Assembly (NCBI GenBank): GCA_002005505.1
Contig: KV908660.1
Location: forward strand, 32,544 to 96,543
Direction of reading: 5' to 3'
Source: Botryococcus braunii
Lineage: Eukaryota; Chlorophyta; Trebouxiophyceae
Length of the DNA: 64,000 nt
The notes under the pieces were generated by a model. That model was not told where the DNA came from and did not search any database. It saw nothing but the letters and a program-made list of their open reading frames with translations. The position numbers and the translations under genes are program-made. Shown here piece by piece: positions 1 to 64,000 of this stretch. The number at the start of each line of letters is the position of its first letter. The first letter of the stretch is position 1.

Positions 1-620
1 ATGCACGTATTCATGGACTCATGCTACTATGGCGTAACGCCTTCCCCGTCCTGGCAGGTTCTTTTATCGCTGCCCTTCGCCGCTTAGGTTACCCCTATGC
101 GGCTGATTGTCAGCGCCCGCAGCCCGTTGATATGGATACCTTTTTAGCTCTCATTAGGCAGGCCAATACCCTCCTGTGGCCTCTCTCCATGTCTCCCCTC
201 GGTTAGCCCTGCTGATCCCCAGCTATGTACTTATGTGCGGGGGTTTGCGCGCCCCACTAAGGCTCAGCGCTCCCGCCTCCTTTATCTGTCTCTTGATGTT
301 GCCAAGGTCCGGCTCTCTCTCAGGTTTCGTCTTGGTGTTCATGGCCTCCCCATTGACATGGGCCGCAGACAACGGCTTCCGCGCCTTCAGCGCCTGTGTG
401 ATATGTGTGGCTCCTCTGTGGGTGATGAACACCACTTTGTCTTTCACTGTCCCGCTCTTACTGCGGTGCGGGACCGTTATCCCACTTGTTTGTGGGTCCT
501 TCTAGATCTCTTCGGCAGTTCATTTGGCACGCTGACTTGCGTGCGGTCGTCTCCTTTATCTCGGATGCATTCCAGGCTCGTGCTGATTTACGCCGGCTAC
601 GGTGACTTGGCCGCAGCCAC
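1..620 (+). pseudogene. LINE (non-LTR retrotransposon) ORF2 C-terminal fragment, frameshifted
   Basis: The frame read from about 211 to 500 gives a GVHGLP...GR...LPR...R.C..C......[11 protein letters not shown].....RDRY pattern. This is the cysteine/histidine C-terminal region that follows reverse transcriptase in many LINE ORF2 proteins. The frame is broken: upstream residues lie in a different frame (21-206), and a typical tail ([19 protein letters not shown]) continues from about 505 to 600 in yet another frame. No RT core lies in the window, so only the 3' end of ORF2 is present or the rest lies to the left. No poly-A tail or target duplication was identified. Family assignment rests on this motif pattern alone. 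Confidence 0.6.
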
Positions 621-1045
621 GTCTGTGGCTGGCCCCCCCCCTTATCCCCCTTCCTTCCCCTTTTCGTTTGCTCAGTTATGCCTTCGCTCTTCGCTTGGCC
701 ACTTCTTGTGGTCAGTTCTTCCTAGTTTTGGCTTGTGTGTGTGTGTTGTGGACATCTCATCATGCCCTCGTGGCTGGACAGATGTAACTTCTTCTTCGCT
801 TACAAGAGTGGAGTAAAAAAGACCAGCCCAATGTTCAGGGACCCAAACCCCCAATGTTTCAAGCTATGAGTCACACCCGGCGAGCGGCCAGCTGGCGACC
901 CACAGCCGCCGCAAGGATGAAACTGACCCGAAGAATGACAAAATATCCCTCCACATCTTCTTGAGCAATGATGGCTTGGTTCAAAAGCCCCTGGAGCCTC
1001 TGCAACAAGGCCAGCGCATCAGCATGCAACCCTCCAAATAAGTTC
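621..1045. other. Unassigned stretch after the LINE fragment
   Basis: No recognisable gene. Positions 621-835 look like LINE 3' untranslated sequence, with a short GT run near 735-750. On the minus strand about 847-1038 is open and reads as a leucine/alanine-rich, coiled-coil-like peptide that could be the start of a degraded gag, but nothing supports a family call. Confidence 0.3.
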
Positions 1046-1158
1046 GAGCGAGGACGCTCGGGTTTTAGGTGGGCAGAGATGTTGTGCGGAGCGAATCGGG
1101 CTTGGTCACCCCGATCCGGCTCGGGTACATAAGCGGGCGATTATTCGTACAAGTACCT
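1046..1158 (+). repeat. Truncated LTR fragment of the short tRNA-like-tailed LTR family
   Basis: This segment runs from the GCGAGGACGCTCGG region to GTACAAGTACCTT. It matches the middle of the LTRs at 1932-2195 (opposite strand), 3023-3197 (opposite strand) and 3238-3491 (same strand). It includes the TACATAAGCGGGCGATTATT promoter-like segment but lacks the tRNA-like 3' tail and the 5' end. Confidence 0.7.
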
Positions 1159-1931
1159 TGCACCCCCCCAAATCAGTTATTCCCACCCGTAATTTGGGCA
1201 CTGCTTGACAGGGATTCGCCTTTTCCTGCCACTGAAGGCATTAAATGGTCCCTTTCGTGCTTGCAACTTATGTCCGTAAAAACAGAGTTCGGTTCATTCT
1301 TATAGCAGTAGTAGCATCAAAATATCATTTTTGACAAAAACCAGAAAATCCGGCATAAACGGCGGGACCCATCCCATCTCTTGCCTCTTTTTTCCTAGCC
1401 AACACCGAATCCCGGCTTCCGATTGGGGCCCCATGAAGACCTCAAGTCCCCCACGAGTCCACCCAAAACTCTCCTCTTTTGGTCAGCTGGGCCCTAGAGA
1501 GAAGGAACAAAGCCCTTTTGTTCTCAAAAACTGCCGAGCGCATGGCTCCATAACCTCGATCTCGTTATGTCCGCTACAACGGAGCCCCCACAGCACCGAA
1601 TAACGCCAAAATTCGTGACAACAATCTTTAATAGTAACAACACTTGAACTCAAGTTTAATCGGAAGAAGCTTTCATGCTCAAGACGCTGCGGCGTCTTGT
1701 TTTGAAGGCCCTGTTTGCTTCCGCGAGGTTTGTACTGCAGGGGGTTCTCTAAGGCGACGTGGCACCGTCTTCAAGGGCGGACCGGGAAGAGTTTATGCTG
1801 GCATGGCAGTCACGTGTACTGATGTACTATCACGTGCTGGAGTTTCAGAGCCGATATTTATTTCCTTTCGAAATGCCACACGAATTACGCCAATTGACGG
1901 TCAGGGTGGGAATAACTTATTTGGGGGGTGT
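1159..1931. other. No gene recognised
   Basis: Reading frames here are short and match nothing I know. The stretch lies between two oppositely oriented copies of the same LTR family and is probably degraded retroelement or flanking sequence. Confidence 0.3.
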
Positions 1932-3008
1932 TGGTACTTTTAGCCGATCGGTTAGAACCCCGACTCTGGGCCGAGTCGGTCGAGGGTTCTAACCGATTAG
2001 CTAAAAGTACCAAGGTACTTGTACGAATAATCGCCCGCTTATGTACCCGAGCCGGATCGGGGTGACCAGGCCCGATTCGCTCCGCACAACATCTCTCCCC
2101 ACCTAAGAACCGAGCGTCCTCGCTCGTACTCCACTCTTAGGTCAGGTTACAGCGGCCCGCCTGGCCGCCCGGGAATCAGACATACCGCGTTTACATCCCG
2201 CGATTATCGAACTCCAATCACCGAATCCCCCCTTCGCACTGTGCCTGATCACGTGGCCACTCCCGTGGGGCCTCAAACACGTGCACCAAGCACCTTCGAT
2301 CGATATGGGCCCGTCTCAGACTCGCGCTCATACCAGAGGCGATTTACCATGAAAAATGGCACATCAACAGGGTACGACAGGGCCCTAAAATTCCCTTCCG
2401 GTGGCACGAATACCTCAGCCAGAATCGTGCGGGTGGCACCCGTATGTCGGCAGTGAAAATGACGGTTTTTGCGCGGGGTGCCCGTAAACCCAGGCAAAAA
2501 ATGTGCGGGTGTGCCACTTTGCGTCCGCACGCTTAAATTTGGGGCTCTTGCCGAAGTTTAGATGCTAACAACCACTCTCAATGAGCCCTCATGCACTTAA
2601 TTTAAAAATCAAGGAGTTTTGGCACATGATACACCACAAACCAATGTGAAAATGGAGGGTCAAAGGAGGCATCACGTTGAAGGCGATTCCATGGGTCACT
2701 CTTACATGAGATACTCTTGCTTGGCGCATGTGCCACACGCACTACTACTACTACTACCAAGTCAGTAGAATACGGGGAAATTTGCAATTTTCCCCGTAAA
2801 TTTCCCTTACCAACCCCTTTTTTCTGTCGGGGTACCCGTATTGCCTTGCAGATAAGGCGCGGGTGCCTCCCCGTAAAAAGACCTTCCAAACGCTGCAAAA
2901 CGTGCGGGTTTCCAGAATGCCTTTCCAGATATTTTACGGGCCCCGCATGCGAAGCCCAATCCCCGTACGGTCCCCGTACGGGTTGTCGTACCCTGCCCAT
3001 CAACCAGA

Positions 3009-3020
3009 TCGCCGATACCA
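3009..3020 (-). promoter_or_regulatory. Primer-binding site of the TRIM-like element
   Basis: The minus strand reads TGGTATCGGCGA two bases after the LTR end. It is identical to the PBS of elements B, C, D, D', E, F and G in this window, which identifies the 3023-3197 LTR as a 5' LTR. Confidence 0.75.
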
Positions 3021-3022
3021 TA

Positions 3023-3094
3023 TGTTGTGCCGGGGGATCGAACCCTCGACCGACTCGACCCAGAGTCGGGGTTCTAACCGATCGGCTAAAAGTA
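3023..3094 (-). repeat. tRNA-like module at the 3' end of the LTR
   Basis: The minus strand reads from GGTACTTTTAGCCG to GATCCCCCGGCACAACA. It contains an A-box-like TAGCCGATCGGTTAGAAC and a B-box-like GGTTCGATCCC about 44 nt apart, the spacing found in tRNAs. Between them is a strong ACTCTGGGTCGAGT-type stem. A second copy is at 3419-3491 (plus strand) and a half copy, folded into an inverted repeat, at 1932-2012. No matching 5' acceptor strand is present, so I do not call it a working tRNA gene. Confidence 0.5.
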
Positions 3095-3237
3095 CCAAGG
3101 TACTTGTACGAATAATCGCCCGCTTATGTACCCGAGCCGGATCGGGGTGACCAGGCCCGATTCGCTCCGCACAACATCTCTCCCCACCTAAGAACCCCTT
3201 CTTCTTCTCCCCACCTAAGAACCGATAATCGCGGGAT

Positions 3238-3491
3238 GTAAACGCGGTATGTCTGATTCCCGAGGCGGCCAGGCCGCTGTAACCTGACCTAAGAGTGGAG
3301 TACGAGCGAGGACGCTCGGTTCTTAGGTGGGGAGAGATGTTGTGCGGAGCGAATCGGGCCGGGTCACCCCGATCCGGCTCGGGTACATAAGCGGGCGATT
3401 ATTCGTACAAATACCTTGGTACTTTTAGCCGATCGGTTAGAACCCCGACTCTGGGTCGAGTCGGTCGAGGGTTCGATCCCCCGGCACAACA
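3238..3491 (+). repeat. LTR of the same short family, plus strand
   Basis: It begins TGTAAACGCGGTATG and ends CCCGGCACAACA, at 254 bp. It is preceded by about 15 bp (CGATAATCGCGGGA) that also precede the LTR start of the minus-strand copy ending at 2195, so it looks like a 3' LTR with a remnant of interior. To its left, 3198-3223 repeats CCCCACCTAAGAACC, marking the join with the oppositely oriented copy. It abuts the inverted gag piece of element A. It is probably a recombination product, since no second LTR in the same orientation is nearby. Confidence 0.6.
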
Positions 3492-3492
3492 C

Positions 3493-3980
3493 GTTACGAA
3501 CGAGTGAAACTCTTGTTAAAACCTCCAAAATGTTCGGTTTTAACCCCGCCCTAAAGTAAGCACAAGCTTTAGGGCCCGAGATAGGATACTTGACAGCTTC
3601 AACCATGATAGCACGAAACATAGCATGGTAAGCTGCAACGGACTTAGTCTGCCTCAATCGCGCCAACCGAGGACGCACAGTATTTTCAACTTCCACTTCA
3701 ACGAAATGTGCGAGAAGGGAGGTCTTGAAAATGGCAAAGTCCTTCACGTCCTTTCCTTGAACAGAAAGGGACCTTTTTAGGAGCCCCCATTCCTTAGCGG
3801 CCCGGCCCGTAAGGCAAAGGGACGCGTGGGACACTAATTCACCATCATGAAGGCCCAAAATAGACGAGTAGTCATCAAATTGACCGAACCATGTGATGAT
3901 ATCCGTCCCCTCCTTTTCTCCATTGAATAACGGGGCCGGTGGGCGCCGAAAGGGCCCACGGTTCCGTTGTTCGTCTCGCA
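3493..3980 (-). pseudogene. gag: Inverted N-terminal gag segment of gypsy element A
   Basis: The minus strand encodes a gypsy-type Gag: a region with FNGEKEGTDIITWFGQFDDY, a GRAAKEW motif typical of Gag cores, and then RLRQTKSVAAYHAMFRA. The last part (3493-3661) is an inverted copy of 3981-4148 on the plus strand. The N-terminal half of Gag therefore points away from the rest of the element, separated by a 319-bp spacer (3662-3980). This is a fold-back type inversion with duplication of the end. The protein cannot be made as one chain. Confidence 0.75.
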
Positions 3981-4502
3981 GCGATTGAGGCAGACTAAGT
4001 CCGTTGCAGCTTACCATGCTATGTTTCGTGCTATCATGGTTGAAGCTGTCAAGTATCCTATCTCGGGCCCTAAAGCTTGTGCTTACTTTAGGGCGGGGTT
4101 AAAACCGAACATTTTGGAGGTTTTAACAAGAGGTTCACTCGTTCGTAATGAGCTTGGTAACCTTGACATTGTTGTTCAAGCTGCAAAGGAAGCTGAATCC
4201 TTCCTCCGCATGTTGCCGGGTGCAGAGAACGAGAAGGAGACTCAGGGCTGAAGGCTTTGATCAAGGGCAAGCGCCTGGCAGACGGGGATGCTATTCCACC
4301 TCCTAAGCGCGCTGCCTTTGGGAAGCCTCCGGGCTCGAATGGATCTGGTGCTGGGCCTTCGGGCACGCAGCCGGGCGGGTACGCAGCGAAGATGAAGCGC
4401 GAAGGCCGCTGCTACAAGTGCGGGGAACTGGGGCACACGGCCAAGTTCTGCAAGAAGCCTGATGCCCACGACAAGGGCATGGGCAAGGCACCTGCTTCCT
4501 GA
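3981..4502 (+). pseudogene. gag: Gypsy element A gag, C-terminal part with zinc knuckle
   Basis: The plus strand resumes Gag at RQTKSVAAYHAMF and runs to about 4245, where the frame changes. The new frame (from 4257) carries a basic, glycine/serine-rich linker and a CCHC zinc knuckle (CYKCGELGHTAKFC, about 4413-4454). It ends at a TGA at 4500-4502. The protease/RT frame follows directly in the same frame, so only this TGA separates gag from pol. The frameshift near 4250 makes it non-functional as it stands. Confidence 0.8.
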
Positions 4503-6355
4503 AGGTATGGGCCTTCAGACCAAGTGGGGGCTGATGTAAGTCCAATGCAGATTATAGCTAATGCTTTCCACCCAGATGCTGAGGTGCAAAAGCTGACTAA
4601 AATTTTTGGTGGCCAGGTGCAAGGCGTGCACTGCCAGGTATTGGCTGACTCTGGAGCTAGCTGCAACATCATCAGCGCAGCGCTCGCGGATAGACTTGGT
4701 CTACACATAGAGTCACCACCGGAGAAGGCAGTGTTGCAAATGGCCAATTTCATGGAAGTTGATCATCTTGGGCATGTTGCAATCTCTGTGACGATCCAGG
4801 GTTACCGTTTTGCTGCTGTAACTTGTACAGTGATGCATGTTCACTCCTGTGAGTGGGATGTGTTGTTAGGGCAGCAGTGGTTGACCAGAGCTCGCGCTAG
4901 TGTTAACTTCGATGACAAATGTGTCACTGGGTACACTAGGAAGGGTAAGCCCTTTCGGTTACGATGTAAGGACAACATCGCCATGACTGACTCTGATTGT
5001 ACAGATGTGAAGAAGTTAGTCATAACGATGGTACAGGCCAAGCGTCTTGCGCGCTCGGGGTGTAAAACGTTCTTATCATCTGTAACGCAATTGCTGTCTT
5101 CTGAAGCATCGCTTGTGGAAGTACCTGTGAGTGTGCACTCTTTGCTACAAGAGTTTGCAGATGTCTTCCCTGAAGACGTGCCAGGGCTGCCCCCTGACCG
5201 TCCTGGGGTTTCTCACACAATCTCTCTGATTGATCCACACGCGAAGCCTCCATCACGACCCTTCTACCGACTGTCTCGTTCGGAGGTGATGGAAGCTGAG
5301 AGGCAGGTGAAGCTGCTCCTGGAGAAGAAGTTCATAGAACCTTCGACTTCTCCTTACGGTGCACCGATCCTGTTTGTCCAGAAGAAGGACGGGGGTTTGC
5401 GGATGGTCATAGATTATCGCGCAGTGAACAAACTCACCGTCAAGAACAAGTACCCAATGCCACGCATTGATGATGCACTGGATCAGCTTCAAGGTGCGAC
5501 CTTGTTCACAAGTCTGGACTTGACATCAGGATACCATCAGATCCGGATATCCGACCAGGATGTGCCTAAGACTGCCTTTCGCACACCCGACGGATTGTTT
5601 CACTGGCGTGTCTTGCCGTTCGGATTGACGAACGCGCCGGCAACTTTCCAGACGGCAATGAATACGATATTCCGGCCGTATCTGCATAAGTTTGTCTTCG
5701 TGTACTTAGATGACATCCTCATCTACAGTAAGACACCAGAGGAGCATTGCCAGCATCTGCGGCAAGTGTTGGAGCTTCTTCGAGAGCATCAGCTCTATGC
5801 AAACATGAAGAAGTGCTCCTTCGCTAAGTCTGAGGTGGCATACTTGGGCCATATTGTCTCTTCTGAGGGCGTGAAGGTTGACCCACGCAAGACTGCTGCA
5901 GTCTACCATTGGCCTAAGCCCACGCGCTTAACGGAGTTGCGCTCCTTCCTTGGATTGGCAACATACTTCCATAAGTTCATTAAAGACTTTGCAAGGCTGG
6001 CCATGCCCCTACATGGCATGACTCGCAAGGGTGTCCTTGGGGACTGGAAGAGCTCGTGTCAGCAAGCCTTTGACGCTAATAAAGAAGGCTTTGACTCAAG
6101 CTCCGTGCTTCGCTTTCCCGGATTTCACTAAGCCGTTTGAGGTGCATACGGATGCCTCCTTGGCAGGTCTAGGGGCCGTCTTATATCAAGAGGGCCGCCC
6201 CATTGCCTTTGAGAGTCGTCGCCTCCCACCGGCAGAAATCAATTATCCTACTGGGGAGCAAGAGCTGTTAGCAGTGGTTCACGCTTTAACGGTGTGGCGC
6301 TGTTATCTTGAAGGTGGGCCGGAGTTCCGCGTGGTCACTGACCACAAGGCTATTA
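4503..6355 (+). pseudogene. pol: Gypsy element A pol: protease, RT, partial RNase H
   Basis: The frame is open from just after the gag TGA. Domains in order are: aspartic protease (DSGAS at 4647-4661, later LLGQQWL); the conserved pre-RT segment with LPPDRPGVSHTISL; RT with VIDYRAVNK, the TSLDLTSGYHQI palm strand, [13 protein letters not shown] and the catalytic YLDD at 5703-5714; and RNase H. The frame is broken near 6085 by an indel and continues in another frame with [17 protein letters not shown] and [16 protein letters not shown]. At 6355, within VVTDHKAIM, it is cut by the LTR of element B. Integrase is not in the window and would lie to the right of B. Confidence 0.88.
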
Positions 6356-6578
6356 TGTAACGGCAGGAAGCTGCCATGTCCTGAAATGTGTAGGATTTTG
6401 GGCAGGAAGCTGCCAGGTCCTAAAATGTGTAGGATTCCGGGTTTGATCGAAGGCTCTAGAAAGTGGCACGCGTCTTGGCGTCGAAGGAAGTCCCGGTGCT
6501 GACCGGCTTGTAACAGATTCCGCTGAATGCTCTAACCTGACTGGTGTCTCTCTCGCTCTCTCTTCCTTTGCCATCACA
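6356..6578 (+). repeat. 5' LTR of element B
   Basis: It starts TGTAACGGCAGGAAG and ends GCCATCACA, at 223 bp, and is followed after 3 nt by the shared PBS. It contains a tandem repeat of about 40 bp (GGCAGGAAGCTGCC...TGTAGGATT twice, 6361-6440). Its start coincides exactly with the break in element A's RNase H. The 3' LTR is not in the window. Confidence 0.7.
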
Positions 6579-6581
6579 AGG

Positions 6582-6593
6582 TGGTATCGGCGA
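6582..6593 (+). promoter_or_regulatory. Primer-binding site of element B
   Basis: TGGTATCGGCGA, identical to the PBS of the other gypsy-type elements here. Predicted to pair with the 3' end of an initiator tRNA-Met. Confidence 0.8.
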
Positions 6594-6630
6594 GTAAAGC
6601 AAGGTTTTGCTAATCTACCTGTTGGGTATA

Positions 6631-7780
6631 ATGTCGGCAGCTACTTTCACCACGTTGGTTACGTCGTATTGTCAGAAGTTGGGGGCGGCGTGCGATGTTG
6701 CCGAGCTTGATGCACTTGATCTCACGCTTGATAGTGACTACCCAAGGTTTCGTAGGAAGGATTTTGATGAACTGATGGCGAAGTGTAAGGTCGAGGTGGC
6801 GCGCGATAACTACGATGTCGGCGATCATACGGATCTGATCATTAGTTCGATTGCCCAGTTTTATGTCGCTACTGTTAAATTTCTAATGATAGGTGCTCTT
6901 GCTGCTTTTCGTCCTGTCTGGGCTACAAGTTATGCGCGAAAGGTTTTTATGACGGAGGTTGCTCGTGATCCTGCGGTGTCGCACAAGCTTCCGTCTAATG
7001 CGTTAGGCAAGCCGCTGGTGTTCACGGGAAATAACACTAGGCACTGGGTTGCTATTGTTAAGAGATGTTGAGGCACAGGGAATCAACGATGACCAGCAAA
7101 AGCTTCGCGTTGGCGTCTCATTTCTCTCTACAAGCATTCAGGGTCACTGGTCCTCGTATGTCGTAACCCATCCTTCCCCTACTTTCGAGATTTTCAGCAG
7201 TTCCTGTTTGATTTTTATGACAAGAATGTAGGGGTGACGGAGGCCCGCCGCCACTGGCAGGGGGTTCGTCAAGGCTCGAGGTCTGTTCAGGAGTATGCCT
7301 TGGATTTTAACTCCGCTCTTGCCGATCTGAATTCCTGGTGGGGAGGTCACTGAAAATGAGAAGGTTACGAATTTTCTGAATGGGTTGCGTGCATCGTTGC
7401 ATTCTCAGTGTCGAATTAATCACAAAACTGGCCGTGCTTTCGATTCGTATATGGAGCTCTACCATATCGCTCATGAGCTCGATGATACTGTCGCTGAAGG
7501 GTTTCGTTCGCGCGGTTCCGATATGTTTCCTTCGAATCACCATGCTTATCGTGGGTTTGGTCGTTTCGATCGTGGGTTTGGTCGTTCTCGCGGTGTATTT
7601 AAGGCTCGTGGGTTTCGTGCTCGTGGTCGCGGTTTTGATCGCGGTGATCGCTCGCATCATCGCCATGTCCCAGGTTTTCATCATGGGTCTTTTCCATCCC
7701 ACTCCATGCCGCTCACTTGTTATGGGTGTGGCCTCCCTGGCCACAAACAGTCCGAGTGCCCTATGACTCCCTGGTTCTCG
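6631..7780 (+). pseudogene. gag: Element B gag, frameshifted
   Basis: Gag starts at an ATG about 38 nt after the PBS (MSAATFTTLV). The first 147 codons are open to a stop at 7071. Conserved Gag sequence continues in a neighbouring frame (GINDDQQKLRVG), then in a third frame with TEARRHWQG and RSVQEYALDFNSAL, and after an indel near 7345 in the frame that contains FLNGLRASLHSQ. A basic RGF/GRG-rich linker precedes a CCHC zinc knuckle (CYGCGLPGHKQSEC, 7718-7759). At least three indels are needed to explain the breaks. The arginine-glycine repeats suggest RNA binding. Confidence 0.75.
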
Positions 7781-9147
7781 CAAGGATCTGCGCAGGTACC
7801 CCAAGCCGCAGCACATCACGCCGGTCCCCCAAATTCTGGTCGCGGCAATGCACCGAGTGGGCGTGAATCCTCTCGAGGGCGTGGACGCTTTGGTTGGTAT
7901 GAAGACTTATCTTTCTCAAAACTTGTGGCTGCTCATGTTTGTTTGGAATGGGGACCTGGTATTGATATCCTTGTTTGTGAAGATACCCCCCAAGTGAACC
8001 TGCAAGATGGTCACGTGTATGCGTTTGTGCTTAAGCCCGAAAAAGCCCATGAAGTGCTCTCCACGTATAATGCCCTGAAGAAGAATGCCCGTCAGATTGG
8101 CGCTTATTTTGTTTTGCCCAAACGAGTTGCTAAGGCCGTAAGTGTTGCTCCCCTTTTAAAAAGTAAAGAGAGAATTATGGAGGGGGGGCGCAACGAAAGT
8201 GTAGCTTTGAAAAGTGCGCATGGGGAAGAGAAAATTGTGGCTCCGTGGTCTTTTGAAGTGTGGTATGACAAGAAGAGGCCCAGTATATCAATGGTGAGAA
8301 AAGAGCACCCCGAAGTGCAAATGGTCTTGCGCGGTATGGTTGCAGGGGCAACCGCTGATTGTTCAGTTGATACCGGGGGAGAACTCTCATTCATCTCGGC
8401 AGAATTTCTGAAGAAAGTGAACATAACCCCGCAACAAGTGTATGAATTGGAAGTGGAAGTGGCCACGGGTGACATTGCAAAAGTGGTGCATCAAGTGAAG
8501 TTGAGAACAGTTTTAAAGTCTTTGCCTTGTGTGCATACTTACTATGTGCTACCAAAATTGGCTGGTGACTGTGATGTCTTGTTGGGCATGGATTTCCTTA
8601 AGCGCTATAAGGCCAAGATTGATGTAGCGGAAGATACGTGTACATTGCGGGCGAGGCGTGATTGTTAAGTCTATTTCTGCTACTGCTAAGAGCGCTAGAA
8701 AGAAGTCCCCTGTCATCTCTGCGAGGCATTTGGCGCGCTGCATGAAGCAAGGCTGTCCAGTGTTTGTGGGCATGGTAAGCAAGAATGAAGGGCATGATAA
8801 TGAGACACGCTCGGATGGGCAAGGGCATGAACATGTTGATTGGCAAGAGGGCAATGAGGCGTGTAACGATGGGCATAGCGATTATGATCATGATGTTAAA
8901 GAGTTCGAACCTGCTTTTGGGCCTACAAACAAGGCCGATGTCCCTTCTGATAAAAGTGGATTGAATCACCCCATTTGTCAACACCTTCGTGCTGAGTTCA
9001 GTGATGTCTTTTCTGAGAAATTAGAAGGCCTACCCCCTGACAGACATCTGTTCCACACCATCCCATTGTACAGTGAACATGTTCCTCCATCCCGACCTGG
9101 TTACCGTTTAGCTTTGCCTGAGTTGCAAGAACCACAGAAACAGGTTG
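7781..9147 (+). pseudogene. pol: Element B protease and pre-RT region
   Basis: The frame continues from the zinc knuckle without a stop to 8668, so gag and protease share one frame. The protease has DTGGE at 8369-8383, where most retropepsins have DTGA/DSGA, and a LLGMDFLKRY flap-side motif. The frame ends at 8668 in a stop, and an overlapping frame (from about 8658) carries the conserved segment LEGLPPDRHLFHTIPL and PSRPGYRLALPEL that leads into RT. It is interrupted after the GTT of ...QKQV by element C and resumes in frame at 15379. The DTGG change may have weakened the enzyme. Confidence 0.75.
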
Positions 9148-9626
9148 TGTAGTGAGGTGCCGCGTCAGCGCGACGCGTCTCACGTAGGATGTGCGCGTAA
9201 GCATAATGTTCGTAATGGTGTGCGCGTAGTTCATGTTTCTTCGTGCCCTTTGGGATACGAGTAGATCTCGTTGTCCTTGTGTGTAGGAAAATGACTGTAA
9301 TATCCTAGTGGGTCTCCTCTCGTCATCCATATCGTTATGCTCGCGAGAGCATCTCGTAGAGGGACGACGTAGCCGGATCCGCGCATAGGTGGACTAGGAA
9401 CTCGGGTGGCGATCATTGTCTTTGGGTTTTCCTCTACGAGTGAGGCATCTAGAAATATCTATATTATAAATTATATATTGTTCTTTGGAGACTCGGACGA
9501 CCTGCGTGAGGAGGGCTGCGAACTTGTAACGGATTGGAACTTCGATTTCTACCTTCGGTGTCACCCTTGCCTGAAACCCTTGCTTAGCTTGTTATAAATC
9601 TTAGTTACACGTCTCACTTCGTTAAA
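9148..9626 (+). repeat. 5' LTR of element C
   Basis: TGTAGTGAGGTGCCGCG to CTTCGTTAAA, 479 bp. It matches 14897-15378 almost base for base; the 3' copy has an extra TGG near 15142. The short apparent ORFs inside it recur identically in both LTRs and are not genes. Confidence 0.92.
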
Positions 9627-9627
9627 T

Positions 9628-9639
9628 TGGTATCGGCGA
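9628..9639 (+). promoter_or_regulatory. Primer-binding site of element C
   Basis: TGGTATCGGCGA, one base after the 5' LTR. Confidence 0.85.
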
Positions 9640-9705
9640 GGCGGTTAGAGCCTCGAACCGAAGGGAGACGTAGGGAAGGTTGTAATTGCATTGTTCCATT
9701 GCAAT

Positions 9706-10916
9706 ATGATGGCGGTTAACGGAAAGGAAGCAAGTACTCCGGTCTCCCTCTTAAAGAAAAAGAGATTTTGGAAGGTTTGGAAAAGGAAGGTATTGAAGTC
9801 GATGATCGTTTGGAAGACGAGTCCGAAACGGAATTGCAGTTGGCCCCATCGCCCAAACCGACCACACCCAAAACGAAACCCAAACCCACTCCTTTGAAGA
9901 CACCCTTGAAGAAAAATAAGACTAAATTCCTAATTGTACGGTTATTGAAGCGGATTGAGGCCTTGGAGGGAGAACGAGCATCCAAGCGGACGTCATCCAC
10001 CACTAACGTCGTGCGTGTGCCTACACCAGCCATGTTTACAGGAAAAAGAGGAAGCTTCCAACTATTTGCTAGTAAGGTGGAATCATATGTGAACATTTCA
10101 AATGTGTCAAGGGACAAGTGGGTGGCAGTCGCGCTGCAATGTATGGAGGAGCGACCTACAAAGGTGTGGGGGACATACCTCAAAAGGAAGGAAAGGGAAG
10201 GAGGTCAAACAGAGCCAACATGGGAAGACTTTAAAGATTTTATGGGAAATCGAAACGACTCTACAGATTTGGTTATGGCTGCCCGGCAAAAATTAGACCA
10301 TGTTTATCAAGGGCAAGAAAGCGTTGAAAGATACATAGAAAGGTTTATTTCTTTGTTGAGTGATGTAGAAACCGAATATGACATCCTGCGAAAATGATAA
10401 AATATATATGTTCCTCAAAGGCCTGAATGCTCCTATTAGAGTTGCTTGCACAGTTAACCCTCAAACTGGTGTCAGGTTCACAAGCCTCGACTCATTGTGC
10501 ACTTATGTGGTGCAATATGAAAGCAACTTAAAATCAGGGGGGATGCTGAGGGGACAGGAAGGAAGGAAGGTTCTCAACGTTGTGAAGAGGACTCCAACAA
10601 GCACGCCGGCATACTTTCCGGGATTCACCCAGGGCCTGTGCTTGGAGCCGTCGGACACAACGTTGGTGGGAAGTTAGATTCTCGGACAAGCGTCCCCTCC
10701 GAGCGCCAGTGTTATTTCTGCAAAAACTTTGGTCACGAGCAATGGCAATGTCAGGCCAAGCGGGACTACTTGCAAAGGAAGAGCAGGCGCGACAGTCAAT
10801 TGCCCCCACCTCCTCCTTTCCCCTCTAATCAAGCTCGAGGTGGGCAGTGGAAGGGCCGTGGTGGCCGGGGAGCACATTGGAAGGGAAAAGGGCCGGGGCA
10901 TAATCCTCAAAAGTAA
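9706..10916 (+). pseudogene. gag: Element C gag, frameshifted
   Basis: An ATG at 9706 opens a short frame. The Gag sequence proper (LEKEGIEVDDRLEDE, basic PKPTP linker, TGKRGSFQLFASKVESY) lies in the adjacent frame to about 10395. It then shifts again to FLKGLNAPIRVACTVNPQTG and once more to the frame holding the zinc knuckle CYFCKNFGHEQWQC (10710-10751). It ends at a TAA at 10914. The order and the conserved FLKGLN.P...ACTVNP..G core match the Gag of element D. The tail is rich in GRGG/KGKG, likely nucleic-acid binding. As it stands it cannot be translated as one protein. Confidence 0.8.
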
Positions 10917-11059
10917 ATTCTGAAGCCATGGATGCCACTTGCTTGTATGTTTTGCACTCTCTTGTGGCCTAACCTTGTGGTGTTAGGAAGGCTGAATCTG
11001 AGATTTCCAAGTTTTTATGGGAACAAAGGTGCAACCCGTCCCTCACTTGTTGTTTCATT

Positions 11060-14000
11060 GTGGGAAGGAAAACTTGGAAAAGTAAGAGTCTCTATGCTCA
11101 CCGTATGCAAGGAAGGATTGTGGAAGTGTGTTCAGGAAGGAAGGGACAGGCGGTGGACATGAATGGTCAAACTAGTGTATACCCATTCTCTTTTGTATGT
11201 TGTGTGGTTCCCCCAAGACCCACACTCACCATGGGAAGTGTTACTACTGACTCTCCGCTAGCTATGACCTTTCCGGCGAATGTTAAGGGGAAAATCCTTT
11301 CAGTGTTGTTTGATAGTGGGGCATCTCATTCGTTTATTAAAAGTGATACTTTGCAAGGGCTAGGGGTGCGATACAAACCCGCATGCATATCCGTGACTCT
11401 TGCTGATGGAAGTGTGTCCGATACGAAAGGAACGGTAGATGTGTCGTTTACACTCAAGCCTGGTATAACCTCCCGTCACCACTTCATTGTAAGCCCTGCC
11501 ATGATTGATGGGGTAGACATGATTTTGGGGCAGGACTGGATGGAAGAAAGAGGAGTCTCAATTGATTTTTGTGTGAAGGCTGCTCAATTTAGACATAATG
11601 GGAAGTGGGTCACCCTAAAACACGCAAATTCATCGTTGCCAGTGGGGCCAAAACTTGTTTGGGGTTTACAAGCACAAGAGAGGAAGGAAGGAAGGAAGGA
11701 TAGGAATGGAAAAGGATGGAAGGGTCAAGATGTTTGGAAGGTTTGTTTGTATACTGTGCTTGTGAATGAGCAGGCTGAACTGGTGGACATCACCGGGGAG
11801 GAAGCCTCAAGTGAGGCCGACCTGGCGGACACCGACAAACCTATGGACGACACCCCCGTCGTCACAAAACCCCCCAGTAGTACCGGTATGACTTTCACTC
11901 ATCAAATAAATGACATGTTGGAAGGCAAGCCACAGGCCCTGAAAGACTTGTTACTTGCAAATGAGGACTTGTTTGCAAAACAACTCCCGGGGTTACCCCC
12001 GGAGCGGGAAGTGTTTCACACAATAAATTTGGAAGAAGGACATCGGCCCCCCAATAGGCCCGCGTACCGTCTTGCTCCAAGTGAGCTTGCGGAATGCGAA
12101 GAAACGGTTGATGATTTGTTAAAATTGGGATTGATCAGGCCAAGTTGCTCACCACTTGCATCACCTGTTTTGTTTGTTAGAAAGAAGGATGGAAGTTTGC
12201 GTATGGTAATAGACTACCGTCCCCTGAATAAAATTACCATCTCGGATAGGTACCCTCTCCCCAGAACTGACGATCTGTTGGATAGGCTTAAGGAGCCAAG
12301 GTGTTTTCGAGCTTGGACTTGTTGTCTGGGTACCATCAAGTGCGACTTCGCAAGGAGGATGTGCCTAAAACTGCCTTCAGGACCCCTTTTGGCTTGTACG
12401 AATTTCTTGTACTTCCCTTTGGTTTGACCAACGCGCCCGCGACATTTCAACGGCTTATGTATGAGGTTTTTCACGACTTTATAAGGGAAGGCTTTGTGGT
12501 TGTATACTTGGATGATGTGCTCATTTATAGCAAAATGGAAGTGGAACACCTTCTGCAGTTGGACAGAGCTTTCACCCGTCTACGCGAACACCAACTCCTG
12601 GCAAAACTTGTCAAATGCTCTTTCTTTGAGAAACAATTGAAATACTTGGGACACATCATTGGGGAAAATGGGTTGGAAGTGGATATGGATAAAGTCAAGG
12701 TGGTGCAGGAGTGGCCTACGCCCACAAACGTAACGGAAGTTAGGAGGTTTCTTGGGTTGTCTAATTACTTTCGAAAGTTTATTCAGAACTACAGTATCCT
12801 AGCAACCCCATTGACAGCTCTCTCTGGGGCAAAAGCACCTTGGAAGTGGGGACAGGAACAACAGGAAGCATTTGACAACATAAAGGAAGCTTTGGTAATT
12901 GCCCCTATCTTAACACTCCCGGACGTACGTCGGCCATTTAAGGTATTGTGCGATGCATGCGATTACGGCGTGGGAGCTGTGCTGTTTCAAGATGGGAAGG
13001 TTTGTGCGTGTTTCAGTAAAAAGTTGGGAGCAAGCGAGAGGAACTACAGTGCCACGGAACGGGAGTTATTGGCTGTAGTGTATGCTCTCACGGAATGGAG
13101 ATGTTATTTGTTAGGTACGCCAGTAACGGTGGTGACGGATCACAAGTGCAACACCTTCTTGGGTCAACAGGTGGGGCTTAGTCCTCGGAGGGCTCGGTGG
13201 GCCGAGCGCCTGCAGGAGTTTGAGATTGAATGGGTATGGGAACCGGGCAAGACCAACATTGCGGATCCGCTCTCCAGGTGTCACTTCACTCAACACCCTG
13301 GACCTGGGGGGAGGGACAATGGGGCTGCTGTGGCCGGGGCTGCCCTCCGGCGCAAGCGTCGGCGCACCAGTCCGGACTCCCTCACCCCCTCCAGCCGGGA
13401 TGTCGAGGGTACCCTCACAGCTCGGGTCCGCAAGGTCCCCAAGGTCACGCTCCCGGGGCCCGCTCACGAGACCCCAAGCTCCCTCGGCACGATGGAGCAA
13501 ATCGGGTTGGCCAGCCCGAGTGAGCTTACCCGCGAGACCGATGGGTACGAATCCCTACTTGGCAAACTTGAGAAGGCTTACACATACGATCCGTGGTTGG
13601 CAGCGCGTGCGAATAGAAGGAAGGTTAGTCTAAAGGGAGGCTTTTGGGAGAGGAATGGACGGAAATATGTTCCTGCATTGTTTGAGGAAAGGAAAGATGG
13701 GGAACTTGTCGTGGAGAACCTACGACGTGGAATTTTGGAAGCTTTACATGATCCACCTCATGTTGGTCACCCTGGAGTAACTCGCATGTACGAGCTTGTC
13801 ACAAGGGAATGGTATTGGCCGGGAATGTATGAGGATGTCAAAGCCTATGTTGCTCATTGTGACTCTTGTCAACGAGTCAAGGCTCGGAATACTTTGCCTG
13901 CTGGTCTTCTTCACCCCTTACAAATACCAGCAAGGAAGTGGCAAAGTGTGTCTATGGACTTTATTACCAACCTCCCACAGACCCCAAGTGGAAATGATGC

Positions 14001-14200
14001 TATTTGATTTGTCGTGGATAGGCTTAACAAGTGTGCTCATTTTGCTGCTACAACAATGAATGCTGATGCTTATACTCTAGCACAATTGTTAAGGACATGG
14101 GTGTGGATGTATCGTGGATCCCGGGTGTGGTGGCATTGTGGATCACAAGCCACTCACTGGCGAACGCGGCCGCACTCTGGACGATCCGAACGAGCCAAAT
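11060..14200 (+). pseudogene. pol: Element C pol: protease, RT, RNase H, truncated integrase
   Basis: Protease: DSGAS at 11312-11326 and ILGQDWM. The pre-RT segment has [18 protein letters not shown] begins with VIDYRPLNK and breaks near 12295. The next frame (from 12301) continues with [25 protein letters not shown] and YLDD at 12505-12516. RNase H has VLCDACDYGVGAVLFQDG and ATERELLAVVYALTEWR. Integrase has the HHCC zinc-binding region (HPGVTRMYELV ... CDSCQRV) and the first catalytic aspartate in SMDFITNLP, then a TGA at 14005 where D has a tryptophan codon. The DRDPR and DGQTE catalytic blocks are missing, so integrase is deleted as well as interrupted. A GAAGGAAGGAAGGA microsatellite sits near 11690. 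Confidence 0.9.
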
Positions 14201-14896
14201 GAGGATAGCTGGAAATAACTTGCACAGGTCACGCGTTGTTGCCACAAGAAAGTGGAAGAATACAGAGAGAGTCACGGTGGGAGGCAATGGCTCCCGCCAT
14301 TGCCTCCCAAGGGCACGACTCCTAGGGTCCACCCTTAGGGTCCCGTCGACCGGTTGGCCCTCCTTGGAGGGGTCTCTCTGTATGGCCATATGGACTTTGG
14401 ATAGGCTAGGGTAAGGCTGCCTTACCCGGTAGGGTTGACCATGGGTCCCTTACCTGGATAGATTTTTGTGCACATTAGGTGTATGGCCTTTTCACTTCAC
14501 TACCACACCTGATCAATATGGTGCAATACTGGCGTAATACTGGACTATATGTGGAAATTGGACTCCCCTTGGACTCTGGACTTTTGGACATCTGGACTTT
14601 TAGCTCTGCCCTTGTGTCTCATTTTGGCTGTTCATCATGTGGACTTTCGTTTTTCTTTCAGTGTTTTGTCTTTTGTTCTGTTAGTCATGCCTGATCCTTG
14701 TTCTTATTGCATTATGGTGGGGACCCCGATACGCAGCATTCGGCTGGGGTCTGGCAACACGGGAGGCGGGTTGCCCGTAGGTCTAAGTCTGAGTCTCCGC
14801 ATGTTGGAAGGTCTTTCTGTTCCTTTGTTTGCCTTGTCTGTTTGTTGTTGCGCTCTGCCGTCTGCGCGGGGACGCACAGGAATAAGGGGGGGAGTA
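14201..14896 (+). other. Element C 3' non-coding region with polypurine tract
   Basis: No gene. An imperfect inverted pair (GGAGGCAATGG / CCATTGCCTCC) lies near 14279-14309. The end AGGAATAAGGGGGGGAG (14878-14894) is the polypurine tract that primes plus-strand DNA synthesis, two bases before the 3' LTR. Confidence 0.75.
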
Positions 14897-15378
14897 TGTA
14901 GTGAGGTGCCGCGTCAGCGCGACGCGTCTCACGTAGGATGTGCGCGTAAGCATAATGTTCGTAATGGTGTGCGCGTAGTTCATGTTTCTTCGTGCCCTTT
15001 GGGATACGAGTAGATCTCGTTGTCCTTGTGTGTAGGAAAATGACTGTAATATCCTAGTGGGTCTCCTCTCGTCATCCATATCGTTATGCTCGCGAGAGCA
15101 TCTCGTAGAGGGACGACGTAGCCGGATCCGCGCATAGGTGGTGGACTAGGAACTCGGGTGGCGATCATTGTCTTTGGGTTTTCTGCTACGAGTGAGGCAT
15201 CTAGAAATATCTATATTATAAATTATATATTGTTCTTTGGAGACTCGGACGACCTGCGTGAGGAGGGCTGCGAACTTGTAACGGATTGGAACTTTGATTT
15301 CTACCTTCGGTGTCACCCTTGCCTGAAACCCTTGCTTAGCTTGTTATAAATCTTAGTTACACGTCTCACTTCGTTAAA
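14897..15378 (+). repeat. 3' LTR of element C
   Basis: 482 bp, TGTAGTGAGG to CGTTAAA, followed by the GGTTG target duplication. Nearly identical to the 5' LTR. Confidence 0.92.
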
Positions 15379-15954
15379 GGTTGCTGAACTTCTTGAGCAG
15401 GGATTGATTCAGCCAAGTTGCAGTCCGTTTAGCAGCCCTGTTCTGTTTGTGAAGAAAAAGGATGACACGTTGCGTATGGTTATCGACTATCGTGCGTTAA
15501 ACCGCATTACTGTCCCTGATCGTTATCCTCTCCCCCGGATTGATGAGTTGCTTGATAAACTGCAAGGTGTTGTGTGCTTTACAAGTCTTGATTTACTCTC
15601 TGGCTATCATCAAATTCGCTTGCAGGAGGAGGATGTTCCCAAAACTGCTTTCCGTGTCCCTTTTGGCCATTATGAGTTCAAAGTCCTACTCTTCGGTTTG
15701 ACAAATGCCCCCGCTACTTTTCAACGTATGATGAATCGCGTATTCCATGACTTTGTGGCTGAAGGCTTTGTGGTAGTGTACCTTGATGATGTTTTGATCT
15801 TCTCTAAAACCGAAGAAGAGCATAAAGAGCATTTGCAAAAAGTGTTCGAGCGCCTACGTGAAGAGAAATTGTTTGTGAAGCTAAAGAAGTGTTCTTTTTG
15901 TCAGCCTGAACTACGCTATCTTGGCTTTATTGTGGGGAAGCATGGAATCAAGAT
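15379..15954 (+). pseudogene. pol: Element B reverse transcriptase, continued
   Basis: The frame of B resumes after the C target duplication as AELLEQGLIQPSCSPFSSPV. RT motifs: [34 protein letters not shown] and catalytic YLDD at 15779-15790, to YLGFIVGKHGIKI. It then ends abruptly at 15954, where foreign sequence beginning TGTGTGACG starts. RT is intact to that point. RNase H and integrase of B must lie beyond the window if they exist. Confidence 0.88.
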
Positions 15955-16266
15955 TGTGTGACGATATAGCAGGTGCCTGTTATACTAAGTAGCCATTGTG
16001 GATTTCGAACAGAATATGTCCTGTCCGGGTGCCCTGGAGACCGGGAAGACTGCGCCCTCGAGTCGGGACTTGCGCGATTCGAGAGGATTGTGTACTGCTT
16101 AATAAAACCCTCAATCTTGTGCCCTTTCAAGTCCCAGCCCCGCACGTGTTGGGCTGGAGTGGGACTTAGAAGGAAATCTGCTGTTTTACACGTTGTGGGC
16201 CCGCTTGAAGGCCAGTTTTAAGGTGCAGTTCATAAGCGGCTGCTAAACAGTTCCTTGATGTTTCAG
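15955..16266 (+). repeat. Probable 5' LTR of element J, first part
   Basis: Sequence unrelated to B begins TGTGTGACGATATAGCAGG exactly where the RT of B breaks, as an LTR would. It contains AATAAA near 16102. It is interrupted at 16266 by element D and should continue at 58455. Assigning it to J is an inference from nesting order; the matching 3' LTR is outside the window. Confidence 0.4.
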
Positions 16267-16742
16267 TGTGATGGAATGTAGGGATTTCCCGGCATTTCTG
16301 GACATTTCCCTTACCCCCTAGCCTAGGCGCACATGTGGCGCACATGTCGTACGAGCAACGCGAGTACGCACGTGCCTAGCGTCTAGCCTTGGCTTCCTAG
16401 CCGTCGAATTCCATTGGATAGTTATGGACGTTACTCTCATAGTAGGATTCTAGGATATTTTCTAGATACTATTGTAGAGGTTTGGTGGACTAGTGCGTTA
16501 CCATTGGAGGAACGTGAACACACGATCACGAACCACGGGAAGGAACGGATAGAGACGTAAGCCACGGGACGACACGCACTCTGGTAATTTGGAAGCTTAG
16601 TAGACCACAAGTAGGGAGTGGAAGCTCCGTGAGGTGGGGGTTACTTGTAATTGGAAAGAGCGTCCAACTTGTCGGCCATCCGGCCTTGTCTCTCTCTCTC
16701 TCACAACTTGGAAATTCTCTCTAACTTGTGCATTCTACGACA
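16267..16742 (+). repeat. 5' LTR of element D
   Basis: TGTGATGGAATGTAGG to CATTCTACGACA. Contains a TC microsatellite near 16688-16702. The same family occurs at 17674-18151 (minus), 18807-19286 (plus), 22068-22543 (minus) and 57974-58449 (plus). Confidence 0.95.
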
Positions 16743-16744
16743 TC

Positions 16745-16756
16745 TGGTATCGGCGA
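16745..16756 (+). promoter_or_regulatory. Primer-binding site of element D
   Basis: TGGTATCGGCGA, two bases after the 5' LTR. Confidence 0.88.
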
Positions 16757-16860
16757 AATGCCGAATTGTTCTCTGCAAGTCTTTCGCGTGGTGGAAGGAG
16801 GAAAGTCGTAGGAGGGAGATCGTTCGATGGAAGGTGCTAACTCTCATATGTGGGCCGTAG

Positions 16861-17340
16861 ATGTCACCGCCCTCTTCTGGGAAGTTTAAAAACCTTTCTT
16901 CGGAAGAAAGAGAATTTTTGGAAGCGTTGGAAAGCTCAGGGGAGCTGGTAGAGGACTTGATGGAGGGGGCATCTCGCGATCCGTCGCCCGCTCCGTCCAC
17001 ACCAAAGACAAAGAAGATCAAGTTGACCAAGGAAGTAAAGGAGCAGTTATTTTTGGAATTTCAGGAACAGCTCCTTGCCGAAAGGCAAGTTGGAGGGGAT
17101 GGGGTGGAGGAGACTCCTCGCCCTAGTGGACAAGTAAGAGCAACTCCTCCTTCTTTGTTTTCGGGAAAGAGGGGATCTTTTTGCTATTTTGCAAGGAAGT
17201 TGGAAGGCTATGCAAAACTAACCAATGTGCCTGCAGGAAAGTGGGTGGCCTTGGGAGTGCAATTGATGGAAGAAAGACCCACAAAAGTTTGGGACACACA
17301 TGTAAGGAAACTAGAAAAGGAAGGGATACATGAGCATACA
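16861..17340 (+). CDS. gag: Element D gag, part 1 of 3
   Basis: The ATG (MSPPSSGKFKNLSSEE) is about 104 nt after the PBS. It encodes an acidic N-terminal helix-forming region, a PSPAPSTPKTKK linker and the Gag core GKRGSFCYFARKLEGY ... PTKVWDTHVRKLEKEG. The frame is cut after GIHEH by element G (TSD ATACA at 17336-17340). The next codons are at 28553. The same protein, uninterrupted, is encoded by the D' copy at 20711-21949 on the minus strand, which confirms the join. The role is capsid/nucleocapsid of the retrotransposon particle. Confidence 0.9.
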
Positions 17341-17603
17341 TGTAGCGTTAACTAAGCGGAAGAGGTTTTTTTATGAGACAGTGAGACGTTCGTGGTGTGC
17401 AACGAAGGAGTGTTACATGATTGATTCGCAAGCCCACTCTTAAACCCAGGGTGGGTTGAATTATACTGTACTGCCTCAGACGCGAAGTCGGGCAACCGAG
17501 CGAACTACCTGAGCGAGGTTGTACTGCGAACCCAGATCACATGGCAAGTCAATGAGCAATGCCAAGGACCATACTAGAGCATTATACCCTAGGAAATGCT
17601 ACA
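17341..17603 (-). repeat. 3' LTR of element G
   Basis: On the minus strand it reads TGTAGCATTTCCTAGGG to TTAACGCTACA. The terminal inverted repeat TGTAGC/GCTACA is visible. Confidence 0.9.
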
Positions 17604-17673
17604 TGCCCTCCCCCTTGGCATAAGCTATGAGATGGTGTTTATGGCAATGGGGCCACAAACGTAAGACAGGGGT
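17604..17673 (-). other. Element G polypurine tract and 3' end of interior
   Basis: The minus strand reads CAAGGGGGAGGGCA (17604-17617) directly before the 3' LTR. The tract is nearly the same as that of element E. GGGGT at 17669-17673 is the left TSD of the D' insertion. Confidence 0.75.
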
Positions 17674-18151
17674 TGTCGTAGAATGCACAAGTTAGGGAGA
17701 ATTTCCAAGTTGTGAGAGAGAGAGAGAGACAAGGCCGGATGGCCGACAAGTTGGACGCTCTTTCCAATTACAAGTAACCCCCACCTCACGGAGCTTCCAC
17801 TCCCTACTTGTGGTCTACTAAGCTTCCAAATTACCTGAATGCGTGTCTTCCCGTGGCTTACGTCTCTATCCGTTCCTTCCCGTGGTTCGTGATCGTGTGT
17901 TCACGTTCCTCCAATGGTAGCGCACTAGTCCACCAAACCTCTACAATAGTATCTAGAAAATATCCTAGAATCCTACTATGAGAGTAACGTCCATAACTAT
18001 CCAATGGAATTCGACGGCTAGGAAGCCAAGGCTAGACGCTAGGCACGTGCGTACTCGCGTTGCTCGTACGACATGTGCACCACATGTGCGCCTAGGCTAG
18101 GGGGTAAGGGAAATGTCCAGAAATGCCGGGAAATCCCTACATTCCATCACA
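17674..18151 (-). repeat. 3' LTR of D'
   Basis: 478 bp. It differs from the 5' LTR at 22068-22543 mainly by one GA unit in the microsatellite. The polypurine tract lies just outside it on the 18152 side. Confidence 0.9.
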
Positions 18152-18735
18152 TCATCCCCCCCTTAATTCCTGCATGTCCTCATGCAGCCACATACACACA
18201 TACAGTAGACCACAATTATAAGGGAATGGTCGTCACCGAACGGCCCATCCACCAGCGCCGTTAGACCCTTGCCGAATGGGTTACATTAGGGTCCCCGCCT
18301 CCAAGTTATTCCCCTATCATCCCAAGCAATTGACTAAAGCGTCCATTTTGTTTTTTTTTTTTTTTTTTTGTTTTTAATTTATTTATTTGGTGGGCTTTAT
18401 TCCTAAGTACAATACTGTACGATACGATACGACACGGTACGATAATTACGATAAATTACGGCGAACTACGACGAACGTTCGCCTTATTCCTTTCGAACTA
18501 TCCAAGTCCGCCTTTATTGACACATCCCTATTTATTATTTATTAAAACAATACAATGCTTGTGACACAACCGATAAACAATCCGAACAAGATAAATATGA
18601 CACAAGTGTAGCTCAGTCCACAATGCTTTCCTAAAGTGGCTATCCATACAACACAGTTTCTTTATGATACATTGTCCATACTGTACACATAAGGTACACA
18701 TATAGTACATAGAAAGAAATCCATCCCAAGATTCC
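18152..18735 (-). other. D' 3' non-coding region and polypurine tract, normal orientation
   Basis: Same sequence as 57431-57973 of D, reversed, preceded by the part matching 52198-52237. It holds a homopolymer T run (about 18347-18369), short TACGATACGATACG repeats near 18415-18450, and the tract GGAATTAAGGGGGGGATGA next to the LTR. It confirms where F interrupted the outer D copy. Confidence 0.75.
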
Positions 18736-19300
18736 CTTATAATTGTGGTCTACTGTATGTGTGTATGTGGCTGCATGAGGACATGCAGGAATTAAGGGGG
18801 GGATGATGTGATGGAATGTAGGGATTTCCCGGCATTTCTGGACATTTCCCTTACCCCCTAGCCTAGGCGCACATGTGGCGCACATGTCGTACGAGCAACG
18901 CGAGTACGCACGTGCCTAGCGTCTAGCCTTGGCTTCCTAGCCGTCGAATTCCATTGGATAGTTATGGACGTTACTCTCATAGTAGGATTCTAGGATATTT
19001 TCTAGATACTATTGTAGAGGTTTGGTGGACTAGTGCGCTACCATTGGAGGAACGTGAACACACGATCACGAACCACGGGAAGGAACGGATAGAGACGTAA
19101 GCCACGGGAAGACACGCACTCAGGTAATTTGGAAGCTTAGTAGACCACAAGTAGGGAGTGGAAGCTCCGTGAGGTGGGGGTTACTTGTAATTGGAAAGAG
19201 CGTCCAACTTGTCGGCCATCCGGCCTTGTCTCTCTCTCTCTCTCTCACAACTTGGAAATTCTCCCTAACTTGTGCATTCTACGACATCTGGTATCGGCGA
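18736..19300 (+). repeat. Inverted PPT-LTR-PBS cassette inside D'
   Basis: The plus strand reads the last 73 bp of the D 3' region with polypurine tract (18736-18806), a full 480-bp LTR (18807-19286) and TGGTATCGGCGA (19289-19300). An LTR with a PPT on its left and a PBS on its right is the junction of a one-LTR circle or a tandem array, not a normal 5' or 3' LTR. It is opposite in orientation to the rest of D' and joins RT sequence directly after the PBS. Confidence 0.85.
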
Positions 19301-19301
19301 T

Positions 19302-20708
19302 GATTTTATTTAATGCCCTGTAGTCTATAACCATTCGGTATGTGCCCTCCTTCTTCCTCACAAACAAGACCGGTGAAGCATATGGTGAACATGAGGGGCG
19401 TATGTGTCCCTTAGAAAGTAGTTCATCCACAGTTCGCTCACATTCCTCATTTTCTTCCACGGACAAGCGGTAAGCAGGACGGTTTGGAGGAGTCACTCCT
19501 TCCTGCACATTAATAGTGTGATAGACTTGTCGGTGTGGGGGTAGTCCTGGTAGCCCATTTGGAAAAATGTCCTTGTACTCCCGGAGCAAGTGTGCTAGCC
19601 GCTCAGGCTTTTTAGCACAAATTTCCTCTAGAGGGTCCGAAGGCTTACCCGTGGTGACCTCGGATTCTCCCTCTTCCTCTTCCTTTTCCTCTTCCCTTTC
19701 CGCTTCCTCTTCCACTTCCTTCTCCACTTCTAGGCAACTCTCCATATCTGGGGCCGTGCCCGAGGTATCCCCCGGCGCAGAGTTGTGTAAGGAAGTCCCG
19801 GATGACTCCGTCGAGGGGTCGTCCATGTCCACCAAAGGTGGCATCTCTTCCTGTTCATCCCAACCAACATGTTCATCCTTGGCCATGACATTGAACAAGC
19901 AGGTTTTCCAATGATCCCGTTTCCCTTTCCTGGTGTTTCCGAATTTGATTCCCCATCCCAACTTCTTTCCCAAGCCTTTGCCATGTTTGTTTAACAAGAC
20001 CCATTTGTGATTGTGTCTAATATGAGCCTTGCCAGCTCTCACATTAACATTAGCATGTCGTGGTGCTAGCCAATCCTGTCCCAAAATAATGTCAATTCCT
20101 TCCATTATTGAGTCACACACAAGAAAGGAGTGTCTCGTAATGATAGATGGAGCAAACCGGACACTCAAATCCACTTTCCCATTTGTGTGTGTTACTGTCC
20201 CATCAGCAAGTGTGACTTGTGAAGTCCTCTTGTTATACCTCAAACCTTGCAAAACTTTTTCCCGGACAAAAGAGTGTGTGGCCCCGGTGTCCATTAAAGC
20301 TTTACATTGTTGTCCCCTTGTCATGACAGGAAATGTGAGGTTAAGAGGTGCAGCACTTGACGTTGAACCCAACTGACAAGATGCTTTGGGTGCTGCATAA
20401 GCTAAAACAAAGGAAAAAGGAAATGTACATTGCTGCCCTTGAAAAGAAAAGCATTCCCCTTTTGCGCCCCTAGCAAGAATTTTCAGGTTTGCGCGAGAGC
20501 GTAACCGCAAAAAGAAACTCCTACTTTTCCACACCTTCTGGCCTATCACAAAGCATGCACTGACTTGTGAATTTTCTTTTCGTTGAGCAAGAAAAGATTC
20601 AATACAAGTCTCAGCTTTGTGTTTGCCAGGAACAATCAGAGGTGTATTCCAACTTCCCAAGGACTTCTGAACAAGAAAAGTTAAATATGAAAAACAAATT
20701 TCATTCAT
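19302..20708 (-). pseudogene. pol: D' pol, truncated in RT
   Basis: The ORF starts MNEICFSYLTFLVQ at 20708, three bases past the gag stop and in a different frame. It runs through aspartic protease (DTGAT, ILGQDWL), a glutamate-rich stretch (EVEKEVEEEAEREEEKEEE), the pre-RT segment (GLPPHRQVYHTINV) and RT to VIDYRALNKI, then enters the inverted PBS/LTR block and stops at 19245. Its uninterrupted start shows that D itself has lost one base near 40712. Catalytic YLDD, RNase H and integrase are absent. Confidence 0.88.
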
Positions 20709-20710
20709 GA

Positions 20711-21949
20711 CTAATCTTGTTTAGGGCCCTTGCCCTTCCCTTTCCCTTTCCAATGTTTTCCCTTGTTAAATCCCTTAGGCCCAATGTGTGAGGGAGGTGA
20801 AACACCTTGCAGTGGTGCTGCCACTGGTTGATTGTTTCCTTGCCTCGGATAGAATCCAGGCTGAAAATTTGATGGGGTGTGCCCACTAGCTTGAGCTTTG
20901 GCAGCTAGATATTGCTTTTTAGCAACACACTGCCATGACTCGTGGCCTAGTTTATGACAAAAATAGCATTCCCTATCCTTTGGAATAGAGGTTCTGGAAT
21001 CAATTTTTCTCCCGGACCCAAAAGGGGGTGCTCCCACCAAACCCAAGGAAGGTGGTGCAGGGGGCTGTTGTTCCACCACTCCTGCTGCCACTTGAGGTGT
21101 CTGGGTGTAGACCCTCTTCCTCTTGGGTCCCTGTGCATCCACATATGTGCTTTTGAGACTTGCCTCATATTTAACAACATAAGTGCAAATGTCTTCCAGA
21201 TCAGTGAAAGGACTGCCTGTTGCAGGGTTCACAGTGCATGCAAGTTTGAGAGGAGTATTAAGACCCTTGGTAAAAAGATGTAACTGGTCTTGCATGGCTA
21301 TTTGATAGTCAACCTCTACATCTGCTAAGAGAGACATAAATCTTTCAATATATCTCTCGACAGTCTCATTTCCTTGAAAGACTTTGTCTAATTTTGCCCT
21401 GGCAATGGCCACTGTGTCTGTGGAATCATATCTTTTAACCATAAAAGTTTTAAAATCCTTCCATTCCAATGTATGCTCATGTATCCCTTCCTTTTCTAGT
21501 TTCCTTACATGTGTGTCCCAAACTTTTGTGGGTCTTTCTTCCATCAATTGCACTCCCAAGGCCACCCACTTTCCTGCAGGCACATTGGTTAGTTTTGCAT
21601 AGCCTTCCAACTTCCTTGCAAAATAGCAAAAAGATCCCCTCTTTCCCGAAAACAAAGAAGGAGGAGTTGCTCTTACTTGTCCACTAGGGCGAGGAGTCTC
21701 CTCCACCCCATCCCCTCCAACTTGCCTTTCGGCAAGAAGCTTTTCCTTAAATTCCAAAAATAACTGCTCCTTTATTTTATTGGTCAACTTGATCTTCTTT
21801 GTCTTTGGTGTGGACGGAGCGGGCGACGGATCGCGAGATGCCCCCTCCATCAAGTCCTCTACCAGCTCCCCTGAGCTTTCCAACGCTTCCAAAAATTCTC
21901 TTTCTTCCGAAGAAAGGTTTTTAAACTTCCCAGAAGAGGGCGGTGACAT
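20711..21949 (-). CDS. gag: D' gag, complete (412 aa)
   Basis: An intact Gag frame from the ATG at 21949 to the stop at 20711. Order: acidic N-terminus (SSEEREFLEALESSGE), P/T linker, core GKRGSFCYFARKLEGY ... TLEWKDFKTFMVKRYD ... FTKGLNTPLKLACTVNPATG, zinc knuckle CYFCHKLGHESWQC, and a KGKGKGKGP basic tail. It is the best reference copy for the Gag that G and E split in the outer D. It could still supply Gag in trans if transcribed from the 22068-22543 LTR. Confidence 0.9.
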   Translation of the reverse strand: MSPPSSGKFKNLSSEEREFLEALESSGELVEDLMEGASRDPSPAPSTPKTKKIKLTNKIKEQLFLEFKEKLLAERQVGGDGVEETPRPSGQVRATPPSLFSGKRGSFCYFARKLEGYAKLTNVPAGKWVALGVQLMEERPTKVWDTHVRKLEKEGIHEHTLEWKDFKTFMVKRYDSTDTVAIARAKLDKVFQGNETVERYIERFMSLLADVEVDYQIAMQDQLHLFTKGLNTPLKLACTVNPATGSPFTDLEDICTYVVKYEASLKSTYVDAQGPKRKRVYTQTPQVAAGVVEQQPPAPPSLGLVGAPPFGSGRKIDSRTSIPKDRECYFCHKLGHESWQCVAKKQYLAAKAQASGHTPSNFQPGFYPRQGNNQPVAAPLQGVSPPSHIGPKGFNKGKHWKGKGKGKGPKQD

Positions 21950-22053
21950 CTACGGCCCACATATGAGAGTTAGGACCTTCCATCGAACGATCTCCCTCCT
22001 ACGACTTTCCTCCTTCCACCACGCGAAAGACTTGCAGAGAACAATTCGGCATC

Positions 22054-22065
22054 TCGCCGATACCA
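22054..22065 (-). promoter_or_regulatory. Primer-binding site of D'
   Basis: Minus strand TGGTATCGGCGA, two bases after the 5' LTR. Confidence 0.85.
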
Positions 22066-22067
22066 GA

Positions 22068-22543
22068 TGTCGTAGAATGCACAAGTTAGGGAGAATTTCC
22101 AAGTTGTGAGAGAGAGAGAGACAAGGCCGGATGGCCGACAAGTTGGACGCTCTTTCCAATTACAAGTAACCCCCACCTCACGGAGCTTCCACTCCCTACT
22201 TGTGGTCTACTAAGCTTCCAAATTACCTGAATGCGTGTCTTCCCGTGGCTTACGTCTCTATCCGTTCCTTCCCGTGGTTCGTGATCGTGTGTTCACGTTC
22301 CTCCAATGGTAGCGCACTAGTCCACCAAACCTCTACAATAGTATCTAGAAAATATCCTAGAATCCTACTATGAGAGTAACGTCCATAACTATCCAATGGA
22401 ATTCGACGGCTAGGAAGCCAAGGCTAGACGCTAGGCACGTGCGTACTCGCGTTGCTCGTACGACATGTGCACCACATGTGCGCCTAGGCTAGGGGGTAAG
22501 GGAAATGTCCAGAAATGCCGGGAAATCCCTACATTCCATCACA
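22068..22543 (-). repeat. 5' LTR of D'
   Basis: 476 bp, D family, followed on the plus strand by the GGGGT target duplication. Confidence 0.92.
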
Positions 22544-22548
22544 GGGGT

Positions 22549-23232
22549 ATCACGAACCCTGCTTACTGTAACTATAGATAATCACACCTCCTATAGTTAC
22601 CAAACCAGCAAGTCGGAGGATGAAGTCCACAAAGCAATTTAGCACGACACAGACGAGGGACTCATCTGCTCAATGCTCGAATACCTTAACATTCTAAGGA
22701 CTATCGTCTGCAAGGCGGATCCTCTAACTTAGGGGACGAACTCTCTAGACAGCACTCACACCAATGATGAAACAATTAGGTTGAGTCATTAGACTAGCAC
22801 TTGTCCAAACCTTAGGTCCAGTTACCCTGCACTGCAGTGTAACCTTCGCTTGAGGTGGCTTTCCAACTAAAGGCATAAGGCATATCGTCTAGAGCAGCAA
22901 GCTATACACAACTAACTGCCACATAGTGTATCTCATGGGTAAGATACCAAAGCAAGTCATGCAGACACGGAACTACAATTTGCAGCTACACTGCCACAGC
23001 AAGTGCATCACAAAATGGAGCCGTGGGTCAAGGAAACATAACCCATGCAAAGCATATGAACAAGAGACATGCATGCAACCCAATTCATGATCCCTCTCCC
23101 TCCCAGACCCTTCCACCCTCCCTCCCTCTCAGATCCAAGCTGGCTGGCGAAGTCCAAGGGTCATCAGCCGCAAATGGCTGGAAAAGTCTCAAGGCCGCAA
23201 GTGGCTCAACAAGGGATGCCCGCAAGTGGGAC
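22549..23232 (-). other. Element G 3' untranslated region
   Basis: No gene. It lies between the chromodomain stop and the D' insertion. It includes a cytosine-rich patch (CCCTCCCTCCC near 23090-23130). Confidence 0.6.
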
Positions 23233-24480
23233 TTAAGAAAGGACTGGGGCAGCTGCCACGTCGTCTGCCAAGTGGCGAACATGGGCAAGGGGCTCCCAAG
23301 TGTTCTCAGTCTCATCATAGCCCATCCATTTGACCAAGTACCGCCAAGACTTTCCAACCCTCTTTTTAGCAATGATGGCCTCAACTTCATAAACGCCGCC
23401 ACGCTTATCTGCATACAAAGGAGGTGGTGAAGTAACAGTCACTGGTACAGATGAAGACACATAAGGTTTCAGCTGGGAAACATGAAACACAGGATGAATG
23501 TTCACAGTCTCAGGCAAAATAAGTCTAAAAGCACGAGTACCAACTGCTGCAGCAATAGTAAAGGGCCCAAAATACTTAGCTGATAGTTTTGACGAGAGCC
23601 CAGGTGAAAGCTGGTTCTTCCTTGCAGCCAGCAACACCTGGTCCCCCACCTTGAAAGGGTGGTCTCGTCTCTTTCTATCTGCATAAGACTTCTGCCGTTG
23701 CTGTGCAGAGGCAAGATTAGACTTGGCACTTTTCAAGGCAGTCTGCAGCCCCTCAACCCACTCAGACACAGCAGGATTTGCAGAACGTGAAGGAACAGCA
23801 GAAGACAAGGGAGTAAGGGGATGGCGCCCGTGATTCAGGAAGAAGGGTGTCTGCAGTGTGGAAGCCTGGAGAGAGTTATTGTAAGCAAACTCCACCATGC
23901 TTAAATACTTGCACCAGTCATCCTGTCTCGGCCCCACAAACCCTCTTAACATGTCTTCCATGGTCCGATTCATTCTCTCTGTCTGCCCGTCTGTCTGAGG
24001 GTGGTAAGCAGTAGACATAGCAATCTCAGTACCCAATAATTTAACAAAGGCCTTCCAAAAATGGCTAGTGAACCTCGGATCTCTATCACTCACAATGGAG
24101 GTAGGCATTCCAAATCTCACAAAGACCCTGTCTATAAACAGTTGTGCAAGTTGAGGTGCATTGATGGTTTTAGTGCATGCAGCCAAGACACACAACTTAG
24201 AAAACCTATCCACAAATACCACAATAGAATCAAACCCACAACAGACAGGTAAATCAGTCACTAAATCAAGGGAAACGCTCTGCCAGGGTCCATCTGGAAT
24301 GGGCAGTGGCTGAAGCAAACCATAAGGTACGGCTCCAGTTCCTTTAGTGCGCTGGCAGGTGTCACAAGACCTGCAAAAGTCCCTGACTGATGAGCTGAGA
24401 CGTGGCCACCAAAACTCCCTGCACACTAGCTCATACATCTTGTTAATACCAAGATGGCCAGAAAAGGGTTGGTATGGCAC
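23233..24480 (-). CDS. pol: Element G integrase with chromodomain
   Basis: On the minus strand it begins in the HHCC zinc-binding region (SGHLGINKMYELV ... CRSCDTCQR). The integrase core follows: first Asp in SVSLDLVTDLP, second in VSDRDPRFTSHFW, and the glutamate in DGQTERMNRTMEDML. Then come the GPY/F-type region (KYFGPFTI) and a C-terminal chromodomain (YEVEAIIAKKRVG, YLVKWMGYDETENTWEP). The frame overlaps the upstream RT frame around 24470, where one indel separates them. Chromodomains in chromoviruses are known to steer integration to marked chromatin. All catalytic residues are present. Confidence 0.92.
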   Translation of the reverse strand: MPYQPFSGHLGINKMYELVCREFWWPRLSSSVRDFCRSCDTCQRTKGTGAVPYGLLQPLPIPDGPWQSVSLDLVTDLPVCCGFDSIVVFVDRFSKLCVLAACTKTINAPQLAQLFIDRVFVRFGMPTSIVSDRDPRFTSHFWKAFVKLLGTEIAMSTAYHPQTDGQTERMNRTMEDMLRGFVGPRQDDWCKYLSMVEFAYNNSLQASTLQTPFFLNHGRHPLTPLSSAVPSRSANPAVSEWVEGLQTALKSAKSNLASAQQRQKSYADRKRRDHPFKVGDQVLLAARKNQLSPGLSSKLSAKYFGPFTIAAAVGTRAFRLILPETVNIHPVFHVSQLKPYVSSSVPVTVTSPPPLYADKRGGVYEVEAIIAKKRVGKSWRYLVKWMGYDETENTWEPLAHVRHLADDVAAAPVLS

Positions 24481-27137
24481 TCTCTCAGCACCTTCTCCCT
24501 CAATGCATCAGGTACATAGACCTTCCCTGATTGCACAGAATAAGGTACAGAGTCCCTCAATACCAAAACACCTTCATCCACAAGTTTAGCAACTGTGGGA
24601 TCAGAAACACAAAGCAAGGCAATCTCTTGTAAGAGAGAAGAGACAGCAACAGAGGAGACATGCATCACTGCAAGGTCAACACGCCTAGACAAGGCATCTG
24701 CAACCACATTATCAGTGCCTTTAACATACTTTATATCAGGCATAAACCTCATAATCTCAGTGAGCCAACGTTCCTGCCTACTAGTCCTAACAGGAGCAGT
24801 CAGTAAGTACTTTAAAGCCTGCTGATCAGTGTGTACAGTAAACTTAGCACCCAGCAATAAATGTTTCCATTTAAGCAAAGCATGAACAAGAGCCAACAAT
24901 TCTCTATCATACGGGGCCAACTTCCTCTCAGGGGGCTGGAGTTTCCTGGACTCGAAGGCGACGGGCTGCAGTCCCTGGCCTTGATCCTGCTGCAAAACAG
25001 CACCCACAGCAAAGCCTGAGGCATCTACATGTACAACAAAAGGTTTGTCTAAATCAGGCATCAACAAACAAGGAGGAGAAGAAACAAGATCTTTCAATGC
25101 AATGAAGGCTTCCCTCTGGGGTCCCTCCCAGGTCCAAGGCACATCCTTCTTAAGCAACTCAGTCATAGGATAAGCAACATCTGCAAAATGGTCAATAAAA
25201 GTGTCATAGTACTGTGTCAACCCAAGGAACCCTCTCAACTGTGACACATTACAAGGAGTGGGCCAATCCTGAATGGCTGCAACCTTCCTAGGATCCACCT
25301 TAATCCCATCCGGTGTCAACAGGTGCCCAAGGTATTCCACCTGCTTGGCAGCAAATTCACACTTAGACCTTTTACAGTAAAATTTATGTTCCCTCAGCAC
25401 TGACAAGACAGTTCTCAAATGCTCCATATGTTCTGCAACGGATTTAGAATAGATAAGGATATCATCTAGGTATACCAGTACAAATCTGTCAAGAAAGGGA
25501 GCCAAGACAGAGTTCATTACAGCCTGAAAGGTGGCAGGTGCATTAGTCAATCCAAAAGGCATCACAGTAAATTCATAATGGCCATAACGGGTCTTAAATG
25601 CAGTCTTTTCTATACTGTCTTCATGCATACGTATCTGATGATAACCAGAAGCCAGATCAAGTTTAGAAAAGATACAACTACCATGAAGTTGTTCAAACAT
25701 CTCATCAATTCTAGGCAAAGGATGCTGGTTCCTAACAGTAATCCTATTCAAAGCTCTATAGTCAATACACAAACGCCAGCCACCATCCTTCTTCGGGACG
25801 AACAGGATAGGTGCACCAAAAGGGGAAGTTGATGGGCGGATGAAGCCTCGCTCCAGGAGCTCCAGTAACTGCGCACGAAGTTCAGCAAGCTGAGCTCCAG
25901 ACAGTGGATATATACGAGAGGCTGGAGGAGTTGCGTCCGGCTCCAATCTGATATGGTGGTCTCCAGCACGAGAAGGAGGGAGGCCTTCAGGAAGTCCAGA
26001 CAGTACATCCTTAAACTCCTGCAAAAGCTCCTCCAACTCTGGCACATTGTGTGCATCAGTATCTGGACTGTCAGTCACTGCATTTAATTGAACAACATAG
26101 ATTGATTCACCCAACTTCACCATCTCTTCTACTTCCATAGATGAGATCACATATTCTGGCATGCCTGACCTCTGACACCCCAACAATACATGTGTTTTGT
26201 TGTCATGAGTCAAGGACACAGCATTCAATTTCCAATTAACAACTGGGTTAAAAGCAGTGAGCCAAGGTTTGCCCAAGACAAGATCATAATACATCAACTC
26301 AGTAGGGAGGCAGGTGACTCTAAAACCCAATGTCCCAACAGTCAGGTCAGTTGACACACTATGTCCTACCATAGATGTTCTCCCATCAGCCACTCTTACA
26401 GTAACATGTGAACTCAAAGATTCAGTGGGAAGGGCAAGCTCCCGCACAAGTTTATCATCAATAAAATTTGCAGATGCTCCACTGTCTAACAAAATCCTGA
26501 CAGTCCTACCAGCAAGAGTTCCCTCAAACTCAATACAAGTAGCTGAAAGATCAGGACCATCCACAATGTGTCTACTGTCTAGCTGGACAAAAGAGTCAAA
26601 ACAGGTTGCAGGCAGTGGCTTCTTCTTCACACCGAGACAGCCAGACTGTACCAAACAACTAAACAAGGGCAAGCCTGTATGGGAATTGCAATGGGGTGTG
26701 CACATAGTGGTGGAAGATAAACCCAATGCAGACAAAACAGTGGCCGAAAGTAGCAATTCATGTGATTGCTGTGAAGTAGTCCCTTCCAGCACCTGTCCAC
26801 AGTGACTTGAACAAGAAAGCACAGTCAATCTGGTCCCTGGTAACAACTGTGACACAAGCTGGCTGACAGAATCCTCTCTATCACTACTATCAACAAACAA
26901 AACAACATGAGCATCACTATCAATAAGGTGAGGAGCTGCATCTCTCTTACACATGCTCTCAGGACTAGCTAGGTCACTGGCAGAGGGGGATGTCTGAAAC
27001 TCTCTACACAAACCATGCCCACCTACAATATGGGTCATGAAATTATGGTAACAACTGTGGAAATAATTCTGCAGATGACCAAGCTCATACAAAACAGGAA
27101 TACCATACTGGGGCTCTGAACAGTTGGCTGGCATCAT
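24426..27137 (-). CDS. pol: Element G pol: protease, RT, RNase H (903 aa)
   Basis: Minus-strand ORF. Residues 1-200 have no clear domain. Then: protease with LLDSGASANFIDD (DSGAS at 26472-26486) and LGKPWL; the pre-RT segment GLPPSRAGDHHIRL; RT with [35 protein letters not shown] and YLDD at 25461-25472; and RNase H with HVDASGFAVGAVLQQDQG and DRELLALVHALLKWK. It runs to NVVADALSRR and the start of the integrase zinc region, where a single frameshift leads into the integrase frame. Gag is upstream (27181-28218), separated by 43 nt in a different frame. The protein is otherwise intact. Confidence 0.93.
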   Translation of the reverse strand: MMPANCSEPQYGIPVLYELGHLQNYFHSCYHNFMTHIVGGHGLCREFQTSPSASDLASPESMCKRDAAPHLIDSDAHVVLFVDSSDREDSVSQLVSQLLPGTRLTVLSCSSHCGQVLEGTTSQQSHELLLSATVLSALGLSSTTMCTPHCNSHTGLPLFSCLVQSGCLGVKKKPLPATCFDSFVQLDSRHIVDGPDLSATCIEFEGTLAGRTVRILLDSGASANFIDDKLVRELALPTESLSSHVTVRVADGRTSMVGHSVSTDLTVGTLGFRVTCLPTELMYYDLVLGKPWLTAFNPVVNWKLNAVSLTHDNKTHVLLGCQRSGMPEYVISSMEVEEMVKLGESIYVVQLNAVTDSPDTDAHNVPELEELLQEFKDVLSGLPEGLPPSRAGDHHIRLEPDATPPASRIYPLSGAQLAELRAQLLELLERGFIRPSTSPFGAPILFVPKKDGGWRLCIDYRALNRITVRNQHPLPRIDEMFEQLHGSCIFSKLDLASGYHQIRMHEDSIEKTAFKTRYGHYEFTVMPFGLTNAPATFQAVMNSVLAPFLDRFVLVYLDDILIYSKSVAEHMEHLRTVLSVLREHKFYCKRSKCEFAAKQVEYLGHLLTPDGIKVDPRKVAAIQDWPTPCNVSQLRGFLGLTQYYDTFIDHFADVAYPMTELLKKDVPWTWEGPQREAFIALKDLVSSPPCLLMPDLDKPFVVHVDASGFAVGAVLQQDQGQGLQPVAFESRKLQPPERKLAPYDRELLALVHALLKWKHLLLGAKFTVHTDQQALKYLLTAPVRTSRQERWLTEIMRFMPDIKYVKGTDNVVADALSRRVDLAVMHVSSVAVSSLLQEIALLCVSDPTVAKLVDEGVLVLRDSVPYSVQSGKVYVPDALREKVLRECHTNPFLAILVLTRCMS

Positions 27138-27180
27138 AAACAGGACTCACACTGCTGTTTTACCAAGAAAGACCCACAAA

Positions 27181-28218
27181 TCAAGTAGTACTTGACTTGC
27201 GCTTGGGTTGTCTGAGCTCTGGATGCAATTTCCAGCAACGCTCTGCTGCGTGTCCTGCCTTGCCACAATGTGCGCAGGGCTGCGCAGAAGTTTTTGTCGG
27301 GCCTGGTGACTTGGAGTCAGGGGAGAACTTTGGAGCAGGGTTCACAGGCTTAGACGGTCCTGGAAGGTCTGATATTGTCACAGCATGCTTGAAGTGGTCT
27401 TCCAAGGTCTGGGGATACTGTAGGGAGATGCTTTTCTGAAGATCAGCCCTGCAGCCAGCCAAAAATAAGTGACACAAAGTCTCTTCTGCAAATGCCTTTG
27501 GAACCTTTGACCTCAATGCATTAAATGTTGCAATATAGCTTCGCATGTCAGTCTTTCCCTGTGAGAGACTCAGCAACTGCTCTAAATGCCTCTTATGCAG
27601 CTCTACAGGCCTAAAAGCAGCAGTAAGTGCAGTCACAAACGATTCCCACGTCCCATAAGCAGCAAGACTCCCTGAAGCAATTAACTTAAACTGCCCAGTC
27701 CACCAATCCAATGCTTTTCCTCGCAAAAACATCGCTGCCACCTCTACAGACCTCCTCGTCTGTAGATCTACATCGTACGCACGCAAATACATCTCGGTTT
27801 GCATGAGCCATGGATCCAACTTCATTGGATCTCCCTCAAACACAGCCGGATCCGGGAATTTAAGAGAAGGCTTCCCTGAACTGGTGGACGACGCTGATGC
27901 CGGTGCCGGCATGGACGTTGGCACAGGCTGAGGCGCCACCACTGGTGCAGGCTGAGCCAGCGCAAGCTGAATCACTTTCTCTAACCCATCTATGATGTTT
28001 TGAGTCGGCGTCGGAGTAGGGGCAAGCGAAGGAACACCAGATCCACTAGCAACGGCTAGTTGCGGCAGAGCACCGATGTCTTGTAAATGCCTTATCATAA
28101 CAGCAGGATCTACAGCTGACAAGTCTACATCTTCATCATCCTGAAGATCTAAAGCTGGATCTTGCTCAATAGGGCTACGAGCACGGGCTCTCGAACCGGA
28201 ACGCGGATGCCGCGACAT
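27181..28218 (-). CDS. gag: Element G gag (345 aa)
   Basis: The minus-strand ATG at 28218 is about 58 nt downstream of the PBS. Order: basic arginine-rich start, an acidic patch (LDLQDDEDVDLSAVDP), an A/P-rich linker, then the Gag core (KFPDPAVFEGDPMKLDPWL ... FLRGKALDWW ... AFRPVELHKRHLEQLLSL ... MRSYIATFNALRSKV), and a CCHC zinc knuckle CAHCGKAGHAAERC near the C-terminus. The frame is intact. It is clearly homologous to the gag of the gag-only element E (29278-30228). Confidence 0.92.
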   Translation of the reverse strand: MSRHPRSGSRARARSPIEQDPALDLQDDEDVDLSAVDPAVMIRHLQDIGALPQLAVASGSGVPSLAPTPTPTQNIIDGLEKVIQLALAQPAPVVAPQPVPTSMPAPASASSTSSGKPSLKFPDPAVFEGDPMKLDPWLMQTEMYLRAYDVDLQTRRSVEVAAMFLRGKALDWWTGQFKLIASGSLAAYGTWESFVTALTAAFRPVELHKRHLEQLLSLSQGKTDMRSYIATFNALRSKVPKAFAEETLCHLFLAGCRADLQKSISLQYPQTLEDHFKHAVTISDLPGPSKPVNPAPKFSPDSKSPGPTKTSAQPCAHCGKAGHAAERCWKLHPELRQPKRKSSTT

Positions 28219-28276
28219 AATGAACTGCGAGAGAAAAGGAAACGCACCACGAACAACGACAAGGAACTAATCCTTG

Positions 28277-28288
28277 TCGCCGATACCA
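28277..28288 (-). promoter_or_regulatory. Primer-binding site of element G
   Basis: Minus strand TGGTATCGGCGA, one base after the 5' LTR. Confidence 0.88.
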
Positions 28289-28289
28289 C

Positions 28290-28552
28290 TGTAGCGTTAA
28301 CTAAGCGGAAGAGGTTTTTTTATGAGACAGTGAGACGTTCGTGGTGTGCAACGAAGGAGTGTTACATGATTGATTCGCAAGCCCACTCTTAAGACCAGGG
28401 TGGGTTGAATTATACTGTACTGCCTCAGACGCGTAGTCGGGCAACCGAGCGAACTACCTGAGCGAGGTTGTACTGCGAACCCAGATCACATGGCAAGTCA
28501 ATGAGCAATGCCAAGGACCATACTAGAGCATTATACCCTAGGAAATGCTACA
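28290..28552 (-). repeat. 5' LTR of element G
   Basis: 263 bp, same length as the 3' copy, followed on the plus strand by the ATACA target duplication. Confidence 0.92.
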
Positions 28553-28981
28553 ATACATTGGAATGGAAGGATTTTAAAACTTTTATGGTTAAAAGATATG
28601 ATTCCACAGACACAGTGGCCATTGCCAAGGCAAAATTAGACAAAGTCTTTCAAGGAAATGAGACTGTCGAGAGATATATTGAAAGATTTATGTCTCCCTT
28701 AGCAGATGTAGAGGTTGACTATCAAATAGCCATGCAAGACCAGTTACATCTTTTTACCAAGGGTCTTAATACTCCTCTCAAACTTGCATGCACTGTGAAC
28801 CCTGCAACAGGCAGTCCTTTCTCTGATCTGGAAGACATTTGCACTTATGTTGTTAAATATGAGGCAAGTCTCAAAAGCACATATGTGGATGCACAGGGAC
28901 CCAAGAGGAAGAGGGTCTACACCCAGACACCTCAAGTGGCAGCAGGAGTGGTGGAACAACAGCCCCCTGCACCACCTTCCT
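28553..28981 (+). CDS. gag: Element D gag, part 2 of 3
   Basis: It resumes in frame after G as TLEWKDFKTFMVKRYD, then VFQGNETVERYIERFMS, FTKGLNTPLKLACTVNP and KSTYVDAQGPKRKR to PAPPSL. The Gag assembly core is therefore split between parts 1 and 2. It is cut by element E within the codons for PSLG (TSD TTCCT at 28977-28981) and resumes at 40262. Confidence 0.9.
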
Positions 28982-29227
28982 TGTAAGAACAGTGTATCCT
29001 TGTACCTCATTATGGTCAAGGGTATACTTGTACGATACCGTACCATCATTGTCCAGACACTCAGACATTAATTCGCTATTACGCGTGCGGCTATATTTGG
29101 CGTTTCGCCTGTGCTTATCAGGAAGAATCCGCCCTCTTTGTAAGCAGACTTACTTTCGAGATCGACTTTTCCGTTTTCTCACGAGTCTCACATCTCTCTT
29201 TACTCTTCCGCTTGTCTTGTTATTAGA
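28982..29227 (+). repeat. 5' LTR of element E
   Basis: TGTAAGAACAGTGTATCC to CTTGTTATTAGA, 246 bp. Confidence 0.92.
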
Positions 29228-29229
29228 TT

Positions 29230-29241
29230 TGGTATCGGCGA
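29230..29241 (+). promoter_or_regulatory. Primer-binding site of element E
   Basis: TGGTATCGGCGA, two bases after the LTR. Confidence 0.88.
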
Positions 29242-29277
29242 ACTAGGTTCGCTTGCTCTTGTTTTCTTTGTGTAAAG

Positions 29278-30228
29278 ATGCCACCACGTCTTAGGTCCGG
29301 TAGCAGTCTGCCTCGGGTCCGCTCGGGTAGGTCTGCCAGTCCTCGCGTCGACCTGAATCGACTAGATCCTCAGGCCATGATGCAACATCTGCAAGCCTTA
29401 GGCTTGTTGCCAGCACCAGCAGTGTCCGGCAGCCCGCCTGCAGCACCAGCAGTGTCCGGCACCCCGCCTGCAGCACCAGCAGTGCCGCAGCCTGCTGCTG
29501 TGCCTTCTGCACCTCTTTCAGGGAAGTCCCCGAAATTTCCAGATCCTGAACATTACTCTGGAGATCCCTCAGGATTAGATGCATTTGTTTTACGCATGGA
29601 AAAGTTTTTGACTGCTTATGGATATGACGTGTCCTCAAGCCAGTGTGTCGCTGTGTCAGCTATGTTTCTGCGCGCCAGAGCGCAAGAGTGGTTTACCACT
29701 CGTCATCATCTCGTGTCTGGTGGTCAGGCGTCTCCTTTACAGAGCTGGAATGAGTTTATTGATGCTCTCACTGACGCTTTCCGCCCTGTCGAGCTGGAAC
29801 GAAAGTTTTATACTGACTTGTTTGCTTTGAAGCAGGGAAAAATGGAGATCCGCAGCTATGTAGCACTTTTTAACTCTCTCCGTTCGAAGACACATGTCCC
29901 ATTGCCGGAACACACCCTTTGCTTCTTGTTCTCGCAGGGCCTCCGTGCAGAGTGGCAACAGATCTTTGCTGTTCAGTGCCCAGGCACACTTGCCGAGCAC
30001 TTTAAGCTTGCTGTGTCTTTGTCTGATTTGTCTGGCAGTGTTTTACCGGGTGGGAAGGGTTCTTCTCCTCCTCAGGCACCACCTGCCAGTCCTATTAAGG
30101 ACCCCATTCCTAATGATCCCCGTGTGTGTACGCATTGCCACAAGTCTGGACATGTGAAAGAGCAGTGTTGGGATCTGCACCCTGATCTTGCTTTGGATTT
30201 CCTCAAGAAGAAAACCAAGAAGAACTAA
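29278..30228 (+). CDS. gag: Element E gag (316 aa), intact
   Basis: The ATG is 37 nt after the PBS. Order: arginine-rich start; three A-P-A-V-S-G-type proline/alanine repeats (residues about 46-75); the Gag core with SPKFPDPEHYSGDPSGLD, FLRARAQEWF, AFRPVELERKFYTDL and MEIRSYVALFNSLRSK; and zinc knuckle CTHCHKSGHVKEQC (30127-30168). The core aligns block by block with the Gag of element G. No pol follows. An intact Gag kept in an element without pol suggests it is selected, for example to package its own RNA into particles. Confidence 0.92.
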   Translation: MPPRLRSGSSLPRVRSGRSASPRVDLNRLDPQAMMQHLQALGLLPAPAVSGSPPAAPAVSGTPPAAPAVPQPAAVPSAPLSGKSPKFPDPEHYSGDPSGLDAFVLRMEKFLTAYGYDVSSSQCVAVSAMFLRARAQEWFTTRHHLVSGGQASPLQSWNEFIDALTDAFRPVELERKFYTDLFALKQGKMEIRSYVALFNSLRSKTHVPLPEHTLCFLFSQGLRAEWQQIFAVQCPGTLAEHFKLAVSLSDLSGSVLPGGKGSSPPQAPPASPIKDPIPNDPRVCTHCHKSGHVKEQCWDLHPDLALDFLKKKTKKN

Positions 30229-32434
30229 CAAGTTCTGTTTTGTGCGTTTTTGCAGGGTGCACTTGGCTGCGGATTCTTGCTCGAGGCCTCGGTGTCAGCA
30301 TTTTTGCTGTGCGGCAACGTCCACGCTTTAGTTTTTGTGTATTCCTTGCTATTGGTCACTTGTTTACATCCTGCTCTGTGCCTGTCAGGCTCGAGTTGGG
30401 TTGTGGGGATGTTTCTTTTGAGGGGTAGCTGCCTCAGAAGTTGCGTTTGTCCTACAGTTTGGTGATTTTGGGAGTCTCTTGAAAGGAATTTATGGGGAGT
30501 TGCCAAACGCTTTATTTGTCCTGTGTCTATGTTATATGTGCAGTTCCACTTGAAAGGGCAAAAGTGTGTGTGTTGACCCTTATGTGTAGGGGTGGACCAC
30601 TGTGCGACGCTTCATCGTATATTATCTTCCTTTGGGTTCTCCTTTGTTTTGGCAGTTGTTTGTGCAGATTGGGACGTGGGTCCACGTTGTTGCAACCCCT
30701 GCTGTATGGTTTTTGCTGCCTCCCTCATGTTTGTGTATACTGATGTCTCAAACCCTAGGCGCCCTTAGGGGGTAGACTCGGTCGAGTCGAGCTCAGATGC
30801 ATGGTTAATTTCCAACAGCTTGTTTGTCAATGTATATCTGTCCCTGCCTTTGTTGTGGTGTGGATTGAGGGGTTCATGCCATGGGTTGTGGTTGGGTATT
30901 TTGCTGCGGTGTGGCCATTGCTTGTTTGCTGTTTGGGAAGTTGAGACGATTGACTATGGATTTGTAATGCACTTGACATTGCTAAATCTCGTTTTGATTT
31001 GGACTGACAAAATCTGTTACAACAGATTGGGTTTGGGTACTGGCCATTATGTGCCTGCGTTACCTACCGTCGGCAGCTAGCTTGCTAGTCTGAATAGCAT
31101 GGTGTTGGGTTTACATATAAGGCTCTCTACCTTCCTGAGTCCCTACTTGCTCTGTTTCCTCTTTGCGGTAGTAGCTGTTGTTTGCATTGTCTATAGCGTT
31201 TATAACATTTTATCTTTGTTTTTGTCGTCGACGCCGGTGGCATCGATGTCGTGCCAGGTAACCTGTCAGGTACCTGCTTTGGACCTTTCGTCGTCGGGGG
31301 CGGTGTCGTCGTCGTCGTTGGTCTTGTTTTACATGTCGTGTGCCCTTTGGAGACGTCCTGATGTGGCATATGTGCTGGTTTCCTTATTTCACGATGCTGT
31401 AGTTTACAGTTGCCTTTGGGGTCCTTTGGTTCTTTGCTTGCTTAGATCCAGAGTGTGCCTTGTGTTGTCACATGTGTGTTAAGGTATGTGCAGGTGCCCA
31501 TGGGATCTGGGACTTGACAGGCGTCCGGTACGGATGCGCTCGGCTGTCACCCAGTCTTTGTGGTCACTGTGTTTTGGCTGCTGATGGAATATCTTCTGCC
31601 TGCTCTTGTTTGGGGTTGGTCTTGGAGGCAGCTGCTCATGTTGAAGTCAGCTGCGACCTCGTTCCCCCCCTCCAGCTACGTAACCCGAGCTTGTTTATCG
31701 TATACGATGTAGCTGTATGTTTTTCTGATGGTGTGTTGCTTGTATGCTTGTTTTATTCACCTTGCTGTTTGCCCCTCACGTTGTCCTTCACTTCCAATGA
31801 TTTGTTTATCATTGTGCATGTGTGTATGTTTGTGTGTGTGTCAATCTACTTGCATCACTTGTGTAAGTGAGTGCCTTTGACCTTGCTGCACTCCTTGCAG
31901 ATTTCTACTTCTTCTTTGGTTGTGTTGCAGTTGGGAGAGGAGAGCTTGTGGAGCAAGAAGCTATACCTGTGGTAGCTACTGGATAAGCCTCGGCTTCTTC
32001 TTATTGCTTACCTGGATTTGGAGCTCCTTCCGCAGTCAACAAGCGATCCCTTAGCTTGCATATGTTATCCGGGAGGGGAGGGACCTGGGAGGGTTTGCAA
32101 CATGGTGTCTGTGCCTGACATAAGGTTATATGAACCATCTTCTTATAGTACATCATAAGCAGTATAGCATAAGGTACATGTAAAGCAATACAGCATAAGG
32201 TCCATTGTACCTTATCTTTTTAGCTTACTGTTCTCCTTTACTTGGGTTAATACCTGTGGTCCTTTGCATCGTGGGTCTTCCACACCGTTTAACCCACAAA
32301 GTGGGAGGAACCTCGCACCCGGTTGGGGGTGGTTCCCGGTGGCTGGATGTTAAGGGATGGGGGAGCCACATGGATTGGGAGCCCATGCCCCTCGGTATTA
32401 GCTTACAGTTGCAGACAGTTCTGCCCTAGAGTTG
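30229..32434 (+). other. Element E long non-coding interior
   Basis: About 2.2 kb with no recognisable protein. It is T- and G-rich on the plus strand with many TTTG/TGTG words, giving chance frames such as 31099-31482 that match nothing. Several ATAAGGTAC/GTACCTTAT words cluster at 32129-32215. It may carry packaging or structural RNA functions. Confidence 0.7.
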
Positions 32435-32439
32435 ACTTT

Positions 32440-33168
32440 TGTAAACTTATGAGTTTGGCGTTCCCTGTATGACCCGGCACGAGGGTGTTTAGCCCGGCGA
32501 CACTCTTGTTGTGTGTCGAGTAACAAGCAGTGTCGACTGTGAATGAGATGACTTGACTGGCAACAGTGAAGTAGCAAACACCCGAAGTGCTTTTGATGTC
32601 CCAATCAAGTCTTACAATGCTTATTGCTCTCTCTCATCACTCAGCAATTCAAACTACTCTGTCTACGAAGTTACTGATAGTCTGCATTACCGATGTCCGA
32701 TGAGCTAAGCATTAGCACCTTTCAATTACACATTATCTAGACCCTTTCCTAATCCATTGTTCTTGTGCATGCGATGTCCTAACAGCAGTTTACCTGTATG
32801 ACCCGGCACGAGGGTGTTTAGCCCAGCGACACTCTTGTTGTGTGTCGAGTAACAAGCAGTGTCGACTGTGAATGAGATGACTTGACTGGCAACAGTGAAG
32901 TAGCAAACACCCGAAGTGCTTTTGATGTCCCAATCAAGTGCCTCAACCCTTCGAGCCAGGAGCATATATCCTTTCGAGCAAACCGTGTCTGATTACCTCA
33001 TCCTCCCTTATTAACTTGCAAATGGTCTAGATTGGTTCTGGCAGAACTCCTAGGTTCTGCCACCTATTACTCATTTTAATAAGTGGTCTCACTGGTAAAT
33101 GGAGCTGATCTGGCCACTATTACTCTTCTGAGGGAAAGGCACCAAAATGTTCAGTCACTATTATAACA
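32440..33168 (-). repeat. 3' LTR of copia H
   Basis: 729 bp; on the minus strand TGTTATAATAGTGACTG to AAGTTTACA. It contains an internal direct duplication of 147 bp (32464-32610 and 32793-32939), also present in the 5' LTR. Confidence 0.93.
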
Positions 33169-33180
33169 CTTCCCCTTGCC
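33169..33180 (-). promoter_or_regulatory. Polypurine tract of copia H
   Basis: The minus strand reads GGCAAGGGGAAG directly before the 3' LTR. It is identical to the tract of copia I at 43827-43838. Confidence 0.85.
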
Positions 33181-33186
33181 TTTTCC

Positions 33187-35202
33187 TCACAAAAACTTGG
33201 CCAAACCCAAAGCCTCACGATGTCCCTGAAATACCTGCCTTGTTAGCGGCTTCGTGAATATATCTGCCACATTCCTTGCAGAAGAAACGTATTTCACATC
33301 AACTTGACCCAATGCAATAGCTTCCCGCGCAAAGTGGAAGCTGATAGCAATATGCTTGGTATGCTTGGAGAACACTGGATTTCTGAGATGATTGATGCAT
33401 CCCTGATTATCACAGTGAATCTTGACAATCCATGGGGAAATCCCAATTTCCTCAAGGAATCCCTTCATCCAATTGGCCTCTTTGACAGCTGCACTTGCTG
33501 CCATGAACTCAGCTTCTACAGTGGATGTGGCAACTGCAGACTGCTTCTTGCTCCCCCAAGCTACAGCTCCACCAAACACTCTGATTACATACCCTGTAGT
33601 GGAAAATCGATGATCTTGATCCCCACCATAATCTGCATCAACAAAACCCTCAAGCTCTGTGTCCTTCCCTCCAAGGACCAAAACGAGATCTCTGGTTGCC
33701 TTCAGATATTTCAACACTCTGATGGCTTCATTCCAGTGAGCAGTAGTAGGGGTAATCCTGTACCTGGAAAGCACTCCCACAGCCTGTGAAATGTCAGGCC
33801 TGGTGGTATTTGCAATGTACAACAGTGACCCAACCAGTTCACAGTACCTGTGTCCTGGTGGAAGTGGGCTTCCAGCACCAATGCTGTCACTGTTGTCCTT
33901 GGACATAGGTCGCTGTGTGGCCACAAAATCTTTGGTCATAGGGGTGTCGGGCCCCACAGACTCCAGATCCAGCCCAAATTTCTCAACTAGTGCATCAATT
34001 TTAGGGATGCAACTTAATGAAATGAGCCCTTTATCCCTATCTCTCATCACTTGACAGCCCAAAAAATCTTTCACCTCTCCTAAATCATGAATGGTGAACT
34101 CTTGCTTGAGTAACCCCTTCACTCTCTCAATCTCTCCCATTCCCTTTGAAACTATCAGTAGATCATCTACATAAATCAACACAAATGACTTTCCTCCATC
34201 TACTGAACACTTCACATAGACACCAGCATCACTCTTGCACACTTCATAGCCCATGGTATGCAGCTTCTCATTAAGGGTCTTATGCCATGCCCTTGGAGCT
34301 TGCTTCAGGCCATACAATGCCTTCTTCAAGCGACACACTGTCTTACCATCCCCATTTTCAAACCCAGGAGGTTGTGTGACATACACCTCCTCCTCTAATT
34401 CCCCATTCAGAAACGCAGTCTTGACATCCACCTGGTGAATTTCAAGACCCTCTTGTGCAGCCACTGACAATAAGGCTCTCCGGGACCCATAGCTGCTAGT
34501 TGGGGCAAAAACTTCCATGACATCTACTCCAGGAATTTGCCTGCATCCTTGAGCTACCAGCCTAGCCTTGAACCTCAGCACATTGCCATGGGCATCCATT
34601 TTCACGGAAAAGATCCAATGAACTGGAATCACCTTATGGCCACGAGGTCTGGGGACATACTCCATGACCTCGTGGGCATCCAAGGAATTCTGCTCTTCTT
34701 GCATAGCAGCCTTCCAATATTCCCACTAAGGGGACTTCTGTGCCTCCCTCAAGCTGGAAGGCACACTAATCTTCCCAAACCGTACCCCTGTGTGCTTCCC
34801 CTGATCTGGCTTGCTCTCACTCTCTCTTTCACCCATTACTCTTTCGCTGAATGTCGCCGCACTGCACCTGGGTGCAGGTTGTGAGGATTCTGACTTTCCT
34901 CGGTGCTCTCTCTCTCTTTTCGACTCACAGTTTGCCCTTTCAAGCTTACTGCTTCGCACTCTCACATCATCCTCCCAGACACAGGTATCTCTCGGAAAGC
35001 TCTTATAATTGGGCAAATTCTCACACTGTCCAAGCTTCCGATTCACCTCCTCATCCACACTCTTACATGTCTGACGGGTTTCAGCCACGTCAGAGCTCTC
35101 ACAGGCAATTGAACCACTCAGCACAGCTTGGACACTTGGTCTGCCTTGGTGTTGTGCCCATGTCTCTCTCTCTCTCTGTCTGCTCCCCACCAAACATGAG
35201 CG
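33187..35202 (-). CDS. pol: Copia H RT and RNase H, with upstream linker
   Basis: On the minus strand the same frame as gag-integrase continues after a TAG (35203-35205) through a serine-rich linker (to 34729), a second TAG (34726-34728) and then RT. RT motifs: VIPVHWIFSVKMDAHGN, RFKARLVAQGCRQ, VDVKTAFLNGELEEEVY, QPPGF, GLKQAPRAWH and catalytic YVDD at 34162-34173. RNase H follows, with GFVDADYGGDQDHRFSTTG, SKKQSAVATSTVEAEF and NVADIFTKPL, ending 18 bases before the 3' LTR. All catalytic residues are visible. The two stops are the only lesions. Confidence 0.92.
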
Positions 35203-38200
35203 CTAGGGCGCAGGCCCAGCCGCACCCTCACAAGCAAGGCCCTCACTTGTGTGGCTGGCACCACTTTGTCTCTGGGCATTACAGACAGAACTCACATCTC
35301 TAACAATCCCCTCAGGCACTGAACAGGTCCCACCCATACATCTCAGCTCGCTTGGACCGTTTTCAGTCTGATCAGAGACTGTCCCCCTCTCATCACTCAC
35401 ATGTAGCTCAGGTCTCTCAGGATCCTGACTTCTTTCCTGCACTTCCCCTGGTCCCTGTGACTCGGTGTCACATTCAGTCACCCCCACTCGCTCACAGCTC
35501 TCTCCCTTCTCCTGTGCCAGCAGGAGCTCGCGAGCAGCAGTGCGATGCTCATAGCGTTGGGCCCGAGAGGGTCCATTCAAAGGCGGAGTTACAGTAACAG
35601 GAGGTGTATTCCGGAGGGACTGCTGTGCTCGCTCCAAGGTCCGTTGATGCTGCCCACTGTCAGAGCCTCCACGTGCAAGTCGCTGAAGCGTATCCAGTGC
35701 CCCGGACTGGTCCAGATCCAGCTGCAGTGGTTTCTCACTTGGTCCATGACCAATTTCTGGAGCGCCCTCCTCTTGGGAAGACTTCCCCTGACATGCAGGC
35801 TCGGTTGCAGCTTGGTCAGGGGGTCCTGGGAGGGTGCTGTCAGGTCTGCTGCTGGGGCAGGGAGCTCTGACAACCTGATTCTGAGTGCTGCACTGAGGTG
35901 AGGAGACTGTCAGGTCGCTGATGTGCTGCTGATCTGGCAAACCTTCAGGATACGTGAACTGTAGTGGTTGGTCAGGGAGGGTGGACATTCCCACCCGAGA
36001 GGCTCCTCGGATGTGTTCCACAAACTGGACATCTCTGCTCTCTCTCCAGACCCCCCCTCCCAGATAAATACGATATGCCTTGGACACTGGGGAATAGCCA
36101 GTGAACATGCCTGGCACAGCCTTTGGTGCAAATACCCCCCTCTGCTGATCTGGCACATGCACGAATGCCAGACATCCCCACGTACGAAGAAGTGACACAT
36201 CTGGCTTGTATCTCATGAATAATTCACAAGGAGTGAGAGGCCTGCCTGTACTGGGTCCCATATTCAGGAGGATGCAGGCTGTCTCTAGGGCCTCTTTCCA
36301 CATGACTGGGCTGGCACTAGCAAAATTGAGGAGGGTTCTGGATCGCTCCTTCAAGGTCCTGTTGGCTCGCTCTGCTATCCCGTTCTGCTGGGGTGTGTAG
36401 GGGGCAGACATCTCCAGCTTAGTGCCCTGAGATGCACAGAACTCCTTGAATCTGGAATTAATAAATTCTGTGCCTCTGTCACACCGAATGCACTTGACAG
36501 TTGTCCCTCTTTCTGTCTGCCAAAATAGGATCAGGTCCCTGACAACTGAGGCAATTACATCCTTTGACTTCACAGGTAGGACAGCCTTCCATCCAGATGC
36601 CTCATCCGCTACAGTCACCCAAAAACGTTCCCCAGAGATGGCTGCTGGTGAAATGGGGCCCACAGTGTCAATATGGATTCTATCAAGAGGATTTATTGCA
36701 GGCCTGGAACTTTCACCAAAGGGAGGACGGGTGTGCTTCCCCTCAATGCATGCTTCACAATACTTTGGACAGTTCTCACAGGATGACAGGGAGGTATCAA
36801 TGCCTGTGACCAGCTGTTCCTTGCTCAGGCGCTGCATCCACGGTTCACCTGGATGTCCCATTCTGCTATGCCACAGAAAGCGTTTCGCACAATCATGCTG
36901 CAGGTTCTTCTTGGATTTGCTCTTCACAGCAGCTGCCACTGGTGACAACCATTGCACTGGGGGAACAGATAAGCAGTCATGTACATAATAAAGACCTTTT
37001 TCTGCTCTAACGGGCATCTTCCAGCCATTCGGGCCAGAGACTGTGGTAAAAGCACCCATGCTGTCTGTGGTAAAGCAAGCTCCATCACGAAGGGCAGCTG
37101 AAACAGACAAGATGTTCATCGTTGCAGAGGGAACACACTGGACATGATGCAGCCACAGCGGGATTGATTGCTGGTTCAATAGGCAGATTGATCCAGTGGC
37201 AGTACTTCCTCCTGTTGCATCAGAAGTGGCCAGCTGCAGAGGGATGGGAGCAGCATGGACTGTGGGAGCATGTAACAGTGACAGATCATTGACAAGATGG
37301 ACTGACGCTCCACTGTCTACCAACCAGGACTGTTTGGAAATTCTCCCCTTGCATGGTTTGAGAACATTATAGGATACCACGTGTGGCATACCTTCAGGTG
37401 GGGGAGAAGGTGGACCAGGTGGTGGGTGCAGCAGTGGGAACGCTCCCACTGCCGGGAAGACATGCTGGACTGCTGGAGGGGGCTGGGGTCCTCCAGGAAA
37501 CTGACCTTGGGGCCACATGCCTGCCAGTTGCTGCACTGCTGCCACCACATTCCTCTGGGTTTCGGCGTCCCTCTGTCTCTTGCGGCAGTCTCTCCAGAAG
37601 TGTCCCCTTTTGTGGCAGTAGTTGCATGTACCACGTACTTCCACCTTGGTCTCTGTGTCTGCAGGCTGTCTGGTCTGAGTCAAAGCACATGCAGTAGGGG
37701 CAGGGGCTGCGGCAGCCTGCACTGGTTGTGCAGTCATGAGCACTGCAGGCAGATCTGGGTCATCATCGTAGCCAGTTGCTTCTGCTGTGGTGGAGATGAG
37801 GTCTGCTAGTTGGTCCAAGGGATAAGCAACGGCTGTAGGCAGTAGTCCAGGGGGGTTGGCAGCTGCTGGCAGGCCCTGCACAATCTGGGTGGCCACGTGC
37901 CCATCTAGAAGATCATGTCCATTGCGTTTCAAGCAACCTTTCAGATTAATAATCCTATTGACATACTGAGAGATGGTTTCACCTTGTTTCATGCCACGGG
38001 ACATCTCCTTTAACCAGTCAGCATTGGCCTGAGTATTGTAGCCTCCCACAAACTTCCTACAAATATACACATATGCATCATATGCCGATGGCTTACTTGA
38101 CAGCTCCCCCAACCAGTCTTCTGGTACTGATTCATACAGCAACAACAATGCTGCGGCATTGTGGGTGGTCCCATGCATAGCTTGTTGAATGGCTGGCAAC

Positions 38201-38430
38201 GAACCCTTGGCATCATTTGCTGCAGTGAAAGCATTATCCCACACCACAAAGTTCTGGCCCTTACGTAGCAGTTTTATATGTACCTTGACCTGAGTGGCAA
38301 TGACTTTGGGAAGGGTGTCTCCTTCCCCTCTGGAGGTGCTGGGAGTGCAAGGCTCCCTGGTAGGAGTTGATGTGGACTCCTCTCCTGCTGACTTAGATTC
38401 TGAGCTGGTGCTGGTACCCTTCTTCTTCAT
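35203..38430 (-). CDS. gag-pol: Copia H gag-protease-integrase (1075 aa)
   Basis: The minus-strand ATG is at 38430. Residues about 45-240 are copia Gag (KLLRKGQNFVVWDNAF, CRKFVGGYNTQANADWLKEM, YVNRIINLKGCL). A CCHC zinc knuckle CNYCHKRGHFWRDC is at 37585-37626. Protease has SWLVDSGASVHLVND (DSGAS at 37303-37317). The integrase zinc region has RFLWHSRMGHPG ... CPKYCEACIEGKH. The core has DRIHIDTVGPI, IRCDRGTEFINS and TPQQNGIAERANRTLKE, giving the D, D and E catalytic residues. The C-terminal part is a low-complexity S/P/Q-rich stretch. The frame is open throughout. Confidence 0.93.
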   Translation of the reverse strand: MKKKGTSTSSESKSAGEESTSTPTREPCTPSTSRGEGDTLPKVIATQVKVHIKLLRKGQNFVVWDNAFTAANDAKGSLPAIQQAMHGTTHNAAALLLLYESVPEDWLGELSSKPSAYDAYVYICRKFVGGYNTQANADWLKEMSRGMKQGETISQYVNRIINLKGCLKRNGHDLLDGHVATQIVQGLPAAANPPGLLPTAVAYPLDQLADLISTTAEATGYDDDPDLPAVLMTAQPVQAAAAPAPTACALTQTRQPADTETKVEVRGTCNYCHKRGHFWRDCRKRQRDAETQRNVVAAVQQLAGMWPQGQFPGGPQPPPAVQHVFPAVGAFPLLHPPPGPPSPPPEGMPHVVSYNVLKPCKGRISKQSWLVDSGASVHLVNDLSLLHAPTVHAAPIPLQLATSDATGGSTATGSICLLNQQSIPLWLHHVQCVPSATMNILSVSAALRDGACFTTDSMGAFTTVSGPNGWKMPVRAEKGLYYVHDCLSVPPVQWLSPVAAAVKSKSKKNLQHDCAKRFLWHSRMGHPGEPWMQRLSKEQLVTGIDTSLSSCENCPKYCEACIEGKHTRPPFGESSRPAINPLDRIHIDTVGPISPAAISGERFWVTVADEASGWKAVLPVKSKDVIASVVRDLILFWQTERGTTVKCIRCDRGTEFINSRFKEFCASQGTKLEMSAPYTPQQNGIAERANRTLKERSRTLLNFASASPVMWKEALETACILLNMGPSTGRPLTPCELFMRYKPDVSLLRTWGCLAFVHVPDQQRGVFAPKAVPGMFTGYSPVSKAYRIYLGGGVWRESRDVQFVEHIRGASRVGMSTLPDQPLQFTYPEGLPDQQHISDLTVSSPQCSTQNQVVRAPCPSSRPDSTLPGPPDQAATEPACQGKSSQEEGAPEIGHGPSEKPLQLDLDQSGALDTLQRLARGGSDSGQHQRTLERAQQSLRNTPPVTVTPPLNGPSRAQRYEHRTAARELLLAQEKGESCERVGVTECDTESQGPGEVQERSQDPERPELHVSDERGTVSDQTENGPSELRCMGGTCSVPEGIVRDVSSVCNAQRQSGASHTSEGLACEGAAGPAP

Positions 38431-38445
38431 GCTGTTCGGACCCTG

Positions 38446-38970
38446 TCAGTCGTCGCTCCTTTCTGACAGTCTGGAGTCTCCGTCCTCGTCCTCACTGTCG
38501 TCCTCTGTGACCCACTCGTCTACGTGAAATTCTCCCTCGCCGTAGAGAATTAGACGATCAATGAAGTCGTCTCCCAGGCTGCTCAAAGCTAGCTCAATCG
38601 CTGCGTAGGCGGCTTTCTCTGTCCAATAAGCTTCGTGCGATGGACCTCCCGTTTGCTGTAAGCACCTCTCAAAAATTGCTCGTGTCAGATATCCTGGCTC
38701 TCCGTTGATGAATGAGATTTCCCAAACAGTGAATTTATAAGCTGGATATATCGGAAAACGCTCTCGGAACCACTGAGGGGGCGCGAGTGCTCCCCGTCCG
38801 TGTGCTTCGTGGACGAAGTCCTTCACCAGGAATGCTCGTTCTTCTATCGTCCGTGGGCCTTTCTCTCCTCCTGCCTTTCTTCGCTCGTTATATGTTGGAG
38901 GAGGAGGTGGAGGTGGAGGAGGTCTACTTCCGCCCGTGCTCATACGTCCGGTTGGTCTCTTTCGCGCCAT
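38446..38970 (-). CDS. Unknown 174-aa ORF ahead of gag-pol in copia H
   Basis: The minus-strand ATG at 38970 is about 49 nt after the PBS. The product starts basic (MARKRPTGRMS), has a run of nine prolines, then a middle with well-formed secondary-structure potential (ERAFLVKDFVHEAHGRG, WFRERFPIYPAYKFTVWE, AAYAAIELALSSLGDDFID) and an acidic tail (TEDDSEDEDGDSRLSERSDD). It ends with TGA 15 bases before the gag ATG and in the same frame, so readthrough would fuse it to Gag, or reinitiation could express Gag. I recognise no domain. Copia I has nothing equivalent between its PBS and gag. Confidence 0.6.
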   Translation of the reverse strand: MARKRPTGRMSTGGSRPPPPPPPPPTYNERRKAGGEKGPRTIEERAFLVKDFVHEAHGRGALAPPQWFRERFPIYPAYKFTVWEISFINGEPGYLTRAIFERCLQQTGGPSHEAYWTEKAAYAAIELALSSLGDDFIDRLILYGEGEFHVDEWVTEDDSEDEDGDSRLSERSDD

Positions 38971-39019
38971 CGCAGACTACTTTGCCCAAGTCATACATTT
39001 TTCATGCCTCAGCAGAAAA

Positions 39020-39036
39020 GTCGTGGGCCCATAACC
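39020..39036 (-). promoter_or_regulatory. Internal-tRNA primer-binding site of copia H
   Basis: The minus strand reads GGTTATGGGCCCACGAC immediately after the LTR. The complement GTGGGCCCATAACC is the anticodon stem-loop (CAT anticodon) of eukaryotic initiator tRNA-Met. Drosophila copia uses a primer cut from this same place. Confidence 0.88.
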
Positions 39037-39763
39037 TGTAAACTTCTGAGTTTGGCGTTCCCTGTATGACCCGGCACGAGGGTGTTTAGCCCGGCGACAC
39101 TCTTGTTGTGTGTCGAGTAACAAGCAGTGTCGACTGTGAATGAGATGACTTGACTGGCAACAGTGAAGTAGCAAACCCGAAGTGCTTTTTTTGTCCCAAT
39201 CAAGTCTTACAATGCTTATTGCTCTCTCTCATCACTCAGCAATTCAAACTACTCTATCTACGAAGTTACTGATAGTCTGCATTACCGATGTCCGATGAGC
39301 TAAGCATTAGCACCTTTCAATTACACATTATCTAGACCCTTTCCTAATCCATTGTTCTTGTGCATGCGATGTCCTAACAGCAGTTTACCTGTATGACCCG
39401 GCACGAGGGTGTTTAGCCCGGCGACACTCTTGTTGTGTGTCGAGTAACAAGCAGTGTCGACTGTGAATGAGATGACTTGACTGGCAACAGTGAAGTAGCA
39501 AACACCCGAAGTGCTTTTGACGTCCCAATCAAGTGCCTCAACCCTTCGAGCCAGGAGCATATATCCTTTCGAGCAAACCGTGTCTGATTACCTCATCCTC
39601 CCTTATTAACTTGCAAATGGTCTAGATTGGTTCTGGCAGAACTCCTAGGTTCTGCCACCTATTACTCATTTTAATAAGTGGTCTCACTGGTAAATGGAGC
39701 TGATCTGGCCACTATTACTCTTCTGAGGGAAAGGCACCAAAATGTTCAGTCACTATTATAACA
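39037..39763 (-). repeat. 5' LTR of copia H
   Basis: 727 bp, followed on the plus strand by the ACTTT target duplication. Same internal 147-bp duplication as the 3' copy, with a small deletion in one unit near 39174-39192. Confidence 0.93.
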
Positions 39764-39768
39764 ACTTT

Positions 39769-40010
39769 CTATTGGAAGGGGAAGGCCCTAAAAGGCCATC
39801 TTCTATGCAACTGGAGGGAATTGTGCCTCTTTTCCCTGCCTGGAGTATCTTCCAATATCTTGCTTCTCTGCAACTTGTAATTGATCCAATGTGTGTGGGT
39901 TAATTACCTGAGATCAGAACGATTTCTATTTCCTTTCTGACCTGTCTTCATGATCTGCTTTTCATGAAGAAGGGCCCTTGCCCATCATCTTCATTCCAAG
40001 GGGGAGGGAA
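39769..40010 (+). other. Element E 3' non-coding end with polypurine tract
   Basis: No gene. It ends in AAGGGGGAGGGAA (39998-40010), directly before the 3' LTR. This is almost the same tract as in element G, which fits the Gag homology between the two. Confidence 0.8.
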
Positions 40011-40256
40011 TGTAAGAACAGTGTATCCTTGTACCTCATTATGGTCAAGGGTATACTCGTACGATACCGTACCATCATTGTCCAGACACTTAGACATTAA
40101 TTCGCTATTACGCGTGCGGCTATATTTGGCGTTTCGCCTGTGCTTATCAGGAAGAATCCGCCCTCTTTGTAAGCAGACTTACTTTCGAGATCGACTTTTC
40201 CGTTGTCTCACGAGTCTCACATCTCTCTTTACTCTTCCGCTTGTCTTGTTATTAGA
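40011..40256 (+). repeat. 3' LTR of element E
   Basis: 246 bp, followed by TTCCT, after which D gag resumes. Confidence 0.93.
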
Positions 40257-40261
40257 TTCCT

Positions 40262-40596
40262 TGGGTTTGGTGGGAGCACCCCCTTTTGGGTCCGGGAGAA
40301 AAATTGATTCCAGAACCTCTATTCCAAAGGATAGGGAATGCTATTTTTGTCATAAACTAGGCCACGAGTCATGGCAGTGTGTTGCTAAAAAGCAATATCT
40401 AGCTGCCAAAGCTCAAGCTAGTGGGCACACCCCATCAAATTTTCAGCCTGGATTCTATCCGAGGCAAGGAAACAATCAACCAGTGGCAGCACCACTGCAA
40501 GGTGTTTCACCTCCCTCACACATTGGGCCCAAGGGATTTAACAAGGGAAAACATTGGAAAGGGAAAGGGAAGGGCAAGGGCCCTAAACAAGATTAA
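40262..40596 (+). CDS. gag: Element D gag, part 3 of 3
   Basis: Resumes as GLVGAPPFGSGRKIDSRTS with the zinc knuckle CYFCHKLGHESWQC at 40339-40380, then a glutamine/proline stretch and the basic KGKGKGKGP tail. It stops at 40596. The pol ATG at 40599 is in a different frame, suggesting reinitiation or frameshifting. Confidence 0.9.
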
Positions 40597-40598
40597 TC

Positions 40599-43125
40599 AT
40601 GAATGAAATTTGTTTTTCATATTTAACTTTTCTTGTTCAGAAGTCCTTGGGAAGTTGGAATACACCTCTGATTGTTCCTGGCAAACACAAAGCTGAGACT
40701 TGTATTGAATCTTTCTTGCTGAACGAAAAGAAAATTCACAAGTCAGTGCATGCTTTGTGATAGGCCAGAAGGTGTGGAAAAGTAGGAGTTTCTTTTTGCG
40801 GTTACGCTCTCGCGCAAACCTGAAAATTCTTGCTAGGGGCTCAAAAGGGGAATGCTTTTCTTTTCAAGGGCAGCAATGTACATTTCCTTTTTCCTTTGTT
40901 TTAGCTTATGCAGCACCCAAAGCATCTTGTCAGTTGGGTTCAACGTCAAGTGCTGCACCTCTTAACCTCACATTTCCCGTCATGGCAAGGGGACAACAAT
41001 GTAAAGCTTTAATGGACACCGGGGCCACACACTCTTTTGTCCGGGAAAAAGTTTTGCAAGGTTTGAGGTATAACAAGAGGACTTCACCAGTCACACTTGC
41101 TGATGGGACAGTAACACACACAAATGGGAAAGTGGATTTGAGTGTCCGGTTTGCTCCATCTATCATTACGAGACACTCCTTTCTTGTGTGTGACTCAATA
41201 ATGGAAGGAATTGACATTATTTTGGGACAGGATTGGCTAGCACCACGACATGCTAATGTTAATGTGAGAGCTGGCAAGGCTCATATTAGACACAATAACA
41301 AATGGGTCTTGTTAAACAAACATGGCAAAGGCTTGGGAAAGAAGTTGGGATGGGGAATCAAATTAGGAAACACCAGGAAAGGGAAACGGGATCATTGGAA
41401 AACCTGCTTGTTCAATGTCATGGCCAAGGATGAACATGTTGGTTGGGATGAAAAGGAAGAGATGCCACCTTTGGTGGACATGGACGACCCCTCGACGGAG
41501 TCATCCGGGACTTCCTTACACAACTCTGCGCCGGGGGATACCTCGGGCACGGCCCCGGATATGGAGAGTTGCCTAGAAGTGGAGAAGGAAGTGGAAGAGG
41601 AAGAGGAAAGGGAAGAGGAAAAGGAAGAGGAAGAGGGAGAATCCGAGGTCACCACGGGTAAGCCTTCGGACCCTCTAGAGGAAATTTGTGCTAAAAAGCC
41701 TGAGCGGCTAGCACACTTGCTCCGGGAGTACAAGGACATTTTTCCAAATGGGCTACCAGGACTACCCCCACACCGACAAGTCTATCACACTATTAATGTG
41801 CAGGAAGGAGTAACTCCTCCAAACCGTCCTGCTTACCGCTTGTCCGTGGAAGAAACTGAGGAATGTGAGCGAACTGTGGATGAACTACTTTCTAAGGGAC
41901 ACATACGCCCCTCATGTTCACCATATGCTTCACCGGTCTTGTTTGTTAGGAAGAAGGAGGGCACATACCGAATGGTTATAGACTACAGGGCATTAAATAA
42001 AATCACCATTCATGATAGGTACCCTCTCCCTCGCATAGACGACTTGCTTAATAAACTTAAAGGTGCTAAGATTTTCTCAAGTCTGGACCTCCTCAGTGGT
42101 TATCATCAAGTAAGGCTAAAGGAGGAAGACATTCCTAAAACAGCGTTTCGTACACCCTTTGGGCTGTATGAGTTCTTAGTGCTTCCTTTTGGACTCACCA
42201 ACGCCCCCGCTACCTTTCAACGCCTAATGAATGAAATCTTTCATGATTTCATAAGGGAAGGGTTTGTGGTAGTGTACCTTGACGATGTTCTAATTTTCAG
42301 TCGGGATGAAGAGGAGCATTATGCTCATCTTCGGAAAGTGTTCCAACGCCTTCGGGAAAAGGAATTGTTTGCAAAACTTGCCAAATGTGAATTCTTATGC
42401 TCAGAACTCAAATACCTCGGGCATATCATTGGCAAGGATGGACTGAAAGTGGACCCCCAAAAGGTGGAGGTAGTCAAGGATTGGCCCACACCCCAAAACG
42501 TCACCGACGTGCGTAGATTTTTGGGGCTTGCAAATTATTTTCGAAAATTTATTCAGGGGTTCAGCTCACTTGCTGCTCCTTTGACTAAACTGTCCAGTAG
42601 CAAAAGTTCTTGGACTTGGGGAAAGGAGCAAGATGAGGCCCTTGCGGCTCTCAAGGATGCATTAATACAGGCACCCATACTATCACTGCCAGACCTTCGT
42701 AAACCCTTCCAGGTAATTTGTGATGCGAGTGATTTTGGGGTTGGCGCTGTACTATTGCAGGAAGGTCGAGTCATTGCTTATTACAGTAAGAAGCTCAATA
42801 GTGCAGAAAGGAACTATTCTGCAACTGAGAGGGAGTTACTTGCTGTAGTGTATGCCTTGACTGAATGGAGATGTTATGTCCTAGGGAAACAAGTCACTGT
42901 CACCACAGACCATAAGTGTAACACTTTTCTTCAGCAACAGGTTGGTTTAAGCCCTCGGAGGGCACGGTGGGCTGAGAAGTTGCAGGAGTTCAACATTCTT
43001 TGGGTTTGGGAGCCTGGAAAGACTAACGTTGCGGATGCGTTGTCCAGGAACCCAGTCCTCCAGGGACAGCTCCAGGGACAACAGCAGCGCAACGTCTCCA
43101 CGGAGCCCAACCCCAGGAAGGGGAT
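40599..43125 (+). pseudogene. pol: Element D pol, part 1: protease, RT, RNase H
   Basis: The ATG at 40599 (MNEICFSYLTF) opens the frame, which fails near 40712 because one T present in D' is missing. The rest is open from 40757. Protease: DTGAT (from 41015) and ILGQDWL. A glutamate-rich stretch lies at about 41570-41645. Pre-RT GLPPHRQVYHTINV; RT with [34 protein letters not shown] and YLDD at 42275-42286. RNase H: VICDASDFGVGAVLLQEG and ATERELLAVVYALTEWR, to NVADALSRNP. It is cut by copia I (TSD GGGAT at 43121-43125) and resumes at 50198. All RT and RNase H catalytic residues are present. Confidence 0.93.
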
Positions 43126-43826
43126 TGTAAAAGGTTATGGGCAGTGGCGTATCCTGTAAGCAAGCAGACAGGTCGTAAGTTCGTGCCTCTCCAGCTACAG
43201 TCCTTGACGACTGTCTGCTCTTTAGACACATGCAACTGCATGAACAAGACTGGCATCCTTATGTGCCCAGTATCTTTCCAAACCAGTTCCGTTACATGTT
43301 GATCTGTCAATGAGCATCTACACACGGATAAGGTCCTGACGGCTGAAAGCAAGTACCTTCCTATACTCAATCAAGACTCCGTCCCTTAGCTGTTTGGGAG
43401 ACTTGATTGTCCACTAAGATGGTTCACTTACAAACAAGCAATCAAACATAAACACATTACCAATACACACCCTGAGTCACCGCACCTGTAAGCAAGCAGA
43501 CAGGTCGTAAGTTCGTGCCTCTCCAGCTACAGTCCTTGACGACTGTCTGCTCTTTAGACACATGCAACTGCATGAACAAGACTGGCATCCTTATGTGCCC
43601 AATATCTTTCCAAACCAGTTGCTCGACTATGCGGTGATCGCAGCTTTAATAGTCCTTTCACACTAACGCGTAATCTAAATCAGATTGTACCTTATGTTCG
43701 AAATAGACCTCATCCGAACGTGTCTTGAGGTACCTTATGTGGATAGTGGACCCGTATCCTAATAATGTACATTTGAAGATCACCTAAAGCACAAGGCATT
43801 CTATAATGTATGTTCACAACTCAACA
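43126..43826 (-). repeat. 3' LTR of copia I
   Basis: Minus strand TGTTGAGTTGTGAACATAC to CCTTTTACA. Contains a direct duplication of 136 bp (43153-43288 and 43485-43620) and two GTACCTTAT words. Confidence 0.92.
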
Positions 43827-43838
43827 CTTCCCCTTGCC
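43827..43838 (-). promoter_or_regulatory. Polypurine tract of copia I
   Basis: The minus strand reads GGCAAGGGGAAG next to the 3' LTR, identical to copia H. Confidence 0.85.
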
Positions 43839-43846
43839 TGCATGCT

Positions 43847-45667
43847 TTATGTGTATCTTCTCAAACCTAGTGAATCACGATGACCAACAAACACGGGCTT
43901 AGCAAGTGGCTTGGTCATAATGTCAGCCACATTTCGAGCAGATTCTACATAGAGGATATCTACCTGCCCAAGTGCCATAGCTTCCCTAGCATAGTGGAAG
44001 CTTACTGCAACATGCTTTGTGAATTTGGAATAAAGGGGGTTCCGTAAATTGGAAATGCATCCTTGGTTGTCACAGAAAATTTTGACTCTCCAAGGTGCAG
44101 CTCCAATCTCTTCCAAGAAGCCCCTAAGCCAGTTGGCTTCCTTCACAATATGGCCGGCTGCCAAAAACTCGGCTTGCACAGTTGAGGTAGCAACTGAGCT
44201 CTGCTTCTTGCTTCCCCAAACCACGGCACTACCATAGACTGATAGAACATAGCCAGTGGTGGAATACCTGTGGTCCAGGTCCCCAGCATAGTCAGCATCA
44301 ACATAGCCTTCTAGCTCAGGCCCCTTTCCACCCAGAGTAAGAGCTAATTCTCTCGTATCTCTCAAGTACTTCAGCACTCGAATGGCCTCATTCCAGTGTG
44401 AGGTAGTGGGTGTCATTCTATACCTTGACAACACTCCAACAGCCTGAGAAATGTCAGGCCGGGTCGTATTGGCAATATATAGCAACGATCCAATCAACTC
44501 ACAGTACCGATGACCAGGTGGCAGTGGGGTACCTGCCCCATGTAACAAACCATCTGAGGACTCGGGTCTGCTGCTAGCCACGAAGTCCTTGGACATGGGG
44601 GTATCAACCACACGCCCATCATCAGCAACACCAAACTTTTCCACAAGAGCATCAATCTTGGGAGTGCAACTCATGGAAATAGTGCTCTGAACTCTATTGC
44701 GTAGGACCTGACACCCCAGGAAATCATTCACCTCTCCCAAATCATGGATGGTGAAGTCCTTCTTCAACAACTCTTTCCCCCACTCAATCTCTGCAACCAA
44801 TCTGGCAACTATGAGAAGATCATCAACATAAACAAGAATAAAGGACAGGTTGCCATCAGGGGCCCTCCTGATGTATACACCCGCATCACTCTTGCACACA
44901 CTATACCCCATCACGCTCAACTTGTCGGTCAAGGTCTTGTGCCAAGCCCGTGGGGCTTGTTTTAGACCGTATAGTGCCTTCCTGAGCTTGCACACAACCC
45001 TCGTGTTGCCATTCTCAAATCCTGGTGGTTGGGTCACATAGACCTCTTCCTCCAACTCTCCATTGAGAAAAGCCGTCTTGATATCCACTTGGTGGATCTC
45101 AAGATTCTGTGTGGCAGCCACTGCCATCACAGCCCTCCTTGCCCCATAGCTGCTGGTGGGTGCAAATACCTCCCCAACATCTATCCCAGGGATCTGTCTA
45201 CACCCTTGGGCAACTAACCTCGCTTTAAAGCGAGTAACATTCCCATGTGCATCAATTTTAGTGGAGAATATCCAATGGACAGGAATAACTTTTTGTCCAT
45301 GTGGTCTGTCCACATACTCTAGAACCTCATGGGTATCAAGGGAATCCATCTCTTCCCTCATTGCTTGTTGCCAAAAATCCCACTGAGGGGAGCATTGGGC
45401 TTCCCTCAGGTTAGATGGCACGTGAACCTTTCCCAGCTTGACATAAGGTACATTTTGTACCTTATGCTGAGACTCTGCAGTACTGTCAGCACTCCTGGGA
45501 CTGTTGTCTTTTATATCCCTCTGATCCTGGTTCCCAGAATAAGGTACATTTTGTACCTTATGTTGAGATCCTGCAGTACAGCCAGAACTGCCAGAGCCCT
45601 CCCCAACTCTCTCTCTTGAACTGTCAGACTCATGCGCTCCACCATTACAATCTCTCACCTTTCTCAA
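43847..45667 (-). CDS. pol: Copia I RT and RNase H (606 aa)
   Basis: Minus-strand ORF. The first 110 residues are a low-complexity linker in which the decapeptide SQHKVQNVPY occurs twice, each encoded by a GTACCTTAT palindrome. RT: VIPVHWIFSTKIDAHGN, RFKARLVAQGCRQ, VDIKTAFLNGELEEEVY, QPPGF, GLKQAPRAWH and YVDD at 44819-44830. RNase H: GYVDADYAGDLDHRYSTTG, SKKQSSVATSTVQAEF and NVADIMTKPLAKP. RT and RNase H are intact. The frame is offset by one indel from integrase near 45665. Confidence 0.93.
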   Translation of the reverse strand: MRKVRDCNGGAHESDSSRERVGEGSGSSGCTAGSQHKVQNVPYSGNQDQRDIKDNSPRSADSTAESQHKVQNVPYVKLGKVHVPSNLREAQCSPQWDFWQQAMREEMDSLDTHEVLEYVDRPHGQKVIPVHWIFSTKIDAHGNVTRFKARLVAQGCRQIPGIDVGEVFAPTSSYGARRAVMAVAATQNLEIHQVDIKTAFLNGELEEEVYVTQPPGFENGNTRVVCKLRKALYGLKQAPRAWHKTLTDKLSVMGYSVCKSDAGVYIRRAPDGNLSFILVYVDDLLIVARLVAEIEWGKELLKKDFTIHDLGEVNDFLGCQVLRNRVQSTISMSCTPKIDALVEKFGVADDGRVVDTPMSKDFVASSRPESSDGLLHGAGTPLPPGHRYCELIGSLLYIANTTRPDISQAVGVLSRYRMTPTTSHWNEAIRVLKYLRDTRELALTLGGKGPELEGYVDADYAGDLDHRYSTTGYVLSVYGSAVVWGSKKQSSVATSTVQAEFLAAGHIVKEANWLRGFLEEIGAAPWRVKIFCDNQGCISNLRNPLYSKFTKHVAVSFHYAREAMALGQVDILYVESARNVADIMTKPLAKPVFVGHRDSLGLRRYT

Positions 45668-47979
45668 TGCATGTGGAAGCAGCAGCTCTCTCTCTCTCCA
45701 GAGAGAGACTCACACCTAGGTACACTACTCTGACTTTCCTGAGCTGCGCCTACTGTGTCAGGCTGCACCCCATAAGCATGACTGGTTCCCAGCTCAACTT
45801 GGCTACGTGCTTCCCCTGCTGCTGGCACTTCTAGCCCACTACTCTTCTCGCTAACATCTTCTCCAAGCATAGCCTCCCCTGTCTCAACCTGCCTCTGCAA
45901 ATCAGGGAGACCTACCAAGGGTGGCTCACTCACAAGTACCTGGCCTGAGCCAGGGTCATGCATGGGGACCCCTACTGAGTCCCTCCTAGCCTGGCGCTGT
46001 TCATAACGCTGATCCCTTGTGAGGGTGGTTCCTGGGGGAAGTCTATGTTGAGACTTCCCCTGGAGCCTGACCCCCTCCTGCATCTTCTGCAGTTTGTCCA
46101 ACTGCGAGTGCGCTTCAGCACCCCCCCGAGCTAAATTTTGAAGATGGCCCAGCACTGACCATGACTGCTATGAGGTCTCTGAAGTGGCAGGGGAACCATC
46201 CTGGCTGCTGGGGGCTCCAGCCACAAGTCCGACTGAGCTCCTCAGCCTGCTGTGATCCTCTGGAGAGCTGGCAGTGGTAGCAGGAGATCCAGTGGGCTTG
46301 CACTCCACCACTGGGTCATCCTCTGCTTCCCAAAAATTCACGGGAATGGCTGTTGGTGAGCTGGGGACATTGGAATTGCCTCCCCTGCCCTGCGAGGACG
46401 CTCCTGAGAGCCATTGAGAGGATCCAGGTTGCACCTTAGACATACCCACTCTCTCCCCTCCTCTCAAATGCTCAAGGAATGTAACATCCCTGCTCTCTTT
46501 CCATACACCATTGCCTACGTACACTCTATAGGCCTTGGACTGTGGGCAATACCCAGTGAACATGCCTGGAATGGTCTTTGGTCCAAATACAGACCGCTGA
46601 CCTGGGGGAATGTGAACATGTGCCACACTGCCCCATGTGCGCAAGGAAGCAACATCAGGCTTTACCCCATAGAACATCTCAGTAGGGGTCAGAGGCCTGC
46701 CTGTGGTGGGGCCCACGTTGTACAGCAGGGTGCCGGACCACAAGGAAGGGTCTGCTGCAGCGTGCACCAACAGGGTCCTTGTGCGCTCCTTCAGAGTCCG
46801 ATTCATGCGCTCAGCAAGTCCATTTTGCTGAGGCGTGGATGGGGCTGAGGTCTCCATTTTAGTGCCCTGCTGAGCACAAAATTCTTTGAACTGCTGATTC
46901 AGAAATTCTGTCCCTCTATCAGATCTCACACACTTCACCACTTTCTCATGAAATGTCTGCCAGTACTTCAAGAGCTCAATGAGGGCCTTGGGAATGGCTT
47001 CTTTCGACTTCACTGCCAATGAGGCTATCAGGTGGGATTTTTCATCCACCACAGTAACCCAAAAACGCTCTCCCGTGATGGCAGCTGGTGAAATGGGACC
47101 CACAGCGTCCACATGCACTCTATCTAACACACTTTCTGCAGGCCTAGAGGAAGCTGGAAAGAGGGGGCGAGAATGTTTCCCTTGTATACATGACTCACAC
47201 TGGGGAGAACACTCTGAGCATGGAGCAAGGGACACATTGATCCCAGTGACCAGGTCTTCGTTGTCCAACCTTGTCATACTCTTAACCCCAGGATGCCCCA
47301 ACCTTGCATGCCACAGTAGTCGATCTGTACACACGTGCCCTTTTGTGGCATGATACGAGGCAACATGAGGGCTAGACTGTGGCTGAGCATCATGCTGGCT
47401 CTTGACGGGACACACCCATTCTAAAAAAAACAGCCCTCGCTCTCTGGCTATCTTGCCAGACCAGCCTGCTGGGCCTTTCATGGTCGTGTACCCACCTGCA
47501 CTGTCAGTGAGGAATGATGCTCCATCCTGAATGGCTCCTGTGACGGAAATCAGATTAGTGTGTGCAGTGGGCACACACTGCACATTATGCAGCCAAAACA
47601 CCTCTTGTCTGGCATTGACCAGACACACAGACCCAGTTGCAACTATCCCTCCTTTGGCGTCAGAAGTGGCCAAATGAAGAGGGAGGGGTTGGGCATGCAG
47701 GACTGGGTTGTGTAGTAAAGACAGATCATTTACAAGGTGCACCGATGCACCACTATCTATCAGCCACGAGGTACTGCAAGCCCCATGAGACGTAGGGGTA
47801 AGCACATTCAACGAAACGAACATAGGCTCACCAGCACCTGGAGGAGGTGGTGGTGGGAGATGCCAGCCTGGGAAGAAGGGGAAGATAGTGGACACAGATC
47901 CAGGAGCATGTGAGGGTGCCACGGGAGGGCCTCCTCTGGACTGGCCAGCATCCCACCAGCTGGCTTGTTGCTGAGGAGC
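45664..47979 (-). pseudogene. pol: Copia I protease-integrase and linker
   Basis: Minus strand, same frame as gag after a TGA at 47980. Protease: SWLIDSGASVHLVND (DSGAS at 47743-47757). Integrase zinc region: RLLWHARLGHPG ... CSPQCESCIQGKH. Core: DRVHVDAVGPI, VRSDRGTEFLNQ and TPQQNGLAERMNRTLKE, with the D, D and E residues present. A short deletion after LLVHAAADPSLWSG removes a few residues compared with H. A TAG at 46168-46170 precedes a linker that shifts frame near 45665. No catalytic residue is lost. Confidence 0.9.
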
Positions 47980-49074
47980 TCAAGTGCCCCACCACGCAGC
48001 TGGGCCCGCACTTGCAGCTTGCATTGTGCCACGTAGAGCTTGCAGCCTCTTCAGTTCCAGGCACTCCCTCCAGAAATGTCCCGTCCCGTTGCACAAGCGA
48101 CACGCCAGTTCCTCCTTTGGCCTCCTGCAACGTCCAGACCCTCGCCCCCTGCCTCCAGTGTTGTGAGCTGAAGGGCCATGGGGGGCCTGACCATCAGCAG
48201 GTGCTCCAGCTCCCACTCCTGGTGCTGCTCCAGCGCCCGGTGCAGCTCCAGCGCCTTGGGGAGGCCCAGGGATTCCACCCTGAGCTGGCACGGCTGCTGC
48301 TACTGCTGCCATAACTGCTGCAGCTGATGCTGTGACTTGCACTGACTCTGCCAGCGGGATATCCTGGTACTCCAAGTTCTCAATGGCAGTGAGGATCGTC
48401 TCCAGCATGTTGTAGGGGTCTGACTTGGCGGAGGTAATTGCCCAAGCGTCGTTCTGCAAGACTGCAGGTAGTCCCTTATACATATACCCGCAGATCTGGC
48501 GGTCGCTCAGCTGATGGTTATTGGCCTCCAGGGAGGCGGCAATACTGATGACTCGGTGGCACCATTCTTGCACTGTCTCTCCCTTTACCATGCCCTGTTT
48601 GAGCCCCTTGATCCACTTCTCGTTGATTTCCCTGTCCTTCCCTCCAGTGCAGCGGTCTGCCATCCACTGAATGAAGTCAAAAGCGCTCCCCCGCTGTTTG
48701 ACTTCGTCGTGCCACATGGACGGGACAGACTGCAAAATGAAATGTTTTACTGCTGCGTTCTCTGCGGTCTTAGGCATAGCTGTCTCCAGCGCTCCCATTG
48801 CTCCTTTTTGCATTGCGCAGGACTCCAGCTCTTCACGCCAGGCCCTGAAATTAGTGCGATCAGCCTTCAGCTGTGTAGACATCTTGGGATTGGAGGAGTT
48901 CATCGTGTATGCATACGAGCTGGCTGCAGTGCCTCCAGTGGTCTGTCCTGACTGTCCAGCTCCTGAGGAGGCCGTGCTGCCTCCTGCTGTTGTTGCCATA
49001 GTCTCTGTACTGCTGGGATTACTTTCAGAAACCTTGCTTTGGGAACGAGTTTGAGGTCTGGTCATACACTTCAC
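47980..49074 (-). CDS. gag: Copia I gag (364 aa)
   Basis: The minus-strand ATG is at 49074, about 390 nt after the PBS. Copia-type Gag: LKADRTNFRAWREELE, MADRCTGGKDREINEKWIKGL and VQEWCHRVISIAASL. An alanine/glycine/proline-rich linker and zinc knuckle CRLCNGTGHFWREC follow. It ends at TGA (47980-47982), beyond which the protease frame continues unchanged, so gag and pol are separated by this single stop. Confidence 0.9.
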   Translation of the reverse strand: MKCMTRPQTRSQSKVSESNPSSTETMATTAGGSTASSGAGQSGQTTGGTAASSYAYTMNSSNPKMSTQLKADRTNFRAWREELESCAMQKGAMGALETAMPKTAENAAVKHFILQSVPSMWHDEVKQRGSAFDFIQWMADRCTGGKDREINEKWIKGLKQGMVKGETVQEWCHRVISIAASLEANNHQLSDRQICGYMYKGLPAVLQNDAWAITSAKSDPYNMLETILTAIENLEYQDIPLAESVQVTASAAAVMAAVAAAVPAQGGIPGPPQGAGAAPGAGAAPGVGAGAPADGQAPHGPSAHNTGGRGRGSGRCRRPKEELACRLCNGTGHFWRECLELKRLQALRGTMQAASAGPAAWWGT

Positions 49075-49460
49075 TTGCTCTCACAGCTTTCAGCCTGACA
49101 CAGCTGGTTTAAGTATACCCTTCCGACGTACACCACAGCACTTTCAAGTATTCCACCCTTTCGAGGTCTAGCATGTACCCTTAATATGCAAGATATGCAA
49201 AATATTCTTCAGCAATTCAATTGCTTGACCACCCGGACCTACTGACGGTCTCACGACAATGACGACGGGTGATAATCTCAGGTCACTTCACGGAAAAAAA
49301 CTTCCCAAGATATTGAAGACTCTGTCGGTAGGCCTTCTGAGTGAATATCCAGTTGTTCCTTTTTTACTTCTTCTTGCCGTCAGGCGAGTCCGTGGAAAAC
49401 CCAGTACAGATGCATCCGATGATGCCATGCACTCCTGTCTGCCCTTGGCTCAGCTGGAAG
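49075..49460 (-). other. Copia I leader between PBS and gag
   Basis: About 390 nt with no ORF of note. Copia H has its extra 174-aa ORF in the equivalent place. Confidence 0.6.
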
Positions 49461-49461
49461 G

Positions 49462-49477
49462 GCGTGGGCCCATAACC
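49462..49477 (-). promoter_or_regulatory. Internal-tRNA primer-binding site of copia I
   Basis: The minus strand reads GGTTATGGGCCCACGC directly after the LTR, as in copia H. Confidence 0.87.
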
Positions 49478-50192
49478 TGTAAAAGGTTATGGGCAGTGGC
49501 GTATCCTGTAAGCAAGCAGACAGGTCGTAAGTTCGTGCCTCTCCAGCTACAGTCCTTGACGACTGTCTGCTCTTTAGACACATGCAACTGCATGAACAAG
49601 ACTGGCATCCTTATGTGCCCAGTATCTTTCCAAACCAGTTCCGTTACATGTTGATCTGTCAATGAGCATCTACACACGGATAAGCTCCTGACGGCTGAAA
49701 GCAAGTACCTTCCTATACTCAATCAAGACTCCGTCCCTTAGCTGTTTGGGAGACTTGATTGTCCACTAAGATGGTTCACTTACAAACAAGCAATCAAACA
49801 TAAACACATTACCAATACACACCCTGAGTCACCGCACCTGTAAGCAAGCAGACAGGTCGTAAGTTCGTGCCTCTCCAGCTACAGTCCTTGACGACTGTCT
49901 GCTCTTTAGACACATGCAACTGCATGAACAAGACTGGCATCCTTATGTGCCCAGTATCTTTCCAAACTATTAAAGCTGCGATCACCGCTCGACTATGCGG
50001 TGATCGCAGCTTTAATAGTCCTTTCACACTAACGCGTAATCTAAATCAGATTGTACCTCATGTTCGAAATAGACCTCATCCGAACGTGTCTTGAGGTACC
50101 TTATGTGGATAGTGGACCCGTATCCTAATAATGTACATTTGAAGATCACCTAAAGCACAAGGCATTCTATAATGTATGTTCACAACTCAACA
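49478..50192 (-). repeat. 5' LTR of copia I
   Basis: 715 bp, followed on the plus strand by GGGAT. It contains the same internal duplication as the 3' copy and a perfect hairpin at 49966-50019 that the 3' LTR lacks. Confidence 0.92.
49966..50019. repeat. Perfect 23-bp inverted repeat with 8-nt loop
   Basis: ACTATTAAAGCTGCGATCAC plus CGC pairs exactly with 49997-50019; the loop is TCGACTAT. In the 3' LTR only the right arm remains (near 43627-43660). Confidence 0.92.
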
Positions 50193-50197
50193 GGGAT

Positions 50198-51830
50198 CAA
50201 TGCAACCTCGATGGATGGGGACGGGAGGGCCCGCTCGGGCTCCATCACCCTCGGGTCTGACGGGTGTGACACCTTCTTGGAATTGTTGAAGGGTGCTTAC
50301 GCACATGATTCGTGGTTGGGAACAAGGGCAAATAGGAGAAAAGTTCACTTTACGGACGGGGTTTGGGAATTTGGAAGGGAGGGAAGAAAATATGTGCCTG
50401 CATTTTATGAAGTCCGGGATAAGGAAGGTCCTGTTGCTAGGAATCTGCGGCAGGACATATTGAAAGCTTTGCATGAACCTCCTTCTGTTGGTCATCCAGG
50501 CTTTGCGAAGATGTATGATCTAGTGAAGCGGGACTGGTGGTGGCCGGGAATGGCGGAGGATGTGCGGGAGTATGTGAAGTATTGTGATTCATGCCAGCGG
50601 GTGAAGGCCTCAAACCAGTTACCCGCAGGACTCTTACACCCTTTACAAATCCCCACAAGGAAATGGCAAAGCATCTCAATGGATTTCATCACGGGACTGC
50701 CTAAAAGCAAACACGGGCATAACGCAATATGGGTAGTGGTTGACAGGTTGAGCAAATGTGCCCACTTTGCCCCTACCACTACCAATGCAGATGCTTATGA
50801 AGTTGCTGTTCTGATGAGGGATAAAGTATGGAAGTATCACGGTTTCCCTGAGGAAATTGTTTCAGACCGAGATCCTCGGTTAGTGAATAATTTCATGAAC
50901 ACACTTCTAAGTCTGACGGGGTGCAAGCCAGCTCGAACTACGGCATATCATCCTCAGTCAGATGGTCAAACGGAACGGGTGAATAGGATCTTGGAAGATT
51001 TTCTGAAACACTATGTCAAGGATAACCCAAAGGAGTGGGAGGATTACCTTTCAGTGGCGGAATTTGCCTACAACAACTCTTGGCAAACTTCCCTAAACTC
51101 CACACCCTTCAGGTTAACATATGGGCAAGATCCAAATATACCGTTTGCGGTGGGACACATGGAGGGCACTAAGGTGGATAGGGCTGATCTCTTCATGAGA
51201 AAAATGCAAGACAAAATCACCCTTGCAAGGAAGTGTTTGCGTGCAGCTCAAGACCGTCAGACGGCCTATGCCAACCGGCATAGGAGGGAGGCCATCTACC
51301 AGGAAGGGGACTATGTCCTCCTTTCAACCCGTGCGGCCCCCACGCTAACTTCAAACAGATTCAGCAAGCTGCAGCCCAGGCACGTGGGACCCTTCAGGGT
51401 CATGGCGGTCACGCCCGACAACGTTAACTTCGTCACACTGGATCTTCCGGACCGGTTGGACATCCACCCCCGCATAAATGTCTGCTATTTGAAGCCATAC
51501 TGGACACGTGAGGAGGCGCAGTCGCGTGGATACTGCCCCCCAAAAGTCATCACCAAAGCGGATGGCACCACTCACCTGGAGTGGGTAGTGGATGCACTAG
51601 TCGATCACCAGCTGTTGCACGACAAGGATGGGTTCTCCTACTATTTTGAGGATGGCACACCCTTTCTCGAGTACCTTGTAAAGTGGGCAGGCCATGGGGC
51701 CACAGAGGACTCATGGGAATCCCAGGAGGCATTCGAGACCCATCCCGGGCTGGTTAATACCTATCATAGACTCCAGGGGCTCGCCCCGCCCATTTGGGAC
51801 CAGGTGGCGCTGCGCGACACGTTCCCTTGA
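50198..51830 (+). CDS. pol: Element D pol, part 2: integrase with chromodomain
   Basis: Resumes in frame after copia I. The integrase zinc region has HEPPSVGHPGFAKMYDLV ... CDSCQRV. The core has SMDFITGLPKSKHG (first Asp), VSDRDPRLVNNFMN (second Asp) and SDGQTERVNRILEDFL (Glu). The C-terminal part has RKLQPRHVGPF-type sequence and a chromodomain near 51650-51760 (FLEYLVKWAGHGATEDSW). It stops at 51830. All catalytic residues are present. The chromodomain places D among chromoviruses, whose integration is known to follow chromatin marks. Confidence 0.92.
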
Positions 51831-52237
51831 ACGGGCCCCTCCAGACGGTTGTCCCCCTCATTCCACTTGTGGAGTTCCCACCTGGTGTCTGGGAATACAT
51901 GGGACGGGACCTATGGTAGGGACTGTATATCTTGTGTACTTTGGGACAAGGGACGGGGTAGGTTGCCTACCTCGGTGTGTGTGGCATGAGGCCTCATACC
52001 GCTTCGATGCATTGAACTCGGGGTTCTGCATTCAGGGATGGGAATTGAAGTACACATGGCGCGCAACCGCAGTCTTCCTAACTAGCACTTGGGACGTGGG
52101 CCTGAAGTACAGAAGTGACTTGGAACCCTTGGCTATGGGCTACTTGGAACCCTTGGATATGGGCTACTTGGAACCCTTGGATATGGACTACTTGGCATCT
52201 TGGGATGGATTTCTTTCTAAGTACTATATGTGTACCT
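51831..52237 (+). other. Element D 3' non-coding region, first part, with 24-bp minisatellite
   Basis: After the pol stop. Three tandem 24-bp units (TTGGAACCCTTGGATATGGG plus CTAC and variants) occupy 52120-52191. It is cut by element F (TSD TACCT at 52233-52237). Confidence 0.8.
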
Positions 52238-53146
52238 TGTCGTAAATCGTGAGTACCCCCATCCACCTTTATGGATGGAGGGCTACATTTATGATGTGCA
52301 TTTGTGAAGTGACGTGACGGGTATGGACCAAATGTGGTCAAATGTCACTCACTAGACGGTACTTTAGGGTAATAATGCAATAGTGGCTACTCTCGAGAGT
52401 GCTTGAACCGTTTAAGGTTGGGCATGGACAACTTCGAGTTGATAGCTGAATTATGGACAAATTTAAGTCCTTGACATAGGTTCCTTGGAGGCTGACATTG
52501 TGACTAATGTTGCTCAAATGGAGCACAATTGCATAGTCTATTGCTGGAGTCAATGTTGGTATTCTCCTAATAAATTGGAACTCAGGTATCCTTGAAGGAT
52601 GTAGCGTTTACGGATCGGTTTCCACGGTACCTCGATCTGATGGTACCTTAGAATGAAAGCCTTGGGCTGAATCCGAGATTCGTCGAATGCTTACGAATAA
52701 ATGGGTACGTTTACTGATCCGAGCAGTAGTTTCGGAGTAGTCGTACTTAGAAACATAAGTAGTTTCCTTATAGCTAGTCCATGCGGCTGCCTATATAAAC
52801 TGGCCATCTAGGATAGAAGCCTTAGACATGTGATAAGTCTCCGGCTATGGTGTGCTGCACTTCTCGTGCTAGCAGTGATGGTCGTGATAGTGGCAGTTAT
52901 GAGTAACACATGTATGGACTGCAGGTAAGAGACGTCTACTGAACTTAGTCGTTGAGATCTACGTTGTAAATAGACATGTGATAAGTCTCCGGCTATGGTG
53001 TGCTGCACTTCTCGTGCTAGCAGTGATGGTCGTGATAATGGCAGTTATGAGTAACACATGTATGGACTGCAGGTTCTATCTCCCTTGCACATTTTTGTGC
53101 ATTTGGACCCACTCTCCGCTGACTCCCGGTATCATGTTTTATGACA
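52238..53146 (+). repeat. 5' LTR of element F with TATA box and internal duplication
   Basis: TGTCGTAAATCGTGAG to GTTTTATGACA. TATA box TATATAAA is at 52793-52800. About 24 bases downstream begins a 103-bp unit (52824-52926) that is repeated at 52972-53074. The first unit ends CAG|GTAAGA, a strong 5' splice-site match; the second ends CAGGTTCT. Confidence 0.92.
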
Positions 53147-53158
53147 TGGTATCGGCGA
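53147..53158 (+). promoter_or_regulatory. Primer-binding site of element F
   Basis: TGGTATCGGCGA, directly abutting the LTR end. Confidence 0.88.
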
Positions 53159-56100
53159 GGTTCGACTCCAGGTGGAGCAGGATCGACAAGAGCGACTTCT
53201 GCAACCAACCACCGCTTCTGCATAATACTATGTGCTTGAGATGCATATGCATAGATGCTTGATAATACTTGGTCGTGTTGCTTTTCGATTTATTTTGCTG
53301 ATGAATCCATACGTTTGGTGCCGTCTCAAGTTCGAGACACACACGCATGAATAATTGATCGGAGCAACCAGAGAACACGATTACAGTGGGATAATCATGA
53401 AGCTTTGACTGACAGCTTTGAAGTCAATGTGGTTCAGGTACTTGGCACACATGGATCAGTGGGCAGAGGTATCCCACTTGAACTACCAGTGGTGGCTCAT
53501 CCATGAATGGGGCGTTAAGGAGGTGTACCCCTTTGGGTGATGTCATGCACTGCTGTTCAAGTGTGTGCAAGTCCCATGTTAACTGAAGGCATTGCTGTTT
53601 TGCTTGGTGCTTGGTGGCTCATCCTGAAATGAGGAGTTTATGGAGGCGTACCTCTTAGGATGATGTCACGCATGTACTTTCCTGTTTGAGCATTGCTTGG
53701 TAAGCATGCTCAAATTTCATGATATGCGTTGCTTGGTAGAAGCAAGCTTTTAAACTCTTTCAAGTTAGTGTGTTGGCTCATCCTAAAATTGGGGAGTTTA
53801 GGAGGTGTACCCCATAGGGATGTTGTCATGCACTAGTCTCTCTTGTTTTTGGGCATCGCTCGTTGACTATGCTCAAGTGCCATGTTTGCTCAAAGCATTG
53901 TTGCTTCAATTTAAAAACTTGGCAGCTCACTTAAACTCTAAAGTTTGTGTTTGGCTCATTCATGAATGGGGAGTTTAGGAGGTGTACCCCTTTGAATGTT
54001 GCCATGCACTCGCTTTTGGGATTGGACTGTACCCTACTTCTTGTATTGAATGGGGTGTGCAGATGTCCTTGGTCTTTGTACAAGTAATGCTTTGGGGAGG
54101 GGCTTGTGCATGTAGCATGCATGGTGGATTTCGATGTCCACATACATGCTTGAACTCAACATTGGTACATGTTGAGTTGTCTTGTTTGTTATCAAATGTT
54201 GAAAGAGCAACATGATGCAACACCACACAATTGATTTCAGGTGCAAATCATGTGATCCATGAATGTGGGGTTGTGCATTTGTTTGAACACTGAGGATGGG
54301 CTATTGGAGCATGTAGTTCCCACAAGGGTTGCAGGTTCTTCTGATATGGCTAGTAGGTTGACCCCGTCAAGGGCTTGTATGCCATTTTTCCAACACAACT
54401 GAGGGGGGAACTGCTGCCAAGACGCTTGAGGGCTGGAAACCCAAGATCGGTGCGGGCAGAGGACCCAAATAAGCCTGAGGGTGGCCCAACACAGCTGAGG
54501 GGAGTTCTGACCCCAAAAACAGTTTGAGGATGGGTGGTCAAGGCTATGTAAGCAATAGGAGAAACCACGAAAACCAAAGGGACTACCTGAACACTTTAAT
54601 AGCTGTGTGCATGCAGTCATTGGATGACTGGTGCATTTGACAAGTTGTCAATTTCCTTGATTGGTAAGTTACCAGTAGTGGTGCTCATACTTAGAATGCT
54701 TCCCACATGTCATGATGTGTGTGGGTGTGTGTATTCATGGTTGCTTGGGCTTTGTAAGCTGGGTACTTTCACTGTTGGGCAATGACGCTAGAATAATTGA
54801 TTGACTTCCTGCTCCTGGTAGGAGCCTTGTGTGGTGCATTCTGCCTTGCAGTGTGCATAAGATCCATTGGGCAAGGGGAGGACCACTTCTGATGGATGGC
54901 TGGTTACTCCTCTGCTGCCCAAAACATGTCACAAACGTAAGAAAACCTAAACTGTGTTTAGAGCTTCAATCCAAGGGAGGGCCATTGATCTGCAGTGGCT
55001 GGATACTCTCTGGGAAGAGACAAACAGACTTAAAGGCTAATGCTTAGTTCAGGAGTTGCTGCCCATAGATAAGGGCTGTAATCTTTCTGAAAGGTGTTTA
55101 ATTATATTTTTCAAAGTTTGGCCAAGCTATGTCAGTTTCTGGTATAACTGGAAGTAGCTGTGGCTGCTTCAGTGTTTGCAGACGTCGATACGTCTTTGCG
55201 CCAAAGGCGCGTTTGATACAGGAATCACTTTGAAAGTGATCTTCTTATAAGGCATTGTATTTGAGGTACTTTTAAATCATGTTTAGGATATTCTGTGTCA
55301 CCTGACTGTTGTTCCCTGGTTTTGGGAGACACAGGAAGGCTCTGCAGACCTCACAGACATAAAAACGTGTAAGTTCTAGATCTGACACGTTTGTGATGTA
55401 TTCCGCGTCGATGTCTGGCATTGTCGTTCGAACTCGAATGGCTCGAGTCGTTGGCGCATGTCGTGTCCGTGTCGACTCCGTGTCGACTCTTCAATTTGTT
55501 GACCGAGGTACAGTCCGGAGTCCGGACGGTTTTTGTTTCGAATCTTCTGGTGGTTTAACCTTAAGATGTATGTTAGCCATAGTTGTTGGCTAAGACCTTG
55601 CTTAGGATCACTTGATTTTTGATCCTTGAACACTGAGTTCACTGTCTTGTGAGACGTACCTCTTCCTAAGGTTTGAGGGGAGGCATGTGGATGCACATAG
55701 AGTGCATAGACATCATTGTTTGTGATCGTCATCGAGTCATCTACTGGTTGCATAAGTTCAAAAGTAGAGCTTCACACTTGACATTGTATTGCAAGTTCTA
55801 CACTACAAACATTTTGTTTCATGGTACTGGAGTGTACCTTGACATTGCAAAACGGAATGATAATAGTGAAGTGTTGTTTTGGGATTGTTGATACATAGTC
55901 CCGCACTTCTACCTTCGCTTTGTGATTTGAGGTGGCATTGTTGTGCCTATGCTATGGGCATGTCACGTCTTTCACGTGCTAACGCTTGAGAGTACACCAT
56001 CCTAGTAATGGATGGAGGTCATGATTTGTGAATAAGTCGTCTATGGTGAACTTATCGTGTCACCCATATGTGTTGAGATCATTTGATTACAATGGTCCAA

Positions 56101-56521
56101 ATTATAATCATGTGGACGCTGTTGATACGACAACCTTCTACCTAGAATGTAGGGGAGGCAAGTTGAACGCTTAAAAATTAGAAAATGACTAAGTAGTCAT
56201 TAGCTTGGGTGTTATCTTAAGACTTTCCAAGGCCAAGTGTTTTGGTCCTTGAGGTTACGATACTGAAATGATTAGTTCAGGTATTGCACGAATACATGAT
56301 GTTCATGGTAATTGTGTTTGCCGTAAAGGTTGTCGTTTGAGTAACACACCCATTGAGATTGATAAGAGTGTTTGGGATTCCTAAATGTGGGATTTCATGA
56401 CACGCTTTCATGTTTATGATCACTATGAGTTGTGATAATGTAGTGCCTGTGCTTATGGCTGTTGCACTTCTTTCCTATGAATATGCGAAGTCACTTACCC
56501 TTCACTGCATGCAAGGGGAGG
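53159..56521 (+). other. Element F non-coding interior with polypurine tract
   Basis: No recognisable protein; frames are short. Degenerate tandem units occur at 53480-54015 (separate entry). The end GCAAGGGGAGG (56511-56521) is the polypurine tract. Confidence 0.75.
53480..54015 (+). repeat. Four degenerate tandem units in element F
   Basis: Each unit has TTGGCTCATCC..GAATGGGGAG, then TTTAGGAGGTGTACCCC, then ATGTTGTCATGCACT-like sequence. Units begin near 53487, 53609, 53770 and 53950. Spacing is about 120-180 bp. Conservation of the GGAGGTGTACCCC block within otherwise diverged units suggests an RNA or packaging element. Confidence 0.65.
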
Positions 56522-57430
56522 TGTCGTAAATCGTGAGTACCCCCATCCACCTTTATGGATGGAGGGCTACATTTATGATGTGCATTTGTGAAGTGACGTG
56601 ACGGGTATGGACCAAATGTGGTCAAATGTCACTCACTAGACGGTACTTTAGGGTAATAATGCAATAGTGGCTACTCTCGAGAGTGCTTGAACCGTTTAAG
56701 GTTGGGCATGGACAACTTCGAGTTGATAGCTGAATTATGGACAAATTTAAGTCCTTGACATAGGTTCCTTGGAGGCTGACATTGTGACTAATGTTGCTCA
56801 AATGGAGCACAATTGCGTAGTCTATTGCTGGAGTCAATGTTGGTATTCTCCTAATAAATTGGAACTCAGGTATCCTTGAAGGATGTAGCGTTTACGGATC
56901 GGTTTCCACGGTACCTCGATCTGATGGTACCTTAGAATGAAAGCCTTGGGCTGAATCCGAGATTCGTCGAATGCTTACGAATAAATGGGTACGTTTACTG
57001 ATCCGAGCAGTAGTTTCGGAGTAGTCGTACTTAGAAACATAAGTAGTTTCCTTATAGCTAGTCCATGCGGCTGCCTATATAAACTGGCCATCTAGGATAG
57101 AAGCCTTAGACATGTGATAAGTCTCCGGCTATGGTGTGCTGCACTTCTCGTGCTAGCAGTGATGGTCGTGATAGTGGCAGTTATGAGTAACACATGTATG
57201 GACTGCAGGTAAGAGACGTCTACTGAACTTAGTCGTTGAGATCTACGTTGTAAATAGACATGTGATAAGTCTCCGGCTATGGTGTGCTGCACTTCTCGTG
57301 CTAGCAGTGATGGTCGTGATAATGGCAGTTATGAGTAACACATGTATGGACTGCAGGTTCTATCTCCCTTGCACATTTTTGTGCATTTGGACCCACTCTC
57401 CGCTGACTCCCGGTATCATGTTTTATGACA
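56522..57430 (+). repeat. 3' LTR of element F
   Basis: 909 bp, same TATA box (57076-57083) and internal duplication as the 5' copy, followed by TACCT. Confidence 0.93.
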
Positions 57431-57973
57431 TACCTTATGTGTACAGTATGTGTACAGTATGGACAATGTATCATAAAGAAACTGTGTTGTATGGATAGCC
57501 ACTTTAGGAAAGCATTGTGGACTGAGCTACACCTGTGTCATATTTATCTTGTTCGGATTGTTTATCAGTTGTGTCACAAGCATTGTATTGTTTTAATAAA
57601 TAATAAATAGGGATGTGTCAATAAAGGCGGACTTGGATAGTTTGAAAGGAATAAGGCGAACGTTCGTCGTAGTTCGCCGTAATTTATCGTAATTATCGTA
57701 CCGTGTCGTATCGTATCGTACAGTATTGTACTTAGGACGGGAATAAAGCACACCTAATAAATAAATTAAAAAAAAAATGGACGCTTTAGTCAATTGCTTG
57801 GGATGATAGGGGAATAACTTGGAGGCGGGGACCCTAATGTAACCCATTCGGCAAGGGTCTAACAGCGCTGGTGGATGGGCCGTTCGGTGACGACCATTCC
57901 CTTATAATTGTGGTCTACTGTATGTGTGTATGTGGCTGCATGAGGACATGCAGGAATTAAGGGGGGGGGATGA
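57431..57973 (+). other. Element D 3' non-coding region, second part, with polypurine tract
   Basis: It matches 18152-18700 reversed. No gene. An A run lies near 57768-57777. It ends AGGAATTAAGGGGGGGGGAT (tract 57953-57973) before the 3' LTR. Confidence 0.85.
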
Positions 57974-58449
57974 TGTGATGGAATGTAGGGATTTCCCGGC
58001 ATTTCTGGACATTTCCCTTACCCCCTACCCTAGGCGCACATGTGGTGCACATGTCGTACGAGCAACGCGAGTACGCACGTGCCTAGCGTCTAGCCTTGGG
58101 TTCCTAGCCGTCGAATTCCATTGGATAGTTATGGACGTTACTCTCATAGTAGGATTCTAGGATATTTTCTAGATACTATTGTAGAGGTTTGGTGGACTAG
58201 TGCGCTACCATTGGAGGAACGTGAACACACGATCACGAACCACGGGAAGGAACGGATAGAGACGTAAGCCACGGGAAGACACGCACTCAGGTAATTTGGA
58301 AGCTTAGTAGACCACAAGTAGGGAGTGGAAGCTCCGTGAGGTGGGGGTTACTTGTAATTGGAAAGAGCGTCCAACTTGTCGGCCATCCGGCCTTGTCTCT
58401 CTCTCTCTCACAACTTGGAAATTCTCTCTAACTTGTGCATTCTACGACA
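57974..58449 (+). repeat. 3' LTR of element D
   Basis: 476 bp, followed by TTCAG at 58450-58454, the second copy of the target duplication. Confidence 0.95.
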
Positions 58450-58454
58450 TTCAG

Positions 58455-58850
58455 GAATCAGCTCGTACTTTCTAGAAAAGTGGTGACGTGTAATGTTTAG
58501 CGTCTCTTCATTGTGAACTTCATGTTCAGAATCTGCTTGATTTAACCAGAACTACCTAGATTCTCTTTACGTGTCAAGTGATCCTGCTTTGTGGATTACG
58601 TGGCAGCTCAGAATCAGTTGTAACCTGGGCACCAGAGGGACCTGATCCCTCTGGACTCTTCGTTCCAGCGGGGTCCTGAAAGGTCCAGAATTCCCGCGTA
58701 AGTTCGGGGAATACTATTTAAGGGCGACCAGCCGTCCTCTAAACCACGCTGTGCTAGGACGTTAGGTGAGGGAAACCTCTGTCGTGAGTCTTTGTAACCG
58801 CACAAGTTTGAATCCCAACATTCCTGTTAGCCTCGTCCGTGACCACTGCG
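58455..58850 (+). repeat. Probable 5' LTR of element J, second part
   Basis: Directly continues the sequence left of D. It has a TATA-like TATTTAAG at 58715-58722 followed by a CCTCTAAACCACGCTGTG stretch, as in LTR promoters. The LTR end and the PBS were not found; the right limit given is arbitrary. Confidence 0.35.
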
Positions 58851-60575
58851 TTAATGTGCCTGACCGTTTGTCCTTGAATGTCCTAGTCGTAACTTGATCT
58901 ACCCCACCTGTCTGTCGTAACTCGTCGCAATTGTGAAGCAACACCTCTGAAACTCAGTGCCAGTATTGATTTGGATATCTTCTATCAAATTTTAATAGTA
59001 TCAGTGAGCATTCCACCCTTTTTTGCAAGAACCGAAGATCAATACCAAGGTCTAGCCGTCCCACCTTCGTGCAGTAACAATCAATTTACCTGTTCCAGTA
59101 CCTATAGTAATTCATAGTTTATCATATAGTCGTTCATAAATTTCATTTAACAAGCGCCGCAAGTAATTTGGTACGAAGCCGCCACACCTAAGTCGTAACA
59201 TCACGCATAGTAGTACCAACCCGGATCCTGAAAAGGAGCATCAAACCCTAACAGTAGGATTAGAATAAAATAGATTAACACCTTTGAAAGTGAAATATCT
59301 GATTTATAACTCCAGTTAAGTTCATACTCCAGCCGTCAACCCCCAAAGTCCGATAGCCCGGCCTGCGATAGGCCGTAAGCCGGTGACCCCGACTACAAAT
59401 CCCCGACTAAAACATCCGAGACTTGAACCGCAGCAGTCTCCGATTGTAACCTCCAGCCTTCGAATCGCACAATCGTAAGTACCAGTAATCCAGTAATCCG
59501 GTAATCCAGGTCTCAAGGCCGAATCCTTGAGCGGCGATCCGCATAATTTACCTTGATACAGAAGCCGCAGCCCAGCTATTACTAACGGTAGTTGCATAAT
59601 CTCCGATTTCAATCAGAAAAAAATTTGTCTACCTTGAGTAACGGGAACCCTATATGGCTGCACCGTCCAGGGAGGTTTTAGCGCGTTGAATTAGTCAGCG
59701 CCTGAGCTCTCCGAATCTGGCCTTCTGCGCAGATTTGCCGTGTTTATAGCACCACGTGAGTACCGTATTTGGAATCAGTTGAGCTTTGTCCGCTTATTGA
59801 ACTGGGTATACCCCTTTAGGAGGGGCTTGATTACATTCCGTGTGTCGCAGGAACTACAGCAAAGACATCAGCAACAACCGTTTGCAGCGAAACCAAATAT
59901 TAGGAAAGTTCAGTTTGGAGCACCCCATCATCGTACTGCAGAAGTTAGTTGAGATAATTTGATAGCTTTCAGCACTTGTTTTCTGTTTAAATACATTTGA
60001 GAAATAGTAAAGACTATACTTTTGGAATCGCGTTTGCATAATTGTTTCTTTTTCGAAATCTTAGCAACATCAAAGATCGCGGTTTCGTGATACACATCTA
60101 TGGAAATACATAATATTTCGATCTCCTCTTTAGAAGCAAGGTCTGATTTCACATTAAAAGTACTTCCAGAGTTCATCTGCACTGTTTGCATTTATGAGTT
60201 GAAGGTCCGAGGTTGGCGTAACTAGCTGAATTGAGACTCGAGCTTCTGCAAATCCTGAAATACTCATAGTTTGTTTTATCGTTTGTTGGAGAATTAAAAT
60301 TATTAAGAAGCTTCAGAGTACCCTGATTTGAAGGAAGACTTTTCTGCAACTCCATTATCAGAGTTAGTGAGATGCCCCTTTAGGAGGGGTCTGATTACAC
60401 TCCGTTTGTTGAACAGGCACCCCTACAGCCAGCTATAATAGCAGAATCAGCATTTAAGTATATAGCAGTATCAACATTATCTGACATTAGTTAGTATTGT
60501 GAACACTCGAGCGTAATCTCTAACAGTGTGTTAGGCAATCTAGAGCATAAGACCTTGTTTGATTGAACAATTATC
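58851..60575 (+). other. Element J leader, non-coding
   Basis: About 1.7 kb with no recognisable protein. A 35-bp block beginning CCCCTTTAGGAGGGG (self-complementary ends) occurs at 59811-59845 and again at 60375-60409. Short CAGTAATCC repeats occur near 59485-59510. No clear PBS; TGGTACGAAGCCG at 59169 is a weak candidate. Confidence 0.5.
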
Positions 60576-63507
60576 ATGGCAGACATACAAGCCCCAGTAC
60601 GTTTGGAATTTTTCTATGGAAAGCCTACAGAGGACCCTTTTCAGTGGTTAGAGTCTTTTGAACTTTTTCTTGAGATCAACCAAGTAGTGGGTGATCGGGT
60701 TTTACGTTTTGTTAAGCATGCCATGCGCGAGGAGGCTTACACATGGTTCCGTGCGAATCAAGATGATATACATGACTGGGATGACTGTAAAGAGGCCTTC
60801 CTTGAACGATTTGGCCTTGATGAAGACACCCTTATGTTAAAGTTAGACACATGTGCACAACTGTCAAATGAGACCGTTCGCAGCTACGCTGACCGATACA
60901 AGAAATTAGTGGGTTATTTGCAGAACTCTCTGCCACCCAGGATGGTGACCCAGCTATTTGTGAAAGGCTTAGTGCCCCATCTTAGGGAGCGAGTACAGAT
61001 GACCTACCCCGGCAATGGAGCGTTAGCCGACATAATACGTTTGGCTGCAAACTATGAACAGACCTTTGGGCATGCACCATTAGGAGGTATGTACGTTAAT
61101 CAAAACACAGAAGTACAAGCACGCGAGAGAAGTGAGCCTTGGACTCGCCGCCCCATTGACAATGTGGATCAGCGAGCGCCACGCGCGCCGCAGCAGCAAA
61201 ATCAAAGGGAGAACAACAGAGATAACAAAGAAAATAGAAACTGGCCGCGTCAGCGAGATTTCCCCGAAAGGCGTAATCAGCCGCAACCAGCAGCACCGCC
61301 AAGACAGATTGCACCAGCTAATCCACTTAGGGAGGCACCTCTTCCGCCACCCGCAACCGATATAGATACGCTTACCCGAGAAATGGAGAGACTCAGAATT
61401 CAAATTGCAGAATTACAGAGGCCCATGCCCGCCGCTAATTTTACTCAGTTTCATGAGGACCCAGCCGAGGAGGAACAGTCCCAAGTAAGGATGATGTATG
61501 ATGGGTTTACTGACCCATTCCCTGTCTATGCCACCAAAAGACCAGCCGAAAATCCACCTGAATTGGATCAGCCACTGCTACGCCGCCGGCCCAACAATGT
61601 GCAAAACACCACTATGGACCCCAGACCTTCAAATAGGCCAGCTGCAACAGGGCCTAATGGACCTTCCGCACCAGCAAATAATCCTTCAACTGCTGCACCG
61701 CCTACGCCAGCCCCAGTACCTGCTTTTCCCAGGAGGGCACCTGCGCCGCGCCCGCCAGTCGACTTAGGGGGACTGCCACCACTTCCAGATCCTCCCCGGC
61801 CGGCGTACCGAAGACCCCCAGTAGTGCCAGCCCCTTCAAGCGAGCCAATCCAACAAATAAAAGGCTTACCTATGAAGCTGACAGTACAATCTTATTTGAA
61901 TCATATTAGTGAGGAGGAATTTCAAAGATCCATCCAAGAGCTACATGCGTCCCGCCAACAATTCCAGCGAAGCAAGCAAACCACTTCAACACCGCCAAGA
62001 GCTGCGGAGGCAGAGCTTGTAGTAATCTCTAGTGACACCTCCGAGAGCCCCTCAGCCAGCGATACGCCCGAGGCGCCGCGTGTCCAACAACATCTGCAAC
62101 GCAACCTGATCAGCACCACTGTAGCCACAGTCCCTATTATTCTTAACAATACTATCTTTGACGAAGGAATTATCGACACTGGAGCAACAAATACCATGAT
62201 ATCGCAATCTGCAGCTAGACAATTGGGCATGCTTAACCAGATCGAGCCTTGTAGACTTAAGTACTCTTGTGCTGATGGCAACATGTCTGCCCCATGGGGC
62301 ATAATTAGAGAGCTACCAGTAGGTTTTGATGGATTGATATTCCCAATTGACGTCTGTGTTAGTGGGGCGACAAACTACGATGTACTGCTGGGTACCGATT
62401 GGCTAACACAAGCCCATGCCGAGATCAGCTTTGCCAAGTCAGAAATGTCATATAAAATAGACCCTAACCTCATTGGGAAAGTCCCTATAACAGTACTGCC
62501 ATCTGATAAGACTTTTAATCGTTATTGTGTTATGCGGGCTCCCGTTGAGAACCTGGGAGACCCGGAGGGACCGGAGGGACCAGCACTGCCAGAAGTAATT
62601 TATTTCGACGAGAGCGCCTCTGACACCTCTGCGCCCGAGGATTCAAGCGAAGAAGAAGCCACTAGTGAAGAGATTGCCAGTTTACCGTCTGAAGAAGAAT
62701 ACCCAGACCTTATTGAGGAGCCACAAGCAATGCAAGTAGACTTTTTAAATTCCACCGCCGCCGACATCACCCTTGCAGAGGGACCATCTCTCTCGCTGCC
62801 TTCAACAAATAACACCGAAGACTGGATGCTAGAAAAGACTATATTCAAAGACATTGAGGAGCAATTCGGCGCATTTGACCTTGACGCATGCTGCGATCAG
62901 GAGGGCCGTAACTCTCAATTGCCTCACTTTTGGACACCCCAGCAAGACTGTTTGCAGCAAGATTGGACCCACAAGAACATTTACTGCAACCCACCTTTTT
63001 CAAAAGCAATGGAGATTGTGCAGCACGGCCTCACATGTTATGATAGCAGCCCAACCACGACGTCAGCCGTCCTTGTTCTACCATGGTGGCCTGAAGCCGC
63101 ATGGTTTCCCATAGTAATGGAGAAGTTCCAAATCGCTCGACAATATCCTCCAGGAGTGCAGCCGTTTACAGCCCCGGGACGATCCCCCAGCTCTTCTCGC
63201 ATGCGTGTGGGGCCTACCAGTTGGCCGGTGATGATTGTGAAGACCCCTGCACCCAACTTGACTGAAGACCCCGGCCTACAGAAATTGCCAGACATCCAAA
63301 TAATTGAAGAAGAGACAGACCACCTTGAGCCAGAAGAGGTTCCCCTGGGGACCAAGATTTTACCCGAGGAGCGCGAGCGCGCCCTTGGACTTGTTAAGGA
63401 GTACAGGGATGTGTTTTCCCCTGGCATTACGCAGCAACGTACTACTTTGATGCATCTTAGGATAGACCCCGGCTTGCCGCACCTTATCGCTGTCCCTGCA
63501 GAAGCAG
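60576..63507 (+). CDS. Element J Gag-protease-DNA methyltransferase-like polyprotein, 3' truncated
   Basis: One open frame. Residues 1-165 are a gypsy-type Gag core (LEFFYGKPTEDPFQWLESFE, EEAYTWFRANQ, VRSYADRYKKLVGYL, FVKGLVPHLRERV). No CCHC knuckle follows; residues about 180-450 are Q/N/R- and proline-rich. Aspartic protease has IDTGATNTMISQS (D at residue 534) and LLGTDWLTQAH. An acidic stretch spans about 660-720. Residues about 755-890 resemble phage-type N6-adenine methyltransferase: FDLDACCD (767-774), a tryptophan before NIYCNPPFSKAMEI (NPPF at 805-808, bases 62988-62999), VLVLPWWPEAAWF and SRMRVGPTSWPVMIVKT. The end (EYRDVFSPGITQ ... LRIDPGLPH) is the segment that leads into RT in gypsy elements. 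It is cut at 63507 by a copia LTR; the last few residues are not its own. Confidence 0.8.
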
Positions 63508-64000
63508 TGGTTATAAGCTTCTGAGTTCGGCGTTCCCTGTATGACCCGGCACGAGGGTGTTTAGCCCGGCGACACTCTTGTTGTATGTCGAGTAACAAGC
63601 AGTGGCGACTGTGAATGAGATGACTTGAATGGCAACAGTTAAGTAGCAAACACCCGAAGTGCTTTTGATGTCCCAATCAAGTCTTACAATGCTTATTGCT
63701 CTCTCTCATCACTCAGCAATTCAAACTACTCTATCTACGAAGTTACTGATAGTCTGCATTACCGATGTCCGATGAGCTAAGCAGTAGTACCTTTCTATTA
63801 CGCATTATCTAGACTCTTTCCTAATACATTGTTCTTGTGCCTGAGGTGTCCTGACAACAGTTTACCTGTATGACCCGGCACGAGGGTGTTTAGCCCGGCG
63901 ACACTCTTGTTGTATGTCGAGTAACAAGCAGTGGCGACTGTGAATGAGATGACTTGAATGGCAACAGTTAAGTAGCAAACACCCGAAGTGCTTTTGATGT
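63508..64000 (-). repeat. Copia LTR K, related to H, runs off the window
   Basis: Starts TGGTTATAAGCTTCTGAG and then follows the H LTR family with scattered differences. Both copies of the internal duplicated unit are seen (from about 63538 and 63866). Orientation is minus, so it is a 3' LTR of a minus-strand element or a solo LTR. AGCAG (63503-63507) would be its left target duplication. The outer end is outside the window. Confidence 0.8.

Follow-up and report, generated by a model that had tools for sequence, protein, structure and literature searches.

What is an adenine methyltransferase-like domain doing inside a gypsy-type polyprotein of a green alga, and is it kept there by selection? 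We addressed this question for an element copy in a 64,000-base stretch of Botryococcus braunii DNA (hereafter the window), where the original prediction had placed a Dam-type (PF05869) enzyme between an aspartic protease and the reverse transcriptase (RT). A single open frame of 985 codons on the forward strand (60567–63524) contains all the motifs named in that prediction, in the order given: FDLDACCD (62874–62897), NPPF (62988–62999), VLVLPWWP (63069–63092), and SWPVMIVKT (63219–63245), there read as WPVMIVKT. The motifs do fall within the interval proposed for the domain, 62840..63245, but its start lies one base out of this frame and reads into stops; combining PF05869, PHROG, AlphaFold2, fold comparison, and selection, we place the domain at 62814–63251 on the forward strand.

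In Pfam, the 985-codon frame matched, in order, Retrotrans_gag (PF03732, E = 2e-11), gag-asp_proteas (PF13975, E = 3e-9), and Dam (PF05869, residues 750–852, E = 6.4e-16, 58.9 bits against a cut-off of 28.1), while in PHROGs the domain matched phrog_111 (DNA methyltransferase, E = 8e-20). The TIGR01712 phage N-6-adenine-methyltransferase equivalog scored 48 bits, below its threshold of 97.05, and by this measure the retroelement Dam is a relative of that enzyme and not the same equivalog, so that substrate specificity is not transferable from it. AlphaFold2 predicted the Dam fold at a pLDDT of 91, the model having the Rossmann-like methyltransferase fold of SAM-dependent N6-adenine methyltransferases. 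These enzymes also ranked top among solved folds (VIA-align over Foldseek's top 1000), and hhalign gave 96.6% between the retroelement Dam and a phage protein. NPP was invariant in all 18 divergent rows aligned, and NPP[YFW] is what we take to be the catalytic motif of Dam (PF05869). Profile searches and structure prediction, the checks suggested for the proposed identity, both upheld it, and the window domain is a Dam-type N6-adenine methyltransferase by profile, predicted fold, and place. A chance match or frame artefact was ruled out by the E value of 6e-16 together with 72 loci in the genome, and bacterial contamination by the joint frame with gag and protease and by copies on many contigs.

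The closest solved fold was PCIF1, which methylates RNA rather than DNA. PCIF1/CAPAM, responsible for cap-adjacent m6Am, is a host mRNA enzyme within a larger protein, and its similarity to the element Dam is not significant by sequence alone: the Dam domains of copies L024 and L011 scored 13.5–13.6 bits against PCIF1 PF12237, under the cut-off of 31.1, and PCIF1_WW reached E = 0.05 only. No extra RNA- or cap-binding domain was found among the Pfam matches of the element frames scanned. PCIF1 and the retroelement Dam may share a mobile ancestor.

The window copy starts with the 3′ part of a 5′ LTR (58450–59655, forward strand, as are the element features that follow), which is 90% identical by blastn to the 3′ LTR (7402–8604) of the RT-less copy L018. 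Right after the LTR, a stretch beginning with TGG (59655–59674) was assigned from sequence, with low confidence, as a putative primer binding site; it has the same place in L018 and L019, and no match to a tRNA primer was made. Next come the gag region (60576–62165), with the PF03732 core at 60708–60971 and then a proline-rich linker, the aspartic protease (62166–62411, PF13975/PF08284, E = 3e-9), an acidic, weakly constrained linker (62514–62801, dN/dS about 0.5 in family A), Dam, and a spacer (63252–63467) that is followed by RT in full-length copies. At the nucleotide level, the window copy resembles the full-length copy L011 up to 63467, and the following 44 bases (63468–63511) are the start of an unrelated tail, common to L018, L012, L016, L017, and others, that replaces RT, RNase H (RH), PHD finger, and integrase (INT) in an RT-less subfamily. 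Element similarity stops at 63511, where the element is cut by a nested insertion (63512–64000 and beyond the window end, without assigned strand); its tail resumes at G000:C390:103990, about 7.9 kb past 63511. The insertion opens with a ~130-base stretch that recurs ~330 bases on (by eye, around 63540 and 63870). Given that the window copy is without RT, as well as without PHD finger and integrase, according to Pfam and to similarity to L011 and L018, the proposal of a Dam ahead of RT is true of the family and its full-length copies and not of the copy for which it was made.

The full-length copies L011 (2000 aa) and L022 (2016 aa) each encode gag, protease (PR), Dam, RT, RNase H, PHD finger, and integrase in one frame by Pfam, with RT (PF00078) at E = 3e-36 and 5e-34, respectively, RNase H as PF17917, and an H2C2 zinc finger before the integrase core. 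Both have the PR-RT-RH-INT order with a DDE integrase that defines Ty3/gypsy (Metaviridae); the best Pfam RT match was RVT_1, alongside RT_RNaseH and rve, and our RT tree has gypsy rows only. A DIRS element was considered and ruled out by the protease and the integrase core, and no tyrosine recombinase domain appeared in the Pfam lists. The PHD finger (PF00628, cut-off 24), located between RNase H and integrase, scored 42.5 bits in L011 (E = 6e-11, residues 1520–1564) and 43.8 bits in L022 (E = 3e-11, residues 1536–1580). Its best solved relatives include the KMT2C/MLL3, CHD4, KMT2D, ATXR5, and KDM5-type fingers, several of which read unmodified H3K4, and no aromatic cage was apparent on inspection of its sequence. 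The finger would give a gypsy Pol a histone-reading module of a kind different from the chromodomain.

Conservation of the domain in other copies, on which the original prediction also depended, was borne out: a genome scan found at least 72 Dam loci, 72/72 above the PF05869 cut-off and matching the L011 domain, in two groups about 66% identical, A (window-like) and B. An RT search gave at least 56 match rows at 71% identity or more, representing 55 places because two C235 rows are pieces of one RT; the next best match had 48%, so the RT lineage is sharply bounded. Both locus counts are lower bounds. Dam lies 315–748 bp upstream of RT at 49 of the 55 places (50/56 rows), and at C148, C259, C235, and C107 a same-strand Dam is found 6.5–7.7 kb upstream, as expected after nested insertion; the RT places on C780 and C93 have no Dam nearby on the same strand, as read from locus coordinates. 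Counted from Dam, RT comes next at 49 loci and the RT-less tail at 15; the other 8, the window copy among them, have neither within 1.2 kb. Flanking direct repeats read as LTRs are 99.5% (L018), 99.7% (L019), and 99.6% (L026) identical, and this near-identity indicates that these three copies inserted recently; other loci had lower or partial direct repeats, and 10 of 20 searched had none within regions of at most 9.9 kb, perhaps too short. A tandem-repeat search (TRF) of L031 found nothing. In the EukProt Botrbrau1 gene set, a label that we take to mean B. braunii, P0008 is identical to the L024 frame at 132/133 residues, and a search of the genome for chlorophyll a/b-binding exons gave 35 matches. 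LTR elements predominate among class I elements of B. braunii race B, according to a published account (PMC11286282).

Relatives in public protein sets carry the same arrangement. A search from L011 found P0001 (57% identity in the query region) and P0003 (41%), both with the full architecture, as well as P0002, which has the RT-less form with gag, protease, and Dam. The second Dam half of P0002 (residues 808–902) is far from families A and B, without LFTAP and TRWPV, and its longer matches in the B. braunii genome are only 36–48% identical, which suggests a recombinant or a third Dam variant. The 11 proteins listed by a search from P0003 are the query itself, P0009–P0017 (45–86% identity), and P0018. 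By precomputed domains, P0003, P0009–P0013, and P0015–P0017 have gag, protease, Dam, RT, RNase H, PHD, and integrase, P0014 beginning later, without gag and protease; Pfam confirmed the domain order in P0003, P0012, P0014, and P0017. Dam is ahead of RT in 11/11 RT-bearing polyproteins (P0001, P0003, and P0009–P0017), and the PHD finger is likewise present in all 11, lying between RNase H and integrase in every protein whose domain order was scanned. P0018, representing 115 member sequences, has a different order: protease, RT, RNase H, Dam (residues 1300–1449), integrase, and chromodomain, with a Dam missed by Pfam and recovered by profile (E = 2e-22) and hhalign (99.3%). In P0004 and P0007, Dam comes straight after the apparent RNase H end, on contigs of 1,010 and 673 bases that are too short to show RT. 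Dam after RNase H is the order in DIRS, to which these two likely belong.

The Dam tree of 29 rows separated 20 retroelement rows from 9 phage, viral-contig, and bacterial rows with 100/100 support by a long branch; strict-pattern scans had contributed four IMG/VR loci (three in the tree, L094 being omitted since its match line is the same as that of L093) and one bacterial locus. The 17 PR-Dam-RT rows, including P0002 and the fragment P0005, both without RT, fell on one side, weakly (76/54). In the RT tree, a branch with 99/98 support divides 14 PR-Dam-RT gypsies from P0018 and three gypsies of the window that lack Dam; the position of P0018 carries a long-branch warning. Given that both trees part Botryococcus-like rows from P0003-like rows, the comparison favours one old acquisition of Dam ahead of RT, probably co-inherited since, with a separate arrangement in P0018. 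P0017 was on the Botryococcus side in the RT tree and unplaced in the Dam tree.

The dN/dS analysis suggested with the original prediction indicated purifying selection on Dam, at 0.12–0.19. After 14 broken or partial loci were left out, 58 of the 72 were clean for codon analysis (18 A, 40 B), giving pooled Dam dN/dS values of 0.186 in A (codon bootstrap 0.104–0.324) and 0.164 in B (0.107–0.243), and mean ratios of 0.183 and 0.117, respectively. FD[LI]DACCD was present in 58/58 clean rows, VLVLPWWP in 54/58, and NPPF in 50/58; the eight rows with a mutated NPPF keep the domain frame open and comprise six variants, each in one or two rows. By region (10 A-family and 9 B-family open frames), B-family dN/dS was 0.026 in protease, 0.164 in Dam, 0.098 in RT, 0.035 in RNase H, 0.166 in PHD, 0.40 in the RNase H–PHD spacer, and 0.069 in integrase (three pairs only), with protease at 0.03–0.05 across the by-region sets, lower than Dam. 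Judged by these values, Dam is under the kind of constraint seen in a working part, albeit weaker than that on protease or RNase H. Along the B family (L024 numbering), synonymous divergence is 0.3–0.5 from gag to Dam and about 0.1 in the post-Dam spacer, RT, and RNase H, a drop that points to recombination between copies at or just after Dam.

The RT-less subfamily represents a natural deletion experiment. L018 is 97.5% identical to L011 through Dam, followed by ~1.1 kb of dissimilar sequence in place of RT-RH-PHD-INT, and the frames of L018, L014, and L012 contain only gag-like, protease, and Dam families in Pfam. Dam dN/dS in 14 RT-less rows was 0.192 (0.105–0.330), and in six RT-less rows the two tail halves had 0.81 and 0.61 vs. 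0.136 for Dam. RT-less copies have thus retained gag, protease, and Dam and lost the other domains. The tail itself was considered as a new functional domain and rejected, as its dN/dS is 0.6–0.8 and gag-like, protease, and Dam families account for all Pfam matches of these frames. Synonymous diversity in the RT-less rows was 0.13 in Dam and 0.06–0.11 in the tail, and since that of Dam is not below that of the tail, part of the Dam signal may predate RT loss or come via recombination with full copies. Singletons in the RT-less Dam showed no deficit of non-synonymous changes (24 synonymous, 28 non-synonymous), in contrast to shared variants (16 and 9), the pattern to be expected if selection acts while copies spread and fixed copies then decay.

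The domain, its predicted fold, its place beside nearly every RT found of this lineage, and selection to keep it are observed. As to what Dam does, our leading interpretation, to which we give close to an even chance, is that it is an integral part of a gag-PR-Dam-RT-RH-PHD-INT gypsy and methylates the element's cDNA in cis, disguising the new copy. The element's protease would free Dam inside the virus-like particle, where it would methylate adenines of freshly made double-stranded cDNA; the methylated cDNA would then integrate, guided partly by the PHD finger beside integrase, which could choose chromatin, and 6mA would make the new copy resemble permissive, expressed DNA and not foreign or silent DNA. 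According to one study (PMC12695648), expressed genes of Chlamydomonas are marked by 6mA and 5mC occurs there only in transposons, so that a transposon-carried 6mA writer could delay silencing; a similar argument was made for cytosine enzymes in DIRS by de Mendoza and colleagues (PMC5890265). However, the same study reports that chlorophytes also have 5mC in gene bodies, that 6mA is robust only in hosts with AMT1, and that Trichomonas transposons are not enriched in 6mA (PMC12695648), and for these reasons the Chlamydomonas split may not hold in Botryococcus. The host genome has MT-A70 exons at two loci, which may belong to RNA or to DNA enzymes, AMT1 being among the latter. A scan for a PCIF1-type gene had no match in this genome nor in the control genomes, and is therefore no evidence of absence.

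A different target is conceivable. PCIF1 methylates the cap-adjacent adenine of host mRNA, and Dam might similarly methylate cap-adjacent or internal adenines of the element's genomic RNA, aiding translation or packaging. We consider this improbable, as the nearest family by sequence is that of the phage DNA methyltransferases (by PF05869, PHROG, and the hhalign match above), and neither the marginal PCIF1_WW match nor the Pfam domains of the element frames point to RNA or cap binding. That catalysis is no longer needed, with Dam persisting in the particle as a spacer or to bind DNA or RNA, would accommodate the NPPF changes in clean rows with open domain frames and a Dam dN/dS above that of protease and RNase H. 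However, NPP is invariant among the divergent rows and FD[LI]DACCD among all clean ones, the NPPF variants are scattered as in decaying copies, and RT itself is at 0.098 in the B family, which leaves this loss of catalysis unlikely.

It seems about equally doubtful that Dam acts in trans, on the insertion target, rival elements, or algal DNA viruses. Retrotransposon methylases have been proposed as antiviral, a hypothesis set out in PMC6338049, and recruitment of Dam to target chromatin could come from the PHD finger next to integrase; RT-less derivatives, however, keep Dam constrained, an observation easier to reconcile with a function in each element's own particle than with a shared benefit to the host. 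An old capture without a role, retained only through chance or gene conversion, would be consistent with the sharing of blocks among copies, since the great differences in synonymous divergence along the B family mean that recombination occurs. Such a passenger is very unlikely: in neither family does dN/dS come near 1, the upper bootstrap limits being below 0.33, and Dam is present in further proteins of about 40–57% identity in the searched region. Returning to methylation of the element's own cDNA, we tentatively propose a more specific version, itself less likely than not as stated in full, in which a 6mA writer acting on own cDNA in the particle and a PHD reader beside integrase form a self-marking kit, with the mark required in cis like Gag. 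The RT-less parasites suggest a self-made, cis-required mark, because they lost RT, RNase H, PHD, and integrase and kept Gag, protease, and Dam; judging from the PCIF1-like closest fold of the model, the mark may be on RNA instead. If the enzyme is active, 6mA maps would bear on whether transposons can use a permissive-chromatin mark as a disguise.

Retrotransposon methyltransferases have been used to ask why mobile elements write marks tied to host control, and here an adenine enzyme is found in many open-frame green-algal copies, some with near-identical LTRs. DIRS elements with Dam have the same Pfam family (PF05869) in a retroelement Pol, and among the fungal YR elements studied, the methyltransferase is reported to be present solely in DIRS (PMC3783388). 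As described there, DIRS comprise RT, RNase H, MT, and tyrosine recombinase, without aspartic protease or DDE integrase (PMC3783388); the element here, in contrast, has protease and DDE integrase, with Dam before RT. In our tree, the DIRS-like P0004 and P0007 share the well supported retroelement Dam branch with the gypsy Dam. KnitGypsy-Dnmt3 of Klebsormidium nitens is likewise a green-lineage gypsy whose Pol has a DNA methyltransferase under purifying selection, but its enzyme, a Dnmt3, acts on C5 of cytosine and has no structural relation to Dam, as its authors state (PMC5890265). The phage N-6-adenine-methyltransferases (PF05869, TIGR01712, PHROG 111) belong to the same domain family as the element Dam, which matched 457 of 50,697 phage records, with 24–34% identity among the 25 matches listed; the five phage enzymes examined are separate small genes with NPPY, whereas the retroelement Dam has NPPF or NPPW and a TRWPV end. 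No Dam-bearing Ty3/gypsy was apparent, by title or opening of the abstract, among the open-access full-text matches listed, and earlier notice may exist. In the portions of the cited sources available to us, adenine enzymes are known from DIRS and cytosine enzymes from gypsy, in agreement with the expectation that an adenine-type enzyme in a protease-bearing gypsy would be unusual; probably new here is an adenine enzyme in elements with LTRs, protease, and integrase.

P0018 possibly combines adenine and cytosine enzymes in one element. Its C-terminal region at about 2030–2230 has a weak likeness to C5 cytosine methyltransferases (best PDB match a DNMT2-type tRNA enzyme, E = 0.006), and matched PADLOC MTase_II at E = 0.002 and nothing in Pfam at E = 1. 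Gypsies with a chromodomain or Tudor domain likewise have a histone-reader module in Pol, positioned at the C-terminus (PMC12477816), in contrast to the PHD finger between RNase H and integrase here. The other long frames scanned in the window (10 of 17) are gypsy and copia pieces, and amid such pieces, at 50154–51827, lies the chromodomain (PF00385) integrase of another gypsy.
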